In this document: one piece after another, positions 1-64,000 of the stretch
Layout of the letters: the number at the start of each line of letters is the position of its first letter
How positions within the stretch are numbered: the stretch's first letter is position 1
Origin: an uncultured Lachnospiraceae bacterium
GTDB lineage: Bacteria > Bacillota > Clostridia > Lachnospirales > Lachnospiraceae
DNA: 64,000 nucleotides
Assembly: GCA_900315735.1 (NCBI GenBank)
Contig: ONAD01000001.1
Coordinates: 124,001-188,000, forward strand
Reading direction: 5' to 3'
Notes under the pieces: generated by a model
Told to the model about the DNA's origin: nothing
Database searches by the model: none
The model's input: the letters and a program-made list of their open reading frames with translations, nothing else
Translations under genes and position numbers: made by a program

Positions 1-171
1 CTGTATGAATATATTTTAGAACAGCATAAACAGTATCTTGGCAGGAAAATTAATATTGATGTAGATATTCACAATATTATCGCAACGAACCGGATGCTGG
101 TGGAAGGCGTGGCAGATTTATTCCAGAAGGCACGACAGAAGGAACGGTTGTCGCTTCTTGTCGAAATTTGA
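1..171 (+). CDS. C-terminal fragment of an unrecognised protein
   Basis: An open frame enters from the left edge and ends at a TGA at 169-171, giving the last 56 residues of a protein whose start lies outside the window. The fragment is mixed charged and hydrophobic and probably helical (it contains NRMLVEGVADLFQKAR). I do not recognise the family. No hairpin follows before the Spo0E-like gene, whose start is about 100 bases downstream, so the two may or may not be co-transcribed. It is called coding because the frame is open to the edge and its composition matches the neighbouring genes. Confidence 0.6.
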   Translation: MYEYILEQHKQYLGRKINIDVDIHNIIATNRMLVEGVADLFQKARQKERLSLLVEI

Positions 172-274
172 CGAAAAAAGATGTTACATTTTGTTTGATT
201 TTTGGTAATGGGCAGAGTAAAATGTAAATACAGATGATCGGGGAGAGATGGGACACAGCATAGGAGAAATGCTT

Positions 275-451
275 ATGGATGATAGGGAAGCACTTCGCAT
301 TGCGATTGAACGTGCAAGAATCCGATTGGATGAAGCTCTCGAACGTGCGGAAAGTATGGATGAATGTTATGACCTGAGTCTGGAAGTGGACAGACTGATC
401 GAGAACTATGTATCGCTATGTGAGCAAAAAGAACTTGTACCGGTAAGATAA
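275..451 (+). CDS. Spo0E-like aspartyl-phosphate phosphatase
   Basis: Small (58 residues) two-helix protein of the Spo0E family. Members dephosphorylate Spo0A~P in the cytoplasm and so restrain entry into sporulation. The family signature, a Ser-Leu-x-x-Asp-x-Leu-Ile helix, is visible as SLEVDRLIENY near the C-terminus, preceded by a charged amphipathic helix. The ATG at 275 is preferred because AGGAG (262-266) lies 8 bases upstream; an in-frame ATG at 248 would add nine residues but has GGAG only 2 bases away. The stop TAA (449-451) lies inside the 5-bp target duplication of the following insertion sequence, so the insertion left the reading frame intact but removed the gene from its native terminator at 2661. 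Confidence 0.8.
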   Translation: MDDREALRIAIERARIRLDEALERAESMDECYDLSLEVDRLIENYVSLCEQKELVPVR

Positions 452-452
452 A

Positions 453-481
453 TGTGGACTTCCGGAACTTTTTAAACCTAA
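453..481 (+). repeat. Left terminal inverted repeat of the IS
   Basis: A 29-base sequence starting TGTGGACTTCCGGAAC. It matches the reverse complement of 2609-2636 with three substitutions and one single-base indel. The ATAAA duplication abuts it on the outside. Confidence 0.88.
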
Positions 482-514
482 CCACTTGTGTGAATAGAAA
501 AAAACTTAAAATAG

Positions 515-554
515 CCCGTATTTCTGCTGTTTTTCTTGCAGAAATATGGGTTTT
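515..554 (+). terminator. Hairpin inside the IS left end (read-through block)
   Basis: A 13-bp stem, CCCGTATTTCTGC (515-527) with GCAGAAATATGGG (538-550), with one mismatch and a 10-base loop, followed by TTTT. It lies between the IS end and the transposase. The role inferred is stopping transcription that enters from the Spo0E-like gene, a common way for insertion sequences to limit transposase expression by impinging transcription. Confidence 0.65.
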
Positions 555-564
555 GTGTTATACT
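536..564 (+). promoter_or_regulatory. Likely sigma-A promoter of the transposase
   Basis: TTGCAG (536-541) and TATACT (559-564) are separated by exactly 17 bases, with the transposase ATG 38 bases downstream. The -35 hexamer lies in the 3' arm of the hairpin at 515-550, so hairpin and promoter overlap. Confidence 0.55.
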
Positions 565-602
565 TTATTTAGGTTTGATTAATTCTAAATTAAGGAGGAC
601 AT

Positions 603-2327
603 ATGTATTACGATTTTGAGGTACCGTTGCCAGATGCTCCAGGAAAACTTGCCTATGAAAAACATGGTGATACGACCTATGTTAAGTATGAATATGACCG
701 GATTTATGATCCGGAAAAGAAGTTCACATATCCAAAGCGTGCGACTATAGGGAAACGTTCGAAGGAAAAGCCGGATATGTTCCGGCCAAACCAGAACTAT
801 CTGACTTACTTTCCGAATGCAGAGCTGCCAATCTCTGATTACCGAAGCACAAGAAGCAGTTGTCTGCGTGCCGGTGCTTTTATTGTGATGAGAAAGATCA
901 TAAAGGACTATAAACTGGAAGAAATACTGGGAATGTATTTCAAGGATCGTGATCTTGGTCTTTTTCTGGATCTTGCAGTGTATTCCATAATTACAGAAGA
1001 TAATGCAAGTCAGTATTATCCGGATTACGCTTACAATCACCCGTTGTTTACACAAAATATGAGGATATACAGCGATTCTACAGTTTCTGCTTTTCTCCAG
1101 TCAGTCACGGAAGATCAGAATGCCGGTTTTCTGAATGAATGGAACGGTTCCAGAAATCATCGCGAAAAAATATATATATCCTACGATTCCACAAACAAAA
1201 ACAGCCAGGCTGGTGATGTCGAGATCGTAGAGTATGGAAAGCCCAAGGTTGATATAGGATTTCCTGTATTTAACTACGCCGTGGGATATGATGTGAATAA
1301 CCGGGAACCCTTATTCTATGAAAAATATCCGGGTAGTATTGTAGATATATCGCAGCTCAAACTGATGCTGAATAAGGCACAGGGATATGGATATAAGAAA
1401 GTTGGTTTTATTTTGGACCGCGGATATTTCTCGAAACAGAACATCGAGCACATGGATAAATGTGGATATAGCTTTATTATCATGGTAAAGGGAATGGCGG
1501 ACCTGGTATCAGAACTGATTTTGAGTAATAAAGGCAGTTTTGAAAACAAGCGTAGCTGTGACATGGATGGATTTGGCGTTTACGGAAAAACCGTAAAAGG
1601 AAGGCTGTATGAATCAGACCGGAAGGAGCGATATTTTCATATATACCACAGTATATCGAAGGAAGCCTCTGAAAGGATCCGGTTTGAAGACCAGCTGAAG
1701 ACTATGAAAACATATATGATGGCCCATCGGGACGAGGAATTCACCTTCGGTCCTATGTATAAAAAGTACTTCTATCTGCATTATGACAAGGAAAACAAAA
1801 TCTTCCTATTGCCGGAAGAAAACACACAGGCCACAGAAAGGGAACTGGATCTGTGCGGTTATTTTGTCATCATTACATCGGACAAAATGACAGCGAAGGA
1901 AGCTCTGCATATCTATAAGAGCCGGGATATGTCGGAGAAAGCTTTTCGTGGTGACAAGACATATCTAGGAGACAAGAGTCTGCGTGTGCATTCGACTGAA
2001 TCAACATCCGCAAAGATATTTATTGAATTTGTTGCGATGATTATCAGAAATAAGATGTATACCTGTCTGTTTGATGAAATGAAGCGATTGAATAAAAAAC
2101 CGAATTATATGACGGTACCAGCCGCCATAAAAGAACTGGAAAAGATTGAACTCACAAGACAGGCCGACAATGTATATCGTCTTGATCACGCGGTAACAAA
2201 GACGCAGAAAAATATCCTGAATGCATTTGGATTGACGGACAAGAACATAGAATACCGAGCGAACTGGATCAGTGAAGAACTGAAGAAAAGTATGATGAAG
2301 GAGAAACACAAAAATGGCGAGAGGTAA
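603..2327 (+). CDS. IS1634-like DDE transposase
   Basis: 574-residue cut-and-paste transposase with an RNase H-like catalytic core. The likely catalytic triad is visible: D195 in ISYDSTN, D272 in FILDRGYF, and E445 in the IS4-superfamily Y-x2-R-x3-E-x6-K signature (YKSRDMSEKAFRGDK). Length is normal for IS1634-type enzymes and there is no frameshift. The ATG follows AAGGAGGACAT, a strong ribosome-binding site. The last 14 bases overlap the small downstream ORF, suggesting translational coupling. The protein should bind the terminal repeats at 453 and 2609. Confidence 0.92.
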   Translation: MYYDFEVPLPDAPGKLAYEKHGDTTYVKYEYDRIYDPEKKFTYPKRATIGKRSKEKPDMFRPNQNYLTYFPNAELPISDYRSTRSSCLRAGAFIVMRKIIKDYKLEEILGMYFKDRDLGLFLDLAVYSIITEDNASQYYPDYAYNHPLFTQNMRIYSDSTVSAFLQSVTEDQNAGFLNEWNGSRNHREKIYISYDSTNKNSQAGDVEIVEYGKPKVDIGFPVFNYAVGYDVNNREPLFYEKYPGSIVDISQLKLMLNKAQGYGYKKVGFILDRGYFSKQNIEHMDKCGYSFIIMVKGMADLVSELILSNKGSFENKRSCDMDGFGVYGKTVKGRLYESDRKERYFHIYHSISKEASERIRFEDQLKTMKTYMMAHRDEEFTFGPMYKKYFYLHYDKENKIFLLPEENTQATERELDLCGYFVIITSDKMTAKEALHIYKSRDMSEKAFRGDKTYLGDKSLRVHSTESTSAKIFIEFVAMIIRNKMYTCLFDEMKRLNKKPNYMTVPAAIKELEKIELTRQADNVYRLDHAVTKTQKNILNAFGLTDKNIEYRANWISEELKKSMMKEKHKNGER

Positions 2328-2559
2328 AAGAATAATCGGAATCGATGCAGTAAACCAACAGATCGAAGCTGCTGAAGCAGAAGTAATCAAGGCTAAAAAG
2401 AAGTATGATGAAGCAACTGATAAACTGAAGAGTCTATTGGACAAAAAGAAAGCACTGCAGACAGAGGAGCTGATGAATGCAGTCATGAAGAGCAGTCGCT
2501 CCTATGAGGAGATCCTTAGATACATTCAGTCGGATTCATATGAAGAGCAGGAATTATAA
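2314..2559 (+). CDS. Small coiled-coil passenger protein of the IS
   Basis: 81-residue protein that starts inside the transposase gene (14-base overlap) and ends before the IS terminator. The middle (about residues 12-55) is Ala/Glu/Lys-rich with the heptad look of a coiled coil; the N-terminus is basic (MARGKR). No catalytic motif is visible. Its overlap with the transposase and its position within the terminal repeats indicate it moves with the element. It may be a transposase accessory or regulatory subunit, but that is inference only. Confidence 0.75.
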   Translation: MARGKRIIGIDAVNQQIEAAEAEVIKAKKKYDEATDKLKSLLDKKKALQTEELMNAVMKSSRSYEEILRYIQSDSYEEQEL

Positions 2560-2568
2560 TCTATAGAA

Positions 2569-2610
2569 AGTCTCCAGTTTCAGTGGTCAGTGCTGAGACC
2601 GGAGACTTTT
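2569..2610 (+). terminator. Terminator at the right end of the IS
   Basis: Two stacked stems form one hairpin: AGTCTCC (2569-2575) with GGAGACT (2601-2607), and inside it GTTTCAG (2577-2583) with CTGAGAC (2593-2599, one G-T pair), followed by TTTT. It should end the transposase/passenger transcript before the mraZ region. Confidence 0.8.
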
Positions 2611-2636
2611 AGGTTTAAAATTTCTGGAAGTTCACA
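2609..2636 (-). repeat. Right terminal inverted repeat of the IS
   Basis: A 28-base sequence whose reverse complement starts TGTGAACTTCCAGAA and matches the left repeat at 453-481. The outer flank is ATAAA (2637-2641), identical to 448-452. Confidence 0.88.
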
Positions 2637-2660
2637 ATAAAAGTAATGAGTGAGAAGAAA

Positions 2661-2691
2661 GAAGTACATTGAAAAATGTGCTTCTTTTTTT
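2661..2691 (+). terminator. Terminator, originally of the Spo0E-like gene
   Basis: GAAGTACATT (2661-2670) pairs with AATGTGCTTC (2675-2684) around a GAAA loop, followed by a run of Ts. Before the IS inserted, this hairpin would have lain about 15 bases after the Spo0E-like stop codon. Confidence 0.8.
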
Positions 2692-2713
2692 GTGCCTTTT
2701 TCAGCGTATTATA

Positions 2714-2742
2714 TTGATTTTTTCCCAAAAGTGGGGTAATAT
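2714..2742 (+). promoter_or_regulatory. Promoter of the mraZ cell-wall/division cluster
   Basis: TTGATT (2714-2719) and TAATAT (2737-2742) are 17 bases apart, about 100 bases upstream of mraZ. An AAAGTGG box sits in the spacer and more boxes follow the -10 element, as expected for MraZ autoregulation. Confidence 0.6.
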
Positions 2743-2797
2743 ATATTCATAAGTGGAGGAAAGTGGTTGAAAATGGCACAAAGTGGTGGATAAGTTG
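2728..2797 (+). promoter_or_regulatory. MraZ operator: phased AAAGTGG boxes
   Basis: Copies of AAAGTGG or close variants start at 2728, 2750 (TAAGTGG), 2760, 2770 (AAAATGG) and 2780, with a weaker TAAGTTG at 2791. The run from 2750 to 2780 has an exact 10-base period, so the boxes lie on one face of the helix. MraZ is known to bind arrays of short GTGG/TGGG-type direct repeats ahead of its own operon, which makes this the likely autoregulatory operator. Confidence 0.75.
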
Positions 2798-2840
2798 ATA
2801 ACTTTGTGGATAAATAACAACCGGACTGAGGTGTTTGACA

Positions 2841-3272
2841 ATGTTCATGGGAGAGTACAGTCACAACATAGACGCCAAGGGCAGAATGATTGTTCCTTCC
2901 AAATTCAGAGAGCAGCTCGGTGATGAGTTTGTAGTAACGAAGGGTTTGGACGGGTGTCTTTTTGTGTACCCAAATGAAGAATGGCAGAGCATCGAAGAAA
3001 AATTCCGCAACGTACCACTTACCTCAAAAGATGCAAGAAAATTCTCCCGTTTCTTTTTTGCAGGAGCGACAACCTGTGAAGTGGACAAGCAGGGAAGAAT
3101 CCTTCTTCCGGCAGTATTAAGAGAATTTGCCGGATTAGAGAAAGAAGTCGTATCAGTCGGAGTCTTAAAGCGAATTGAAATTTGGGACAAGAACAGATGG
3201 CAGGATACCAATACTTATGATGACATGGATGAAGTCGCAGAACACATGGCAGAACTTGGCTTGAGTATCTAA
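2841..3272 (+). CDS. mraZ: MraZ transcriptional regulator
   Basis: 143-residue DNA-binding protein with two AbrB-like MraZ domains. The N-terminal [15 protein letters not shown] is diagnostic and the second copy of the motif appears as [12 protein letters not shown] around residues 75-88. The ATG at 2841 is used because GAGGTG (2828-2833) lies 7 bases upstream and family members begin this way; a TTG at 2835 adds only two residues. MraZ usually forms ring-shaped oligomers and represses its own division/cell-wall operon. The repeats just upstream (2728-2797) fit this. It is first in a run of genes reaching ftsZ. Confidence 0.97.
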
Positions 3273-3282
3273 AGGAGTGAAC

Positions 3283-4230
3283 ATGGAATTTAAACACACA
3301 TCGGTTCTCTTACATGAGACCATAGACAATCTGAATATTCGCCCGGACGGAATCTATGTAGACGGAACGCTCGGTGGAGCGGGACATTCTTCCGAAATTG
3401 TAAAAAGGCTGAATGAGAACGGAAGACTGATAGGAATTGACCAGGATGAAGATGCAATTGCAGCAGCCAGTGAGCGGTTAAAGGATTATTCCGATAAAGT
3501 AACCATTATCCGCAGCAATTACTGCAATATGAAAGAAGAATTGAATCGAATAGGTGTGACGAAGGTAAACGGAATCCTTCTTGATTTAGGAGTATCTTCC
3601 TTTCAGCTAGATACACCGGAACGTGGATTTACCTACCGGGAAGAAGATGCACCACTGGACATGAGAATGGACCAGCGTCAGACCTTAACAGCAAAAGATA
3701 TTGTAAATGATTACAGCGAATCAGAACTGTATCGTATCATAAGAGACTATGGGGAAGACCGGTTCGCAAAGAATATTGCAAAGCATATCGTTGCAGCCAG
3801 GGCAAAGAAACCAATTGAGACAACCGGAGAGCTGACCGCAATTATCCGGGCATCTATACCGATGAAAGTACAGAGTACCGGTGGACATCCGGCAAAGAGA
3901 ACATTTCAGGCAATCCGTATTGAACTGAACCGTGAACTGGAAGTCTTATCGGATACCTTAGATGAGATGATAGATCTTTTAGAGGAAGATGGAAGAATCT
4001 GTATCATTACCTTTCATTCCTTAGAGGACAGAATTGTAAAAAACATCTTCCGTAAAAATGAAAATCCATGTACCTGCCCGAAAGAATTTCCGGTGTGTGT
4101 ATGTGGTAAGAAACCAAAAGGAAAAGTAATTACAAGAAAACCGATTCTTCCAACAGAATTTGAAATGGAAGAGAACCCGAGAGCAAAAAGCGCAAAATTA
4201 AGAGTATTTGAACGACATATTAATGACTAG
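3283..4230 (+). CDS. rsmH: 16S rRNA m4C1402 methyltransferase RsmH
   Basis: 315-residue SAM-dependent methyltransferase that modifies C1402 in the ribosomal P-site region of 16S rRNA. The SAM-binding loop is seen as [10 protein letters not shown] near residues 25-35, and family motifs include [12 protein letters not shown] and [13 protein letters not shown]. The C-terminal Cys cluster ([13 protein letters not shown]) is typical of Firmicute members. The ATG at 3283 follows AAGGAG; a GTG at 3277 is too close to it. The gene lies 10 bases after mraZ, the usual order in this cluster. Confidence 0.97.
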
Positions 4231-4240
4231 AGAGGGGAAC

Positions 4241-4735
4241 ATGAAAATGGAGAAGAGAAGAAGAAATTATGGCACACAGACTTACATAGATGGCAACACT
4301 GTCCGTAAATTAGAAGCAGCACCGGATTACCGCAGAGAACAGGAAGAAAAGCAGCGGGAGGAAATCAGACGGCGCAACAGACGTGTGGCACAGAAGAATC
4401 AGGAGAAAGCAGCACATATGGATTTAGGCTATGTGGCATTTTTGTCCGTATCACTGCTTGTCATGTGCGTAGCGGCAGTAATGTATATCCGTCTGCAGTC
4501 CGGAATTACAACGCATTTAAAGACAATTTCTGCATTGGAAAGCCAGGTGGCAGAATTAAAGGCAGATAATGATGCAGCAGAAAAGAGAATCGAGACAGCA
4601 GTTGACCTTGCAACAATCAAGGATGTAGCAATGAACCAGCTTGGCATGGGCTATGCCGGACCGGATCAGATTATACATTATACAGTTGATAAAGAAGATT
4701 ATATGAATCAGTTTGAAGATATTCCGAATAAGTAG
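4241..4735 (+). CDS. ftsL: FtsL-like cell-division protein
   Basis: 164-residue single-pass membrane protein with a basic cytoplasmic N-terminus (about 65 residues), one transmembrane helix (about residues 66-88, GYVAFLSVSLLVMCVAAVMY) and an extracytoplasmic heptad coiled coil (about 95-130). This is the FtsL/DivIC layout; such proteins bridge DivIB and the division PBP in the divisome. Sequence similarity in the family is weak, so the call rests on topology and its position between rsmH and the PBP gene. The ATG at 4241 follows AGAGGGGAAC; an upstream ATG inside rsmH has no ribosome-binding site. Confidence 0.82.
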   Translation: MKMEKRRRNYGTQTYIDGNTVRKLEAAPDYRREQEEKQREEIRRRNRRVAQKNQEKAAHMDLGYVAFLSVSLLVMCVAAVMYIRLQSGITTHLKTISALESQVAELKADNDAAEKRIETAVDLATIKDVAMNQLGMGYAGPDQIIHYTVDKEDYMNQFEDIPNK

Positions 4736-4755
4736 GAAGCAAACGTGGTGGTAAA

Positions 4756-6792
4756 ATGGCAGGAAAGAGACGCGGCGGAAAGAAAACAGCAAAATTTAAT
4801 AAAAAAATGCAAAAGAAACTGGTAGTGCTGTTTGTTATAATAGCACTACTTTTGTTGGGTTTAATTATACGACTGATGTATATTGAACACACCAGCGGCA
4901 AGAAATATGAAAAGAAAGTATTATCCCAGCAGAAATATGACAGTACGGTAATCCCTTATCAGCGCGGAAATATTACAGACTGCAAGGGAACGATACTGGC
5001 AACCAGCGTGGATGTATACAATGTAATCTTAGACTGCAAAGTATTAAACAGTGATTCGGCAGACATTGAGCCGACCATCAATGCACTGGTAACCTGTTTC
5101 CCACAGCTGAATGAAACAGATTTGCGCAGTCTGATTACGGATAAGCCAAAGAGTCAGTATAATGTTCTGGCAAAGAAATTAAGCTATGAAGAGATTCAGG
5201 CATTTGAAGATATGCAGGCAGCGGAAAAGGAGAATGCAAATAAGAAAGATTACGGTGTGAAGCAGGAAGGCAAAATCAACGGCGTCTGGTTTGAAAAGGA
5301 ATACCAGAGAGAGTATCCATATGGTTCCCTTGCCAGTGCAGTGGTAGGATTTACCACCAGCGGCAATCTGGGCATGAATGGCGTAGAAAATTCCTATAAT
5401 AGCGTACTGAATGGCACCAATGGAAGAGAGTATGGTTATCTGAATTCCGACAGCAATTTTGAGAAGACAGTGATTAATGCCCAGAATGGAAATGATGTTA
5501 CGCTGACCATTGATGCCAATATCCAGAAAATTGTAGAGGATAAGATTGCAGCCTTTGAAGAAGAATATCGGGATGCAGCAAGAGAAGGAGCCGGAAGTAA
5601 GCATGTGGGAGTCATAGTCATGAATCCGCAGAATGGTGAAGTGCTTGCCATGGCAAATTATCCGAATTATGACAGCAGTAATCCAAGAGATTTATCTGCT
5701 TATTATACCCAGGAAGAAATCGATGCCATGGATGATAATGCAGAGCTGGACGCTTTAAACCAGTTGTGGTCCAATTTCTGTATTACTTATACTTATGAAC
5801 CGGGTTCTACCGTAAAACTATTTACTGTAGCTTGCGGACTGGATACCGGAACCTTAGACCCGAACCGTACGTTTATCTGTGATGGATATGAGACTATTTC
5901 CGGTCATGATATTCACTGTGTGAATACCAATGGACATGGACTTGAGACCGTAGAGGATGCCCTGAAGAATTCCTGTAATGATGCCCTGATGCAGATGTCT
6001 TATGATATCGGACCGGAGAATTTCTCTAAATATCAGCAGATTTTCGGCTTTGGTACCAAGACCAACATTGATTTGCCGGGAGAAGCGAGAACCGATTCCT
6101 TAATTTATACCGAAGACCAGCTTAGCACCATTAACCTGGCAACCAATTCCTTTGGACAGAACTTTAACGTTACCATGATACAGGTGGCAAGTGCCTTCTG
6201 TTCCATTATCAATGGCGGCAATTATTATCAGCCGCATGTGGTAAAGAAAATAACAGATGAAAATGGAAATGTAATACAGGAAGACAATGGAACGTTATTA
6301 AAGAAAACAGTTTCCGCATCTACCAGTGAATTATTAAAACAGTATCTTTATGCAACCGTTTCCGATGGAACCGGGAAATATGCAAAGGTGCCGGGATATT
6401 CCATGGGTGGAAAAACAGGAACAGCACAGAAGCTTCCGCGAGGACAGGGAAACTATCTGGTTTCCTTTATCGGCTTTGCACCGGTAGACAATCCACAGCT
6501 TTTGGTATATGTCGTAGTTGACGAACCAAATGCAGAAGAAGAGTTCCACAGTACCTTTGCACAGGAAATTGCAAAGGGAATTTTTGAAGAGACACTGCCT
6601 TATCTTAATATTTATCCGGATGAGGACATTGTTGTAACAGAAGAGACAGACCCGGCAGAAGCACCGGCAGACGGAACAACAGATGTTCCGGATTCTGCAC
6701 CGGAGGATTCTACCGTAGACCAGACACCGGACATTGCAGAGGAAGCAGTGCCGCAGGAGGATGGTTTACAGCCGCAGGATGTAGCACAATAG
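4756..6792 (+). CDS. Class B penicillin-binding protein (FtsI/SpoVD family)
   Basis: 678-residue transpeptidase that cross-links septal peptidoglycan. It has a basic N-terminus, one membrane anchor (about residues 24-43), a dimerisation domain, then a penicillin-binding domain with all three active-site motifs: S351-T-V-K354, S406-C-N408 and K553-T-G555. No PASTA domain follows; instead there is an acidic Pro/Asp/Glu-rich tail of about 50 residues. Position after an ftsL-like gene points to the division PBP, but with a second class B PBP directly downstream I cannot say which serves vegetative division and which spore cortex synthesis. The start at 4756 has only a weak GGTGG ribosome-binding site. 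Confidence 0.93.
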   Translation: MAGKRRGGKKTAKFNKKMQKKLVVLFVIIALLLLGLIIRLMYIEHTSGKKYEKKVLSQQKYDSTVIPYQRGNITDCKGTILATSVDVYNVILDCKVLNSDSADIEPTINALVTCFPQLNETDLRSLITDKPKSQYNVLAKKLSYEEIQAFEDMQAAEKENANKKDYGVKQEGKINGVWFEKEYQREYPYGSLASAVVGFTTSGNLGMNGVENSYNSVLNGTNGREYGYLNSDSNFEKTVINAQNGNDVTLTIDANIQKIVEDKIAAFEEEYRDAAREGAGSKHVGVIVMNPQNGEVLAMANYPNYDSSNPRDLSAYYTQEEIDAMDDNAELDALNQLWSNFCITYTYEPGSTVKLFTVACGLDTGTLDPNRTFICDGYETISGHDIHCVNTNGHGLETVEDALKNSCNDALMQMSYDIGPENFSKYQQIFGFGTKTNIDLPGEARTDSLIYTEDQLSTINLATNSFGQNFNVTMIQVASAFCSIINGGNYYQPHVVKKITDENGNVIQEDNGTLLKKTVSASTSELLKQYLYATVSDGTGKYAKVPGYSMGGKTGTAQKLPRGQGNYLVSFIGFAPVDNPQLLVYVVVDEPNAEEEFHSTFAQEIAKGIFEETLPYLNIYPDEDIVVTEETDPAEAPADGTTDVPDSAPEDSTVDQTPDIAEEAVPQEDGLQPQDVAQ

Positions 6793-6799
6793 AGAAAAC

Positions 6800-6860
6800 A
6801 ACATAACCTTGTAAAAGTTGTAATAGATTATAATAACTGCTTTTATGAGGTTATGTTTTT
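6800..6860 (+). promoter_or_regulatory. Hairpin between the two PBP genes, containing the second gene's ribosome-binding site
   Basis: AACATAACCT (6800-6809) pairs perfectly with AGGTTATGTT (6848-6857), and TAAAAG/CTTTTA can extend the stem inward. It ends in a short T run. The 3' arm holds the GAGG that serves the ATG at 6861. The hairpin could act as a partial terminator, an mRNA-stability element or a translational brake on the second PBP. Confidence 0.65.
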
Positions 6861-8666
6861 ATGTTTCAGCAAAAAATGCAGGAGGAAGAAGAAAACAGAT
6901 TTTGCATCTACCGGAATAAAACCTTTAACCGGAGAAAAATCATGATTATTTTTGTGGCAGTATTACTGCTGATGGTATTTCTGATGGGACGGCTGGTGTA
7001 TCTTATGATATTCTGTTCGGAATATTATGGAGTCCGGGCAGAGAATCTCCATGAAAGAGAGCGGGATATTAAGGCAGCGCGAGGAAATATTTATGACAGA
7101 AATGGTGTGGTTTTAGCAGAAAATAAGACGGTCTGTACAATTTCTGTAATTCACAGCCAGATAGAAGACCCGGAAAAAGTAATTGCAGTTTTAACGAAAG
7201 AGCTTGGCATGTCAGAAGAGACGGTGCGGAAGCGGGTAGAGAAGGTCAGTTCCATTGAACGGATTAAGACCAATGTGGAGAAAGAAAACGGAGATGCAAT
7301 TCGAGCCTATGAACTGGCGGGCGTGAAGATAGATGAAGATTATAAACGGTATTATCCCTATAATGAACTGGCATCCAAAGTAATCGGATTTACCGGCGGG
7401 GACAATCAGGGAATTATCGGAATAGAAGTAAAATATGATGAATATCTGAAGGGCATCAATGGAAAGATACTTACATTGACAGATGCCAGAGGCGTAGAGA
7501 TAAAAAATGCCGGAGAGCGGCGGAGTGAACCGGTAGAGGGCGATGATCTTTATTTAAGTCTTGATTATAATATCCAGATGTATGCAGCGCAGGCGGCGGC
7601 AAAGGTGCGGGAGGAAAAACAGGCAGACAGTGTCAGCATTCTTGTGATGAATCCGCAGAATGGTGAAATCTTTGCCATGGTAAATGACCCAGAATTTAAC
7701 TTAAATGATCCATTTACTTTAAATACAGAGACTGCAGCCGGATTAAATGAGGAGGAAAAGCAGGATGCCTTAAATAAAATGTGGAGAAACCAGTGTATCA
7801 ATGATACTTATGAACCGGGTTCTACTTTTAAGATAATAACGGCGTCCGCAGCTTTAGAAGAAGGCAAAGTAAGTCTTTCCGACCAGTTTAACTGTCCGGG
7901 GTATAAGATTGTGGAGGACAGGAGAATCCGCTGCCATAAAGTAGGCGGACATGGGGCAGAAGATTTTACCCATGGTATTATGAATTCCTGCAACCCGGTA
8001 TTCATTGAAATCGGACTTCGCATCGGTTCTGACCGTTTCTGTGATTATTTTGAACAGTTTGGTCTTTTATCCAAGACAAATATCGATTTGCCGGGGGAAG
8101 CATCCACCATTATGCATAAAAGAGAAAATATCGGACAGGTGGAGCTTGCAACCATGTCCTTTGGCCAGTCCTTTCAGATTACACCGATTCAGCTTGCAAC
8201 CACCGTTTCTTCTATTATAAATGGAGGAACCCGTGTGACACCGCATTTTGGCGTGGAGACAAAAGATGCAGAAGGAAAAGTGACGCATACTTTTGTTTAT
8301 GAACAAAAGGAACATATCGTAAGCGAAGAGACGTCCTCTACCATGCGTTATTTACTGGAAAAGGTGGTATCTGAGGGCAGTGGAAAGAATGCAGCCATTG
8401 AAGGTTTTTCCATAGGGGGAAAGACTGCAACGTCCCAGACGCTGCCACGAAGTGAAAAAAGATATATTTCTTCTTTTTTAGGTTTTGCTCCTGCAGATAA
8501 TCCCCAGGTACTTGCCTTGATTATTATCAATAATCCCCAGGGAATTTATTATGGCGGAACCATAGCAGCACCGGTCTGCCGGGATTTATTTTCCAATATT
8601 CTGCCATATCTTGGCATTGAGCAGGCACCGGTTACAGAAGATACGGAAAATCAGGAAAATCCGTGA
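6861..8666 (+). CDS. Second class B penicillin-binding protein with KTA in place of KTG
   Basis: 601-residue homologue of the preceding gene, with one membrane anchor (about residues 28-50), a dimerisation domain and a transpeptidase domain. Motifs 1 and 2 are intact (S321-T-F-K324 and S376-C-N378). Motif 3 reads K521-T-A523 instead of the near-invariant KTG. The substitution is conservative in size but unusual, and might change beta-lactam affinity or catalysis. The enzyme is probably a septal or sporulation transpeptidase working with FtsW/SpoVE encoded downstream. The ATG at 6861 is served by GAGG (6847-6850), part of which lies in a hairpin. No PASTA domain is present. Confidence 0.92.
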   Translation: MFQQKMQEEEENRFCIYRNKTFNRRKIMIIFVAVLLLMVFLMGRLVYLMIFCSEYYGVRAENLHERERDIKAARGNIYDRNGVVLAENKTVCTISVIHSQIEDPEKVIAVLTKELGMSEETVRKRVEKVSSIERIKTNVEKENGDAIRAYELAGVKIDEDYKRYYPYNELASKVIGFTGGDNQGIIGIEVKYDEYLKGINGKILTLTDARGVEIKNAGERRSEPVEGDDLYLSLDYNIQMYAAQAAAKVREEKQADSVSILVMNPQNGEIFAMVNDPEFNLNDPFTLNTETAAGLNEEEKQDALNKMWRNQCINDTYEPGSTFKIITASAALEEGKVSLSDQFNCPGYKIVEDRRIRCHKVGGHGAEDFTHGIMNSCNPVFIEIGLRIGSDRFCDYFEQFGLLSKTNIDLPGEASTIMHKRENIGQVELATMSFGQSFQITPIQLATTVSSIINGGTRVTPHFGVETKDAEGKVTHTFVYEQKEHIVSEETSSTMRYLLEKVVSEGSGKNAAIEGFSIGGKTATSQTLPRSEKRYISSFLGFAPADNPQVLALIIINNPQGIYYGGTIAAPVCRDLFSNILPYLGIEQAPVTEDTENQENP

Positions 8667-8761
8667 AACTTTGGCAAGATATCTTGCAGGAAAGCTCTAA
8701 ATAACGTATACTAGATAAGTTGAAATGACATACAAAAAGAAAATAAAAAAGAGGTGCAGTT

Positions 8762-9715
8762 ATGACGTATCATGTTATCCTTCCGGTTATTATTGCTTTT
8801 GCAGTGAGTGCATTATTAGGACCGGTCGTAATTCCTTTTTTAAGAAGATTGAAAGTTGGTCAGACGGAGCGAAAAGAGCTTGAATCCCATCAGAAGAAAA
8901 TGGGAACCCCTACCATGGGCGGGCTGATGATTATCGCAAGTATTATTGTAACCAGTCTGATTTATGTAAAAGATTATCCGAAGATTATTCCGATTCTCTT
9001 TATGGTAGTGGGATTTGGCGTAATTGGATTTTTAGATGATTATTTGAAAGTTGTATTGAGACGTTCAGATGGACTGCTTGCATGGCAGAAGATGTTATGC
9101 CAGCTTGTAGTAACCACTGTTTTTGCAGTTTATATGGTGAAGTTTTCAGATGTTTCCCTTACCATGCTGCTTCCGTTCTCCGGTGGAAAATACTGGGATA
9201 TCGGCTGGCTTGCAATTCCGGTCATGTATTTTGCGGTAATCGGAACCGTAAACGGAGTCAACTTTACCGATGGATTAGACGGTCTTGCTACCAGTGTAAC
9301 AGTTATTGTAGCAACCTTCTTTACGGTAGTTGCAGTGGGAACCAACAGTGGAATCGAACCGATTACCTGTGCCGTAGTAGGTGCATTGATGGGCTTCCTT
9401 CTGTTTAATGTATATCCGGCAAGTGTATTTATGGGAGATACCGGTTCTCTTGCACTGGGTGGATTTGTGGCAGCTACAGCATATATGCTTCAGATGCCAA
9501 TCTTCCTTCTGATTGTGGGACTGATTTATCTGGTAGAAGTATTATCTGTTATCATACAGGTCACATATTTTAAAAAGACCGGAGGAAAACGATTCTTCCG
9601 TATGGCTCCGATTCACCACCACTTTGAATTAGGTGGCTGGTCAGAGACCAGGGTAGTGGCAGTATTTTCAATTGTAACAGCAATCTTATGTCTGGTTGCA
9701 TTGATTGGATTATAA
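8762..9715 (+). CDS. mraY: Phospho-MurNAc-pentapeptide translocase MraY
   Basis: 317-residue polytopic membrane enzyme that transfers phospho-MurNAc-pentapeptide to undecaprenyl phosphate, making lipid I. Conserved motifs include GTPTMGG near residues 48-54, FLDDYLK (about 92-98) and VNFTDGLDGLA (about 166-176), which hold the catalytic aspartates, and the C-terminal APIHHHFE. Length is normal for the family. The ATG follows GAGGTGCAGTT. It precedes murD by 19 bases, the usual order. Confidence 0.97.
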   Translation: MTYHVILPVIIAFAVSALLGPVVIPFLRRLKVGQTERKELESHQKKMGTPTMGGLMIIASIIVTSLIYVKDYPKIIPILFMVVGFGVIGFLDDYLKVVLRRSDGLLAWQKMLCQLVVTTVFAVYMVKFSDVSLTMLLPFSGGKYWDIGWLAIPVMYFAVIGTVNGVNFTDGLDGLATSVTVIVATFFTVVAVGTNSGIEPITCAVVGALMGFLLFNVYPASVFMGDTGSLALGGFVAATAYMLQMPIFLLIVGLIYLVEVLSVIIQVTYFKKTGGKRFFRMAPIHHHFELGGWSETRVVAVFSIVTAILCLVALIGL

Positions 9716-9734
9716 AGAGACAGGAGTGAATAAA

Positions 9735-11096
9735 ATGGAATTTCAGGAGAAAAATGTACTGGTATTTGGCTCTGGGAAAAGTGGAATTGCTGCAGCAGAA
9801 CTGTTAGAAAAACAGAATGCGAATATTTTCGTTTTTGAAGGAAATGAAAAGCAGAGTGTAGCAGAAATCAAAGAAAAATCGGAGAGCTTTGCCAAGGCAG
9901 AAATCTATGTGGGCACCCTTCCGGAAGAAGTGATGGATAAACTGGATTTTGTTGTGTTAAGTCCGGGTGTTCCAACCGATTTACCATTGGTAAATGCCAT
10001 GCGTGATAAGAAAATTACGATTATTGGTGAGATTGAGCTTGCTTATCAGGTGGCAAAAGGAAAAATTCTTGCAATTACAGGAACGAATGGCAAGACGACA
10101 ACCACTACACTGGTGGGAGAAATTTTATCCAATTACTTTAAGGATGTAAAAGTCGTAGGAAATATTGGAATTCCATATACATCGGTAGCGGCAGATACCA
10201 CAGAAGAAACGGTAACAGCAGCAGAAATCAGCAGCTTCCAGTTAGAGACAATTGTAGATTTTGCTCCGGATGTATCTGCTATTTTAAATATTACACCGGA
10301 TCATCTGAACCGTCATCATACCATGGAAAATTATATTAAGGCAAAAGAAGACATTACAAAGAATCAGAAAGCAAATGATGTCTGTGTCTTAAATTATGAG
10401 GATGAAGTACTTCGTAAATTTGGTGAATCCTTATCCATGAAAGTACTGTGGTTTGACAGTAAAAAACCGGTACAGAATGGATGTTATTTAAATGGTGAGA
10501 AGATTATTTACGTCTGCGAAGGCAAAGAGGAAGAAGTCATTGATGTCAATGAGTTAAATATTCTTGGAACCCATAATTATGAAAATGTTATGGCGGCAGT
10601 TGCCATGACCATAAGCATCGGGGTACCGATGGATGTCATTGTAAAAACACTGCGTGAGTTTCAGGCGGTAGAGCATAGAATTGAATATGTTACGGAAAAA
10701 CGTGGCGTAAAATTCTATAACGATTCCAAGGGAACGAACCCGGATGCAGCAATCAAGGGAATTCAGGCAATGAACCGTCCGACACTTCTCATTGGCGGAG
10801 GCTATGATAAGCAGTCCGAATATGATGAATGGATTGAAAGCTTCGATGGAAAAGTAAAGAAATTAGTATTAATCGGAGTAACAAAAGAGAAGATTGCAGA
10901 CTGTGCAAAGAGACATGGATTTACGGATTATGTATTTGCAGACAGTCTCGAAGAGGCAGTAAATATCTGCTATGACAATGCCGTTTCCGGTGATGCTGTA
11001 TTATTATCACCGGCATGTGCAAGCTGGGATATGTTTAAGAGCTACGAAGAACGAGGAAGAATATTTAAGGATTTGGTGCGCAATTTAAAGGAGTAG
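9735..11096 (+). CDS. murD: UDP-MurNAc-L-alanine:D-glutamate ligase MurD
   Basis: 453-residue cytoplasmic Mur ligase adding D-Glu to UDP-MurNAc-L-Ala with ATP. It has an N-terminal Rossmann-like domain (VLVFGSGKSGIAA), the central ATPase P-loop GTNGKTTTT near residues 116-124, the ligase motif HHTMENY, and a C-terminal domain (NDSKGTNPDAA, IGGGYDK). The ATG at 9735 has CAGGAG 8 bases upstream; an earlier in-frame ATG at 9705 lies inside mraY without a ribosome-binding site. It is the only Mur ligase in the cluster. Confidence 0.97.
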   Translation: MEFQEKNVLVFGSGKSGIAAAELLEKQNANIFVFEGNEKQSVAEIKEKSESFAKAEIYVGTLPEEVMDKLDFVVLSPGVPTDLPLVNAMRDKKITIIGEIELAYQVAKGKILAITGTNGKTTTTTLVGEILSNYFKDVKVVGNIGIPYTSVAADTTEETVTAAEISSFQLETIVDFAPDVSAILNITPDHLNRHHTMENYIKAKEDITKNQKANDVCVLNYEDEVLRKFGESLSMKVLWFDSKKPVQNGCYLNGEKIIYVCEGKEEEVIDVNELNILGTHNYENVMAAVAMTISIGVPMDVIVKTLREFQAVEHRIEYVTEKRGVKFYNDSKGTNPDAAIKGIQAMNRPTLLIGGGYDKQSEYDEWIESFDGKVKKLVLIGVTKEKIADCAKRHGFTDYVFADSLEEAVNICYDNAVSGDAVLLSPACASWDMFKSYEERGRIFKDLVRNLKE

Positions 11097-11102
11097 TGAT
11101 TT

Positions 11103-12224
11103 ATGAGCCGCAGACCGGGAAGAAAAGCAGGCACAAAAGAAAAGACAATTAAATATTTCGACTATACACTTTTGTTTGTTATCATTTTCTTGGTGTGTTT
11201 TGGTCTGGTCATGCTTTACAGCACCAGCTCTTATAATGCACAGATTGAGTATGGTGATGGAACGCATTATCTGAAGCGGCAGGCATTTGCATGCTGTCTT
11301 GGATTTACTGCCATGTTCATAATTTCCAAGATTCATTATCATGTATGGAAGAGACTGTACGGCGTGGCATACATAGGTGCATTTTTACTGTGCGTTTCCG
11401 TTATTTTCCTGGGTTCTGACGGAAATGGTTCCACCAGATGGTTCCGTCTTGGACCACTTTCCTTCCAGCCATCCGAGTTTGCTAAGCTTGCGGTTATCGT
11501 TTTTCTTGCAACGGTAATCAGCCGTATGCAAAAGAAGATTGGAAATCTGAAGGAATTGATGAAGGTAATGGTTTTGCTGCTTCCGCTGGTTGGCCCGGTT
11601 GCTTATACCAACTTAAGTACTGCGATTATCATTGTGGGTATTGCAGTGGCAATGGCATTTGTGGCAAGTCCGAAATATGCACAGTTTGTAGGAATGGCTA
11701 TCGCAGTCTTTGCCTTTGGAGCAGTCTTTATCGTACTGGCAAGTTATCGTGCTGAACGAATCAAAATCTGGCTTCATCCGGAGAATTATGATAAGGGATA
11801 TCAGACCATGCAGGGCTTATATGCTATTGGTTCCGGCGGACTTTTTGGAAAAGGACTTGGTGCCAGTATGCAGAAGCTTGGCTTCGTACCGGAAGCACAG
11901 AATGATATGGTATTTTCTATTATCTGTGAGGAACTTGGATTATTCGGAGCAATCTGTCTGATCTTACTGTTTATCTTAATGCTGTGGCGTTTCATGGTAA
12001 TTGCCAATAATGCAAAGGATTTATATGGCGCATTGCTGGTAGTTGGTATCATGGCTCACATTGCCATTCAGGTAATCCTTAATATCGCCGTTGTAACCAA
12101 CAGTATTCCAAATACCGGTATTACACTTCCTTTTATCAGTTATGGTGGTACTTCGGTATCATTCCTCTTGGCAGAAATGGGGCTTGCATTAAGCGTTTCC
12201 AGAGGAATTCAGTTGGAGGGATAG
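11103..12224 (+). CDS. FtsW/SpoVE SEDS peptidoglycan glycosyltransferase
   Basis: 373-residue SEDS-family membrane enzyme that polymerises lipid II, with about ten transmembrane segments. Conserved elements include the WFRLGPLSFQPSEFAKL block near residues 112-128, containing the typical QPSE motif, and the C-terminal loop NTGITLPFISYGG. SEDS enzymes act with a class B PBP, and two such PBPs are encoded upstream. In spore-formers this position usually holds spoVE/ftsW; the two cannot be told apart here. The ATG follows AAGGAG. The expected murG neighbour is missing. Confidence 0.93.
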   Translation: MSRRPGRKAGTKEKTIKYFDYTLLFVIIFLVCFGLVMLYSTSSYNAQIEYGDGTHYLKRQAFACCLGFTAMFIISKIHYHVWKRLYGVAYIGAFLLCVSVIFLGSDGNGSTRWFRLGPLSFQPSEFAKLAVIVFLATVISRMQKKIGNLKELMKVMVLLLPLVGPVAYTNLSTAIIIVGIAVAMAFVASPKYAQFVGMAIAVFAFGAVFIVLASYRAERIKIWLHPENYDKGYQTMQGLYAIGSGGLFGKGLGASMQKLGFVPEAQNDMVFSIICEELGLFGAICLILLFILMLWRFMVIANNAKDLYGALLVVGIMAHIAIQVILNIAVVTNSIPNTGITLPFISYGGTSVSFLLAEMGLALSVSRGIQLEG

Positions 12225-12227
12225 GAT

Positions 12228-12977
12228 ATGATACGAGAAGAACGCAGAAAGAAGAGAAGAAGAAAGCATATCCTGATTGGATTTCTGATTACACTGTTGA
12301 TTCTGGCACTGGCGGCACTCATTGTAATCAAGGTATTTACCGTAAAAAATGTCGAAGTAGAAGGCAATAAATTATACAGTGATGAGCAGATTAAGGAATG
12401 GGTTTTAAATGATGACTATTCCTGGAATACATTATATGTATATTTTAAATATCGTTTCTTTGATACGCAGGAAGTTCCATTTATTGATACCATGGAGGTG
12501 AGTGTCAAGTCACCGCATACCCTTCATGTAGAAGTATATGAAAAAGGACTTTTGGGTTATCTTTATATGGATTCCTTAGGACAGAATGTTTATTTTGACA
12601 AAGACGGATTTGTGGTGGAGATGTCTACGGATGTCATTGAAGGAGTGCCGCAGATTACCGGACTGACCTGTGGGGATGCAGTACTTTATGAAAAGCTGGA
12701 TGTAAGCGGAAGAGATACTTTAAAGGATTTGCTGGCAGTAACCCAGACCTTAAAGAAATATAATCTGGTTCCGGATACCATCAATTATGATGATCAGGGA
12801 AATATTACGCTGCAGTATGGAACTGTTACGGTAAATCTGGGACAGGCAACCAGCCTCACAGAGAAAGTAGTGCGTATGGAGAAAATTATGCCAAATCTGG
12901 AAGGACTGACAGGCATTCTTCATCTGGAAGACTGGACAGAAGATACCACAGATATTACTTTTGAGAAGACAGCGTAA
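12228..12977 (+). CDS. Cell-division protein DivIB/FtsQ
   Basis: 249-residue bitopic membrane protein with a strongly basic cytoplasmic tail (RKKRRRKH), one transmembrane helix (about residues 17-36), and an extracytoplasmic POTRA domain beginning at FTVKNVEVEGNKLYSDEQI. A beta domain follows, with no long C-terminal tail. DivIB/FtsQ scaffolds FtsL and DivIC and helps control septal PBP activity. The gene starts 3 bases after ftsW, with GGAGG inside the end of ftsW as ribosome-binding site. Order and topology make the call firm. Confidence 0.92.
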   Translation: MIREERRKKRRRKHILIGFLITLLILALAALIVIKVFTVKNVEVEGNKLYSDEQIKEWVLNDDYSWNTLYVYFKYRFFDTQEVPFIDTMEVSVKSPHTLHVEVYEKGLLGYLYMDSLGQNVYFDKDGFVVEMSTDVIEGVPQITGLTCGDAVLYEKLDVSGRDTLKDLLAVTQTLKKYNLVPDTINYDDQGNITLQYGTVTVNLGQATSLTEKVVRMEKIMPNLEGLTGILHLEDWTEDTTDITFEKTA

Positions 12978-13004
12978 TTTTTTCAAAAAAACAGAAAATA
13001 TAGG

Positions 13005-13033
13005 TTGATTATTTTTGTGAAAAATTATATGAT
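13005..13033 (+). promoter_or_regulatory. Likely sigma-A promoter for ftsZ
   Basis: TTGATT (13005-13010) and TATGAT (13028-13033) are separated by exactly 17 bases, about 100 bases upstream of ftsZ. This would let ftsZ be transcribed independently of the upstream cell-wall genes. Confidence 0.6.
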
Positions 13034-13133
13034 AGAGTATATGATTGAATAAAAGCATACTTTACGTGAGAAGTCTGCAAAGCATATTTCTCATAGATTA
13101 CATATAGAATGAGGGAGAGAAGGAGGAACTACC

Positions 13134-14369
13134 TTGCTTGAAATTAAAACAACAGAAGCAGAATCCAGTGCTAAAATTATTGTAATTGGTGTTGGTGGCG
13201 CAGGAAATAATGCAGTAAATAGAATGATTGATGAAAATATTGGTGGTGTTGAGTTTGTTGGAGTAAATACCGATAAACAGGCATTACTTTTATGTAAAGC
13301 ACCTACGTTGATTCAGATTGGTGAGAAGCTTACCAAGGGACTTGGAGCAGGAGCACAGCCGGAGGTTGGAGCGAAAGCTGCAGAAGAGAGTATGGAAGAA
13401 TTGTCCGCAGCCATTGAAGGTGCAGATATGGTATTCGTAACCTGTGGTATGGGTGGCGGAACCGGTACAGGAGCAGCCCCTGTTGTAGCAAAGATTGCAA
13501 AGGATCAGGGAATCCTTACTGTTGGTGTTGTAACCAAACCATTTAAATTCGAAGCAAAAGCAAGAATGGTAAATGCATTAAGCGGTGTTGACAAGCTTCG
13601 TGAGAATGTAGATACCTTAATTGTAATTCCAAATGATAAATTATTAGAGATTGTAGACCGCAGAACCACTTTCCCGGATGCATTGAAGAAGGCAGATGAG
13701 GTGCTTCAGCAGGCAGTTCAGGGTATTACAGACCTGATTAATATGCCGGCATTGATTAACCTTGACTTCGCAGATGTTCAGACTGTTATGAAGGACAAGG
13801 GTCTTGCACATATCGGTATCGGTATGGCTAAAGGTGATGATAAGGCAATTGAGGCAGTCAAACTGGCTGTTACCAGTCCATTGCTTGAGACAACCATCAA
13901 TGGAGCAAGCCATGTTATTATCAATATTTCCGGTGATATTTCTCTTATGGATGCCAATGATGCAGCAAGCTATGTAGAAGATCTTGCCGGTGATAATGCA
14001 AATATCATCTTTGGTGCAAAATATGATGAGACTATGACAGATTCTGCAACAATTACTGTAATTGCAACAGGACTGGAAGCAAATGCAGCTAAGACTACTG
14101 CATCTTCTAATCTGATGTCAGGATTGAAATATCCGAATACAGCAGCAACCACCAGACCGGTTATCAATTCCGGACTTGTAAACCGTACTGCAAATGTTAC
14201 AACCAACAGCAGTTTCGGAACAGCTTCTACATTAGGACAGACTGCTACACAGCAGACGACTCCGGCAGCTTCTCCATTTATTGGAATTACCAAGCCAAAG
14301 AGACCGGAAAGCACTGTTCATGAGAAGGATATTAAGATTCCGGAGTTCTTAAAGAGCACCAAGAAATAA
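13134..14369 (+). CDS. ftsZ: Cell-division GTPase FtsZ
   Basis: 411-residue tubulin homologue that forms the Z ring. The N-terminal nucleotide-binding loop ([12 protein letters not shown]) and the tubulin signature GGGTGTG (residues 107-113) are intact, as are the T7-loop residues (about NLDFADVQ). A variable linker of about 70 residues leads to a C-terminal peptide ([13 protein letters not shown]) that binds FtsA/SepF-type partners. The start codon appears to be TTG: AGGAGG (13121-13126) lies 7 bases before it and no in-frame ATG occurs near the N-terminal strand. The gene is followed by a strong terminator. Confidence 0.97.
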
Positions 14370-14454
14370 ATATAAGAGCTATTATTTAGAAAAGGATAGC
14401 AACAAAATTATAGTGTAAGAGTAGAAAAGGAATTTCAGATTCCTGTATTATAAG

Positions 14455-14518
14455 ACGCTTAGAACATTTGAAATGCGCCAGATTCTGGTGGCAATCATTG
14501 TTCTAAGCGTTTTTTTTG
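14455..14518 (+). terminator. Strong terminator after ftsZ
   Basis: A perfect 12-bp stem, ACGCTTAGAACA (14455-14466) with TGTTCTAAGCGT (14499-14510), is followed by a run of Ts. A smaller CCAGA/TCTGG hairpin sits in the loop. It separates the division cluster from spoIIGA-sigE. The 334-base gap between ftsZ and spoIIGA holds only this terminator and the sporulation promoter at 14652-14686. Confidence 0.9.
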
Positions 14519-14651
14519 TGCCAGCTATTTGCCGGAAGCTGCCGGTGACAGGTTCTGCAGGTGAGATTTACAGAGCACATTACGTTTCTTCTGCAATTTC
14601 CCTACCGGGCAGTCGGATTCTGTCAATGAAATGAAAGAATGGCGGCATCTG

Positions 14652-14686
14652 TTTTGACAAAATATGCAGAGAAAAGTTTGTATAAT
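14652..14686 (+). promoter_or_regulatory. Spo0A-box promoter of spoIIGA-sigE
   Basis: TTGACA (14654-14659) and TATAAT (14681-14686) are near-consensus but 21 bases apart, too far for unaided sigma-A holoenzyme. TTTTGACAAAA (14652-14662), overlapping the -35, is the reverse complement of a Spo0A box (TTTGTCRAA). A second, weaker TGTCAA lies at 14621. The B. subtilis spoIIG promoter has the same logic: a long spacer with Spo0A bound over the -35 region. The inferred role is activation of spoIIGA-sigE by Spo0A~P at sporulation onset. Confidence 0.75.
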
Positions 14687-14703
14687 GCAGGAAAGGAAGG
14701 GAG

Positions 14704-15504
14704 GTGGCATGTATTTATGAGATATATTTAGATGTTCTTTTTGTCAATAATTTCCTGATGGATGTGCTGAATCTGTTCCTGACAGGCATATTTTTGCGGA
14801 ATCCCATACATAAGGGCAGGATACTGCTTGCTGCCTTATTCGGAAGCTGCATGGGGGTAATTGGTTTTCTGCTGCTTTCATCCTATGGATGGTACCGGCT
14901 GATAATGTATGTGCCGGTTCCGGTTGGAATGGTTGCAATTGCATTTTTAAGCCGGAAGAATATGATGCAAAAGGGTTCTTTTCTACTAAAGAACTGGATG
15001 GGCTGTTTTTCTTTCAGCATTCTGACGGGAGGGTGTATGCAGTGGCTGAATAAGAGCCTTTTTTATGGAGAACATTTTTATCTGGCAATGCTGATGACTA
15101 CAGGGATTGCAGTGGCAGCATCCGTGATGTGGCGCAGCAGAAAGGAGAGAAGCCGGCATTTGTATGAAGTACGCATTTGCTATCATGAACATGAATTGTT
15201 GTTAGAAGCCTATTATGATACCGGAAATCTGCTGATAGATCCTTATGTGGGAAAACCGGTCAGTATCATAGACAAAGAACTTTTGATGCCGATTTTCAAA
15301 GAGGAAGAGCCGGTAGTACGACTGCTGCCGTTTAGCAGCATGGGAGAGAAAAACGGGCTGGTAGAAGCATTTACGGTAGAGGAATTATATATTAAAGAGG
15401 GAAAAAAAGAACGACAGATTTTACAGGCAGTATTGGCGCTTGGAAGTCCGTCATTGTTTCAAAAGAAAGAGTATCAGATGATTTTAAATTGCCATCTGTT
15501 ATAG
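14704..15504 (+). CDS. spoIIGA: Sigma-E processing peptidase SpoIIGA
   Basis: 266-residue membrane aspartic protease that cleaves the pro-sequence from SigE in the mother cell after SpoIIR signalling. The N-terminal half has several hydrophobic segments beginning YEIYLDVLFVNNFLMD, a family hallmark. The C-terminal half carries the protease motif D172-T-G-N. A GTG start at 14704 is used because family members begin directly before the EIYLDVLF segment and purine-rich GAAAGGA lies upstream. Its substrate gene sigE follows 39 bases downstream, as in other spore-formers. Confidence 0.93.
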   Translation: MACIYEIYLDVLFVNNFLMDVLNLFLTGIFLRNPIHKGRILLAALFGSCMGVIGFLLLSSYGWYRLIMYVPVPVGMVAIAFLSRKNMMQKGSFLLKNWMGCFSFSILTGGCMQWLNKSLFYGEHFYLAMLMTTGIAVAASVMWRSRKERSRHLYEVRICYHEHELLLEAYYDTGNLLIDPYVGKPVSIIDKELLMPIFKEEEPVVRLLPFSSMGEKNGLVEAFTVEELYIKEGKKERQILQAVLALGSPSLFQKKEYQMILNCHLL

Positions 15505-15543
15505 AAGAATGGAATGTGAATAAGAGAGGAAAGAGGAGTTGTA

Positions 15544-16284
15544 ATGTATTTAAAAGTAGATATACCGGAGCATTTTCAGTTTCGTATTGTACGCAGTCTA
15601 AAGGATATGCTGCTTCGTAAGGAGACGGAGATTCATTATATCGGAGGGGCAGAGGTGCTGCCACCGCCACTTCCGGCAAAGGAGGAACTGGAATGTATCG
15701 AGCAGCTGGTGAAGGAACAGAGTGAGACTGCAAGAAAGAAATTAATTGAACATAATCTGAGACTTGTGGTATACATAGCGAAGAAATTTGATAATACGGG
15801 AGTTGGAGTGGAAGATTTGATTTCCATTGGAACCATTGGTCTGATCAAGGCAATTAACACGTTTAATCCGGAAAAAAATATCAAGCTTGCAACCTATGCC
15901 TCCCGGTGTATCGAGAATGAAATCCTGATGTATCTGCGTAGAAATAATAAGACGAAATTAGAGGTATCCATTGATGAGCCGTTAAATGTGGACTGGGATG
16001 GAAATGAACTGTTGCTATCGGATATTTTGGGAACGGATGAAGATGTCATTTACCGGGATATTGAGACAGAGGTGGAAAAGAAGCTTTTGAATAAAGCCAT
16101 TGAGCATTTGAGCGGAAGAGAGCGGACGATTATTGAACTGCGGTTTGGCATTAATTCGAAAAACGGAAATGAGCTGACCCAGAAAGAGGTGGCGGATTTG
16201 CTGGGAATTTCCCAGTCCTATATTTCCAGACTGGAAAAAAAGATTATGAAACGATTGAAGAAAGAAATTGTGCGATTTGAATAA
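15544..16284 (+). CDS. sigE: Sporulation sigma factor SigE (pro-form)
   Basis: 246-residue mother-cell sigma-70-family factor made as an inactive precursor. An amphipathic pro-sequence of about 30 residues precedes [13 protein letters not shown], which matches the region around the SpoIIGA cleavage site in known SigE proteins. Region 2 ([32 protein letters not shown]) and region 4 ([13 protein letters not shown]) are complete. The ATG follows GAGGAG. Expression is probably driven by the Spo0A-box promoter ahead of spoIIGA. It is likely to control cotJABC elsewhere in this window, though no clear SigE promoter was found there. Confidence 0.97.
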
Positions 16285-16293
16285 AAAACGAAT

Positions 16294-16309
16294 AAAATGT
16301 ATACATTTT
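16294..16309 (+). terminator. Small palindrome after sigE, possible weak terminator
   Basis: The perfect 16-base palindrome AAAATGTATACATTTT is followed by TT, 10 bases after the sigE stop. It is AT-rich, so a weak terminator or an operator is equally possible. Confidence 0.35.
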
Positions 16310-16342
16310 TTGTCCAATATGATAAAATAATACTATCATAAG

Positions 16343-16349
16343 TTCGACA
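16343..16349 (-). promoter_or_regulatory. Possible Spo0A box
   Basis: TTCGACA is the exact reverse complement of the core Spo0A box TGTCGAA and lies 28 bases before the metallo-hydrolase start codon. A seven-base match can occur by chance; its closeness to sigE and to a gene start is the only extra support. Confidence 0.35.
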
Positions 16350-16376
16350 ATAAAGAGATGGCGAGGAGATGGTATT

Positions 16377-17981
16377 ATGTTATTGGAGTTTTTAGGGGCT
16401 GCACATGAAGTAACTGGAAGTTGTCATTTTCTACAATGTCAGGATAAGCGGATACTGGTGGATTGTGGTATGGAGCAGGGACCGGATTTGTATGTGAATC
16501 AGGATATTCCGGTGAATGCATCCGATATTGATTATGTGTTTGTAACACATGCCCATATCGACCATTCGGGTTTACTTCCATTGCTGTATAGTCATGGATT
16601 CCGGGGACAGATATTTGCAACAACAGCGACCAGCGAGCTTTGTAATATCATGTTAAAGGACAGTGCACACATCCAGATGTTTGAAGCGGAATGGAGAAAC
16701 CGTAAGGCAAGGAGAGCAGGATTGCCGGAAGTAGTGCCGCTTTATGATATGGATGATGCACAGGGGGTTTTGGAACATTTTGTACCATGTGATTACAATA
16801 AAATCATTGAAATCTGCGATGGAGTAAAAATCCGTTTTGTAGATGCCGGACATCTTCTTGGTTCCTCCAGTATTGAGGTATGGCTGACAGAAGAAGATAA
16901 GACGGTGAAAATCGTATTTTCCGGAGATATTGGTCATGGCAATAAACCATTGATTAAGAATCCGCAGTTTATCGATGAAGCAGATTATGTATTGATTGAA
17001 TCCACATATGGAGACCGGATACATGCAGATCCGCCGGATTATGCAACAGAGCTTGCAGCAGTAATTAAGCGGACATTTGCAAGGGGTGGTAATCTTGTTA
17101 TTCCTGCATTTTCCGTAGGCCGTACACAGGAAATGTTATATCATCTGCGGCGGATTAAGACAGAGCATCTGCTGCCGGAATTTGAGGATTTTGAAACCTA
17201 TATCGACAGTCCACTGGCTGTGGAAGCAACCAATATTTTTCATAAAAGTGTGGAGGACTGTTTCTCGGATGAGGCAAAGAAGCTGGTGGAGCAGGGCATT
17301 AATCCGATTGGCTTCCCGGGACTGAAAACGGCTGTTACCAGTGATGAATCCAAAATGATTAACTTCAGTAAGAAACCGCTGGTTATCATTTCTGCTTCCG
17401 GTATGTGTGAGGCTGGTCGAATCCGCCATCATTTAAAACATAACCTGTGGAGACCGGAAAGCACGATTCTGTTCGTAGGATACCAGGTGCCTGGAACCTT
17501 AGGTCATGCACTTTTGAATGGAGCCAAAGAGGTAAAACTTTTCGGTGAAAATATTCAGGTGCATGCAGAAATCTTAAATCTTCCTGGTATCAGTGGTCAT
17601 GCAGACCGCGATATGCTGACAAAATGGGCATCTGCATTTAAGAACCCACCGAAACGTGTTTTTGTGGTACATGGTGATGATAAGGTCTGTGATGAATTTG
17701 CAGAGCATCTGCATACGGAATTAGGCTATCAGGCGGTTGCGCCATATAGTGGTGATACCTATGACTTATTGGAAAATGTCTGTGTTCATGAAGGAACCCG
17801 TGAACTGGTTGAAAAGAAGAAAGACAAACCGGCAAAGGCATCTTCCAATGTATTTGCAAGACTGCTGGCGGCAGGTCAGAGGCTGCTTAGTGTCATTCAG
17901 AAGAATGAGGGCATCCCAAATAAAGACCTTGCCAAATTTGCTGACCAGATTAATTCTCTGGCAGATAAGTGGGACAGATAG
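16377..17981 (+). CDS. Beta-CASP metallo-beta-lactamase-fold hydrolase (RNA-processing type)
   Basis: 534-residue zinc-dependent hydrolase. The N-terminal metallo-beta-lactamase domain carries the metal motif H58-A-H60-I-D62-H63, with further ligands in DAGHLLGSSS and FSGDIGH. A beta-CASP domain follows (IDSPLA, ASGMCEAGRIRHHL), then the terminal motif GISGHADRDML. This is the architecture of CPSF73-like RNA exo/endonucleases (the 'RNA specificity domain' class). A C-terminal helical extension of about 60 residues is unassigned. The ATG follows GAGGAG. The gene is on its own between sigE and an unknown gene; the substrate is presumed to be RNA but is not shown by the sequence. Confidence 0.85.
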   Translation: MLLEFLGAAHEVTGSCHFLQCQDKRILVDCGMEQGPDLYVNQDIPVNASDIDYVFVTHAHIDHSGLLPLLYSHGFRGQIFATTATSELCNIMLKDSAHIQMFEAEWRNRKARRAGLPEVVPLYDMDDAQGVLEHFVPCDYNKIIEICDGVKIRFVDAGHLLGSSSIEVWLTEEDKTVKIVFSGDIGHGNKPLIKNPQFIDEADYVLIESTYGDRIHADPPDYATELAAVIKRTFARGGNLVIPAFSVGRTQEMLYHLRRIKTEHLLPEFEDFETYIDSPLAVEATNIFHKSVEDCFSDEAKKLVEQGINPIGFPGLKTAVTSDESKMINFSKKPLVIISASGMCEAGRIRHHLKHNLWRPESTILFVGYQVPGTLGHALLNGAKEVKLFGENIQVHAEILNLPGISGHADRDMLTKWASAFKNPPKRVFVVHGDDKVCDEFAEHLHTELGYQAVAPYSGDTYDLLENVCVHEGTRELVEKKKDKPAKASSNVFARLLAAGQRLLSVIQKNEGIPNKDLAKFADQINSLADKWDR

Positions 17982-18038
17982 AAAGTTGAAAAGAACTTGG
18001 CAATAAAGAAATAGAAAAGTATCATAAAAAGTAATCAG

Positions 18039-18082
18039 AAAAGACATTCGTATCTGGAAAATGCCGGTGCGGATGTCTTTTT
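18039..18082 (+). terminator. Terminator after the metallo-hydrolase gene
   Basis: AAAAGACATTCG (18039-18050) pairs with CGGATGTCTTTT (18070-18082 region, one mismatch), with a T run at its end. The rest of the gap to the next gene (to 18253) is AT-rich with short imperfect repeats (ACAGAT, AATATC) and no clear function. Confidence 0.75.
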
Positions 18083-18253
18083 ACACGAGTTTCTCGTAGT
18101 TGCTGTCAAGCATTTACAAATGACTATGGAAAAAGAAGAAATGTTCCGATATATAAGTGTAAGATAAAATGCAGGAAACCAATTAATGTCAAGACAGATA
18201 AATATCGGAATAGATTAATATCAGGACAGATTACGAAATCAGGAGGAAGTGCG

Positions 18254-18850
18254 ATGGCAGTCAGACTGAATTTATTTTCTAATACGGAGCAGGATACAAA
18301 GAAGGTATCTACAGTGGAAGAATTGCCACAGTATATGCTGAAATGCATTTATGATAATAATGTGGCAGAAGAAAGTGAAGAAGCAAAGCAGGAAAAAATG
18401 GCTAAAATCAAGCGGAAATTAGAGGCAGGAAAGAAACTGACCAAAGAAGAACTTTCCTGGCTTCAAAGAAATGACCCCATTGCCTATGCCCATGCAATAC
18501 GTGTTCAGATGATTGCAGAGGAAGTGGAGAAAGAACTGAAAGCTGCAAAGAGCAAAGAAGAAGCAAATCGTATTGTTTCCACCGCTGTTTCCGGTATATC
18601 GGACGATGACCCGGATAAGGAATATATTGTGGCTGCGGTAAACAGAGTGTCAGATGAATTTCACAAATCCGGTGCCTATAGCAGACTGCCGGGAACTCAG
18701 GAAAGTGCAGAAAAGAGAAAGCAGAAAAAGGAAAATGGAATTTCTTTCAAGAGAGAGGATGAAGCTGCGGATGAAAAGGAAGAACTGATGAACTGGAGTC
18801 CGTTGCAGGAAGTCATTGAGAAGCTGCCGACATTTACAGCCGGGGCATAG
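18254..18850 (+). CDS. Uncharacterised soluble helical protein
   Basis: 198-residue acidic, highly charged protein with no transmembrane segment or signal peptide. It appears mostly helical with coiled-coil tendency (about residues 45-120; KLTKEELSWLQRNDPIAYAHAIR is its most family-like part). A central DDDPDKE turn is followed by a low-complexity Lys/Glu stretch and a Trp-Ser-Pro tail. I do not recognise a named domain; I would expect it to be a conserved hypothetical of related Clostridia. The ATG follows AGGAGG. It stands alone between a terminator and the operator region of the next operon. Confidence 0.75.
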   Translation: MAVRLNLFSNTEQDTKKVSTVEELPQYMLKCIYDNNVAEESEEAKQEKMAKIKRKLEAGKKLTKEELSWLQRNDPIAYAHAIRVQMIAEEVEKELKAAKSKEEANRIVSTAVSGISDDDPDKEYIVAAVNRVSDEFHKSGAYSRLPGTQESAEKRKQKKENGISFKREDEAADEKEELMNWSPLQEVIEKLPTFTAGA

Positions 18851-18881
18851 ACAGATATATCAATAAAGAGAAGCTTTTTAT

Positions 18882-18957
18882 TTGACAAGAAAACTTTGCA
18901 ATATATATTGACAAGAAAACTTGGTAATAGTATAGTATGAATGTAAAGAAAACTTGG
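18882..18957 (+). promoter_or_regulatory. Promoter with three copies of a CAAGAAAACTTG operator
   Basis: TTGACA (18908-18913) and TATAGT (18931-18936), 17 bases apart, form a strong promoter for the following two genes. Three copies of a palindromic box, CAAG-AAAA-CTTG or a close variant, start at 18886, 18912 and 18945. The second overlaps the -35 and the third lies downstream of the -10. A further TTGACA at 18882 precedes the first box. This suggests autorepression by the HTH protein encoded by the second gene. Confidence 0.7.
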
Positions 18958-18979
18958 TAAATGAAAGGTGCAGATAATT

Positions 18980-19306
18980 ATGGATAAAGAAGAAATTTTA
19001 GCAAAGAGCCGGAAAGAAAATGAAATGTCAGATGAAAGAGAACATTTCATTAAGATGCAGGGAGCAAATTTTGCAATTGAAGTGTTGATTGTACTCTGGG
19101 TGGTTATGACCAGATTTGCACCATTGGATATTATGGGAAAATTGGCATTAGGTCTTGTGACGCAGGCAACCTGTTTTGCAAATTTTGCCTATCAGGTAAG
19201 AAAGAGCAGAACAAAGACAGCAATCTTTTTTACCATAGCCTTTGCAATTACGACAGTGATTTATCTGTATCAGTTTCTTAACAAAATAAATGCATTACCG
19301 TTCTAA
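18980..19306 (+). CDS. Small membrane protein, DUF6442-like, paired with an HTH regulator
   Basis: 108-residue protein with a charged cytoplasmic N-terminus (about 35 residues, Asp/Glu/Lys-rich) followed by three predicted transmembrane helices (about 36-55, 60-78 and 85-105). I associate this layout with small DUF6442-like proteins commonly encoded next to short XRE regulators in Clostridia; function is unknown. The ATG at 18980 has AAAGGTG 9 bases upstream. Only 20 bases separate it from the HTH gene, so the two form an operon under the repeated operator. A membrane sensor or partner for the regulator is possible but not shown. Confidence 0.75.
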   Translation: MDKEEILAKSRKENEMSDEREHFIKMQGANFAIEVLIVLWVVMTRFAPLDIMGKLALGLVTQATCFANFAYQVRKSRTKTAIFFTIAFAITTVIYLYQFLNKINALPF

Positions 19307-19326
19307 AAAGCAGATGAGGAAATAAG

Positions 19327-19533
19327 ATGGAAGATAAATTGATACTGAAAAACAACTTGAAAGAAGCGAGAGCAGAGGCAAAACTGTCACAATCGGCATT
19401 AGCTAAAATGGTAGGCGTTTCCCGCAATACCATTAGCTCAATCGAAACAGGACAATTCAACCCCACGGCAAAGCTTGCATTGATTTTATGCATTGCATTA
19501 GATAAGAAATTTGAAGATTTATTTTACTTTTAA
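19327..19533 (+). CDS. Short XRE-family HTH transcriptional regulator
   Basis: 68-residue protein made almost entirely of one Cro/C1-type helix-turn-helix (LSQSALAKMVGVSRNTISSIE), ending in the ALDKKFEDLFYF tail typical of the YgzD/YozG-like group. It should bind DNA as a dimer. It is co-transcribed with the upstream membrane protein, and the three CAAGAAAACTTG boxes ahead of the operon are its probable targets. A terminator follows directly. Confidence 0.9.
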   Translation: MEDKLILKNNLKEARAEAKLSQSALAKMVGVSRNTISSIETGQFNPTAKLALILCIALDKKFEDLFYF

Positions 19534-19539
19534 ACGGAG

Positions 19540-19580
19540 AAAAATCCGCATATCAGAGTATATCTGGTATGCGGATTTTT
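19540..19580 (+). terminator. Bidirectional terminator
   Basis: AAAAATCCGCATA (19540-19552) pairs perfectly with TATGCGGATTTTT (19568-19580). It lies between the converging HTH and LUD genes and has T runs for both strands. Confidence 0.9.
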
Positions 19581-19592
19581 GCTGAAATAGCA

Positions 19593-20231
19593 TTAATATC
19601 CTAATTCTTCTCCAATGAGAATTACTTTAATTCTTCCCGGAATACCACTTCTTCTTGTGATAACAACCTGATTGCAGATACACTCCGGTGAGAGGCAGTC
19701 TGCGCACATTCCGGTGAGTGCACATGGTGTTTTCTTGTTAAGACGGATGCAGTTGGCAGGAGTAGCGGTATTATGTACCCGGTCAAGAGCTTCGTCGACC
19801 GTTTTTACAACCTTATTCATACCAGCCATAACAATAACTTCCTTTGGACCGTAGATGAGTGCAGCAACCCGGTTGCCATTTCCGTCGATATTGACAAGCT
19901 GTCCGTCAGAAGTGATGGCATTGGAACTCATAAAATAATAATCTGCATTCAGACACTGATGATAAATTGCAGTTGTTTCTTCCGGTGTGGCAGCTTTGCT
20001 TCTGTCATAAAGTGTAATGTCAGTCTTATTTTGCAGAGCATCCATCATGCCGCATTCAGTTAAAGTCATGGAACCGCCATAACCAACGGTTGCCTGTGGC
20101 GGCAGCATGGAAGTGGCAAGTGCAACGGCTTCTTCTTTGGTGGCACAGTAATATGCTTCAATCTGTCTTTTCTTGAATTTTTCAATCATGGACGTAGCGA
20201 GTGTTTCATAAAATTGTTTCTTTGGATCCAT
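19593..20231 (-). CDS. LUD-domain protein (LutC/YkgG-like)
   Basis: 212-residue protein of the LUD (lactate-utilisation) superfamily. Recognisable features are the VGYGGSMTLTECGM segment, the DYYFMSSNAITSDGQLVNIDGNGNR block, and a Cys-rich stretch near the C-terminus (CALTGMCADCLSPECIC). Stand-alone family members are common in anaerobes; a role in lactate or related redox metabolism is inferred, since no lutAB partner is nearby. The ATG at 20231 is chosen because AAGGAGG lies just upstream; a longer frame would add 19 unconserved residues. Confidence 0.85.
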   Translation of the reverse strand: MDPKKQFYETLATSMIEKFKKRQIEAYYCATKEEAVALATSMLPPQATVGYGGSMTLTECGMMDALQNKTDITLYDRSKAATPEETTAIYHQCLNADYYFMSSNAITSDGQLVNIDGNGNRVAALIYGPKEVIVMAGMNKVVKTVDEALDRVHNTATPANCIRLNKKTPCALTGMCADCLSPECICNQVVITRRSGIPGRIKVILIGEELGY

Positions 20232-20256
20232 AAAGATACCTCCTTGATGCGTAAGT

Positions 20257-20290
20257 GTATGGTGAGAAAAATTTTTAATATACACCATAC
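20257..20290. promoter_or_regulatory. Inverted repeat upstream of the LUD gene
   Basis: GTATGGTG (20257-20264) and CACCATAC (20283-20290) form a perfect 8-bp inverted repeat around an AT-rich 18-base spacer. It lies between the start codon and a possible minus-strand promoter (TTGTCA with TAATAT downstream). It could be an operator or a 5'-UTR hairpin. Confidence 0.4.
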
Positions 20291-20424
20291 AAGATATATT
20301 ACATCATAGGATGGGGATTTGACAATGCGAAAAGGCAGATAGATTGTTTCATTGACAAAAAACATAAATGAGCACAAAATGGGTACAAATAAAAAGGATA
20401 AAAGATAAAGAAAAGAGGAACCAA

Positions 20425-20850
20425 ATGCAAAATAAAATTAAAATTACAATAGAAGAATGCCAGAAATTATTAGAGCAGAATCCCTTTGGAAGTCTGCTGC
20501 AGATGAAGATAACAGAGGCAGAGCAGGGAAGAGTAAAAGCAGAACTGCCATTCAAGAAAGAGTTTACGAATATCTATGGAGATTTGCACGGCGGGGTGTT
20601 GTATTCGGCAGTGGATACCATATGCGGGATTGCGGCAGGAACCTATGGATATTATGTGACTACTGTAGACGGACAGATCCGCTATTTAAAAGCGGCGCGT
20701 GCAACAGAATATGTTACATGCACCGCCAAAGTGGTAAAGCCCGGAAGAAACATTACGGTAGTAGCATTTGAAATTACAGATGCAAGTGGAATGCTCTTAA
20801 ATACCGGTGATTTTACTTTTTATAATCTGAAAGCAAAAGAGAATTTATAA
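20425..20850 (+). CDS. PaaI-type hotdog thioesterase
   Basis: 141-residue acyl-CoA thioesterase of the hotdog fold. The active-site region DLHGGVLYSAVDTICGIAA matches the HGG-x(n)-D pattern of the PaaI group, and the central strand TVDGQIRYLKAA is typical. The substrate is unknown. The ATG at 20425 follows AGAGGAACCAA; an earlier ATG at 20368 would add a Lys/Arg-rich stretch not seen in the family. The end overlaps by 6 bases the stop region of the converging permease gene. Confidence 0.85.
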   Translation: MQNKIKITIEECQKLLEQNPFGSLLQMKITEAEQGRVKAELPFKKEFTNIYGDLHGGVLYSAVDTICGIAAGTYGYYVTTVDGQIRYLKAARATEYVTCTAKVVKPGRNITVVAFEITDASGMLLNTGDFTFYNLKAKENL

Positions 20851-23454
20851 ATTCTCATTTTTTAATGCATCCATGGTATTTTCAGAAGAAAGCTTACGCA
20901 TGGAATAAATCATAGTTGCAGCAACCACTGCAAACACACTGCCAATGGCAATCACGAAGCTGTACCATGGAATAAAGAAACCAAAGTCAATTCCGTCACT
21001 GACTGCCTGATAGATAAGCCAGGTAATTCCAATGGAAACCGGAAGTCCGTAAAGGAGCCCCTTGCAGCCATAGAGCAGACATTCAAACTGCATCATTTTG
21101 CGGAAACCCTTCGGAGAAAGACCGATGGATTTTAACATGGCAAATTCACGTTTCCGTAAGATGATATTGGTAGAAATCGTATTAAATACATTTGCTGCCG
21201 CTATCAGGGAAATTAAGGTAATGAATCCATAAGAGAAAATATTGATAACGGTAATCATGGCACGTTCATTTTCAATGGAATCCATATAATCATAGATGTC
21301 AGCAGAAATATTTTCACTGTCAAATAGCGTATTTAAGTCGGTCTGTACCTGTTTGTGATTATCCGTCTTTATATAGTATGAATTTCCAAGTGTGCTATCC
21401 GGGTTCTGGCTGAGTGCCTGCCAGAACGTGTCCTTACAGGAATATGGAAAAATAAATTTCGCATAATCGGAAGGAGCACTGACACCGAAAGGAATGGTAT
21501 CACTGAAAGCACCTGTAGTGACGGTGCAGGTATTTTTTGCATCTTCGTCGAAAGCGGACAATACAATATCCTGTGCAGAATGATTGGTGAAAATATTAAG
21601 GTCATAGTATTTGTCACTGAATACATGAAGCCGGTCAACCAACACGCCCTTTGGAACAGCGGTATTCTGATAGTCGGAAGGGTTTTCTCCGATTTCTTTT
21701 AAATAATCTTCGAATAAATGATCCTCTACAAAATAAATCACTGTTGTAAGCTCGTAGGAGTCATCTTCCGATAATGTGTTATTGTAAGAAGCCTGTTCAT
21801 AATAAGAGCGGAAACTTTCAAATTCTTTCGTACAGTCCTTTTTAGCTATCGTAAAGTCGGCAGCAAAGCTGGAACCATAAGAAGCCTTATCTACGCCATC
21901 TAAAGCCCGGATTTTGGTTAAAAGAGCATCCGGGTCATAATTATTTTCGGAATATACCGTGCAGGAAAGCTCATAGCCGTTTCCGTTATAAATGCTGCCG
22001 GCGGAATGCGTCAGATAAGCACAAAAGCTGCTGGCAGAAATAAACAGCACAATACTTAAGAAAAGTGAGATAACGGTAGCGCGGTATTTGCTGCGACTTC
22101 GCTTATAGTTCTTGGTGGCAAGCATTCCTTCAAAGCCAAATAATTTTTCTGTAAGTGGAAATGTATGCACTTTTTTAGAACGGATGTTAATATCACTGGT
22201 CTGCCGGATGGCTTCTAAGGCGGATAACTTCATGGACTTCCGTGCCGGCAGGTAAGCAGAAATCAATACCGTAATAAATGCCAGTGCGATGGCAAGTGCA
22301 ATTCCGGCAATGGATGACTGCAGGGTCAGATGCAGTGTAGTGTCACTTCGGTATAGCATGGCAATGGTATCACCGGTGAAATAGAAGGTAATGCCAATTC
22401 CAACTAAACCAAAGAAGATTCCAAGTGGAATACCGATAAGACACAGAAAAGCTGCCTCGAACAGGATACTGTGAATCATCTGGTGTCTGGTTGCACCAAT
22501 GGAGGAAAGCAGACCAAACTGTTTGGTTCGTTCACTGATGGAAATAGAGAATGCATTATAAATCAGTGAAATAGAACCAAGCACGATAATTGCAATTAAA
22601 ATAACGGCAAGGCTGGTAACTGTACGGTTTAGGGAATCCTCCATGGATGCTCCGTCAAGCCGCAGTAAATCATAGTTCATGGTAAATGAATATGGCGCAT
22701 TCTGCTCTAAAAAACTGGATACATCCTTGCTGTTATAAAGACAGAAGTAGATATCCTGATAGGTTGTCTGGGCAGAAGAGAGCGTCAATGCCGTATAACC
22801 CGGAGCATGAAAGTTTTCGAAGGAAGGTCTGGTATAAAAGCCTACCACCTGATAGGTTTTGGACTCCGTATTTGTGATGGTTTCTAACGGAATTACTTTT
22901 CCGTCTTTGGATTTTTCTGATTTATTACCAAGCAGTGAAGTGTTATTATCTAAAACAAAACCGTCTTCATCGACACGTTCTCCCACATCCAGGGTAATTT
23001 CATCATTTAAGTTATAAGCAATACCTCCGTCATAGGCAAGGTGTTCCGGAAGCAGAATCTCAGAATCATTTTCCGGCATACGTCCCTTGGTAATGTGTAC
23101 CGGAAGAAGAGAAGTGATATCATCCGTTACACCACAGATATAAAGGTATGGTTTGTACTGGTTGGCAGAATCGGTAAGATTGGCATATCCAACATATTTT
23201 AAAGAAACAGAAGATTCGATTTCGTCATGGGAGAGAAAATCCTTGGCTTCTGACTGGGTGACACGAAAAGCGGCACCCTGCCAGCTGCCTTCTGTATCAA
23301 TGGTATATTCCTTCATAAATGCATGAAGGGAACTGATGCTGCTGGTAACTGCGGTAAACATGGCAGTAGAAAGAATAATTCCGATAATTGTGACGATGGT
23401 ACGGGTTTTATTCTTTTTTAAATTGGCGAGTGTGATTTTGTGGAAGATATTCAT
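20845..23454 (-). CDS. FtsX-like ABC transporter permease
   Basis: 869-residue integral membrane protein with the MacB/FtsX layout: an N-terminal transmembrane helix (about residues 18-38), a large extracytoplasmic domain, three helices (about 280-405), a central helix (about 460-480), a second extracytoplasmic domain, and three C-terminal helices (about 745-855). Such permeases work with a LolD-like ATPase in peptide or antibiotic export, sensing or lipoprotein-type transport. The gene overlaps the ATPase by 4 bases (ATGA), so the pair is translationally coupled. Because the ATPase has an in-frame stop, the permease may lack its motor. A two-component system lies upstream in the same direction. 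Confidence 0.9.
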   Translation of the reverse strand: MNIFHKITLANLKKNKTRTIVTIIGIILSTAMFTAVTSSISSLHAFMKEYTIDTEGSWQGAAFRVTQSEAKDFLSHDEIESSVSLKYVGYANLTDSANQYKPYLYICGVTDDITSLLPVHITKGRMPENDSEILLPEHLAYDGGIAYNLNDEITLDVGERVDEDGFVLDNNTSLLGNKSEKSKDGKVIPLETITNTESKTYQVVGFYTRPSFENFHAPGYTALTLSSAQTTYQDIYFCLYNSKDVSSFLEQNAPYSFTMNYDLLRLDGASMEDSLNRTVTSLAVILIAIIVLGSISLIYNAFSISISERTKQFGLLSSIGATRHQMIHSILFEAAFLCLIGIPLGIFFGLVGIGITFYFTGDTIAMLYRSDTTLHLTLQSSIAGIALAIALAFITVLISAYLPARKSMKLSALEAIRQTSDINIRSKKVHTFPLTEKLFGFEGMLATKNYKRSRSKYRATVISLFLSIVLFISASSFCAYLTHSAGSIYNGNGYELSCTVYSENNYDPDALLTKIRALDGVDKASYGSSFAADFTIAKKDCTKEFESFRSYYEQASYNNTLSEDDSYELTTVIYFVEDHLFEDYLKEIGENPSDYQNTAVPKGVLVDRLHVFSDKYYDLNIFTNHSAQDIVLSAFDEDAKNTCTVTTGAFSDTIPFGVSAPSDYAKFIFPYSCKDTFWQALSQNPDSTLGNSYYIKTDNHKQVQTDLNTLFDSENISADIYDYMDSIENERAMITVINIFSYGFITLISLIAAANVFNTISTNIILRKREFAMLKSIGLSPKGFRKMMQFECLLYGCKGLLYGLPVSIGITWLIYQAVSDGIDFGFFIPWYSFVIAIGSVFAVVAATMIYSMRKLSSENTMDALKNENL

Positions 23455-24134
23455 GCACGAATCACCTCATCCCGTGTAATTTTACCGTCTTCGATGGCAA
23501 TGATGCGGTCTGCCTGAAGCGCAATGTTTTCATCATGGGTAATGACAACCAACGTCTGGTTGAATTTCTGATTGGAATATTTTAAGAGTTCCACAATTTC
23601 CTGACTATTTTTGGAATCTAAGTTTCCGGTAGGCTCATCGGCTAAGACAACAGCAGGAGCGTTCATTAATGCACGGCCGATGGAGACACGTTGCTGCTGA
23701 CCGCCGGAAAGCTGGTTTGGAAGATGATTTTCCCGTCCTTTTAAAGAAAGAATTTACAGCAGTTCATTTAAATGCTCTTTGTTGACCGGACGTCCATCCA
23801 TGCGGACCGGAAGTGTCATGTTTTCAACGACATTCAGTACCGGAATCAGATTATAAAACTGGTAAATCAGTCCGACCTGACGCCTGCGGAAGATAGCAAG
23901 CTGTTCCTCCTTTTGCGCATAGACATCAGTTCCTTCCATATAGACTTTGCCGGAGGTTGGTGTATCGACACCGCCTAAAATGTGAAGCAGTGTGGATTTG
24001 CCGGAACCGGATGGCCCGATGATAGCGAGAAATTCGCCTTTGTTGACAGAGAAAGAAACGTGGTCTAGGGCAACCACCTGATTTTCTCCTGTTCCATAGA
24101 TTTTTGTGAGATTTTCAGCTCGTAAGATTTCCAT
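23451..24134 (-). pseudogene. ABC transporter ATPase interrupted by an in-frame TAA
   Basis: The frame from 24134 to 23451 encodes a complete LolD/MacB-type ATPase apart from one nonsense codon. Residues 1-126 hold Walker A (GPSGSGKST, 40-48) and the Q-loop (LIYQFYNL). Codon 127 is TAA (23756-23754). The same frame then continues through the signature (QLSGGQQQRVSIGRAL), Walker B (VVLADEPTGNLD) and the H-loop (VITHD) to the normal end. One base change (for example TAA from GAA or CAA) explains it. Possibilities are a true pseudogene, a sequencing error or read-through. The ATG at 24134 has AAAGGAG upstream. Confidence 0.85.
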
Positions 24135-24221
24135 AAGTAACTCCTTTCCATTTGATGCGATTCTAATGAGAAGTATAAGCACCCCAGATGACAGGAGCAT
24201 GACTTTTCAGTGACAGTTCTG

Positions 24222-25226
24222 TCACTTTTTATAGAATTTCAGAATGAAACGTGCACCGCCTTCTTTGCGGTTCTCGGCTTTTAAGGTTCCGTTTTCTTTG
24301 GAGACAATCATGCGGGAGAGGGAAAGACCGATGCCGATGCTCTGACCGGTGGCATTTTTTCCTTTGTAAAAGCGTTCAAAAAGATGAGGGATATCTTCCG
24401 GCAGAAAACCACTTCCATTGTCTTCAATTACGATAGAAACATAGATTGGATTGTCGGTTACCGTAACATCAATCCTGCCACCGGAAGGTGTGTGCTCCAT
24501 GCAGTTCTTTAAGATATTGCCAAGGGCTTCCGCCGTCCATCGTAAATCCGTAGAAAAAGAAAAATCTTCCGGCTCTATGGTTTCATGATACTGGATATCA
24601 CGAAGCTCCAGCGGAATGAGTAAAGGTGCAGCCGCAGTGGAGAGCAGTTCTTTGACAGAGGTTTCGGTCTGGTGAAAAGTAATCGTTCCTGCGTCCATGG
24701 AAGATAATTTCAGTAAAGTTTCAATGAGCCAGTCCATCCGGTCAATTAACATGGATAATTCCCGCAGGGATTCCCTTCGCTTTTCATCAGAAAGAGCTGG
24801 CTCTTTTAAGAGAGTCAGCAAAAGGCGGATAGAAGTAAGGGGAGAGCGGAGCTGATGGGAAATATCAGCCATGGCATCCGCAAGATATTTTTTATCGTTT
24901 TCAAGAGCCTGATTCTGCTCCGCAAGCCGTCTGGTCAGTTTGGCAAGCTCGTTTTGTAAAATTGCCAGTTCACCTTCCATATAGTCGCTGAAATCACCGC
25001 TGCTGTTGCTGTGCAGCATCGCATCTAACTGCTGGCTTAAGGATTCCACCTTCCGGTAACGTTTTCTGGTGAAAATCATAAAAATGAGAATGAAAATAAG
25101 TGATGCAAAAAGGATGATTACACCACAGATAGTATCAAAATAAAATCCGATGACTGAAAATATAAGGCTTACAAGCAGCTGCAGAAACAGGCACTTTTTG
25201 ATTTCTGGATTGCGTAAAAATTTCAT
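24222..25226 (-). CDS. Sensor histidine kinase of the intramembrane-sensing type
   Basis: 334-residue kinase. Two N-terminal transmembrane helices (about residues 11-28 and 34-53) are joined by a very short loop, so there is almost no external sensor domain, as in BceS-like kinases. A coiled-coil linker leads to the dimerisation/phosphoacceptor helix with H124 (ADISHQLRSPLTS), then a HATPase domain (N box ILKNCMEH, G boxes DNGSGF and GIGLSLS). The start at 25226 follows AAAAAGGAG. It is paired with the response regulator upstream and the ABC genes downstream, a layout typical of peptide-antibiotic detoxification modules. The phosphorelay from H124 to D54 of the regulator is inferred. Confidence 0.9.
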   Translation of the reverse strand: MKFLRNPEIKKCLFLQLLVSLIFSVIGFYFDTICGVIILFASLIFILIFMIFTRKRYRKVESLSQQLDAMLHSNSSGDFSDYMEGELAILQNELAKLTRRLAEQNQALENDKKYLADAMADISHQLRSPLTSIRLLLTLLKEPALSDEKRRESLRELSMLIDRMDWLIETLLKLSSMDAGTITFHQTETSVKELLSTAAAPLLIPLELRDIQYHETIEPEDFSFSTDLRWTAEALGNILKNCMEHTPSGGRIDVTVTDNPIYVSIVIEDNGSGFLPEDIPHLFERFYKGKNATGQSIGIGLSLSRMIVSKENGTLKAENRKEGGARFILKFYKK

Positions 25227-25305
25227 AGAGACTCCTTTTTGGAAAATACATTTCCTTCGGTTATCATGGTATTCATATTTATAACAGGTTTTTTCCACAG
25301 TTCAA

Positions 25306-25983
25306 TTAGTCACCAAGCTTATAGCCCAGCCCACGGATGGTTTTGATATATTCCGGGTGTGCCGGGTCAGCTTCGATTTTTTCCCGAAGCCTTTTGATAT
25401 AGACGGTAAGGGTATTGTCATTTACAAATTCCCCAGCCATATCCCATAGCTCATCCAAAAGCCGGCTTCGTGTAAGGACGATGCCCTGATTGGAAAGGAA
25501 AAGTAGGAGCAGCCGGTATTCCAGGGCGGAAAGAGTCAGTTCCACATTATTCTTATAGACCAGTCCCCGTACAGTATTTGCTTTTAATTCGCGATATTCC
25601 AAAGGCTGGCTGCCACGGTGATAGCGGCGGAGAACACTGTTCATTCTGGAAATCAGTTCTCTCGGCCGGAAGGGCTTGGAAATATAATCGTCCGCACCAA
25701 GGTCAAGTCCTGCGACCACGCTATACTCATCATCCGATGCCGTCAGAAAAATAACCGGAATATCCGCATTTGCCTTGATGGCACTGCACAACGAAAAGCC
25801 GCTTCCATCCGGCAGTGAGACATCAAGCAGCGCTAAATCAAAGTGATACTGCCCGGAATCTAATAAATCCCTGGCACTTTTCTGATTATTCGCAGAAGTA
25901 ACCTGAAAACCCTCCTGATTTAAAAATGTCTGTAAACTGGAAACAATAGTTGTATCATCATCTACAAGAAGTACATGTGCCAT
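25306..25983 (-). CDS. OmpR-family response regulator
   Basis: 225-residue two-component regulator. The receiver domain has the acidic pocket D8-D9-D10, phosphoacceptor D54 (LALLDVSLPDG) and K103 (YISKPF). The C-terminal winged helix (about 128-223) has the RGLGYKL wing. The ATG follows AAGGAG. Only 22 bases separate its start from the end of the 524-bp palindromic element, so its promoter must lie within or overlap that element. It probably regulates the adjacent FtsX-like transporter. Confidence 0.95.
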   Translation of the reverse strand: MAHVLLVDDDTTIVSSLQTFLNQEGFQVTSANNQKSARDLLDSGQYHFDLALLDVSLPDGSGFSLCSAIKANADIPVIFLTASDDEYSVVAGLDLGADDYISKPFRPRELISRMNSVLRRYHRGSQPLEYRELKANTVRGLVYKNNVELTLSALEYRLLLLFLSNQGIVLTRSRLLDELWDMAGEFVNDNTLTVYIKRLREKIEADPAHPEYIKTIRGLGYKLGD

Positions 25984-26005
25984 GTTTTCTTCTCCTTACA
26001 ATTAA

Positions 26006-26529
26006 TTTATAGAAGGTGCGGATTGACAAAATACTTGCATAAAATAATCTGGGTTATCCAGAGGATATTTGTTTATGGGATGAAAAATGCCAGTTGTTCT
26101 TAGCTGCATGTTTTGCTTGATGATAAACTGTCTTTCCGCTTGCTTTGACCGGATATCTGCACTGTCCGCCGGGTGCGGATGCGGTATAAGACCTGCAAGG
26201 GGCACTAGGAATTTCGGCAGGCAAAACATTTTGTCCGGCAACCAGTGCAAATTCACATCCATGTTCATATGCACCTCGCTGGCACGTCCATGTGCCAGCG
26301 TTGCCTGTTGCCGGACGAAATTCCAAGTGCCCCTAACAGCTCTTCTTAGGCATCCGCACTTCGACGGACTGTACAGATAGACTGTCAAACATTGGAAAGA
26401 CGGTTTTTACAGACAAAAGCAAAATATGCAGCTTAGAACTATGGTATTTTATATCCAAAACAAATATCCTTTGGATAACAGGATTATTTTAACAAGGATT
26501 ATATAGTGTCAATCCGCCACGTTTATAAA
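26006..26529. repeat. 524-bp near-complete palindromic element with branched tip
   Basis: This stretch fills most of the 646-base gap between divergent genes. Its left arm (26006-about 26245) matches the reverse complement of its right arm (about 26300-26529) along almost the whole length, with scattered mismatches and small indels. Good paired blocks: GCGGATTGACA (26018-26028) with 26507-26517; AAAATAATC (26041-26049) with GATTATTTT near 26482-26490; GGATATTTGTTT with the block near 26460; CTGTCTTTCC with GGAAAGACGG near 26394; GTGCGGATGC (26173-26182) with GCATCCGCAC (26350-26359); GGGGCACTAGGAATTTCG with the block at 26316-26333. The tip holds two further hairpins (GTGCA...TGCAC, 26245-26274; GCTGGCAC...GTGCCAGC, 26278-26299). 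ORFs inside it are mirror artefacts. Confidence 0.85.
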
Positions 26530-26629
26530 AGTCATTGTAGCATAAAGAAACTTGCATTTGCAAAAGAAACAGTATAAGATGGACAGTTGTGATGAAAAAT
26601 AAGCTGGTAAAGGCAAGAGGGATAGACAG

Positions 26630-28357
26630 ATGAAGCAGAATTTAAAGAAAATGATTTCTTATTATAAACCATATCTTGGCGTATTTTTTATCGATATGTT
26701 CTTTGCACTGTTAGCAGCGGTGGCAGCACTGGTGATTCCGCTGATTGTGCGCTATATCACCTCCACTGTGGTATATCTGCCGGAGCAGGATGCAGTAAAG
26801 ACAATCGGAAAGCTGGCGTTGTTTATGGTGGTGCTGGTAGCCGTTCAGTGTTACAGCAATTATTATATTTCCAATAATGGACATGTAATGGGCGCAAAAA
26901 TAGAATATGATATGCGGGCGGAAATATTTGCACATTATCAGAAACTGTCCTTTGCGTTCTATGATAATCAGAAGGTCGGACAGTTGATGGCGAGAATTAC
27001 CACAGACCTTTTTGATATCAGTGAACTGCTGCACCATGGACCGGAAAATATTGTGATTTCCCTGATTAAGATAATTGGTGCCTTTGTCATTATGATGGGA
27101 ATCAGTCCGAAACTTACGGTGGCAGCATTTGCACTGGTTCCGTTTATGATTGCTTATGCATATTTCTTTAATAAAAGGATGAAAAAAGCATTCCGGCAGA
27201 ATCGTATTAAAATAGCAGATATCAACAGTCAGATAGAAGACAACCTTTCCGGCATCCGCGTGGTAAAATCCTTTGCCAATGAAGAAGTCGAACAGGAAAA
27301 ATTCAGCCGTGGAAATAAAGGCTTCTTAGATGCCAAGAAGAACAGTTATCTCTTTATGGGCGGCTATCAGGCGGGACTGACTGCATTTACCACGCTGATT
27401 ACCGTAGTGGTGGTAATTGCCGGAGCACTATGGATTCCGGGTGGAAGTGTGAGCATTACGGATCTGATTACATTCCTTTTATACATCAACGTATTTACCG
27501 AGCCGGTCAAGACGCTGATTGATTTTACAGAGCAGTTCCAAAATGGTTATTCCGGCTTTGAACGGTTTATGGAGATTCTTTCCATTGAACCGGATATTTC
27601 CGATGAGGAAAATGCCATTGCCATGGAAAATGTGCGCGGAGAAGTGGAATTTCAGGATGTTTCTTTCCGTTATGAAGAACATTTGAGCCGCGTTTTAAGG
27701 CATATAAATCTGAAAGTTCCGGCAGGAAGCTATGTGGCACTGGTGGGAACCTCAGGTGCCGGAAAGACAACCCTTTGCAGCCTGATACCAAGATTTTATG
27801 ATGTGTCAGAGGGCAGAATTTTAATCGATGGCTGTGATATCCGCCATTATAAATTAAAAAGTTTGAGAGACCACATTGGCATTGTCCAGCAGGATGTCTA
27901 TTTGTTTGCCGGAACCATTTTTGAAAATATAGCTTATGGCAAGCCGGATGCAACAAGGGAAGAAGTCATTGAGGCAGCAAAGAATGCCAATGCCCATGAA
28001 TTTATCTTATCATTGCCGGATGGTTATGATACAGACATCGGACAGCGGGGCGTAAAACTTTCCGGCGGTCAGAAACAGCGGCTCTCCATTGCCCGGGTAT
28101 TTTTAAAGAATCCGCCGATTCTTATCTTTGATGAAGCAACCTCTGCGCTGGATAACGAAAGTGAAAAGGTGGTACAGGAATCACTAGAGAAGCTGGCGAA
28201 GAACCGGACAACTTTTGTAATTGCCCACAGGCTTTCTACGATAGAAAATGCAGGGCGTATTCTGGTGCTGACTGAGCAGGGAATCGAAGAAGAGGGCACC
28301 CATGAGGAGCTGTTAGCGCAGAATGGAATTTATGCAGGACTTTATCATACCCACTGA
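26630..28357 (+). CDS. ABC exporter, fused membrane and ATPase domains
   Basis: 575-residue type IV (multidrug/lipid-flippase class) half-transporter that should work as a homodimer or heterodimer. Six transmembrane helices occupy about residues 1-310, followed by a nucleotide-binding domain with Walker A (GTSGAGKTT), signature (KLSGGQKQRLSIARV), Walker B (ILIFDEATSALD) and H-loop (IAHRLST). All ATPase motifs are intact. Substrate cannot be inferred. It is preceded by the palindromic element and followed by a spacer with a new promoter, so it is probably monocistronic. The ATG follows AGAGGGATAGACAG. Confidence 0.93.
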   Translation: MKQNLKKMISYYKPYLGVFFIDMFFALLAAVAALVIPLIVRYITSTVVYLPEQDAVKTIGKLALFMVVLVAVQCYSNYYISNNGHVMGAKIEYDMRAEIFAHYQKLSFAFYDNQKVGQLMARITTDLFDISELLHHGPENIVISLIKIIGAFVIMMGISPKLTVAAFALVPFMIAYAYFFNKRMKKAFRQNRIKIADINSQIEDNLSGIRVVKSFANEEVEQEKFSRGNKGFLDAKKNSYLFMGGYQAGLTAFTTLITVVVVIAGALWIPGGSVSITDLITFLLYINVFTEPVKTLIDFTEQFQNGYSGFERFMEILSIEPDISDEENAIAMENVRGEVEFQDVSFRYEEHLSRVLRHINLKVPAGSYVALVGTSGAGKTTLCSLIPRFYDVSEGRILIDGCDIRHYKLKSLRDHIGIVQQDVYLFAGTIFENIAYGKPDATREEVIEAAKNANAHEFILSLPDGYDTDIGQRGVKLSGGQKQRLSIARVFLKNPPILIFDEATSALDNESEKVVQESLEKLAKNRTTFVIAHRLSTIENAGRILVLTEQGIEEEGTHEELLAQNGIYAGLYHTH

Positions 28358-28406
28358 TATTGAGAAAAGCTATTTATAAAATTTGTATGAAGTTCACGCT
28401 GTTTGC

Positions 28407-28435
28407 TTGAGAAATTTTACTTTTTCTGCTATATT
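28407..28435 (+). promoter_or_regulatory. Promoter of the COG0523 gene pair
   Basis: TTGAGA (28407-28412) and TATATT (28430-28435) have a 17-base spacer, about 65 bases before the start codon. No obvious Zur- or Fur-type palindrome was found over it. Confidence 0.5.
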
Positions 28436-28500
28436 GCAATAGGTAGACAAATCAATTCAGTGTGAAATGCACTTTAATTATTAGAAAGAAGGATGTTAAA

Positions 28501-29679
28501 ATGACAAAAATTGATATTATTTCAGGTTTCTTAGGAGCTGGAAAGACCACATTTATCAAGAAAATGATAGAAGAGGCTTTTGTTGGTGAGAAGCTGGTAC
28601 TGATTGAAAATGAATTTGGTGAAGTCGGTATCGATGGTGGATTCTTAAAGGATTCCGGTATTGAAATTACAGAGATGAACTCAGGATGTATCTGCTGTTC
28701 TCTGGTAGGAGATTTTGGAAAGAACTTAAATGAAGTAATTACCAAATTCCATCCGGACCGTATTTTAATCGAGCCGTCAGGAGTTGGTAAACTTTCTGAT
28801 GTAATGAAATCTGTTATTGATGTAGAAAAAGAGCAGGATGTGAAATTAAATGCACTGGTTACAGTTGTAAATGCAAAGAAAGCATCCAAACAGATGAAAG
28901 CCTTTGGTGAATTCTTCAATAACCAGATTGAATTTGCTACAACAATTGTATTAAGCAGAACCCAGAACACAACACCGGAGCAGTTAGAGCTTTGCGTAAA
29001 ACAGATGCAGGAATTAAATGGCAAGGCTGCAATCATTACAACTCCTTGGGATGCTATCAAGGGTGAGCAGATTCTTAAAGTTATGGAAGGACAGGACTCT
29101 CTTGAGATGAAGCTTCTTGCAGAGGCACATCATAAAGCGGAAGAGGAAGAACATGAACATGAACACCATCATGACCATGACCACGAAGAGCATGAGCACC
29201 ATCACGATCATGACCATGAGGAGCATGAGCATCATCACGACCATGAGGAGGACGAGCACCATCATGACCATGACCATGAGGAGCATGAGCACCATCACGA
29301 CCATGACCATGAGGAGCATGAACATCATCATGAGCATGGCGAGAACTGTACCTGCGGATGCCATGACCATGACCACGAACATCATCATCACCATCATGCC
29401 GATGAGGTATTTACAAGCTGGGGCAAAGAGACTCCGCATAAATTTACCCGTGAGAAGATTGAAGAGGTATTAAAGACCTTATCCGAGAGCGAAGAGTATG
29501 GCATGATTCTTCGTGCAAAAGGAATGGTAGAGGATGTCAATGGTTCCTGGATTTACTTTGATATGGTTCCGGGCGAGTATGAATTAAGAGATGGAGAACC
29601 GGATTACACCGGAAGACTCTGTGTCATTGGTTCTAAGATTGACGAACACAAGATTGAAGAATTATTCGGCATTGCATAA
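28501..29679 (+). CDS. COG0523/CobW-type GTPase with a long His-rich metal-binding insert
   Basis: 392-residue G3E-family GTPase, a putative metallochaperone. The P-loop GFLGAGKT lies at about residues 9-16, the metal-site motif C63-I-C-C66 is intact, and a C-terminal CobW domain follows. Between the GTPase and C-terminal domains, about residues 214-300 form a low-complexity His/Asp/Glu repeat (units like HDHDHEEHEHH), interrupted by a CTCGC cluster, suited to buffering zinc, nickel or cobalt. The ATG at 28501 is used because AAGGA lies upstream and the P-loop starts properly from it. It forms an operon with the next GTPase-like gene, 27 bases on. The metal is unknown. Confidence 0.9.
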   Translation: MTKIDIISGFLGAGKTTFIKKMIEEAFVGEKLVLIENEFGEVGIDGGFLKDSGIEITEMNSGCICCSLVGDFGKNLNEVITKFHPDRILIEPSGVGKLSDVMKSVIDVEKEQDVKLNALVTVVNAKKASKQMKAFGEFFNNQIEFATTIVLSRTQNTTPEQLELCVKQMQELNGKAAIITTPWDAIKGEQILKVMEGQDSLEMKLLAEAHHKAEEEEHEHEHHHDHDHEEHEHHHDHDHEEHEHHHDHEEDEHHHDHDHEEHEHHHDHDHEEHEHHHEHGENCTCGCHDHDHEHHHHHHADEVFTSWGKETPHKFTREKIEEVLKTLSESEEYGMILRAKGMVEDVNGSWIYFDMVPGEYELRDGEPDYTGRLCVIGSKIDEHKIEELFGIA

Positions 29680-29706
29680 TGCCTGTCAGATAGGAAAGGG
29701 GAAACC

Positions 29707-30654
29707 ATGCAGGAGATTCCAGTATATTTATTTACCGGATTTATGGACAGTGGTAAGACCACATTAATCAAAGAAACACTCTTTGAAAATGATTTCGGCG
29801 GGGACAACCGTACGGTAATTATTGTCTGTGAAGACGGCGATGAAGAATATGATGAAGCAAAATTAAATACCATTAATGCGAAGATTGCAATGATTGAAGA
29901 ACAGGAAGATTTTACAACAGAGACGTTGCAGAAGATTCAGGAGACATACAAACCGGAGCAGATTTTTATTGAGTATAACGGTACCTGGGATATTGCTACG
30001 TTGCTTGAGACAAAGATGCCGGATGGCTGGGTAATTGTACAGTCTTTAGCAACCGTAGACGCAACTACATTCGAAATGTATCTTGCCAATATGCGTGCCA
30101 TGATTATGGAGCAGTTGTTTAAGGCAGATGTAGTAATCTTTAACCGTTGTGATGACAATACACCAAAGGGCAAGTTCCGCCGTGCCGTAAAAGCACAGAA
30201 CCGTCCGGCACAGATTGTATATGAGCGTGCCGATGGAACAATTGATGAGAGTGCGGATGAAGAACTGCCATTTGACATCAATGCAGATGTGATTGATATT
30301 ACTGATGCAGATTATGCAATCTGGTATATGGATGCACAGGATAATCCGAAGAAATACGATGGCAAGAAAATCAAATTCCTTGCATTGGTATATAATCCGG
30401 AGAAAATGAGCAAGAAGGGCATGTTCGTGCCGGGACGTTTTGCCATGACCTGCTGTGTAGAGGATGTCCAGTTCTTAGGCTTCAAATGCAAATATCCGAA
30501 GTCAGAAGAAATCGGGCACAAGTCCTGGATAAATATTACCGCAGAAGTTCATGTGGAATTTGCCAAGGAATACAGAGGAAAAGGACCTGTCCTTTATCCG
30601 GTATCTATCGAGCCGGCAGAGAAGCCAGAAGATGAACTGGTATATTTCTCATAA
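29707..30654 (+). CDS. Divergent COG0523-like GTPase with a C-terminal DUF1980/TIGR03943-like region
   Basis: 315-residue protein. The N-terminal half is CobW-like but divergent: the P-loop reads GFMDSGKTT (about residues 10-18) and the usual CxCC metal motif is missing, replaced by an acidic CEDGDEEYDE stretch. The C-terminal third (about 215-310; GKKIKFLALVYNP, GRFAMTCCVEDVQFLGF) resembles the TIGR03943/DUF1980 family, often found beside metal-uptake GTPases. The fusion suggests a role in metal trafficking with the His-rich upstream partner. The ATG follows GGAAAGGGGAAACC. Assignment of the C-terminal region is by eye only. Confidence 0.75.
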   Translation: MQEIPVYLFTGFMDSGKTTLIKETLFENDFGGDNRTVIIVCEDGDEEYDEAKLNTINAKIAMIEEQEDFTTETLQKIQETYKPEQIFIEYNGTWDIATLLETKMPDGWVIVQSLATVDATTFEMYLANMRAMIMEQLFKADVVIFNRCDDNTPKGKFRRAVKAQNRPAQIVYERADGTIDESADEELPFDINADVIDITDADYAIWYMDAQDNPKKYDGKKIKFLALVYNPEKMSKKGMFVPGRFAMTCCVEDVQFLGFKCKYPKSEEIGHKSWINITAEVHVEFAKEYRGKGPVLYPVSIEPAEKPEDELVYFS

Positions 30655-30661
30655 AAAAGTG

Positions 30662-30690
30662 TTGACAATGTGAAAGAAAAGTATTATTCT
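30662..30690 (+). promoter_or_regulatory. Promoter of the T-box/trpXYZ operon
   Basis: TTGACA (30662-30667) and TATTCT (30685-30690) have an exact 17-base spacer. Transcription is expected to start near 30697, just ahead of the T-box leader. Confidence 0.8.
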
Positions 30691-30696
30691 AACTTC

Positions 30697-30964
30697 AATA
30701 AGAGAAACCGTTGAGAAAGAGTAGTAAGCTTGATTGGAAATCAAAGAGAGCTGCAGGTGGTGGAATTGCAGTATGGAAGATTTTGCTGAATGGACTTTCG
30801 AGGGTGGCCTGAATTAACAGTAGGCGTCACCGGGAACCGAACCCGTTATCAATCCGGCATGTATGATTCGTACATGAATGAGTGGACAATTCGTCAATAT
30901 GAGTGGTACCGCGATAATAAGATTTTATTACCGTCTCAAGCATAAGCTTGAGGCGGTTTTTTTA
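30697..30964 (+). promoter_or_regulatory. Tryptophan-type T-box leader
   Basis: A tRNA-sensing leader. The T-box core GAGTGGTACCGCG (30901-30913) is followed by a terminator (30931-30964). In stem I, AGTA near 30722 and GAA before the specifier form the expected loop E-like bulge, and the sequence GAA-TGG-A near 30791-30797 makes UGG (Trp) the likely specifier codon. Uncharged tRNA-Trp should stabilise the antiterminator and switch on the downstream transporter genes. The variable base after UGG in the T-box is U, which would wobble-pair with a G73 discriminator, a point worth checking. Confidence 0.88.
30931..30964 (+). terminator. T-box-controlled intrinsic terminator
   Basis: CCGTCTCAAG (30931-30940) pairs with CTTGAGGCGG (30947-30956, one G-T pair) and is followed by eight Ts. 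It competes with the antiterminator formed by the T-box core. Confidence 0.9.
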
Positions 30965-31037
30965 CTGTTGGAAAACAGTAAAAGCGCTTTCTCTTATGAA
31001 CAACTATAAATCATATAAGAAAGAAGAGGTAGTAATT

Positions 31038-32093
31038 ATGAAGAAGAAAATGATGGCAGCAGTATTAACAATGGCAATGGCAGTAGCAGCAATGGCAGGA
31101 TGTGGAAGCAAAAGTGCATCCAATGACGCAGCAACAACAGAGAAGGCTGCAGCAGATGGTAAAGTTTATAAAGTGGGTATCGTACAGTATGTAGATGATG
31201 CTTCTTTAAATCAGATTGAGAAAGCAGTAGAAGCAGAGCTGGATGCAAAAGCAAAAGAGCTTGGTGTTACTTTTGATTACAAAGATTATACTTACAATGG
31301 TCAGGCAGATTCCTCTACCTTAAACCAGATTGCAACAGACCTGGTTGCAGAAGATGTAGATGTGATTATTCCAATCGCAACACCAACTGCAATGATTATG
31401 CAGGCAGCAACAGAAGAAAATCAGATTCCGGTTGTATTCTCCGCAGTCAGTGATCCGGTTACCGCAGGACTTGTTGACAGCATGGATAAACCTGGTTCCA
31501 ATATTACCGGAACATCCGATGCATTAAATACAGAAGCAGTAATGGACTTAATGTTTGCAGCAAATAAAGACATCAAAAAAGTAGGTCTTTTATATAATAA
31601 GAGTCAGGATTCTTCCACTGTTCCAATTCAGGATGCAAAAGATTATCTTGATAAAAAAGGCGTTGAATATGTAGAAAAAACAGGAACAACCAATGATGAA
31701 ATTTCTCTTGCAGCAGATGCATTAGTAGCAGCCGGTGTAGATGCAGTATTTACACCAACCGATAACACTGTAATGACAGCAGAACTTGCAATTTATGAGA
31801 AATTTGCAGAAGCAGGCATTCCACATTATGCAGGAGCTGACTCCTTCGCATTAAACGGAGCGTTCTGTGGATTCGGTGTAAACTATGTTGACCTTGGTAC
31901 TGCAACAGCAGATATGGTAGTAGACATCTTAGTAAATGGCAAAGACCCTGCAACAACAGCAGTACAGACTATGAGCAACGGAATTGCAACTGTAAATACA
32001 GATGTAGCAAGCCAGCTTGGAATTGACTACAGCGTATTTGACGGTATGTGTGAAAAAGTAGTAGAGATTCAGACCGCAGAAGAGTTTGAATAA
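31038..32093 (+). CDS. trpX: Tryptophan ABC transporter, substrate-binding lipoprotein (TrpX-like)
   Basis: 351-residue periplasmic-binding-type lipoprotein of the COG2984 family. A signal peptide with lipobox AMAGC places the acylated Cys at about residue 21. It has the two-lobed fold with motifs such as VIIPIATPTAMIMQ and TGTSDALN. The ATG at 31038 is used because AGAGGTAG precedes it and the signal peptide begins there; an upstream ATG would start inside the terminator region. The UGG T-box ahead of it and the COG4120/COG1101-type partners behind it support tryptophan as ligand, as in other Firmicute trpXYZ operons. Ligand specificity is inferred from regulation. Confidence 0.85.
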   Translation: MKKKMMAAVLTMAMAVAAMAGCGSKSASNDAATTEKAAADGKVYKVGIVQYVDDASLNQIEKAVEAELDAKAKELGVTFDYKDYTYNGQADSSTLNQIATDLVAEDVDVIIPIATPTAMIMQAATEENQIPVVFSAVSDPVTAGLVDSMDKPGSNITGTSDALNTEAVMDLMFAANKDIKKVGLLYNKSQDSSTVPIQDAKDYLDKKGVEYVEKTGTTNDEISLAADALVAAGVDAVFTPTDNTVMTAELAIYEKFAEAGIPHYAGADSFALNGAFCGFGVNYVDLGTATADMVVDILVNGKDPATTAVQTMSNGIATVNTDVASQLGIDYSVFDGMCEKVVEIQTAEEFE

Positions 32094-32138
32094 AAAGATA
32101 AAACGATAGTATGATAAGATAATCAGGGGGATTAAAGA

Positions 32139-33104
32139 ATGGGCTCCATATTTACAGTATCCATTTTACAAAGTGCATTAGAGCTGGGGTGTATATACGC
32201 CCTGGTTGCACTGGCATTGTTTGTTTCATTTTCCATATTAAATATTGCAGATTTGTCAACCGATGGCTGCTTTACCTTAGGTTGTGCGGTATGCGCCATG
32301 GTAACGATACAGGGGCATCCGATTCTGGCACTGGTAGCAGCAATGTTAGCCGGTGTATGTTCCGGATTTATCACCGCATTTCTGCAGACAAAACTTGGAA
32401 TTGAATCAATTCTGGCAGGAATCATTGTAAATACGGGGCTCTATACTATTAATATTGCGGTGATGGGATTTGCTTCCCAGGTGAACCTGTTTAACTGCAA
32501 TACCATATTTACCATGGCAAAGAATGCTATTGGCGGTGGCTGGTATAAACTGATTGTGGCAGCATTAATCGTACTGGTAATCGGCGTGATTTTATCCGCA
32601 TTTTTAAATACCAGATTAGGTCTTTCCATCCGGGCAACCGGTGATAATGCTGACATGGTAAAAGCCTCCAGCATCAATCCATCCTTTACGATTACCGTAG
32701 GTCTTTGTGTAGCCAATGCAATGACTGCATTATCCGGCGGTGTATTGGCACAGTATCAGAAATCCTGCGATATCAACCTTGGAACCGGTATGGTAACCAT
32801 TGCACTGGCCAGCCTGATTATCGGAGAATCCATTATCGGAAAAGGATCCATGTTCCGCAGAGTATTAGGCGTTGTATTAGGAAGCTGTCTCTATCGTTTC
32901 TTGGTAGCCGTTGCATTAAGACTGAATGTTCCGGCAGAAGCACTGAAACTTGTTTCTGCAATTATCGTAGCAATTGCAATTGCATTCCCGTTCTTAAAGA
33001 AGAAAGCAGCATTTGTCAGACAGAAGAGCGCAGCACAGAAGAAATTAAAGGACAGCATGCGTCTGGCAGAAGCAAATACAAAGGAAATGGGAGGTGACCG
33101 ATAA
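32139..33104 (+). CDS. trpY: Tryptophan ABC transporter, permease (TrpY-like)
   Basis: 321-residue permease of the COG4120 (branched-chain-amino-acid-like) family with about nine transmembrane segments, including LADLSTDGCFTLG-type residues near the N-terminus (position about 35-50) and the conserved GLSIRATGDNADMVKASSIN loop that contacts the ATPase. The C-terminus is a charged cytoplasmic tail. The ATG follows CAGGGGG. Its stop codon overlaps the next start (TAATG), so it is coupled to the ATPase gene. It belongs to the T-box-regulated operon. Confidence 0.85.
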   Translation: MGSIFTVSILQSALELGCIYALVALALFVSFSILNIADLSTDGCFTLGCAVCAMVTIQGHPILALVAAMLAGVCSGFITAFLQTKLGIESILAGIIVNTGLYTINIAVMGFASQVNLFNCNTIFTMAKNAIGGGWYKLIVAALIVLVIGVILSAFLNTRLGLSIRATGDNADMVKASSINPSFTITVGLCVANAMTALSGGVLAQYQKSCDINLGTGMVTIALASLIIGESIIGKGSMFRRVLGVVLGSCLYRFLVAVALRLNVPAEALKLVSAIIVAIAIAFPFLKKKAAFVRQKSAAQKKLKDSMRLAEANTKEMGGDR

Positions 33105-33910
33105 TGTTAGAAATGAAACATGTATCTAAGACATTTAATCCGGGAACCGTAAATGAAAAGAAAGCATTGTGTGATTTGAATCTGGTTCTTGAAGATGGAG
33201 ATTTTGCGACCATCGTAGGAAGTAACGGAGCAGGAAAATCAACTACATTTAATGCAATTACAGGTGCGTTCTATGTAGACGAAGGACAGATTATTCTCGA
33301 TGGAGAGGATATTACATATAAGAAAGAATTTTTGCGCAGTAAAGTCATTGGCCATCTGTTCCAGGACCCGTTAAAGGGAACAGCGCCACATATGACTATT
33401 GAAGAAAATATGGCACTGGCATATCTTCGTGCATCCGGAAAAGAAAATGCATTTTTCAGCAGAATCCGTAAATCCGATAAAGAAAAGTTCAGAGAACTGT
33501 TATCCCAGCTTGATATGGGCTTAGAGGACAGAATGAAGCAGCCGGTGGGACTGTTATCCGGTGGTCAGAGACAGGCACTTACCCTTTTGATGGCAACAAT
33601 GGTGACACCGAAGATTCTTCTTTTGGATGAGCATACAGCAGCACTTGACCCTGCAACCGCAGAGAAAGTATTGGAGCTGACCAAGAAGATTATTGCAGAG
33701 CATCACATTACCTGTCTTATGGTAACCCATAATATGCATCAGGCACTAGAGCTTGGTAACCGGATTCTGATGATGGATTCCGGAAATATAGTCCTTGATT
33801 TAAAGGATGAAGAGAAGAAGAAAATGACGGTAGACAGCCTTTTGGAACAGTTCCGTATTCAGGCAGGAAAGCGTCTTGACAATGACAGAATATTGATGTC
33901 TGCACAGTAA
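33104..33910 (+). CDS. trpZ: Tryptophan ABC transporter, ATPase (TrpZ-like)
   Basis: 268-residue ATPase of the COG1101 type. Walker A is GSNGAGKST (about residues 38-46), the signature is LLSGGQRQALTLLMA, Walker B is ILLLDEHTAALD, and the H-loop is VTHNMHQ. The DEHTAALD form of Walker B is typical of this subfamily. GAGGTGACCGATA precedes the ATG, which overlaps the permease stop by one base. A terminator at 33942 ends the operon. Confidence 0.88.
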   Translation: MLEMKHVSKTFNPGTVNEKKALCDLNLVLEDGDFATIVGSNGAGKSTTFNAITGAFYVDEGQIILDGEDITYKKEFLRSKVIGHLFQDPLKGTAPHMTIEENMALAYLRASGKENAFFSRIRKSDKEKFRELLSQLDMGLEDRMKQPVGLLSGGQRQALTLLMATMVTPKILLLDEHTAALDPATAEKVLELTKKIIAEHHITCLMVTHNMHQALELGNRILMMDSGNIVLDLKDEEKKKMTVDSLLEQFRIQAGKRLDNDRILMSAQ

Positions 33911-33941
33911 AAATAGAAATTGGTAAATTTTTTTAAGAAAC

Positions 33942-33977
33942 AAGTGTCGGAAAATGTTGATTTTCTGACACTTTTCC
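33942..33977 (+). terminator. Terminator of the trpXYZ operon
   Basis: AAGTGTCGGAAAAT (33942-33955) pairs with ATTTTCTGACACTT (33960-33973, one mismatch) around a 4-base loop, followed by TT. Confidence 0.8.
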
Positions 33978-34042
33978 TATATGATTAAAACTAGTGGTCT
34001 GGAATTCCACGAGTTGATGTAAACAAAGTATGGAGGTATAGT

Positions 34043-34930
34043 ATGTATCCTATTATAAAAAAGGAAAAACTGGCAGATAAGATTTATCTTATGGATGTCA
34101 AAGCAGAGCGTGTAGCAAAGTCTGCAAAGCCAGGACAATTTGTAATCGTGAAAATCGATGAAGAAGGTGAGCGTATACCACTTACCATCTGTGATTATGA
34201 TGAGAAAGCCGGAACTGTAACAATTGTATTCCAGACAGTTGGAGCATCTACAGAGCGTATGGCATATTTAGAGGAAGGAGATGCATTCCAGGATTTTGTT
34301 GGACCGCTGGGCTGCCCATCCGACCTTATTGAGGAAGATATAGAAGAGTTAAAGAAAAAGAAAATCGTATTTATCGCCGGAGGTGTTGGAACAGCACCGG
34401 TTTACCCGCAGGTAAAATGGTTACATGAGCATGGTGTAGACTGTGATGTTATCATGGGTTCTAAGACCAAGGATTTATTGATTCTGGTAGAAGAAATGCG
34501 TAAAGTTGCAACCAATCTTTATGTAACAACCGATGATGGTACTTATGGCTTCCATGGAATGGGAACCAACCAGTTACAGGAATTATGGGATAAAGGTGTT
34601 CGTTACGACCATTGTGTTGCCATCGGACCAATGATTATGATGAAATTCGTTTGTAAACTGACCAAGGAGCTTGGCATTCCAACCGTTGTATCCATGAACC
34701 CGATTATGGTAGACGGAACCGGAATGTGCGGAGCATGTCGTCTTATGGTTGGCGGCGAAGTAAAATTCGCATGTGTAGATGGACCGGAGTTTGACGGACA
34801 TCAGGTAGATTTCGACCAGGCAATGAAGAGACAGCTTCAGTATAAGACAGAAGAAGGCCGTGCAATGTTAAAATTGCAGGAAGGCGATACCCATCATGGC
34901 AGATGCGGTCAGTGCGGAGGTGACAAATAA
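34043..34930 (+). CDS. nfnA: NADH-dependent ferredoxin:NADP+ oxidoreductase, small subunit (NfnA/SudB-like)
   Basis: 295-residue flavoprotein of the ferredoxin-NADP+ reductase fold: an FAD-binding barrel (RIPLTICDYD), an NAD(P)-binding domain (FIAGGVGTAPVYPQ), and a Cys cluster (GTGMCGACR, with FACVDGPEFDGHQVD) that holds a [2Fe-2S] centre. This subunit pairs with a GltA-like subunit in the NfnAB electron-bifurcating complex of Clostridia. Older annotations call it sulfide dehydrogenase or dihydroorotate-dehydrogenase electron-transfer subunit. The stop overlaps the next start by one base, so the two are coupled. The ATG follows GGAGGTATAGT. Confidence 0.82.
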   Translation: MYPIIKKEKLADKIYLMDVKAERVAKSAKPGQFVIVKIDEEGERIPLTICDYDEKAGTVTIVFQTVGASTERMAYLEEGDAFQDFVGPLGCPSDLIEEDIEELKKKKIVFIAGGVGTAPVYPQVKWLHEHGVDCDVIMGSKTKDLLILVEEMRKVATNLYVTTDDGTYGFHGMGTNQLQELWDKGVRYDHCVAIGPMIMMKFVCKLTKELGIPTVVSMNPIMVDGTGMCGACRLMVGGEVKFACVDGPEFDGHQVDFDQAMKRQLQYKTEEGRAMLKLQEGDTHHGRCGQCGGDK

Positions 34931-36315
34931 TGGAAGGATTAACAAGAGTACCTGTACGTGAACAGGAGCCAAAGGTACGTGCAACAAACTTTGAAGAAGT
35001 TTGTCTTGGCTATAATGAAGAAGAAGCAGTAGCAGAAGCAAAACGCTGTTTAAACTGTAAAAATGCACAGTGTATGAAAGGATGTCCGGTTTCCATTAAT
35101 ATTCCGGCATTTATTGCACAGGTAAAAGAAGGCAACTTCGAAGAAGCTTATCATATTATCAGTGAATCATCTGCACTTCCTGCTGTATGTGGCCGTGTAT
35201 GTCCGCAGGAGAGCCAGTGTGAAGGAAAATGTATCCGTGGTATCAAAGGTGAGCCGGTTGCAATCGGTAAATTAGAGCGTTTCGTAGCTGACTGGGCAAG
35301 AGAGCATGGAATCAAGCCTAAGAAAGCAGAAAAATTAAATGGACATAAAGTAGCAGTTATCGGTTCCGGCCCTGCAGGTCTTACCTGTGCCGGTGACTTA
35401 GCAAAGCTTGGCTATGATGTTACTATTTTTGAAGCATTACATGAAGCAGGTGGAGTATTAATCTATGGTATTCCTGAATTCCGTCTTCCAAAGTCAAAAG
35501 TAGTTGCAGCAGAAGTAGAAAATGTAAAAGCTTTAGGCGTTAAGATTGAGACCAACGTTGTCATTGGTAAAGCAGTTACCATTGATGAATTAATGGAAAA
35601 AGAAGGATTCGAAGCTGTATTTATCGGTTCCGGTGCAGGACTTCCAAGATTTATGGGAATCCCTGGCGAGCAGGCAATGGGAGTATTCTCTGCAAACGAA
35701 TTCTTAACCAGAAATAACCTGATGAAAGCATTCCGCGATGACTATGATACACCAATCAAAGCCGGCAGCAAAGTTGTTGTAGTTGGTGGTGGTAACGTTG
35801 CAATGGATGCAGCCCGTACCGCAAAACGTCTCGGCGCAGAGGTACATATCGTATACCGTCGTGGCGAGGAAGAGCTTCCAGCAAGAAAAGAAGAAGTACA
35901 TCATGCAAAAGAAGAAGGCATTATCTTCGACCTTCTGCAGAATCCTACTGAAATCTTAGTAGACGAAGACGGCTGGGTAAAAGGCTGCCGTGTCATCAAG
36001 ATGGAATTAGGTGAGCCGGACGCATCCGGAAGAAGAAGCCCGGTAGAGATTCCAGGTTCTGAATACGAAATTGAGGCAGATACCGTAATCATGTCTCTTG
36101 GTACTTCTCCAAACCCTTTGATTTCTTCCACTACCAAGGGTCTGGATATCAACCGCAGAAAATGTATCATCGCAGAAGAAGAGACCGGAGCAACCTCCAA
36201 AGATGGCGTATACGCCGGTGGAGATGCTGTAACCGGAGCAGCAACCGTTATCCTTGCTATGGGTGCAGGAAAAACTGCTGCAAAGGGAATTGATGAATTC
36301 TTACGCAATAAATAA
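34930..36315 (+). CDS. nfnB: NADH-dependent ferredoxin:NADP+ oxidoreductase, large subunit (NfnB, GltA-like)
   Basis: 461-residue flavoprotein. The N-terminus has two Cys clusters (CLNCKNAQCMKGCP and CGRVCPQESQCEGKC) for two [4Fe-4S] centres, then an FAD motif (VIGSGPAGLTCAGDLA) and an NADPH motif (VVGGGNVAMDAARTAKRLGA). Such proteins are often misnamed glutamate synthase small chain; the overlapping nfnA-like gene and absence of a glutamate synthase large subunit favour NfnB. The complex links NADH, NADPH and ferredoxin pools, relevant to an organism with the [FeFe] hydrogenase encoded at 52.6 kb. A terminator follows. Confidence 0.82.
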   Translation: MEGLTRVPVREQEPKVRATNFEEVCLGYNEEEAVAEAKRCLNCKNAQCMKGCPVSINIPAFIAQVKEGNFEEAYHIISESSALPAVCGRVCPQESQCEGKCIRGIKGEPVAIGKLERFVADWAREHGIKPKKAEKLNGHKVAVIGSGPAGLTCAGDLAKLGYDVTIFEALHEAGGVLIYGIPEFRLPKSKVVAAEVENVKALGVKIETNVVIGKAVTIDELMEKEGFEAVFIGSGAGLPRFMGIPGEQAMGVFSANEFLTRNNLMKAFRDDYDTPIKAGSKVVVVGGGNVAMDAARTAKRLGAEVHIVYRRGEEELPARKEEVHHAKEEGIIFDLLQNPTEILVDEDGWVKGCRVIKMELGEPDASGRRSPVEIPGSEYEIEADTVIMSLGTSPNPLISSTTKGLDINRRKCIIAEEETGATSKDGVYAGGDAVTGAATVILAMGAGKTAAKGIDEFLRNK

Positions 36316-36341
36316 AGAATAAAGCATAATAATATATGCTT

Positions 36342-36374
36342 AAGGGACGCAGGATTTTCCTGCGTCCCTTTTTT
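36342..36374 (+). terminator. Terminator after nfnB
   Basis: AAGGGACGCAGGA (36342-36354) pairs with TCCTGCGTCCCTT around a short T loop, with a T run. A smaller hairpin, TGTCGC/GCGACA (36374-36392), follows; the rest up to 36573 is AT-rich with no assigned element. Confidence 0.92.
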
Positions 36375-36573
36375 GTCGCCTGAAATGCGACATATGGTAA
36401 TTGATATAATTATGTTAATACAAGAAAAAATAGATAAACAATAAAAGTGTAAAAAACAGTTTTATTTTAAATCAAAGTCCGTTTTTTGGGACACAATATG
36501 AAGTAAGATTGAACTATCAAATGAAGCAAAATAAAAGAAACACAATAACGCTTTACGAAAGGAGTAAATTAAT

Positions 36574-36888
36574 ATGAAAAAAGAAGGATATAGCAGCCCA
36601 GGGTTATTTGGAACAATGAACCACTATGATAATTCAGGTCATAAAGTAGGGGAGAGCAGACCGGGATTTTTTGGAGGAATGAATAATTATGATGCCAGTG
36701 GACATAAGGTGGGATATAGTAGTCCCGGATTATTTGGAACAATGAACCACTATGATAATTCAGGTCATAAGGTAGGAGAGAGCAGCCCCGGATTTTTTGG
36801 AGGTATTAATACTTATGATAATCATGGAAACAAAACAAGTCATAGTGAAAGAGGTTTATTTGGTGGATTTAATCATTATGGTAAATAG
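36574..36888 (+). CDS. Small protein made of 21-residue tandem repeats
   Basis: 104-residue protein that is almost entirely four full copies and one partial copy of a 21-residue unit with consensus (Y/E)SSPG(L/F)FG(T/G)MN-x-YD-x-SGHKVG. Units 1 and 3 are nearly identical at the DNA level with a 126-base period, implying recent two-unit duplication. There is no signal peptide or membrane segment. Gly/Tyr/Asn/His-rich repeats of this sort suggest an extended or beta-strand repeat protein; function is unknown. GAAAGGAG precedes the ATG. The next gene starts 51 bases on, in the same orientation. Confidence 0.85.
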   Translation: MKKEGYSSPGLFGTMNHYDNSGHKVGESRPGFFGGMNNYDASGHKVGYSSPGLFGTMNHYDNSGHKVGESSPGFFGGINTYDNHGNKTSHSERGLFGGFNHYGK

Positions 36889-36939
36889 AGAATTATAATA
36901 TAACTGATATTTGAATTGAGAAAGGGATAGGTGTTGTAT

Positions 36940-37485
36940 ATGAAAAAGAGTATATTTGGACAGGGATTAGCAGTATTATTGGTAGTAATTGGCATTTGTG
37001 CCATGATTGGAGCAATAGGTGAGGCAAGCGAACCGAAGTGTATCAAGCCGGGGTGTGATAACAAGCAGGCCTCAAATAGTAATTATTGTTATCTTCATAA
37101 GCCGAGTACCAGCAGCTCTTCATATAGCAATTCATCATATTCAAATAAATCATCAAGTAGCAGTGATGCAAGTAGCAGTGATTCAAATAATGGTACTTTA
37201 AGTAATGGTACTTTAAGTAATGGTGATTCAAGTTCTGCGGATAGTTCATCAAGCAACTATAACAACGAATCAACAACCACCAACAGTTCTACTTACAATA
37301 GCAACACAAAGAAGAGTTACACAGGGACAAGCAGTAATAAGAAGAACAGTACATATGATTCATATGATGATGGTTATGATGACATATATATGGATGGTGA
37401 TTACGATTATGACCGATATGACTGGGATAGTGATTATGCAGATGGTGTAGACGATGCAATGGATGAATTTGGTGAGGACTGGTAA
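36940..37485 (+). CDS. Membrane-anchored Ser/Asp-rich protein with a small Cys/His motif
   Basis: 181-residue protein. One N-terminal hydrophobic helix (about residues 8-28, with no cleavage site) is followed by C-x4-C-x9-C-x2-H (CIKPGC...YCYLH), a possible zinc knuckle. The middle (about 55-130) is low-complexity Ser/Asn/Thr, and the tail is Asp/Tyr-rich (DDGYDDIYMDGDYDYD). The linker looks extracytoplasmic and flexible. No family name is certain. The ATG at 36940 is chosen by AGGTG spacing; a GTG at 36931 would add three residues. The exonuclease-like gene starts 2 bases after the stop. Confidence 0.75.
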   Translation: MKKSIFGQGLAVLLVVIGICAMIGAIGEASEPKCIKPGCDNKQASNSNYCYLHKPSTSSSSYSNSSYSNKSSSSSDASSSDSNNGTLSNGTLSNGDSSSADSSSSNYNNESTTTNSSTYNSNTKKSYTGTSSNKKNSTYDSYDDGYDDIYMDGDYDYDRYDWDSDYADGVDDAMDEFGEDW

Positions 37486-37487
37486 AT

Positions 37488-38387
37488 ATGGCAAATAAGT
37501 ATGATGCTGAGAAATTTGAATATCTCTTTGTAGATATTGAATGGAACCAGACGCCTGGAACGACCGGTATGGAGGATAGGGAACCAATACAGATAGGTAT
37601 GCTGGCAACAGATAAAAGTCTGACGATAAAAAAGACATTTTCCAGGGCAATGAGGCTTAGTGAACTAGAACATTATAATCCGGATACTTTGACGTTATCT
37701 CATTTGCCATTAACTTCGGTTATGCAGGCAAATAGTGAAGAAACAGTGCTACAGAAGGTAAAGATGTCTTTTCCTAAATATAAGTATGTTGTCGTATGGA
37801 CAAATGACACATATGAACTGCTTAAAAAAGGCATGGATAGATATGGATTGTCAATGCCAAGATACAGGGTTATTCTTTTTCAGCAGGTACTTATGCATAT
37901 TGCAAGTGATGGAAAGAACCAGATAGGGTTTGAAAGGGCGTTAAAGAAGGCAGAAATTAGCTATCAAAAGAATTTTCTACATTATTCAAAACATGATGTT
38001 ACTTATATGTATCAGTTATTCTGTAAATGCTATGAAGAATATCAAAAAAGGACATATCAGGAGGTCTGCTATCTGAACAAAAAATCCCATATCATTCATA
38101 CAGGTAATTGCCAATATTTGCATAATAATCTTACAATGGCGTTTCACCAGACAACAAAGAATGCAGTTTTTCGGGGAAATAGAGTTTGCAAAGTTTGTGG
38201 ACGTGAAGAAGACTGGAACAGATTACAATGGGGAGTCAGGTCGGGTATAAAACTGAAAAACAGTGCGGGATATTTAAGAGAACTGCCACTTACGGAAGAA
38301 AATATGGGCATCATTTGTAACAAATTCCGGCTGGAGTATAACATTGCAGTAGATACCGTGTTCATTCGTACAGCATTCAGCAGATAG
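37488..38387 (+). CDS. DEDD-type 3'-5' exonuclease-like protein with a Cys/His C-terminal region
   Basis: 299-residue protein. The N-terminal half resembles DnaQ/RNase T-fold exonucleases: FVDIEWNQ (about residues 14-21) supplies the D-x-E pair, and HYSKHDVTYMYQLF (about 165-178) resembles the last motif, with HD. The middle Asp motif is less clear (VVVWTNDTYELL). A C-terminal region has spaced Cys/His (HTGNCQYLH and CKVCGRE), perhaps binding zinc. Substrate is unknown. It is translated just after the Ser-rich anchored protein and probably in one operon with it. Catalytic competence is uncertain. Confidence 0.7.
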   Translation: MANKYDAEKFEYLFVDIEWNQTPGTTGMEDREPIQIGMLATDKSLTIKKTFSRAMRLSELEHYNPDTLTLSHLPLTSVMQANSEETVLQKVKMSFPKYKYVVVWTNDTYELLKKGMDRYGLSMPRYRVILFQQVLMHIASDGKNQIGFERALKKAEISYQKNFLHYSKHDVTYMYQLFCKCYEEYQKRTYQEVCYLNKKSHIIHTGNCQYLHNNLTMAFHQTTKNAVFRGNRVCKVCGREEDWNRLQWGVRSGIKLKNSAGYLRELPLTEENMGIICNKFRLEYNIAVDTVFIRTAFSR

Positions 38388-38428
38388 CAGATAGATTCTT
38401 GTAGGATAAGAATGTTTTGATTTGTTAG

Positions 38429-38500
38429 GTGGTCACTTTTATGGTAAGCTGGTTACTAAGTGACCACTTTATTGGTTACTGGTGTCCACCTGGTGACCAC
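38429..38500. repeat. GTGGTCAC/GTGACCAC repeats
   Basis: GTGGTCACTT (38429-38438) and AAGTGACCAC (38458-38467) form a perfect 10-bp inverted repeat followed by TTTATT, which may be the terminator of the exonuclease-like gene. Another GGTGACCAC occurs at 38492-38500 beside GGTGTCCACC. Confidence 0.55.
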
Positions 38501-38547
38501 TATTTCTAATATGGGGAATAAATTAAGGATTGGTAATGAAAATCCTC

Positions 38548-38594
38548 TTGACAAATCTCGCATAAGAATATATTGTATTACTTAGATAGTACAA
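38548..38594 (+). promoter_or_regulatory. Promoter and palindromic operator of the GntR/ABC operon
   Basis: TTGACA (38548-38553) and TATTGT (38571-38576) have a 17-base spacer. The imperfect palindrome TTGTATTA...TAGTACAA (38573-38594) overlaps the -10 and is a good candidate operator for the YtrA-like GntR protein encoded 23 bases downstream, consistent with autorepression. Confidence 0.65.
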
Positions 38595-38616
38595 GAATAC
38601 GGAAAGAGGTGATTGC

Positions 38617-38988
38617 ATGGCATGGGAACTGGATTCGGATCGGCCTATTTTTATTCAGATTGTGGAGCGGATTCAGATGGAAATAATATCCGGTAAATAC
38701 AGTCCGGGAGATAAGTTACCTTCTGTCAGGGATCTGGCAGCGGTAGCAGCAGTAAATCCGAATACGATGCAGAAAGCACTGACAGAGTTAGAGCGGACAG
38801 GACTTGTGTATTCCCAGCGTACAAGCGGGAGATTTATAACGGAGGATGCAAAAATGATTGAGGAGTTAAAGAATAATCTGGCACAGGAACAGATTAAGGA
38901 ATTTTTGGAAAATATGAGCAAGCTTGGCTATAAAAAATCAGAAACCTTATCTTTGATTCAGGAGATTTTGGAGGGAGAGCAGGCATGA
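38617..38988 (+). CDS. GntR-family regulator, YtrA type
   Basis: 123-residue regulator with an N-terminal winged helix (about residues 10-75; GDKLPSVRDLAAVAAVNPNT is the recognition region) and a short helical C-terminal dimerisation tail, the hallmark of the YtrA subfamily. These repress operons of ABC transporters in which they are the first gene, which is the case here: the next gene overlaps by 4 bases (ATGA). The palindrome at 38573 is the likely binding site. The effector is unknown. Confidence 0.92.
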   Translation: MAWELDSDRPIFIQIVERIQMEIISGKYSPGDKLPSVRDLAAVAAVNPNTMQKALTELERTGLVYSQRTSGRFITEDAKMIEELKNNLAQEQIKEFLENMSKLGYKKSETLSLIQEILEGEQA

Positions 38989-39683
38989 GTACATTATTGG
39001 AAGTAAAAGATGTATGCAAGCGGTATGGAAAGAAAACTGCGCTTGACCATCTGAATCTGACCTTAGAGAGCGGACATATTGTGGGTCTCTTAGGACCGAA
39101 CGGAAGTGGAAAGACAACACTGATTAAGCTGATTAACGGAATCCTTACTCCGGATGAGGGCGAGATTTTAGTGGAAGGAATGAAGATTGGCGTAGAGACA
39201 AAGAAAGTGGTTTCTTATCTGCCGGATCATACGTATCTTAACATGGGGATGCGGGTACGTGATATTTTAGATTATTTTGAGGATTTTTATCAGGATTTTG
39301 ATGTGGTAAGAGCTTATGATATGCTGGCAAAATTATCCATTAATCCAAATGACAAATTAAAATCCATGTCCAAGGGAACCAAAGAAAAGGTGCAGCTTAT
39401 TTTAGTAATGAGCCGTCGTGCGGACTTATATGTTCTGGATGAACCGATTGCAGGAGTAGATCCGGCAGCAAGAGATTATATTTTGCGGACGATTCTTACC
39501 AACTATGATGAGAATGCAACGATTCTGATTTCCACCCATCTGATTGCAGATGTTGAGAATGTATTAGATGAGGTAATCTTTATTCAGAATGGAACAATCA
39601 GCCTGACTTCATCAGTAGATGATATCAGAATTAATCAGGGCAAATCAGTGGATGCTTTGTTCCGGGAGGTGTTTAGATGTTAG
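38985..39683 (+). CDS. ABC transporter ATPase (YtrB-like)
   Basis: 232-residue ATPase with Walker A GPNGSGKTT (about residues 37-45), a degenerate signature (SMSKGTKEKVQLILVM), Walker B (LYVLDEPIAGVD) and H-loop (ISTHL). The SKGTKEK signature replaces the usual SGGQ and occurs in this exporter subfamily. It overlaps gntR by 4 bases and the permease by 7 bases, so the three genes are translationally coupled. Its cargo is unknown; related systems respond to cell-wall-active antibiotics. Confidence 0.9.
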   Translation: MSTLLEVKDVCKRYGKKTALDHLNLTLESGHIVGLLGPNGSGKTTLIKLINGILTPDEGEILVEGMKIGVETKKVVSYLPDHTYLNMGMRVRDILDYFEDFYQDFDVVRAYDMLAKLSINPNDKLKSMSKGTKEKVQLILVMSRRADLYVLDEPIAGVDPAARDYILRTILTNYDENATILISTHLIADVENVLDEVIFIQNGTISLTSSVDDIRINQGKSVDALFREVFRC

Positions 39684-40501
39684 GAAAAGTAATGAAACAT
39701 GAAATGAAAGCAACCTGGAAAGTATTATTTCCACTGGCAATGGTTTTAGTCGGTGTTACATTAATAGGCATGCTGATGATGAATATGCAGGTTTTCGAAA
39801 CCGATATGGGAGCTTTAGTCGGGCTGGCAATGCTTCTTTTATATATCATTGGACTGATTGCGTTGAGCGTTACGGCATTTATTTTTCTGCTGGTTCGGTT
39901 TTACCGCAGCATGTATGGCGCAGAAGGCTATTTGTCACATACCCTTCCGGTAACCACCTTTTCCTTGATTAATGGAAAGCTTTTGGTGGCGGTATTCTGG
40001 GATGCAATTACATCAATACTTGTTTATGTTTCTGCATTTTCATTGATAGTGACAGCTGGATTGAATCTGGGGAATGAAGGGGAAAGAATCAAGCTGGGAG
40101 AATTGTTACAACAGCTGGGAGATATGATAGGAATTTCGGTTCCGGCACTCTTTGGCTGGGCAATATTATATAGTGTGATTTCTGCATTTTCAGCTATGCT
40201 TATGGTATATGCCAGCATGGCAATCGGTCAGTTGTTCCGGCATAAGGTAGCAATGTCGATTGTAATGTATGGTGTATTATATGCGATTCTTCAGATTATA
40301 TCTTTTGTGATATCCATTAATTCAGCGAATGGATTTGTTGAGAAACAGGCGGCAATGGGAGATGACACCTTCTTTAGCATAACGATTGCAAATATGTATG
40401 GAAATATATTTTCAAAGAGCATGATATTGTCTATCGGTGTGTCGATTGTATGTTATATCATAACAGCATTGATTACTCATAAGAAATTAAATTTGGAATA
40501 A
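39677..40501 (+). CDS. ABC transporter membrane subunit (ABC-2-like)
   Basis: 274-residue integral membrane protein with about six hydrophobic helices (near residues 16-37, 48-72, 95-120, 150-185, 192-215 and 245-265). It has no strong sequence motif but fits the permease partner of YtrB-like ATPases. The start lies inside the ATPase gene (7-base overlap). A bidirectional terminator follows at 40528. Confidence 0.82.
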   Translation: MLGKVMKHEMKATWKVLFPLAMVLVGVTLIGMLMMNMQVFETDMGALVGLAMLLLYIIGLIALSVTAFIFLLVRFYRSMYGAEGYLSHTLPVTTFSLINGKLLVAVFWDAITSILVYVSAFSLIVTAGLNLGNEGERIKLGELLQQLGDMIGISVPALFGWAILYSVISAFSAMLMVYASMAIGQLFRHKVAMSIVMYGVLYAILQIISFVISINSANGFVEKQAAMGDDTFFSITIANMYGNIFSKSMILSIGVSIVCYIITALITHKKLNLE

Positions 40502-40527
40502 ATTTAGAAAAAGTGTTTAAAGATAAG

Positions 40528-40566
40528 AAAAGGCGAGACCAATCAAATAGACTGGTTTCGCCTTTT
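40528..40566 (+). terminator. Terminator after the GntR/ABC operon
   Basis: AAAAGGCGAGACCA (40528-40541) pairs with TGGTTTCGCCTTTT (40553-40566, one G-T pair). T and A runs on both sides allow termination of the converging PLP-enzyme gene as well. Confidence 0.85.
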
Positions 40567-40632
40567 ACGCTGCCCAAACATCCGCTTGTGGCAGTTCCGG
40601 CGGATCACAGGTTAGCGGAGAAAAATAGAAAA

Positions 40633-41724
40633 CTACTTCGAAAGAAGACAGTCAATCAGTTTATCATTCATCTCCGGCATCATGAAGCAGAAGCGGATGT
40701 ATTTGTTATCTAAGAAAGGAAAAGTAGAGCAGTCGCGAATCATCATATTCTTTCGGATTGCTTTATCAAATAAATCTGCAGAAGTAACATCATCTCTTAA
40801 GATTTTAAGAAGCATGAAGTTGCCGGATGGCTTGTAAGGCTTGAAATCCGGGTGATTCTTAAAGATTTCATAAATCCGTGCACGATCCGAAGAAATAAGA
40901 GATTTGGTCTGCTGGATATATTCTTCATCGGTAAACATCAATTCCCCGGCAATTACGGCAAGAGAGTTAATGGTCCATGGATTCTTTCTGGTATTGATGG
41001 ATTTAATTAAATCCTGGTTGCCGGTAATGGCATAGCCCAGACGAAGTCCTGGAGCAGCAAAGAATTTGGAAGTTCCGCGCAGGATAATAATATTATTATA
41101 ATAGTGGGTCAGTGGAACAGCGGTAATTTCATCCATGTTGTCAGCAAATTCCACATAAGTCTCATCTACCATAACAAAGATATCATACTGTTTACAGATA
41201 TCTAAAATATGGCGCATATCTGTCCGGTTAATGCAGGATGAGGTCGGGTTATTGGGATTGCAAAGTACCAGAAGGTCAATGCTTTCGTTTAAGTGAGCGG
41301 TAAAATCATCTACATCAAGGACGAAATCATCCTTTTCCCGAAGCGGATAGTAGAGCGTAGTGCCGCCGCCTAAGGAAATCTCGCGTTCATATTCCGAATA
41401 AGTCGGACCGAGAATCATGGCTTTTTTCGGATGTTCAATCTGAATAAAAAGAGAGATTAATTCCGTAGAACCATTTCCTACAATGACCTGACCGGCATCG
41501 GTACCGGTATAAGCAGCAATACATTCTCTTAAAGAAGTATATTCCCGGTCGGGATAGGATGTAATGGCATCAATGTGGGAAGATAAGGTGCTTCTAAGCA
41601 GCGGAGATACGCCTAAGGGATTGACATTGGCGGAAAAGCTTGTGATATCCTCTTTTTTGATACCGTAAACGGCTTCTATTTTTTCTAAATCACTTCCGTG
41701 AAAATGTTCTTTCGGTGTTATCAT
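40633..41724 (-). CDS. PLP-dependent aminotransferase, HisC/CobD-like
   Basis: 363-residue fold-type I PLP enzyme of the class I/II aminotransferase family. Features are the N-terminal HGSD and SANVNPLG (close to CobD threonine-phosphate decarboxylase and HisC), CNPNNPTS in the cofactor region, DETYVEF, and the Schiff-base lysine in RGTSKFFAAPGLRLGY. The N-terminal pattern leans towards CobD, but there are no cobalamin or histidine genes nearby, so the substrate is left open. GGAGGTC precedes the ATG. Confidence 0.85.
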   Translation of the reverse strand: MITPKEHFHGSDLEKIEAVYGIKKEDITSFSANVNPLGVSPLLRSTLSSHIDAITSYPDREYTSLRECIAAYTGTDAGQVIVGNGSTELISLFIQIEHPKKAMILGPTYSEYEREISLGGGTTLYYPLREKDDFVLDVDDFTAHLNESIDLLVLCNPNNPTSSCINRTDMRHILDICKQYDIFVMVDETYVEFADNMDEITAVPLTHYYNNIIILRGTSKFFAAPGLRLGYAITGNQDLIKSINTRKNPWTINSLAVIAGELMFTDEEYIQQTKSLISSDRARIYEIFKNHPDFKPYKPSGNFMLLKILRDDVTSADLFDKAIRKNMMIRDCSTFPFLDNKYIRFCFMMPEMNDKLIDCLLSK

Positions 41725-41761
41725 GAAAAAGACCTCCTGTGAAAATACAACGGAAAGAAAG

Positions 41762-41790
41762 TTGCATGTGTGTTTTAAATAGTTTATAAT
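41762..41790 (+). promoter_or_regulatory. Promoter of the DUF5717/DUF5716-like operon
   Basis: TTGCAT (41762-41767) and TATAAT (41785-41790) have an exact 17-base spacer. Transcription should begin near 41797, only 8 bases before the first in-frame ATG (41805), which affects the choice of start for the next gene. Confidence 0.7.
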
Positions 41791-41858
41791 CTATTATAAC
41801 TGTAATGAGAGAAAAAGCAACAAAATCTCATATCGGAGAAGGAAAAGCAGGTGACATT

Positions 41859-44800
41859 TTGCGTAGACGGATTCAGAGACTTGCAGCGGGCAAATTTGAG
41901 CAGGAACAGCCGGTTTTATCTCTTTCAGAAGAGAAGATAGAAATCGAGGTATTAGAGGGACAGGATTATACGGGAGAATTTGTAATTGAAGTATCTAACC
42001 ATGTTCCGGTAAAGGGGCTGATTTATTCCTCTAATCCATATATGGAATGTCTGACACCGGAATTTGAAGGGGAAGAAGTCCGAATCGGATTTCAGTTCCA
42101 CAGTGAGGGATTCCGGGTTGGCGATATACAAAAGGGTGAATTCTGTATTATTTGTAATCAGTTGGAATACAGCCTTTCTTTTGTTGTGTCCATAATCCGT
42201 CCATATGGAAATGCATCGACCGGAAGAATCCGAAGTCTCAGTGATTTTATCAAGCTGGCGCAGACAGATTACATGGAAGCTTACCGCCTGTTTGCGTCCC
42301 ATGGCTTTCAGCATCTATTAAAAGAAGAAAAAGGAAAAGAACTTCTGTGGTATGCCGGCTTTGGCGGACCGGGAGCATTGATTTCCGGTATGGAGGAGTT
42401 TTTAGTTACAATCAATGCCAAGCCACGCATTGAACTTACGTTAAAAGAACAGGAAATTACCTATCAGGATATCAAAGAGGAACAGAAGGAAACACTTCCT
42501 GTGCAGAAGAATGGCTGGGGGTATATAAGCTTTGAAGCACAGACAGACAGTAGTTTCTTAAAACTGGAAAAGAATATCTATACTTCAGATGATTTTACCG
42601 GAAGCATCTGTGAGTTGATTTATTATATTGACCCGGCAGAACTTCATACCGGAAGAAACTATGGAAGAATTACTTTAGAAAATATTTATCAGCATCTTAC
42701 TTATGAGATTACCATAATCAAGACTCCGGAGCGCAGAGAGCAGGAGCATATCGATTATCTGGAAGAGCAGAGAACACTTGCACATATCACCGGAATCTAT
42801 CTCAATTATCGTATGAAAAAGATTGGCGCAGGACTTTTTGCATCAGGAATGTTAGATGCACTGAATCATCTGATTGCAATGCGGCCGGAAAATGACTGGT
42901 ATCTTCTGATGAAAATACAGGCATTACTGGTGAGTGGACAGAAACAGGAAGCAGAGTGGCTGTTTGATGAGTTCCGCCGGAGGGAGGAAGCAAAGGATAC
43001 ACCGCTGTATGCTTATTTTCTTTATCTTCGTACCCTGTGGGAGCGTGAAGAATCCTATGTGAACCGGCTGACCGCAGAGATAGAAGAAATCTATCAGAAA
43101 ACCGATGACATCCGGGTGTTCTGGATGCTCCTTTTCCTGAAAAAAGAGTATTGTGAGAATGATACCAGAAAGATTCGTGCAATCGAAGGGCAGATGATAG
43201 AGGGCTGCAATAGTCCGTTCCTTTATATTGAAGGCTTCTATTTATACTGGCAGAATCCATATCTTTTAACGAGACTTACCGATTTTGAAATCCGGATTCT
43301 TTACTGGGCGGCAAAAAAAGGTGTGTTGACCAGTGACCTTGCCATGCAGATTACCACACTGGTATCGGAAAGAAGAGTATTTCATCCATTGCTTTATAAG
43401 ACCATGTGCATGGCATATGATAAATTCCAGAATAATCAGATGCTGTCAGCAATCTGTGCCTACCTGATAAGAGGGCAGCGCTTTGGCTTACAGTATCATA
43501 TCTGGTTTGAACGTGGCGTAGAAGAGGATTTGCGTCTGGCAGGATTAAATGAAGCATATTTGATGTCCATGGATTTGCTTGCCATTAAGAAGATTCCGCG
43601 GATGATACAGATGTATTTTCAGTATAACAGCAGCATTCCATATAAGCAGAAAGCAGCACTTCTTGCAAATGTAGTAGCTTTAAAGGAAAAAGAACCGGAG
43701 GTGTATTCCGGTTACCGGAAGCGGATGGAAGAGTTTGCCATTACCCAGATTGAAGAAGGCCATATCGATGATAACCTTGCAATTATTTATTCTGATTTAC
43801 TGAATAAAGGCATGATACAAAAAGAGATGGCAGCACCGCTGGCGAAGATTCTCTTTACCCATAAGATGAACTGCTTTGCACCAAATATTGTGCGGATGTA
43901 TGTGCTGCATGAGCAATTGAGAAAAGTGCAGTGTGTTCCGATTGTAAATGGCAGTGCTTATTTTGAATTATACAGCAAGGACTATGTCATCGTATTTGAG
44001 GATACGAAGGGATACCGGTATGGAAGTAAGATTCCATATCAGCTGGAAAAACTGATGCGGCCGGGTGCATTTTATCGCACCTGCATGGAATATGCACCGT
44101 ATGAGACGTCGTATCTACTGTATCATTTTGCATCCAGAGATACCCATCATGCATTTATGCCTGAGGACAGTGAGTATTTACGCATTTTCTTAAAAGAGGA
44201 GGCACTGCGGGAAAGCTACCGGGCAGAGCTTTATGCGAAGGCGGTACATTTCTATGAGCAGGAAGAGAATCAGGAACTGGTGGAAGAATGCCTGCGTCAT
44301 GCACCGCTTTCTCATATGAAGCGGGATGACAGAGCCTACCTTTTGAATCTGATGTTAGAATACCGGTTATATGAGCTTGCCTATCCTGATATCCGGGAAT
44401 TTGGCTGGGAAGGCATCCGGACGGAAAAGATGACGGCACTTCTGACTTATGAAATAGAAGAAGTGGATTATGAAAGTGATGATTTCCTGTTAGCACTTTG
44501 TGCACTGACCTTCCGGGCAAAAAAATACAGCAAAGAAATGCTGCAGTACTTAACGCAGTTCTATTGCGGGCCAACCCGTGTAATGGCAGCAGTCTGGTCG
44601 GCAGCACAGGCATTTGATATAGACACCAGAGATTTAGAAGAACGGTTACTGATGCAGATGTTATATACGGCAGAATTTGTGGAACAGGTGCAGAGTATTT
44701 ATGAAAGCTTTGTATCACATGGAGCACCGCATCTTCTGCGTAAGGCATATATGAATTATTTTGCACATTTCTATTTTGTGCATCAGGGCATTGTACCGGA

Positions 44801-45398
44801 GAATGTCATCAAAGGCTTAAAGACAAATTATGAAGAAAAAGAAGAACTCAGTCAGGTGATGAAGCTGGCATTACTCTATGCGGTGGCGAAGAAAGATTTG
44901 TCACTGGAAGAAAAAGGTGTACCAGAGATGACGGAGCAGCTTTTACAGGAGCAGCTGGCGCAGAATCTTTATTTCGCATTTTATCAGCAGATGCCGGAAG
45001 AGATTCGTTATCGATTCCATTTTTATGACAGACAGTTTGTGGAATATCGGACAAACCCAAGTAAGCGTGTGGTAATTCACTATCAGAAGGGTGAATCCTA
45101 TGTGGATGAAGATATGAATGAAATGTATGAGGGCATTTTTGTAAAAGAATTTATTGTATTCTTTGGAGAAGAAATTCCATATTATATTTCAGAAGAAGCA
45201 CCACGGGAGTCCGTGGTGACAGAGAGCGGACGTCTTTCCTGTAAGGATGTCTGTGGCAGGGAAAGCGGAAGCACTTACGATATGTTAAATGAAATGGAAT
45301 TAGAATATACCTTAAAGGATTATGAGAAGTTAGAGCGGCTTTTACGGAAATATGACAGCATGAAGAAAAGGAATGAAGAACGTTTTCAACTGATGTAA
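41859..45398 (+). CDS. Giant DUF5717-like protein of unknown function
   Basis: About 1179 residues, no signal peptide or membrane helix. The N-terminal part (to about residue 310) reads as two beta-rich domains (EKIEIEVLEGQDYTGEFVIE and a later similar strand region), and the remainder is a long helical solenoid with many Tyr/Leu/Glu-rich repeats like TPR arrays. A short beta-rich C-terminal domain follows. I associate it with Lachnospiraceae family DUF5717. Start: TTG at 41859 has AGGTG 5 bases upstream and fits an N-terminus of RRRIQRLAAGKF; the ATG at 41805 adds 18 residues, has no ribosome-binding site and would be nearly leaderless. It is first in a four-gene operon. Confidence 0.85.
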   Translation: MRRRIQRLAAGKFEQEQPVLSLSEEKIEIEVLEGQDYTGEFVIEVSNHVPVKGLIYSSNPYMECLTPEFEGEEVRIGFQFHSEGFRVGDIQKGEFCIICNQLEYSLSFVVSIIRPYGNASTGRIRSLSDFIKLAQTDYMEAYRLFASHGFQHLLKEEKGKELLWYAGFGGPGALISGMEEFLVTINAKPRIELTLKEQEITYQDIKEEQKETLPVQKNGWGYISFEAQTDSSFLKLEKNIYTSDDFTGSICELIYYIDPAELHTGRNYGRITLENIYQHLTYEITIIKTPERREQEHIDYLEEQRTLAHITGIYLNYRMKKIGAGLFASGMLDALNHLIAMRPENDWYLLMKIQALLVSGQKQEAEWLFDEFRRREEAKDTPLYAYFLYLRTLWEREESYVNRLTAEIEEIYQKTDDIRVFWMLLFLKKEYCENDTRKIRAIEGQMIEGCNSPFLYIEGFYLYWQNPYLLTRLTDFEIRILYWAAKKGVLTSDLAMQITTLVSERRVFHPLLYKTMCMAYDKFQNNQMLSAICAYLIRGQRFGLQYHIWFERGVEEDLRLAGLNEAYLMSMDLLAIKKIPRMIQMYFQYNSSIPYKQKAALLANVVALKEKEPEVYSGYRKRMEEFAITQIEEGHIDDNLAIIYSDLLNKGMIQKEMAAPLAKILFTHKMNCFAPNIVRMYVLHEQLRKVQCVPIVNGSAYFELYSKDYVIVFEDTKGYRYGSKIPYQLEKLMRPGAFYRTCMEYAPYETSYLLYHFASRDTHHAFMPEDSEYLRIFLKEEALRESYRAELYAKAVHFYEQEENQELVEECLRHAPLSHMKRDDRAYLLNLMLEYRLYELAYPDIREFGWEGIRTEKMTALLTYEIEEVDYESDDFLLALCALTFRAKKYSKEMLQYLTQFYCGPTRVMAAVWSAAQAFDIDTRDLEERLLMQMLYTAEFVEQVQSIYESFVSHGAPHLLRKAYMNYFAHFYFVHQGIVPENVIKGLKTNYEEKEELSQVMKLALLYAVAKKDLSLEEKGVPEMTEQLLQEQLAQNLYFAFYQQMPEEIRYRFHFYDRQFVEYRTNPSKRVVIHYQKGESYVDEDMNEMYEGIFVKEFIVFFGEEIPYYISEEAPRESVVTESGRLSCKDVCGRESGSTYDMLNEMELEYTLKDYEKLERLLRKYDSMKKRNEERFQLM

Positions 45399-45428
45399 TA
45401 ACAGGGAAAACAGTAGCAGGGTGATGGT

Positions 45429-46658
45429 ATGAAGGAAAAAAGCCTTTCAATAGGACTGGATTTTGGAAAAAAATACGCATTAGTATCATATTGTACATCC
45501 GATATGTCAGAGCCGGATACCATCAGTACCGTGGCAGGCAGTGAATTGTACCAGATTCCATTAAGCCTTTGCAAGCGGAGAGGAATCGGACAGTGGTATT
45601 ATGGAAAAGAAGCAGAGACCGTCATGAAAAATGGCGAAGGAAGCGGCTGTGACCGTCTTTTTAGCCGGGCACTGGCAGGAGAACAGATTACCGTGGAGGG
45701 AGAAACTTATGATGCAGTAGAACTTTTAAGCCTCTTTGTCCGCAAAATTCTTACGGTACCACAGAAATTCGGTACATCCATGAAGCTTGCAAGAATTACC
45801 ATTACCATGGATACTCTAAACCGGGAGAAGATGGAATTAATTGAAAAATTAGCCGGACGGATAAAGTGGACAAAAGAGCAGTATCATGTCATAGATTACG
45901 CAGAAAGCTTTTATTATTATGCATTGAGCCAGAAGGAAGAACTGTGGCTGCATGATGCGGTTCTCTTTGATTATTCCAAGAACAGCATGCGTTTTTATTA
46001 CATGGAGCGGAATCTGAATTCCACGCCGCAGCTGGTTCATATTTATCTGAAGGACTATGGTCCATTGATTGGCAATAAAGATACTGCATTTTTAGATGTG
46101 GTGACGGATGCTATTTCCCGTAAAATCTATTCTTCGGTATATCTGACCGGGGATGGTTTTGATGGAGAATGGATGAGAGAATCTTTAAAATTTCTCTGTA
46201 ACGGAAGACATGTTTTCTTAGGCAAGAATCTTTATGCCAAGGGAGCCTGCTACGCATCCTGTATCCATGCTGGAATGCAGCCATGGCAGTTTGTCTATAT
46301 TGGCGAGAACGAGATGAAGGTAAATATCAGCCTTAAAGTAAAAGACCGGGAAGAACTTATTTTCCATACACTGGTAAGTGCCGGAGAAAACTGGTATGAA
46401 GCAAAGAATCAGTGTGAGATTTTACTGGCAGGCACCAATACCATTGATTTCTGGCTGCAGCTTCCGGACAGCAGGGAAGCAAAGATAGAATCCTTAGAGC
46501 TTACGGATATTCCAAAACGGCCGGAGCGCATGACCAGACTTTCTGTTATGACAGAAGCACTGTCGGATTCCGCTGTAAAGGTTACCATACGGGATCTGGG
46601 ATTTGGAGAGATTTATAAAAGTTCCGAAAAAGTGTGGGAATATAAAATGGAATTGTAG
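45429..46658 (+). CDS. DUF5716-like protein with an actin/Hsp70-type N-terminal fold
   Basis: 409-residue soluble protein. The N-terminal SIGLDFGKKYALVSY looks like the phosphate-1 motif of the actin/Hsp70/hexokinase ATPase superfamily, and YLTGDGFDGEWM near residue 240 resembles the adenosine motif. A beta-rich C-terminal domain (about 290-409) follows. I link it to DUF5716, which occurs beside DUF5717. A chaperone-like or cytoskeletal ATPase is a reasonable hypothesis; nucleotide binding is not proven. It follows the giant protein by 30 bases and precedes the TPR protein by 9, so they should be co-expressed. Confidence 0.82.
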   Translation: MKEKSLSIGLDFGKKYALVSYCTSDMSEPDTISTVAGSELYQIPLSLCKRRGIGQWYYGKEAETVMKNGEGSGCDRLFSRALAGEQITVEGETYDAVELLSLFVRKILTVPQKFGTSMKLARITITMDTLNREKMELIEKLAGRIKWTKEQYHVIDYAESFYYYALSQKEELWLHDAVLFDYSKNSMRFYYMERNLNSTPQLVHIYLKDYGPLIGNKDTAFLDVVTDAISRKIYSSVYLTGDGFDGEWMRESLKFLCNGRHVFLGKNLYAKGACYASCIHAGMQPWQFVYIGENEMKVNISLKVKDREELIFHTLVSAGENWYEAKNQCEILLAGTNTIDFWLQLPDSREAKIESLELTDIPKRPERMTRLSVMTEALSDSAVKVTIRDLGFGEIYKSSEKVWEYKMEL

Positions 46659-46667
46659 GAGGAACCT

Positions 46668-47432
46668 ATGGGAGAATTGATTTTATGCAATCGGAAAGAA
46701 ACCGATGTGCCATATTATTTAGAACAGAATATGATAAATATCTATTCCCTGGAGGAACTGAACTGGTATATATTAAACCACACGGAATATCTTGATGATT
46801 CTTTTGTATCGGATGACTTAATCAGCTGGATTGCAGAGGAGTTAAAAGACCGGGAGTTAGCCGGGCAGTTAAAAGAGGCTGTCCGAAAGAAAATGACTTT
46901 GGCAAAGAAAGTCCGGCTTCTGATGGATGCCTGTGGCTTTTGTTCGAAGAAAGAAAAAGATGAAATCGAATATGCACTGGCAGAAGTAGAGAATAAATCA
47001 GAAATCGAATGCATGAAAATCCGGGCAGACAGAAGCCTTATGAATCATAGATATGTGATGGCAATCCGGGAATATATGCGTCTGCTGCAGAATGAGGATG
47101 CCGGGAAGCTGGATGCTTCTGTCATAGGAAATATATGGAATAATATTGGAGTTGCGCATACCGGATTATTCCTGTACCGGGATGCGGCACGGTGTTTTAA
47201 GAAAGCGTATGACTATAATAACAATCCTGCATGTATGCGGGAGATGGAAGAAGCATGGCGGATGGCAGCACCGGATGAAAAGGAACAGGCTTATGAAGTA
47301 TCGGAAGAACTGCAAAAGACATTAGAGGATATTCATAAGCAGCGGAATGATGAAGAAAAAGTACTGGAAGCATTTCGAAATGTGCTGGATAAGAAAAAAT
47401 ATATTTACGAAAGCAATGGACGGTGGGCATAA
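46668..47432 (+). CDS. TPR-like helical protein of the DUF5717/DUF5716-like operon
   Basis: 254-residue, mostly helical soluble protein. About residues 120-195 look like two TPR units (HRYVMAIREYMRLLQNED; GVAHTGLFLYRDAARCFKKA), suggesting protein-protein contacts. The C-terminus is a charged helix. No enzymatic motif is visible. GGAGGAACCT precedes the ATG. Its end overlaps or abuts the next gene, depending on the start used there. Confidence 0.78.
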   Translation: MGELILCNRKETDVPYYLEQNMINIYSLEELNWYILNHTEYLDDSFVSDDLISWIAEELKDRELAGQLKEAVRKKMTLAKKVRLLMDACGFCSKKEKDEIEYALAEVENKSEIECMKIRADRSLMNHRYVMAIREYMRLLQNEDAGKLDASVIGNIWNNIGVAHTGLFLYRDAARCFKKAYDYNNNPACMREMEEAWRMAAPDEKEQAYEVSEELQKTLEDIHKQRNDEEKVLEAFRNVLDKKKYIYESNGRWA

Positions 47433-47434
47433 CA

Positions 47435-48613
47435 TTGATAAAATTTTTTAGAAGAAAAAAGAAACCGAAGAAAACAATCGATGAGGTCTTAGAATGTATT
47501 ACTGAAGATACGTTATCGGAAGAAGACCGGAAAGATGAACATAAAGTACAGCATTATGTCTTAGGACATTGTGAACAGATTATTGATACGGCAAAGACTT
47601 TGGAAAGTGAGAAGTCGGAGTATCGTATTGTGACTTCTTATTTAAAGGATATCCAGATTATTGAAGAACTGCCGGAAGATGAGGCAGCTGCTTTAAGAGA
47701 TACTGCAAACAGTATTCTTACACTGGATCAGTCCCGTTCCGATTATCTGAAAGCAACCAAGAAGCTGACAGATACGCAGTATGCACAGATGGAACAGGAA
47801 GAGGAGACACTGACGGAATCCATCCGGACCCTGCAGGCAAATGAGATGTATCAGGCGGCAGTAAAGCGTGATATGAATTATCTGGAAGGGGAGAAGAATG
47901 AATGGACTTATTACCGGGAAGAGTTAATGGAAGAACAGAAGATTCTGCGGAAGGCATCCTATGTAGTATTTGGCATGGTGCTGGCATTTCTTGCAATCAT
48001 ATTAGTGCTTCATGTGGCATTGGAAATGGATGTACGGATTCTCTTTACGATTCTGATGGTAGCGGCGGCAGCCAGCGGATTCTTTATGCTGTTCCGGAAC
48101 CAGAATAATACAAGAGAAATCAAGCGGGCAGAAGTGAATATGAATCATGCGATTACCCTTTTGAACCGCACAAAAATAAAATATGTTAATTCTACCAATG
48201 CGGTGGATTATGCCTGTGAGAAATACCATGTGCATAATTCTTATGAACTGACCTATCTCTGGGAGCAGTACTTAGAAGCCAAGCGGGAAAGAGAAAAATT
48301 TGAACGGAACAGTGACGATTTGGAATACTTTAATGGAAAGTTAGTCCGTATGCTTCAAAAATATGAACTTTATGATGCAAAGGTCTGGATCAGCCAGCCC
48401 AATGCGCTGGTAGATAAGCGTGAAATGGTGGAAATCAAGCATGAACTTTTAAGCCGGCGGCAGAAGATCCGGGCATCCATCGAATATAACATGGATGTGG
48501 TATTAGAACAGAAAGAAGAAATTGAAAAGCTCATGAAAGAGTATCATGAGGAAATCCCGGAAGTCCGTGAGATTATTAATTCCGTAGACCGGCTCTGTGG
48601 AACCGGAGAATAA
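47435..48613 (+). CDS. Coiled-coil membrane protein of the DUF5717/DUF5716-like operon
   Basis: 392-residue protein: a basic N-terminus (FFRRKKKPKK), a long coiled coil (about residues 30-160), two adjacent transmembrane helices (about 172-193 and 200-220) and a second coiled coil (about 225-385). Both coiled-coil domains are probably cytoplasmic, making a membrane-anchored hairpin. A TTG at 47435, 2 bases after the TPR gene, is favoured by GGTGGG spacing; a GTG at 47423 adds four residues. It could anchor the other three products at the membrane. A strong terminator follows at once. Confidence 0.8.
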   Translation: MIKFFRRKKKPKKTIDEVLECITEDTLSEEDRKDEHKVQHYVLGHCEQIIDTAKTLESEKSEYRIVTSYLKDIQIIEELPEDEAAALRDTANSILTLDQSRSDYLKATKKLTDTQYAQMEQEEETLTESIRTLQANEMYQAAVKRDMNYLEGEKNEWTYYREELMEEQKILRKASYVVFGMVLAFLAIILVLHVALEMDVRILFTILMVAAAASGFFMLFRNQNNTREIKRAEVNMNHAITLLNRTKIKYVNSTNAVDYACEKYHVHNSYELTYLWEQYLEAKREREKFERNSDDLEYFNGKLVRMLQKYELYDAKVWISQPNALVDKREMVEIKHELLSRRQKIRASIEYNMDVVLEQKEEIEKLMKEYHEEIPEVREIINSVDRLCGTGE

Positions 48614-48660
48614 AAATAGCGTATCATCGATAGAAAGTATCGGTGGTACGCTATTTTTTA
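48612..48660 (+). terminator. Terminator of the DUF5717/DUF5716-like operon
   Basis: AAAAATAGCGTATCATCGATA (from 48612) pairs with TATCGGTGGTACGCTATTTTTT with few mismatches, ending in a T run. It overlaps the operon's stop codon and the next hairpin. Confidence 0.88.
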
Positions 48661-48784
48661 CTTTACAGGAAATTGCTTTCCTGTAAAGTAAAAAACGCTC
48701 CGCGAGGATGCGCACTGCGGCGTATAAGGTAGATGTCGCAAGCAACCGCCGCAGGCGCGAGAATGTGCCAAGGCACATTCTTTT
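48654..48784. repeat. Cluster of three hairpins
   Basis: Three inverted repeats are packed end to end: a perfect 19-bp stem with a 4-base loop (48654-48672 with 48677-48695; core ACTTTACAGGAAA), a G+C-rich stem GCGCACTGCGGCG with CGCCGCAGGCGC (48710-48758), and AGAATGTGCC-AA-GGCACATTCT (48760-48781) with a T run. The middle block is far richer in G+C than its surroundings. The set looks like a dispersed-repeat type element and may also terminate the cotJ transcript. Confidence 0.75.
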
Positions 48785-48795
48785 CTATCACAGTT

Positions 48796-49407
48796 TTATT
48801 TGCAGCCGCAGTTCTTATCAAAAGCCGGGTTGCAGGCATAGAAGTTCTTAGAGTCAAGGTGCTCCTGAACCATCCGGAGTGCTTCGCCAAAACGCTGGAA
48901 GTGTACGACTTCTCTGGCACGCAGGAAACGGATCGGATCTACAACATCCGGATCTTTTACCACACGAAGAATGTTGTCGTAGGTGGTGCGGGCTTTCTGT
49001 TCTGCCGCCATATCTTCCATAAGATCGGTAATCGGATCACCCTTGGACTGGAATTCACAGGCATTCTGCTGAACACCACCGGCAGCCTGCGGCCATACGG
49101 CAAGGGTGTGGTCGATATAGTAAGGACCGAAGTTAGAGGCTTTGATTTCCTCGGGAGTCAGGTCTCTGGTAAGCTGGTGTACGATGGTTGCAATCATCTC
49201 AAAATGGGCAATTTCCTCTGTTGCGATATCCGTAAGCAGTCCGGCTACTTCCCGGTAAGGAATGGAATAGCGCTGGGAGAGATAACGTAAGGATGCGTTG
49301 ATTTCTCCGTCAGGACCACCATACTGGCTTAAGATATACTGTGCGATTTTCGGGTCGGTCTGTTTGATATTGACCGGGTATTCCAGTCTTTTTTCATACT
49401 GCCACAT
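48796..49407 (-). CDS. cotJC: Spore coat protein CotJC (manganese-catalase-like)
   Basis: 203-residue protein of the ferritin-like manganese catalase family, found in the inner spore coat. Glu/His residues of the dimetal helices are visible (IATEEIAHFEMIATIVHQL around residues 65-83 and AEQKARTTYDNIL with REVVHFQRFGEAL later). The C-terminus is Cys-containing (NCGCK). The ATG lies directly after the cotJB stop, with AAGGGGGAA within cotJB as ribosome-binding site. In B. subtilis the cotJ operon is SigE-controlled. Confidence 0.95.
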   Translation of the reverse strand: MWQYEKRLEYPVNIKQTDPKIAQYILSQYGGPDGEINASLRYLSQRYSIPYREVAGLLTDIATEEIAHFEMIATIVHQLTRDLTPEEIKASNFGPYYIDHTLAVWPQAAGGVQQNACEFQSKGDPITDLMEDMAAEQKARTTYDNILRVVKDPDVVDPIRFLRAREVVHFQRFGEALRMVQEHLDSKNFYACNPAFDKNCGCK

Positions 49408-49674
49408 TTAACAATTTCCCCCTTCCCATGGATTCTTCATGCTTCCCCAGCTCCAGTGTCCATCTGTGTCGGCACCGTCTAAAGTCAGGGGACCATATTT
49501 TTCTTCATACATTTTAACGGCTTTTAACCGCAGGGTGCGGTAATGGTTATAGAAGGAGAGTGCTTCTTCATCATAAGGATGAGTGTCGAGGTAAAGGGCA
49601 GTATCATAGGCTACAAAGCTGACCTGGTTAATCCAGTCTAAAAGCTGGGACTGGTTCATAGGCATATTGTTCAT
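49408..49674 (-). CDS. cotJB: Spore coat protein CotJB
   Basis: 88-residue CotJB-family protein, helical, with the conserved YDTALYLDTHPYDEEAL and KYGPLTL segments and the tail WSWGSMKNPWEGGNC ending in Cys. It starts on the last base of cotJA and ends on the base before cotJC, so the three are tightly coupled. It is probably an inner-coat structural component needed with CotJA for CotJC assembly. Confidence 0.95.
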   Translation of the reverse strand: MNNMPMNQSQLLDWINQVSFVAYDTALYLDTHPYDEEALSFYNHYRTLRLKAVKMYEEKYGPLTLDGADTDGHWSWGSMKNPWEGGNC

Positions 49675-49889
49675 CAGAATCTGCCTCCTTTCATGGAACC
49701 GTAGAAAGGTTTATTTAAATCCTGAAAGACTGTGCCGTTGCGCAGAGCCTGATCCGGTTCGTACAGATTGCCAAACTGCTGCCATGGAACATAAGCCATG
49801 GCAAGCTCCTGATTGCAGGCAAACTGTTTCATATAAGGCGTTGGAACAGCCGGCCGGTTGTTTTGTGGCTGACAATTACAGTTGTTCAT
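49674..49889 (-). CDS. cotJA: Spore coat protein CotJA
   Basis: 71-residue Pro/Asn/Gln-rich coat-associated protein. The central YMKQFACNQELAMAYVPWQ and GTVFQDLNKPFYG are typical of CotJA. An N-terminal extension contains a CNC motif. GAGGTC lies just upstream of the ATG. I could not identify a convincing SigE promoter in the 140 bases ahead, only AT-rich sequence. Confidence 0.92.
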   Translation of the reverse strand: MNNCNCQPQNNRPAVPTPYMKQFACNQELAMAYVPWQQFGNLYEPDQALRNGTVFQDLNKPFYGSMKGGRF

Positions 49890-50030
49890 ATGCTGACCTC
49901 AATAAAAATATTCATATTAATATATGTTGAAAGGAAAAAGAGTGTGAGATTATATATTGTGAAAAAAGGAATCCTGCGTTAAAATATCTAATTGAGAAAA
50001 AATATCAATAACGAGAGAAGAGGAAAATAG

Positions 50031-50261
50031 ATGACACTGGATGAACTTGAAATTGGAAGAGAAGCGGTAATAACCAAAGTAGGGGGAGAAGGAGCACTGA
50101 GGTGCAGATTTTTAGATATGGGACTGATTCCAAAGACAAAGGTGCAGGTACGTAAAGTGGCACCTATGGGAGATCCGATTGAACTTCGTATCCGGGGATA
50201 TGAACTGACTATACGAAAAGAAGATGCGGGAAAAATCGAAGTAGAACCGGAGGAGAACTAG
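50031..50261 (+). CDS. feoA: Ferrous iron transport protein FeoA
   Basis: 76-residue SH3-like cytoplasmic protein that modulates FeoB. The family pattern is clear (RFLDMGLIPKTKVQVRKVAPMGDPIELRIRGYELTIRK). AGAGGAAAATAG precedes the ATG. It is 1 base from feoB, the standard order. No clear Fur box was found in the upstream AT-rich region. Confidence 0.96.
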   Translation: MTLDELEIGREAVITKVGGEGALRCRFLDMGLIPKTKVQVRKVAPMGDPIELRIRGYELTIRKEDAGKIEVEPEEN

Positions 50262-50262
50262 A

Positions 50263-52269
50263 ATGATATTTGCATTAGTAGGAAATCAGAACTGTGGTAA
50301 GACCACTTTATTTAATCAGCTCACCGGTTCCAACCAGCATGTGGGAAATTTCCCGGGAGTAACGGTTGACCAGAAGATGGGAGAAATCAGAGAGCATAAG
50401 GATGCGACGGTAGTTGACCTGCCGGGTATTTATTCCCTGCGCCCATATACCAGCGAGGAGATTGTAACAAGAGACTTTATTTTAAATGAAAAACCGGATG
50501 GAATTATCAATATCGTGGATGCAACAAATATTGAACGTAATCTCTATCTGACGCTGCAGTTATTGGAAATGCATATTCCGATGGTGCTGGCATTAAATAT
50601 GATGGATGAGGTGCACAATAACGGCGGAAGCATTGATGTAAAGCAGATGTCTTTAGAGCTTGGAATTCCGGTTATCCCAATCAGTGCGGTAAAGGGAGAG
50701 GGCGTGGAAGATCTGGTACACAGTGCCAGAAAAGTGGCAGGACAGAAGATATATCCGAAAGTAATGGATTTCTGTGAAAAAGGTCCTGTGCACCGCTGTA
50801 TTCATGCAGTATCCCATCAGGTAGAGGATCATGCACAGAATATCGGAATGTCACCACGTTTTGCAGCAACAAAGATTGTAGAGCAGGATACGGATATTAT
50901 TGACAGACTGAAGCTGAGCCAGAATGAACTGGATATGATGGAACACAGTATTGAGGAAATGGAAACAGACCATCATATGGATAGAAATGCCGCTCTGGCA
51001 GATATGAGATATACCTTTATTGAAAAGGTGTGCAGTAAATCAGTAACAAAGTGCCATGAGAGCAAGGAACATATCCGCAGTGTGAAGATAGACAATGTAT
51101 TAACCAATAAATATCTGGCTATTCCGCTGTTCCTATTGATTATGCTGCTGGTATTCTGGCTGACTTTCGGTGTGATAGGAGCATTTTTGAGTGATTATCT
51201 GGCTGTTTTTATTGCATATGTAACGAATCTTGCAGATAAAGGGCTGACTGCTTATGGAATTAACCCGGTGGTTCACAGCCTGATTATTGACGGTGTATTT
51301 GCGGGAGTAGGAAGTGTGTTAAGCTTCCTGCCGATTATTGTGGTCTTATTTTTCTTTTTGTCGATTCTGGAGGATTCCGGTTATATGGCAAGAGTTGCCT
51401 TCGTTATGGACAAGCTGCTGCGTAAAATAGGACTTTCCGGACGAAGCTTTGTTCCGATGCTGATTGGATTTGGCTGTACCGTTCCGGCAGTCATGTCAAG
51501 CAGAACCCTGGCATCTGAAAGAGACCGGAAGATGACCATTATGCTGACACCATTTATCAGCTGTTCGGCAAAAATACCGATTTATGCGGTATTTACAGCG
51601 GCATTTTTCAAGAAATATCAGGCATTTGTTATGATTGCACTTTATGTTGGCGGAATGGTAATGGGAATCTTAATCGCACTGTTATTCAAACATTCCGCAT
51701 TCCGCGGAAAACCAATGCCTTTTGTTATGGAGCTTCCGAATTACCGGCTGCCATCCTTAAAGAGCGTAGTGCTTTTAATGTGGGATAAGGCAAAGGATTT
51801 CTTAGAGCGGGCATTTACCGTTATTTTCCTTGCAACGATTATTATCTGGTTCTTACAGTCCTTTGATACCAGGTTAAATGTAGTATCTGACAGTGCAGAC
51901 AGCCTGCTGGCATTAATCGGCCGTGTGATTGCACCGGTTTTTGCTCCGCTGGGCTTTGGAGACTGGAGAGTATCCACTTCTTTGATTACCGGATTTACCG
52001 CCAAAGAAGCGGTAATCAGTACCATGAGTGTACTTCTTGGAACCAGTGTAACGGCTTTGGGCAACAGTCTCGGAACACTGTTTACACCGGTATCAGCAGT
52101 CAGTTTTCTGGTATTTACACTGCTTTATACACCATGTGTTGCTGCAATTGCGGCAATCAGACGGGAGATGGGTTCAAAGCTTCAGGCACTTGGCGTCGTG
52201 GTAATGCAGTGCGTGGTTGCATGGATTGCGGCATTTGTAGTCTTTCAGATGGGAAGTCTGATTTTTTAG
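50263..52269 (+). CDS. feoB: Ferrous iron transporter FeoB
   Basis: 668-residue GTP-gated Fe(II) transporter. The N-terminal G domain has G1 (GNQNCGKTT, residues 7-15), G3 (DLPGIYSL) and G4 (NMMD), followed by a GDI-like helical linker and a membrane domain with about eight to eleven helices, including conserved Gate-type motifs (GFGCTVPAVMSSRTL and FISCSAKIPIY). Length is in the normal range. The ATG follows GGAGGAGAACTAGA within feoA. A small Cys-rich membrane protein gene follows 12 bases on. Confidence 0.97.
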   Translation: MIFALVGNQNCGKTTLFNQLTGSNQHVGNFPGVTVDQKMGEIREHKDATVVDLPGIYSLRPYTSEEIVTRDFILNEKPDGIINIVDATNIERNLYLTLQLLEMHIPMVLALNMMDEVHNNGGSIDVKQMSLELGIPVIPISAVKGEGVEDLVHSARKVAGQKIYPKVMDFCEKGPVHRCIHAVSHQVEDHAQNIGMSPRFAATKIVEQDTDIIDRLKLSQNELDMMEHSIEEMETDHHMDRNAALADMRYTFIEKVCSKSVTKCHESKEHIRSVKIDNVLTNKYLAIPLFLLIMLLVFWLTFGVIGAFLSDYLAVFIAYVTNLADKGLTAYGINPVVHSLIIDGVFAGVGSVLSFLPIIVVLFFFLSILEDSGYMARVAFVMDKLLRKIGLSGRSFVPMLIGFGCTVPAVMSSRTLASERDRKMTIMLTPFISCSAKIPIYAVFTAAFFKKYQAFVMIALYVGGMVMGILIALLFKHSAFRGKPMPFVMELPNYRLPSLKSVVLLMWDKAKDFLERAFTVIFLATIIIWFLQSFDTRLNVVSDSADSLLALIGRVIAPVFAPLGFGDWRVSTSLITGFTAKEAVISTMSVLLGTSVTALGNSLGTLFTPVSAVSFLVFTLLYTPCVAAIAAIRREMGSKLQALGVVVMQCVVAWIAAFVVFQMGSLIF

Positions 52270-52281
52270 GAGGCAGATAGT

Positions 52282-52455
52282 ATGGGCGTTAATGATATTA
52301 TTTTGCTATTACTGATTCTTTGCTGGTGCGCCTTTGCGGTATATGCTATGATGAAAAAGAAAAAAGAAGGAGGCTGCATTGGCTGCAGCGGATGTAGTGG
52401 AAGAGCAGATACGGACGCAGTCTGTAAGGAATGTTCCCAGAGGAAAAAGTTGTAA
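52282..52455 (+). CDS. FeoB-associated Cys-rich membrane protein
   Basis: 57-residue protein with an N-terminal transmembrane helix (about residues 4-24), a Lys-rich stop-transfer (MMKKKKEGG) and five clustered cysteines (CIGCSGCSG...CKEC). This matches the small FeoB-associated protein often found third in Clostridial feo operons, possibly a FeoC substitute or Fe-S/iron-handling partner. AGGAGG lies 10 bases upstream of the ATG. The short length means it is easily missed by gene finders. Confidence 0.85.
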   Translation: MGVNDIILLLLILCWCAFAVYAMMKKKKEGGCIGCSGCSGRADTDAVCKECSQRKKL

Positions 52456-52601
52456 AAAGTATTTATTTTAGAACATAAGAGCAGGCTACTTGTATTATTG
52501 AAAGTGGTGTGCTAGATTATTGTTAGCATAGTGTTATATATTGATAATACTGTGCGTGGTTATGAACAATGATATAATACAATTTTTTCTAGGAGGAAAC
52601 G

Positions 52602-54110
52602 ATGAGAGGACTACGTACACCAGTATCAGATTTGAGAAAAAGCATTTTTACGGAGGTAGCAAAAATTGCTTATGAAGCAGACAGTGCAAACCTGAACGAT
52701 GCCGTTGAGGCAGTTCCATATACAGTTTGCCCTGGAGATGTTCCTACATACCGTGAAAGTATCTATAGAGAACGTGCAATTGCAGCAGAAAGAGTAAGAC
52801 TTGCTATGGGTATGTCTTTACGTCCACAGGATAAGCCGGTACATGTTACCAGCGGTCTTGAAGAGAGTAATGTGGCAGAGAAATATTATGAGCCACCTCT
52901 TATGCAGGTAATTCCATCTGCATGTAATCTGTGCGAAGAAAAGAAATTCGAAGTATCCAATATGTGCCAGGGCTGTATTGCCCATCCATGTATGGAGGTA
53001 TGTCCAAAGGGAGCAATTTCCCAGGTAGATGGCAAATCCGTAATCGACCAGGAAAAATGTATCAAATGCGGAAGATGTAAAGCAGCCTGCCCATATGATG
53101 CAATTTCCAAGAAAGAAAGACCATGTTCCATGGCTTGTGGAATTGGCGCAATCGGAACAGATGAATACGGAAGAGCAAAGATTGATGCAGACAAATGTGT
53201 ATCCTGTGGTCAGTGTATGGTAAGCTGTCCATTCGGAGCAATTGCAGATAAATCACAGATTTTCCAGTTAATTCGCTGTATGAAAGAGGGCGGAGAAGTT
53301 ATTGCCGAAATCGCACCTGCATTTGTAGGTCAGTTCGGACCTGGAGCTACTCCAAAGCATGTTAAGGCAGCTTTATTAGAGCTTGGTTTCTCAGAAGTTG
53401 TTGAAGTTGCACTGGGAGCTGATATCGGTGCAGTAGCAGAAGCACATCACTATGCAAATCATGTTGCTACAGGTGAACTTCCATTCTTACTTACATCCTG
53501 CTGTCCAGCATGGTCCATGCTTGCTAAGACACAGTTCCCGGATTTGATCGAGAGTGTATCTTCCGAGCTTACACCTATGGTTGCTACAGCAAGAAGTATT
53601 AAGAAAGAGCATCCGGATGCAAAAGTAGTATTTATCGGACCGTGTGCTGCTAAGAAACTGGAAGCAAGCAGAAGAACTGTACGAAGCGATGTTGATTTTG
53701 TAATCACATTTGAAGAGTTAGACGCTATGTTTGCAGCAAAAGGAATTGATCCGAATCAGACAGAGGGCGAAAGCTCCATGCATGATGCAACTGCTGCAGG
53801 TCGTGGATATGCATGTGCCGGTGGTGTTGCAGATGCCATTGAAAAATGTGTACATGAATATTATCCGGATGTGGATGTTAAGATTGAACATGCAGAGGGT
53901 CTTTCTGAATGTAAGAAGATGCTGATGCTTGCCAAGGCTGGTAAGATGAATGGATATATGATTGAAGGAATGGGATGTCCTGGCGGATGTATCGCCGGAG
54001 CAGGAACAATCCTTCCGATTCCGAAAGCAAAACAGGAAATCGAGAAGATTAAGAAAGCTTCTACCAAGCAGCTTCCTCCAAAGGAATTACGAGAGATTGA
54101 ATTAAATTAA
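52602..54110 (+). CDS. [FeFe] hydrogenase, group-B-like
   Basis: 502-residue monomeric iron hydrogenase. The N-terminal region has a CNLCEEKKFEVSNMCQGC-type Cys cluster and two ferredoxin-type [4Fe-4S] motifs (CIKCGRCKAACP and CVSCGQCMVSCP). The H-cluster domain has L1 TSCCPAW (from residue 298), L2 as GPCAAKKLE rather than MPCxxKxxE, and L3 as EGMGCPGGCIAGAG. Altered L2/L3 motifs and the extra N-terminal Cys cluster point to the TIGR04105/group B type of gut Clostridia. It should evolve or sense H2 from ferredoxin; electron partner unknown. No maturase genes are in the window. The ATG follows AGGAGG. Confidence 0.88.
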   Translation: MRGLRTPVSDLRKSIFTEVAKIAYEADSANLNDAVEAVPYTVCPGDVPTYRESIYRERAIAAERVRLAMGMSLRPQDKPVHVTSGLEESNVAEKYYEPPLMQVIPSACNLCEEKKFEVSNMCQGCIAHPCMEVCPKGAISQVDGKSVIDQEKCIKCGRCKAACPYDAISKKERPCSMACGIGAIGTDEYGRAKIDADKCVSCGQCMVSCPFGAIADKSQIFQLIRCMKEGGEVIAEIAPAFVGQFGPGATPKHVKAALLELGFSEVVEVALGADIGAVAEAHHYANHVATGELPFLLTSCCPAWSMLAKTQFPDLIESVSSELTPMVATARSIKKEHPDAKVVFIGPCAAKKLEASRRTVRSDVDFVITFEELDAMFAAKGIDPNQTEGESSMHDATAAGRGYACAGGVADAIEKCVHEYYPDVDVKIEHAEGLSECKKMLMLAKAGKMNGYMIEGMGCPGGCIAGAGTILPIPKAKQEIEKIKKASTKQLPPKELREIELN

Positions 54111-54134
54111 TAGTAAGAAAGCGGGTTAGTTAGA

Positions 54135-55598
54135 ATGAGCAAGGTTAGAACCAGATTTGCACCAAGTCCTACAGGAAGAATGCATGTAGGAAATCTGCGT
54201 ACAGCGCTTTATGCATATTTAATTGCAAAGCATGAGGGCGGAGATTTTATTTTAAGAATTGAAGATACAGACCAGGAACGTTATGTTGAGGGAGCGGTAG
54301 ATATTATCTACCGTACCCTTGAGAAGACTGGATTGTTACATGATGAAGGTCCGGACAAGGATGGCGGTGTTGGCCCATATGTGCAGAGTGAACGTCAGGC
54401 ACAGGGAATTTATCTGGAGTATGCGAAGAAACTCATTGAAAAAGGAGAAGCATACTATTGTTTCTGTGATAAGGAGCGTTTAGAGAGTCTGCGTCAGACT
54501 GTTGCAGGCAAAGAGATTATTGTATATGACAAACATTGTCTGCATTTAAGCAAGGAAGAAATCGAAGAGAAGCTTGCTGCAGGTGTTCCATACGTTATCC
54601 GTCAGAACAATCCTCAGACAGGAACAACAACCTTCCACGATGAAATCTATGGAGATATTACCGTTGATAATGCGGAGTTAGACGATATGATTCTGATTAA
54701 ATCAGATGGATATCCGACTTATAACTTTGCCAACGTAGTAGATGACCATTTAATGGGAATTACACATGTAGTAAGAGGAAATGAATATCTTTCTTCTTCT
54801 CCGAAGTATAACCGTCTGTATGAAGCTTTTGGCTGGGATGTGCCGGTGTATGTACACTGTCCGTTAATCACCAACGAAGAACATCAGAAGTTAAGTAAAC
54901 GTTGTGGACATTCTTCCTACGAAGATTTGATTGAACAGGGATTTTTAACAGAAGCAGTTGTAAACTTTGTGGCATTACTGGGATGGAGTCCGGCAGATAA
55001 CCGTGAAATCTTTTCCTTGGAAGAGCTGGTAAAAGCTTTTGATTATCATCATATGAGCAAATCACCGGCAGTATTCGACTATACAAAGCTGAAATGGATG
55101 AATGGCGAATATATCAAAGCAATGGATTTTGATTCCTACTTTGAGATGGCAGAGCCATATATCCGTAAAGTGATTACCAAGGATTATGATATCCGTAAGA
55201 TTGCAGAAATGGTGAAGACCAGAATTGAAATCTTCCCGGATATTGAGAATCTGATTGACTTCTTTGAGGAGCTTCCGGAGTATGATACAGCAATGTATAC
55301 CCATAAGAAGATGAAAACCACAGAAGAAAGCTCTCTGGAAGTTTTGACAGAGATTCTTCCGGTATTAGAGGCTCAGCAGGATTACAGTAATGATGCACTG
55401 TATCAGACACTTTGTGATTTTGTGGCAGAGAAGGGCTGTAAGAACGGTTATGTATTATGGCCGGTTCGTACAGCAGTTTCCGGTAAACAGATGACACCGG
55501 CAGGTGCAACTGAGATTATGGAGATTATCGGTAAGGAAGAGTCCTTAAAGCGTATCCGTACCGGAATTGCACTTCTTACAAAAGCACTTGAGAAATAA
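54135..55598 (+). CDS. gltX: Glutamyl-tRNA synthetase
   Basis: 487-residue class I aminoacyl-tRNA synthetase charging tRNA-Glu. The HIGH-type motif is HVGN (residues 17-20, in [11 protein letters not shown]), and the KMSKS-type motif is [18 protein letters not shown] and the C-terminal anticodon-binding region ([19 protein letters not shown]) are typical. No T-box precedes it; the gap to the hydrogenase gene is only 24 bases, so read-through is likely. The ATG is preceded by GCGGGTTAGTTAGA, a weak ribosome-binding site. Confidence 0.96.
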
Positions 55599-55615
55599 AA
55601 GTTACGAGGCATTTC

Positions 55616-57451
55616 ATGCAATTTAATGAAGCACAACAGGAAGCTGTTGATTTTTATCAGGGTCCCTGCCTTACACTGGCGGGGCCCGGTTCAGGCAAAA
55701 CTGCCGTAATTACCCATCGAACGAAGAATTTAATAGAAAAATATGGGGTGTCACCATCAGAGATTCTGGTGGTGACATTTACAAAAGCAGCCGCTATGGA
55801 GATGAAGGAGCGTTTTCTTTCGCTGACGAATCAGACATCCACAACGGCTACTTTTGGTACCTTTCATGCAGTATTTTTTACGGTATTAAAGTATGCTTAC
55901 CATTATCGGGCAGAAAATATCATAAGAGATGAGCAGAAGGTGGTATTTATCCGGAATCTTTTACGTCATTTTCCAATTGATTATGAAGATGAAAATGAAT
56001 GCATCCAGAATCTTTTATCGGAAATCAGTGGTGTAAAGAATTCGAATATTCCCATTGAACATTATTATTCTTCGAATTTTCCGGAGCATACATTCCGGGA
56101 TGTATTTATGAATTATCAGAAGATGCTGCAGAAGAACCGGCTGATTGATTTTGATGATATGTTGGTTTATACCTATGAACTTTTCAGCCAGCGGAAGGAT
56201 ATCTTGGCATTATGGCAGAAGAAGTTCCGGTATATTCTTATCGATGAATTTCAGGATATCAATGGATTACAATATGAGATTATAAGGATGCTTGCAGCAC
56301 CGGAAAATAATCTCTTTGTAGTAGGGGATGATGACCAGTCTATTTACCGGTTCCGCCAGGCAAGACCGGAGATTATGCTGAACTTTGAGAAGGATTATGC
56401 CAATGCAAAGCGGATTATATTAAATTATAATTATCGTTCCGATGGAAATATCGTGGCAGCGGCAGGCCGGCTGATTGCCCACAACACAGGCAGGTTTGCT
56501 AAGGATATTAAGGCATTTCACCCGGCAAAGGAAGCGGTGGTATGCAAGACATACCGGACACAGCGGGAAGAAAATTTAGGACTGATTCATGCACTTAAGG
56601 AATATACAAAAGCCGGTGGAGACTGGTCGGATGCAGCGGTGCTGTTTCGCACCAATACACAGCCAAGACTATTGATGCAGCAGTTAATGGAATATAATAT
56701 TCCTTTCCGGACAAGAGATAATATTCCAAATATCTATGAGCATTGGATTGCAAAAGATATGGAAAGTTATCTTCGGATTGCCCATGGAAGCAGAAGAAGG
56801 GCAGACTTCTTACAGATTATGAACCGGCCGAACCGTTATATCGGACGGGACAGCCTGGAAGAGGATACCGTAGCATTTGATGTCTGGGCAGACTATTATG
56901 ATAAAATGGAGCAGTCCTGGATTGCACGAAGAATCGACCGGCTTTACCATGATTGCAAAATGTTAGCCGGAATGAAGCCTTTTGCGGCGGTGAATTATAT
57001 CCGGAAAGGAATCGGCTACGATGACTATATCAAAGAATATGCGGATCAGAGAGGCATAAATGAGGAAGAGCTTTTTGATATTTTAGAACAGCTTACGGAT
57101 ATGACCAAAGAGTTTGACAGCTTTGATGACTGGCAGGAGCAGAAAGAGAAATATTTAAAAGAATTGCAGCATGCCATGGAGAAGCAGCGGACAAAAGGAG
57201 AGGGCGTTGTCTTATCTACCTTACATAGCGCTAAGGGTTTGGAATATGATGTGGTATTCTTAATTGATGTAAATGAGAAAATCATGCCCTATAAGAAAGC
57301 CGTTTTAGATGCAGATCTGGAAGAGGAGCGCAGAATGTTCTATGTGGGAATGACCAGAGCAAAAAAACAGCTCTACCTTTTCTCAGTAGAGCTGTTGAAT
57401 AATCATAGTGCAGAACCATCCCGGTTCTTAAAAGAATTGCAGGAAACGTAA
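55616..57451 (+). CDS. UvrD/PcrA-like superfamily 1 DNA helicase
   Basis: 611-residue ATP-dependent 3'-5' helicase. SF1 motifs are complete: motif I GPGSGKTAVITHRTKN (about residues 22-37), motif II DEFQDINGLQ, motif III DDDQSIYRFR, motif V TLHSAKGLEYDVVFL and motif VI YVGMTRAKKQLYL. It is about 100-130 residues shorter than PcrA/UvrD at the C-terminus, which usually mediates RNA polymerase or partner contacts. It lies 17 bases after gltX. It may act in repair or plasmid/recombination intermediates. Confidence 0.9.
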   Translation: MQFNEAQQEAVDFYQGPCLTLAGPGSGKTAVITHRTKNLIEKYGVSPSEILVVTFTKAAAMEMKERFLSLTNQTSTTATFGTFHAVFFTVLKYAYHYRAENIIRDEQKVVFIRNLLRHFPIDYEDENECIQNLLSEISGVKNSNIPIEHYYSSNFPEHTFRDVFMNYQKMLQKNRLIDFDDMLVYTYELFSQRKDILALWQKKFRYILIDEFQDINGLQYEIIRMLAAPENNLFVVGDDDQSIYRFRQARPEIMLNFEKDYANAKRIILNYNYRSDGNIVAAAGRLIAHNTGRFAKDIKAFHPAKEAVVCKTYRTQREENLGLIHALKEYTKAGGDWSDAAVLFRTNTQPRLLMQQLMEYNIPFRTRDNIPNIYEHWIAKDMESYLRIAHGSRRRADFLQIMNRPNRYIGRDSLEEDTVAFDVWADYYDKMEQSWIARRIDRLYHDCKMLAGMKPFAAVNYIRKGIGYDDYIKEYADQRGINEEELFDILEQLTDMTKEFDSFDDWQEQKEKYLKELQHAMEKQRTKGEGVVLSTLHSAKGLEYDVVFLIDVNEKIMPYKKAVLDADLEEERRMFYVGMTRAKKQLYLFSVELLNNHSAEPSRFLKELQET

Positions 57452-57458
57452 TGGATGA

Positions 57459-57767
57459 TTAGTCGTCCATTGCGTCAAATTCTGCTTCGTCTAATAATTC
57501 ATCAAAACGGTCGGAGACAATTTCATATTCTTCGTCACTGTCAATATTATCTAAAGAAGGATTTCCTTCCTCATCCTCTGAATAACGATAGATATATACT
57601 TCGCCATCTGCATTTTCATTTCCTTTTTCATCTAAAGGCATCAGTGCAATATAATCCTGTTCGCCTGCTTCGAAGATGGTGAGAATTTTGCATTCCACAT
57701 CCTGACCATTGTCTAAATTCAATGTTACCATGATATCATCTTCACCTTTTAACTGTTTGTTTTCCAT
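57459..57767 (-). CDS. DUF1292-family protein (YrzB-like)
   Basis: 102-residue acidic protein of the DUF1292 family. The beta-rich core (VTLNLDNGQDVECKILTIFEAGEQDYIALMPLD) is characteristic; the C-terminal half is Asp/Glu-rich. Function is unknown, although the family is common in Firmicutes. GAGGTATTCT precedes the ATG. Its C-terminal end lies 8 bases from the converging helicase stop; an AATGGATGA/TCGTCCATT hairpin sits there. Confidence 0.88.
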   Translation of the reverse strand: MENKQLKGEDDIMVTLNLDNGQDVECKILTIFEAGEQDYIALMPLDEKGNENADGEVYIYRYSEDEEGNPSLDNIDSDEEYEIVSDRFDELLDEAEFDAMDD

Positions 57768-57782
57768 AGAATACCTCTTTCT

Positions 57783-58877
57783 TTATATAATTGCCTGAAC
57801 GTAGAGTTCCGGGCGATTTTCCAAATTGACAAATTTTCCACCTTCTAACTGAACTACCGGACGGGTCAGCCGCTGCTTGTTAATCAGCACGATTTTACCG
57901 GTCATTCCGTTGCTTAAGAGCACATCATTGTTAATATAGGTGTTGGCAATATGCTCTAAGAAACTGGTGATAAACTGTGGTTTGTATTTACCTAAACCTT
58001 CCCGTTCAAAGGTTGCAATGACTTCGAATGGACAGATGCCGCGTCGGTAGCAGCGGTCAGCAGTCATGGCATCGTAGACATCTGCAATGGCAACGATATT
58101 AGCAAAATCATCAATATCATCTCCGATAAGTCCGATTGGATAGCCGCTTCCATCACAACGTTCGTGGTGGGTGAGGGCAATTTTTTTGATGCGGACAGAT
58201 ACATTCTGATTTTTCAGCAGTTCATAACCGTATTCGGAATGTTTTTTCACCAGTTCATATTCTTCCGGGGTCAGACGCCCTGGTTTGTTAATGATTTCCG
58301 GTGGAATTTTACTTTTTCCTATATCGTGTAAGAGACCACCCAGAGTCAGAGTTTCCAAATCATCCACATTATAATCCTGCCACATACCAATCATCCGGCT
58401 GATTAAAGAAACATTCAGACTGTGGGCATAAGTGGAATCGGTAATCTTACGCGTATTGTGCAGCATATCAAACATGGAAATCGTAGTGGAATGTCTGGCA
58501 AAAAGATCCAAAGCACAGGATAAAAGCTCGTCTTTATTAAAAGGAATATTTTTTGTAACAAAATCATTGATGGATTTCTCTAAAAAAGGTACCTTTTTTT
58601 CGTAATTTGCTTTGAAAATTTTGAATTCTCTGCTGTTTCTTACCCGTTCAGAATACCGGTCAACCGCTTCCTTTTCTTCAGCCATTGACTGAATGGCATC
58701 AACAGGCAGAGCACCATCTATTATTTTGGCACTCTCAATTCCATAAAACTCCAGATGCGCAATCATCTGAGTTGTCAGCATTTTGTGTTCTTCAACAATA
58801 ATCTGCCCATGCCTGCTCATGACAGGAGCGGCAGTTACCATACCTGGTTCTAAGTCCTTTGTCGCAACTGTATGCAT
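57783..58877 (-). CDS. HD-GYP domain protein, putative cyclic-di-GMP phosphodiesterase
   Basis: 364-residue protein. An N-terminal region of about 130 residues (unassigned) precedes an HD-GYP domain with all core motifs: HDIGKSKIP, HHERCDGSGYPIGL and DVYDAMTADRCYR. The intact GYP motif predicts c-di-GMP hydrolysis. The C-terminal beta region (GKIVLINKQRLTRPVVQL) resembles other Firmicute members. The ATG at 58877 has GAGGTAT upstream. A near-perfect consensus promoter lies ahead of it at 58923. Confidence 0.9.
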   Translation of the reverse strand: MHTVATKDLEPGMVTAAPVMSRHGQIIVEEHKMLTTQMIAHLEFYGIESAKIIDGALPVDAIQSMAEEKEAVDRYSERVRNSREFKIFKANYEKKVPFLEKSINDFVTKNIPFNKDELLSCALDLFARHSTTISMFDMLHNTRKITDSTYAHSLNVSLISRMIGMWQDYNVDDLETLTLGGLLHDIGKSKIPPEIINKPGRLTPEEYELVKKHSEYGYELLKNQNVSVRIKKIALTHHERCDGSGYPIGLIGDDIDDFANIVAIADVYDAMTADRCYRRGICPFEVIATFEREGLGKYKPQFITSFLEHIANTYINNDVLLSNGMTGKIVLINKQRLTRPVVQLEGGKFVNLENRPELYVQAII

Positions 58878-58922
58878 GAATATACCTCGTAAATTACTAT
58901 TTTTACAATACACTACACTATA

Positions 58923-58951
58923 ATTATAAAAATTTACATATCAATTGTCAA
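58923..58951 (-). promoter_or_regulatory. Consensus sigma-A promoter for the HD-GYP gene
   Basis: On the minus strand, TTGACA (58951-58946) and TATAAT (58928-58923) are exact consensus hexamers with a 17-base spacer. The divergent gene has TATAAT at 58962-58967 on the plus strand, so opposing promoters are close-packed here. Confidence 0.85.
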
Positions 58952-59009
58952 TGAATCGTGTTATAATCGTTTCAAGAGACTTGAATATAGGAAAGTGCAG
59001 GATGATGAA

Positions 59010-60857
59010 ATGAAATATAATGTTCGGGAAGGCGATTACAGAACCATGGGAGCCGTTGTGCTTGGTGATGGGATTGTATTTACCTTTGAGGGGAGAAAAG
59101 AGCAGAAGTGCAGTATTGTACTGTATGAAAAGAAAACAGGAATAACAGAGAAAATACCGGTTCCGGATACTTACTATGTGGGTGCACTGCGCTCAATTAT
59201 GGTAATGGGCATTGAACCGGCTTCTTTTGATTATAATTTTGAAATAGATGGTAAGATTATGACAGACCCATATGCCAGACGAATCGTAGGCAGAGAAAAG
59301 TGGGGAGAAAAAGAACGCTTTGGCATGGATTATCAGGTGAAAAGCGGATTTTCCACGGATACATTTGACTGGGAAGAGGATGTGGCACCGGAAATTGCCA
59401 AAAAGGATATGGTCATGTACAAGCTTCATGTGAGAAATTTTACCATGGAGGGAAGTAATGGCGGAGCCAGAAAAGGTACCTTTGAAGCGGTGGAGAGCAG
59501 AATCGGATATCTTCGTGATATGGGGGTTACAACCGTTGAATTTATGCCTTTTTATGAATTTGAAGAGCTGATGATACCGGCAACCTGTGAACTGCCGGAT
59601 TATGTGACCTGGAAGGAAGAACAGAAGACGGAAACAAAGAAGCTGCCGGAAGTCGAGAAGATAAATTGCTGGGGCTATACCGAGGGCAATTATTTTGCAC
59701 CGAAGGCTGCATTTACCAAAAGCAGACAGCCGGAGCATGCCTTGAAATCAATGATTAAGGCATTGCATAAGAATGACATGGAATGTATTATGGAGATTTA
59801 TTTTCCGAATACCATCAATCAGAACCTGATGTTGGAAGCATTACGTTTCTGGGTAATGGAATATCATGTGGATGGATTCCGCCTGATGGGAGCAAACCTT
59901 CCAATCCGTGCCATGGCGCAGGATTTGATTTTGTGCCGTAGCAAGCTGTTTGCTGATACGATTCCGGAAGATTTGCTGGAACAGGACTATGCATATCCGC
60001 ATTTGTTTGTTTACCGGGATGAATTCTATTATCCGCTGCGGAAAATGTTAAATCATAAGGAAATCTGTCTTACGGATTTTGTAAACCAGATGCGTAAGCA
60101 GAAAAAATATGCCGGATTTGTGAATTATGCGGCATCCAATGATGGCTTTACGCTGGCAGATGTATTTATGTACAGTGAGAAGCATAATGAGGCAAATGGA
60201 GAAAATAATGCCGATGGAAATGACTGGAATTACAGTGACAACTATGGCATTGAGGGACCAACCCGTAAAAAGTATGTAGAAAGCCTGCGGCAAAAGCAGC
60301 TTAGAAATGCAATTACGGCAGTATTTTTGGCTCAGGGCATTCCGATGCTTTCTGCCGGTGATGAGATTGGCAATTCCCAGAAGGGAAATAATAATGCATA
60401 TTGCCAGGATAATGCGGTTGGCTGGATAAACTGGAAGAATGAGAAGAAATATGCATTGCTGCAGCAGTTTGTAAAGGAAATGATAGCTTTTCGTAAGGCA
60501 CATCCGATTCTTCGGATGGAAGAGCCGATGCGGATGAATGATTATAAGGGACTGGGCTATCCGGATCTTTCTTTCCACTGCGATAGTGCATGGACCGTGG
60601 GCTTTGGTCCAAACCGCCAGTCTGTGGGAATGCTTTACTGCGGACCATATGCAGACAGTGAAGAAATGATTTATGTGGCATATAATTTTCATACCGGAAA
60701 GCAGTTCCTGGCACTTCCGAAATTGCCAAAAAATAAAAAATGGTATAAAGTAATGGATACAGGAAATGAAAAGGGATTCCTGGAGAAAGAAATGAAAATG
60801 GATGCAGCGCAGGTTGAGATTGCGGGAATGTCCATTCAGATATTAATAGGGAAATAA
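59010..60857 (+). CDS. GH13-fold protein lacking catalytic residues
   Basis: About 615 residues, similar to glycogen-debranching/isoamylase-type GH13 enzymes: an N-terminal CBM48-like beta domain (FTFEGRKEQKCSIVLY, residues to about 120), a TIM barrel, and a beta C-terminal domain. In the barrel, the motif usually ending in the nucleophile (GFRxD) reads VDGFRLMGANL near residue 290, so the Asp is replaced. The acid/base Glu motif is not recognisable. The last motif retains Asp (SNDGFTLAD), though its usual His is Asn. It is thus probably a pseudo-enzyme, perhaps glycan-binding. The ATG at 59010 has AGGA 7 bases upstream; a GTG at 58995 is less likely. Confidence 0.82.
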   Translation: MKYNVREGDYRTMGAVVLGDGIVFTFEGRKEQKCSIVLYEKKTGITEKIPVPDTYYVGALRSIMVMGIEPASFDYNFEIDGKIMTDPYARRIVGREKWGEKERFGMDYQVKSGFSTDTFDWEEDVAPEIAKKDMVMYKLHVRNFTMEGSNGGARKGTFEAVESRIGYLRDMGVTTVEFMPFYEFEELMIPATCELPDYVTWKEEQKTETKKLPEVEKINCWGYTEGNYFAPKAAFTKSRQPEHALKSMIKALHKNDMECIMEIYFPNTINQNLMLEALRFWVMEYHVDGFRLMGANLPIRAMAQDLILCRSKLFADTIPEDLLEQDYAYPHLFVYRDEFYYPLRKMLNHKEICLTDFVNQMRKQKKYAGFVNYAASNDGFTLADVFMYSEKHNEANGENNADGNDWNYSDNYGIEGPTRKKYVESLRQKQLRNAITAVFLAQGIPMLSAGDEIGNSQKGNNNAYCQDNAVGWINWKNEKKYALLQQFVKEMIAFRKAHPILRMEEPMRMNDYKGLGYPDLSFHCDSAWTVGFGPNRQSVGMLYCGPYADSEEMIYVAYNFHTGKQFLALPKLPKNKKWYKVMDTGNEKGFLEKEMKMDAAQVEIAGMSIQILIGK

Positions 60858-60863
60858 AGTAAG

Positions 60864-61412
60864 ATGAAAGCATGGAAACATTTTTGCACAATTAATCATC
60901 ACAAGATGTTAGTAATGAAAGGCTGTTTTAAGGTAGGGCTTTATCGTCAGGGGTTATTACATGATATGTCGAAATATTCACCTACGGAATTTCTTGTAGG
61001 CTGTAAATATTTTCAGGGAAATATGAGTCCGAACAATGCCGAGCGGGAGGATAAAGGCTATTCTGCAGCGTGGCTGCATCATAAGGGCAGAAACAAGCAT
61101 CATATGGAATACTGGATTGATTACGGACCGGAGAAATGTGCCGGAATCACCGGAATGAAGATGCCGACAAAATATGTGGTTGAGATGTTTATTGACCGGG
61201 TGGCGGCAAGTAAGAATTACCAGAAAGAAAAATATACCAACGACAGTCCACTGGCTTATTATGAACATGGAAAGCAGTATCATATTATTCATGAGGAATC
61301 CAAAGAACTATTAGAGCGTCTTCTTCATATGTTGGCAGAACGCGGCGAAGAAGAGACTTATGCATATATTCGATATGAAGTATTGAAAAATAAAAGAAAG
61401 AAGGATAAATAA
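60864..61412 (+). CDS. DUF5662-like protein
   Basis: 182-residue His-rich soluble protein with LLHDMSKYSPTEF (about residues 31-43) and HHKGRNKHHMEYW (about 71-83), consistent with a metal-binding, HD-like helical fold. I associate it with DUF5662, common in Lachnospiraceae and phages of gut bacteria. Function is unknown. It lies 6 bases after the GH13-fold gene and its stop touches the trpS start, implying one transcript. Confidence 0.82.
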   Translation: MKAWKHFCTINHHKMLVMKGCFKVGLYRQGLLHDMSKYSPTEFLVGCKYFQGNMSPNNAEREDKGYSAAWLHHKGRNKHHMEYWIDYGPEKCAGITGMKMPTKYVVEMFIDRVAASKNYQKEKYTNDSPLAYYEHGKQYHIIHEESKELLERLLHMLAERGEEETYAYIRYEVLKNKRKKDK

Positions 61413-62417
61413 ATGTTAGACGGAAAGAAGATTTTATATAGTGGAATGCAGGCAACAGGAACCCTTACCCTTGGAAATTATTTGGGAGCATTGAAAAACT
61501 GGGTAAATCTTACAGATGAATACGAATGTATCTATGGTGTTATGGATTTACATTCCCTCACCTTAAGACAGGTACCGGCAGAGTTCCGTAAAAATGCCCG
61601 TTCTCTTTATGCATTATATGTAGCTGCTGGCTTAGACCCGGAGAAGAATTGTATTTATTATCAGTCCCATGTATCCGGACATGCTGAATTAAGCTGGATA
61701 TTAGGCTGCTTTACCTATATGGGAGAGTTAAACCGTATGACACAGTTTAAGGACAAGGCTGCAAAGCATGCAGATAATATCAATGCAGGTCTTTATACTT
61801 ATCCGGTATTAATGGCAGCAGACATTTTACTGTATCAGGCAGATGTGGTTCCGGTTGGTGTAGACCAGAAACAGCATCTTGAGATTACCAGAGACATTGC
61901 ACAGCGTTTCAATGCTATTTACGGAGATGTTTTTACAATTCCGGAAGCATATATCGGAAAAGCAGGAGCAAAGATTATGAGCCTGCAGGAGCCGGAGAAG
62001 AAGATGTCAAAATCCGATGAGAATCCGAATGCAACCATTTGTCTTTTAGATGATAAAGATACCGTTATCCGCAAATTCAAACGTGCAGTAACCGACTCCG
62101 GCAGTGAGATTGTATATCGTGAAGATAAGCCGGGTATCAGCAACCTGATTGATATTTACAGCTGCGTGACCGGAAAGACAAGAGATGAAATCGAAAAAGA
62201 ATTTGATGGCAAGGGCTATGGTGACTTTAAACTGGCAGTAGGAGAAGCAGTTGCTGCAGAGTTAGAGCCATTACAGAAGCGTTATCAGGAACTGATGGCA
62301 GACAAGACTTATCTTGACAGCATGATTAAGATGAATGATGAAAAAGCAGCTTATTATTCCAATAAGACCTTACGCAAGGTACAGAAGAAAGTAGGACTTA
62401 CAGAAAGAATCCGCTAA
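61413..62417 (+). CDS. trpS: Tryptophanyl-tRNA synthetase
   Basis: 334-residue class Ic synthetase charging tRNA-Trp. The HIGH equivalent is TLGN (about residues 19-22) and KMSKS is K197-S201. GVDQKQHLEITRDIA is a family hallmark. AAGGATAAATAA precedes the ATG. Unlike trpXYZ in this window, no T-box is seen directly upstream; it is carried on the transcript from the preceding genes. Its stop codon overlaps that of the converging pseudouridine synthase gene. Confidence 0.96.
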   Translation: MLDGKKILYSGMQATGTLTLGNYLGALKNWVNLTDEYECIYGVMDLHSLTLRQVPAEFRKNARSLYALYVAAGLDPEKNCIYYQSHVSGHAELSWILGCFTYMGELNRMTQFKDKAAKHADNINAGLYTYPVLMAADILLYQADVVPVGVDQKQHLEITRDIAQRFNAIYGDVFTIPEAYIGKAGAKIMSLQEPEKKMSKSDENPNATICLLDDKDTVIRKFKRAVTDSGSEIVYREDKPGISNLIDIYSCVTGKTRDEIEKEFDGKGYGDFKLAVGEAVAAELEPLQKRYQELMADKTYLDSMIKMNDEKAAYYSNKTLRKVQKKVGLTERIR

Positions 62418-63352
62418 TTTGAAAATATATTATTCAGATTTTTAACATGAAATTCAGGGAACAGCATTTGCATATCGCCAGGAAGTGGAGCAGTAAAGCA
62501 GAGCTGTTCCTTTGTGATTGGATGCTCAAATTCTAACTGGCAGGCATGAAGTGCCTGCCTTTTTATCAGGGAAAAATCCGGATTATAAAGGAAATCTCCG
62601 ATTAAAGGATAGCCAAGGTAACTCATATGGACACGAATCTGGTGTGTTCTTCCAGTATCAAGACGTAAAGCAATAAGGGAGAGAGCATTTCCAGACAGCA
62701 TTTCTTTCGTAGCCAGTCTGCGATAGTGGGTGCAGGCATATTCGCCATGTTCAAAATCTACCTGACGCTCTAATACAGAGCCTTCTTTTCTTCCGATTGG
62801 TGCAGTGATGGTACCGGATTCCGGGGTAATGCCACGGACGATAGCAAGGTAGGTGCGGTGGATTTTCCGTTCATTCATCTGTCTGCCTAGGATTCCGCCA
62901 CTGAGGCTGTGTTTTGCAAGGACTGTGATACCGGTGGTATCCTTATCCAGCCGGTTGATGCAGCGGAAAGGACCGGCTTCCTTTTTGCTGCCCAGATAAT
63001 AAAAGACAGCATTGGCGAGGGTGTGTTCGTAATGTGTCATGGAAGGGTGGACAGGCATATGTGCCGGTTTATTAATCACGAGAATATCTTTATCTTCATA
63101 GAGGATGGAAAGGGGGATGTTTTCCGGTGCAGGATAGGTTTCCGGCATGGATTCTTCTAAAATAATTTTTAATTTATCGGAAGCTTTCAGCCGGTCGCTG
63201 CTGTGTCCTGCTTCTCCGTTTCGGAAAAGAACACCCTCGGTGCGGAAAAGATGTGCCCGGAGACCCTTCGGATATCCTTTTTCTGTGAGAAATTCTCTTA
63301 TGGTAAAGTTTTCATATTCATTTGTTATGGTATAGTCTAATATTCGTTTCAT
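62414..63352 (-). CDS. RluA-family pseudouridine synthase
   Basis: 312-residue RNA pseudouridine synthase. The N-terminal S4-like region (FTIREFLTEKGYPKGLRAHLF) is followed by the catalytic motif CINRLDKDTTGI (Asp is the catalytic residue) and by LRLDTGRTHQIRVHM. The target uridine is unknown. The ATG at 63352 lies 7 bases after a TATAAT, has no ribosome-binding site, and so may be leaderless; an upstream GTG at 63424 also lacks one. It converges on trpS, sharing bases in the stop codons (TAG at 62416-62414). Confidence 0.88.
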   Translation of the reverse strand: MKRILDYTITNEYENFTIREFLTEKGYPKGLRAHLFRTEGVLFRNGEAGHSSDRLKASDKLKIILEESMPETYPAPENIPLSILYEDKDILVINKPAHMPVHPSMTHYEHTLANAVFYYLGSKKEAGPFRCINRLDKDTTGITVLAKHSLSGGILGRQMNERKIHRTYLAIVRGITPESGTITAPIGRKEGSVLERQVDFEHGEYACTHYRRLATKEMLSGNALSLIALRLDTGRTHQIRVHMSYLGYPLIGDFLYNPDFSLIKRQALHACQLEFEHPITKEQLCFTAPLPGDMQMLFPEFHVKNLNNIFSN

Positions 63353-63359
63353 AAGGATG

Positions 63360-63365
63360 ATTATA
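63360..63365 (-). promoter_or_regulatory. -10 element for a leaderless rluA-type mRNA
   Basis: TATAAT on the minus strand ends 7 bases before the ATG at 63352, so the predicted first transcribed base is the A of the start codon. A clear -35 hexamer is not seen. Confidence 0.45.
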
Positions 63366-63478
63366 AAGGAAAAGGGGACAGAAGAAAAGAAGAGAAATAA
63401 AGATTCAGAAAAGAGGAAAGGCACGAAGAACCTGACCGGGGCATAGAATATAATAAATCGCTTTTTAAGGGTGCTGTA

Positions 63479-64000
63479 TTGAAAACATTTTTATCTCCGT
63501 TGACCATACAGGAAGAGAAGCAATATTTAAAACAGCTTGGGGAAGGCAGCCTTGAAGCAAAACATATTCTGATAGAACACAATATGCGCCTGGTGGCACA
63601 TGTAGTAAAGAAATATCAGAATGTGGAAGAGGATATGGAAGATTTAATATCGATTGGAACCATTGGACTGATTAAAGCAATCGATACCTTCCGGGTAGAA
63701 AAAGGAAATAAGCTTGCAACTTATGCGGCAAGATGCATTGAAAATGAACTTCTGATGTATTTGCGCAGCAAGCGTAAAATTGCCAGGGAAGTGTCTCTTT
63801 ATGAGCCAATCGGAACGGATAAAGAGGGGAATCAGATTCATTTACTGGATATTGTGGAGCATAACGAGCCGGATGTGGTAGAGCAGATGGAGTATGATAA
63901 AAATGTGAAGACCTTATATGAAATACTGCCCCGGGTACTAAACAGGCGGGAACAGATTATTATCAGTCTGCGCTATGGCTTAAAAACGGACTGTCCGGTA
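63479..64000 (+). CDS. sigK: Sporulation sigma factor SigK-like (truncated at window edge)
   Basis: 174 residues of a sigma-70-family factor that runs off the right edge. Region 2 is complete ([52 protein letters not shown]) and EVSLYEPIGTDKEGNQIHLLDI is characteristic of SigK rather than SigE, which ends [12 protein letters not shown]. Region 4 lies beyond the window. The TTG start at 63479 has AAGGGTG 5 bases upstream; the frame is open further left but contains no good start, so a long SigK-type pro-sequence is not apparent. It should control late mother-cell genes. Confidence 0.85.
   Translation, partial: MKTFLSPLTIQEEKQYLKQLGEGSLEAKHILIEHNMRLVAHVVKKYQNVEEDMEDLISIGTIGLIKAIDTFRVEKGNKLATYAARCIENELLMYLRSKRKIAREVSLYEPIGTDKEGNQIHLLDIVEHNEPDVVEQMEYDKNVKTLYEILPRVLNRREQIIISLRYGLKTDCPV

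Follow-up and report, generated by a model that had tools for sequence, protein, structure and literature searches.

The long palindrome that lies between a response-regulator gene and a divergent ABC exporter gene in an uncultured Lachnospiraceae bacterium carries at its tip a TwoAYGGAY RNA (Rfam RF01731), and it is one of dozens of such elements dispersed through the same genome. These elements flip orientation between strains. Taken together, the evidence makes it probable, though well short of certain, that the element is a mobile, invertible carrier of a predicted CsrA-binding RNA, the arms of which are kept mainly by events at the DNA level. The long-palindrome setting, the presence of up to 59 copies per genome, the transposon-like ends, and the in-place inversion are undescribed in the TwoAYGGAY literature that we searched.

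A TwoAYGGAY RNA at the tip of a long palindrome

In the window, by which we mean the whole 64,000-nt stretch of DNA that was analyzed, most of the gap between the response-regulator gene (25306-25983, minus strand) and the ABC exporter gene (26630-28357, plus strand) is occupied by an imperfect palindrome that is far beyond chance (Table 1). Its arms match at 188 of 248 columns of a symmetric DNA alignment, and the plus strand of 26006-26529 has a predicted RNA minimum free energy of −263.2 kcal/mol, compared with −134.9 ± 5.5 for shuffled sequences (z = −23.4). A preliminary description had placed a palindrome of about 524 bp at 26006-26529, between these two divergent genes, with two separate hairpins at its tip and no gene inside. 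All of this was borne out, except that the arms run slightly farther, to 25981 and 26554, and that the match to an RNA family lies on the minus strand; the ORFs overlapping the palindrome are mechanical, and none of them is gene-like.

The same description recognized no known class in the element and held that a match to a known RNA family would refute its view. For the tip it was mistaken, as the RF01731 match spans the full model (1-168). The terminal loops of the window copy are AUGGAC and AUGGAU, so that both AYGGAY loops of the family are present. The second position of loop 1 differs among copies (often AGGGAU), with GGA retained: in this genome GGA occurs in loop 1 of 58/58 full-length copies and in loop 2 of 98% (mean column identity 0.81), and among congener copies it is found in both loops without exception (100%). 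TwoAYGGAY was reported in 2010 (Weinberg 2010, PMC2864571) and is a known but uncharacterized family. The literature treats it as a free-standing RNA motif whose outer stem is poorly conserved (PMC2864571; PMC4333381); the window copy is like it in being a full-length member with both loops but differs in forming the tip of a long palindrome, as other copies here do.

Table 1. Features of the palindromic element in the window
Feature	Position	Strand	Basis
Whole imperfect palindrome (element copy)	25981..26554	.	Symmetric DNA alignment; MFE z −23.4
Left arm	25981..26215	.	Symmetric DNA alignment
Right arm	26317..26554	.	Symmetric DNA alignment
TwoAYGGAY RNA core (RF01731), full-length model	26184..26348	-	cmscan, 79.6 bits (gathering 43)
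Tip hairpin 1, hexaloop AUGGAC (loop 26286-26291), 9-bp stem; candidate CsrA site	26277..26300	-	Sequence; GGA in 58/58 full-length copies
Tip hairpin 2, ACAUGGAUGU (loop 26257-26262); candidate CsrA site	26245..26274	-	Sequence; GGA in 98% of copies
Promoter-like site TTGACA-18-AATAAT, through core towards response regulator	26483..26512	-	Consensus match 11/12; not evidence of function
Segment inverted in place in other strain (MT835561.1)	26036..26496	.	Reverse 97.2%; forward flanks 95.6% and 91.1%

The preliminary description had also supposed that the palindrome must contain or overlap the promoters of its neighbors. For the response regulator the remark is fair, because the palindrome reaches its start codon, and one strong sigma-70-like match lies inside. 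Since transcription from this predicted site would pass through the core into the gene, the core may lie in the leader of the response-regulator gene in the window genome; in the other strain described below, the core faces the exporter instead. Among the own-genome copies as a whole the promoter signal is weak, with sense promoter-like sites matching at least 10/12 positions in 9/59 copies against 3.3 expected, and no general promoter or terminator was found in the arms.

Farther along the plus strand, a CobW-like GTPase ORF (28462-29679) with a long histidine-rich repeat (HEHHHDHDHEE...) precedes another GTPase-like ORF (29707-30654), and from their sequences the two are probably concerned with metal handling. 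A T-box leader (RF00230, 101.9 bits) occupies 30702-30941 (plus strand), 5' of an ORF (30948-32093) for an ABC-type substrate-binding lipoprotein; the transporter to which this lipoprotein belongs is therefore probably amino-acid regulated.

Dispersed copies and their ends

Other copies, which the preliminary description had proposed to look for, are abundant. The genome (2.8 Mb in 50 contigs) holds 59 RF01731 matches above the cut-off, nearly all of them in palindromes that extend past the Rfam model, with long arms in 24/59 copies (most 175-340 nt) and shorter ones in most of the others (about 40-140 nt). Palindromy exceeded the 95th percentile of random loci in 23/30 copies tested from other genera. 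When ORFs are called by a simple greedy method, each of the 59 copies falls essentially between genes (32 tandem, 23 divergent, and 4 convergent). Where the neighboring genes are in tandem, the core is co-directional with them in 32/47 cases when the own genome and its congeners are pooled (P = 0.019, with orthologous copies counted twice) and in 21/32 in the own genome alone (P = 0.11). Copy numbers per genome within the genus are 59, 19, 14, 3, 3, 1, 0, and 0, some of these genomes being incomplete.

Many of the own-genome copies are bounded by the inverted-repeat ends CAGGYGATTGYRAA and TTYRCAATCRCCTG, transposon-like termini of the form CAGGYGATTG.../...CAATCRCCTG. A search of the genome with the terminal-repeat pattern gave 48 matches, compared with 5 for a reversed control, and the 12 exact matches all lie beside RF01731 copies. 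The terminal repeats are about 510-530 bp apart in long copies and about 320-370 bp apart in short ones; those of the window copy have diverged, and some copies are missing recognizable ends. In the related genome G148, where the element ends are CAGGRAAATCMATTTTG, 9-bp target duplications are present at three copies (two exact, one 8/9). Target duplications, another check that the preliminary description had proposed, were thus found there but were not detectable at the own-genome copies, which have diverged (median core identity 72%).

No parent transposase with matching ends was found in the own genome or in G148, nor was an autonomous element sharing the element ends seen in either. Composite or autonomous elements between inverted pairs of copies were also considered in other genomes, but the ORFs there are unrelated and no transposase was seen, and a search for matches on plasmids found none. 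The element is multi-copy, short, non-coding, and inverted-repeat-ended, and it is MITE-like; because no parent transposase was found, it is called only that and is not assigned as a MITE to any IS family. The label had been offered in the preliminary description, and it holds for the dispersal, the terminal repeats, and the target duplications of G148 but covers only the carrier, the tip being a structured RNA.

The empty site of the window locus could not be recovered from congeners because the flanks there are too diverged (only 69-74% identical), and the one other divergent response regulator-ABC locus that was found is without the core. In the comparison of the congeners G295 and G298, about 340 bp is present in one and absent from the other at one locus, one copy is half deleted, and another has lost its tip; deletion between short TAT repeats could be the source of the presence/absence pattern at loci L200/L223.

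Several side observations concern copies in other genomes. In G148, matches to a 17-bp terminal repeat outnumber those of the control by about 150, and the arms have one G-rich and one C-rich side (L090, L091, and L233-L237); we take this excess and the arm composition to represent a large, young expansion of TwoAYGGAY elements. Several other genomes have inverted pairs of TwoAYGGAY copies 0.2-1.1 kb apart, around unrelated ORFs or none (L076-L083). At one locus (L196, G295:C46), an element lies between a T-box-leader-terminator-like sequence and a valyl-tRNA-synthetase-like gene, both judged by sequence.

Bacterial MITEs and palindromic repeats such as ERIC and Correia are short, non-coding, intergenic, dispersed inverted repeats. 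The element described here is alike in all of these features, with the 9-bp target duplications of G148 in addition, but differs in carrying a conserved RNA family and in having arms that vary between copies yet stay self-complementary.

Conservation of the core, inversion, and upkeep of the arms

Between orthologous copies, changes were found at 13 of about 1144 paired sites in the core, 53 of about 1450 in the arms, and 41/1157 unpaired sites (derived totals). The core is therefore some 3 times better conserved than either the arms or the unpaired sites, and the arms change like unpaired sites. In congener cores G-U exceeds A-C (47 versus 22, P = 0.004), and in own-genome cores there is no such excess (83 versus 70). 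The core thus shows signs of constraint as RNA, clear ones only in the congeners. If the element were instead nothing more than a selfish or decaying palindromic repeat, of the same kind as ERIC and other MITEs, its RNA-like tip would be just the inner stretch of its inverted repeat and its link to CsrA a matter of ancestry or of the lifestyle of motile Lachnospiraceae. Dispersal with terminal repeats, copy numbers from 0 to 59 within one genus, deletions and truncated copies, and arms that evolve like unpaired sites all agree with this explanation. We nevertheless regard it as unlikely, though worth taking seriously, since the core is more conserved than the arms, congener cores favor G-U, the GGA loops are near invariant, and the association with CsrA survives counting by genus.

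A second strain, known from gut metagenome scaffolds alone, allowed orientation to be compared. These scaffolds, MT835472 and others, carry the label "UNVERIFIED: Bacteriophage sp." and cover own loci at about 88-99% identity. MT835472.1, MT835561.1, and about 15 more such GenBank scaffolds (L253-L276) come from Mexican faecal samples and have TwoAYGGAY elements among ordinary bacterial genes; they appear to be chromosomal, from a strain of the same species, rather than phage.

Both flanks of 20 own loci are present in the second strain, where the element has the same orientation at 8, is inverted at 9, and is without the core at 3. Thus, among the comparable loci with a core in both strains, 9/17 are inverted in place, the window locus included. 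The breakpoints are roughly symmetric and fall inside the arms at a distance from the core that differs from locus to locus, and no fixed crossover site common to the inverted loci was seen. Assembler error is an unlikely source of these inversions because the perfect inverted repeats are short, reaching at most 13 nt in the window copy and having maxima of 9-24 nt across the rest of the inverted copies. Two inversions were also found among 13 orthologous copies in G295 and G298. At two loci (C36_37848 and C36_75791) the element is 88-90% identical compared with 93-97% for the flanks, and other copies match as well or better, a pattern that suggests conversion between copies.

In the middle arm of the 24 long copies, two-sided Watson-Crick changes were counted in 221 cells, compared with 65 on average and never more than 80 in shuffles that ignore relatedness. 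One-sided changes show no preference for G-U over A-C in the middle arm (48 versus 65), in the outer arm (87 versus 98), or in a separate arm count (133 versus 203); in the small inner stem the figures are 10 versus 2. The compensatory changes that the preliminary description had proposed to look for are thus present far above shuffles but come with no G-U excess, and its view that blocks of pairing are kept as in an RNA fails for the arms, which covary on both sides without that excess and invert in place; a structured RNA, as it had suggested, describes the tip and not the arms. Because of this covariation without G-U preference, and because the elements invert in place between strains, the arms look to be maintained at the DNA level rather than as RNA. 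Two studies describe template switching between imperfect inverted repeats as homogenizing the arms and inverting the spacer (PMC8604942, PMC8794818), so arm covariation without G-U bias would be expected from it. The elements resemble the quasipalindromes of those studies in both respects, but here the pattern extends to genome scale, with 9/17 loci differing in orientation between two strains, and template switching is a candidate for the mechanism.

RNA-level selection on the whole stem was considered and rejected on the arms' lack of a G-U excess. An end-to-end selected RNA, in which the full 500-nt hairpin is functional and the arms are under compensatory selection, would accommodate the two-sided changes and the very stable fold, but it is highly improbable given that same lack, arms whose rate of change between orthologous copies matches that of unpaired sites, and the great variation in arm length. 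We give similarly little credence to an inverton, whose invertase would flip the element and so toggle a promoter in the arm: in-place inversion is indeed frequent and some copies have inward promoter-like sites, but such sites are not general and the symmetric breakpoints lie at locus-specific distances within the arms rather than at a single fixed site.

The link to CsrA and what the element may do

Binding of CsrA by TwoAYGGAY RNA was proposed in 2014, before the present analysis, as a hypothesis for validation (PMC4333381). The majority loop sequences, ACAGGGAUGU and ACAUGGAUGU, fit the last ten bases (ACARGGAUGU) of the literature consensus CsrA site, RUACARGGAUGU, fully or bar one base, and the core looks suited to binding CsrA, with the two GGA loops as candidate sites. 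The own genome has one csrA, directly after fliW and among flagellar genes, and the stretch VYRKEVY of its product holds an arginine that we take to be the counterpart of E. coli R44.

Co-occurrence across genomes gives new support to the 2014 proposal. Among 294 genomes of the order, TwoAYGGAY is present in 34 and CsrA in 182, with both in 34/34 (expected 21, P = 2e-8); among 396 genomes of the family the numbers are 65 and 208, with both in 64/65 (expected 34, P = 2e-19), the overlap having been taken by eye from two lists and the two samples sharing genomes. Counted by genus, which controls relatedness only in part and leaves motility as a confounder, the association gives P = 1e-4 in the order sample and 1e-14 in the family sample, the genus overlap of 49 assuming that no other TwoAYGGAY genome sampled shares a genus with G470. 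Of all the TwoAYGGAY genomes, G470 alone has no CsrA match; it is a single-contig assembly and carries one copy.

Paired GGA-loop hairpins and a host that encodes CsrA are among the features of RNAs of the CsrB/RsmZ type, and the element has both. It is like CsrB/CsrC and RsmX/Y/Z, the CsrA-sequestering sRNAs of Gammaproteobacteria, in these hairpins and in offering multiple sites per cell. Those RNAs, however, carry many sites on one molecule, whereas each element here has two and the copies are dispersed by the dozen; no general promoter or terminator was found in their arms, and the hosts use FliW.

If the element is a mobile, invertible carrier of a CsrA-binding RNA, as we favor, the core strand would be transcribed by read-through from a neighbor or from a promoter in an arm, and the two GGA hairpins would bind the two RNA-binding faces of one CsrA dimer. 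The copies would then jointly titrate CsrA and mark neighboring leaders as CsrA-bound. The arms would be kept palindromic mainly by replication template switching or recombination between them, and these homogenizing events would also flip the element and hence the strand with the CsrA sites. Against this reading stand the lack of detectable target duplications in the own genome, the failure to find a transposase, the own-genome cores with no G-U excess, G470, arms in which promoters and terminators are not general, a second strain represented solely by unverified metagenome scaffolds, and the fact that CsrA tracks motility and ancestry. A bolder version, which we offer tentatively and think doubtful, is a mobile phase-variable post-transcriptional module that scatters paired CsrA sites and in which flipping picks the neighboring transcript that carries them. 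If so, the leaders bound by CsrA would differ from strain to strain, in bacteria that have the FliW protein as their known CsrA antagonist.

Since 2010 TwoAYGGAY has remained an orphan RNA, and its co-occurrence with CsrA strengthens the 2014 proposal and makes it directly testable. Flipping dispersed palindromes also offer a natural setting for template switching, with dozens of loci in a single genome, and are a possible source of strain-to-strain regulatory variation. If the CsrA proposal is true, RNA antagonists of CsrA would extend beyond Gammaproteobacteria into FliW-bearing gut Firmicutes.
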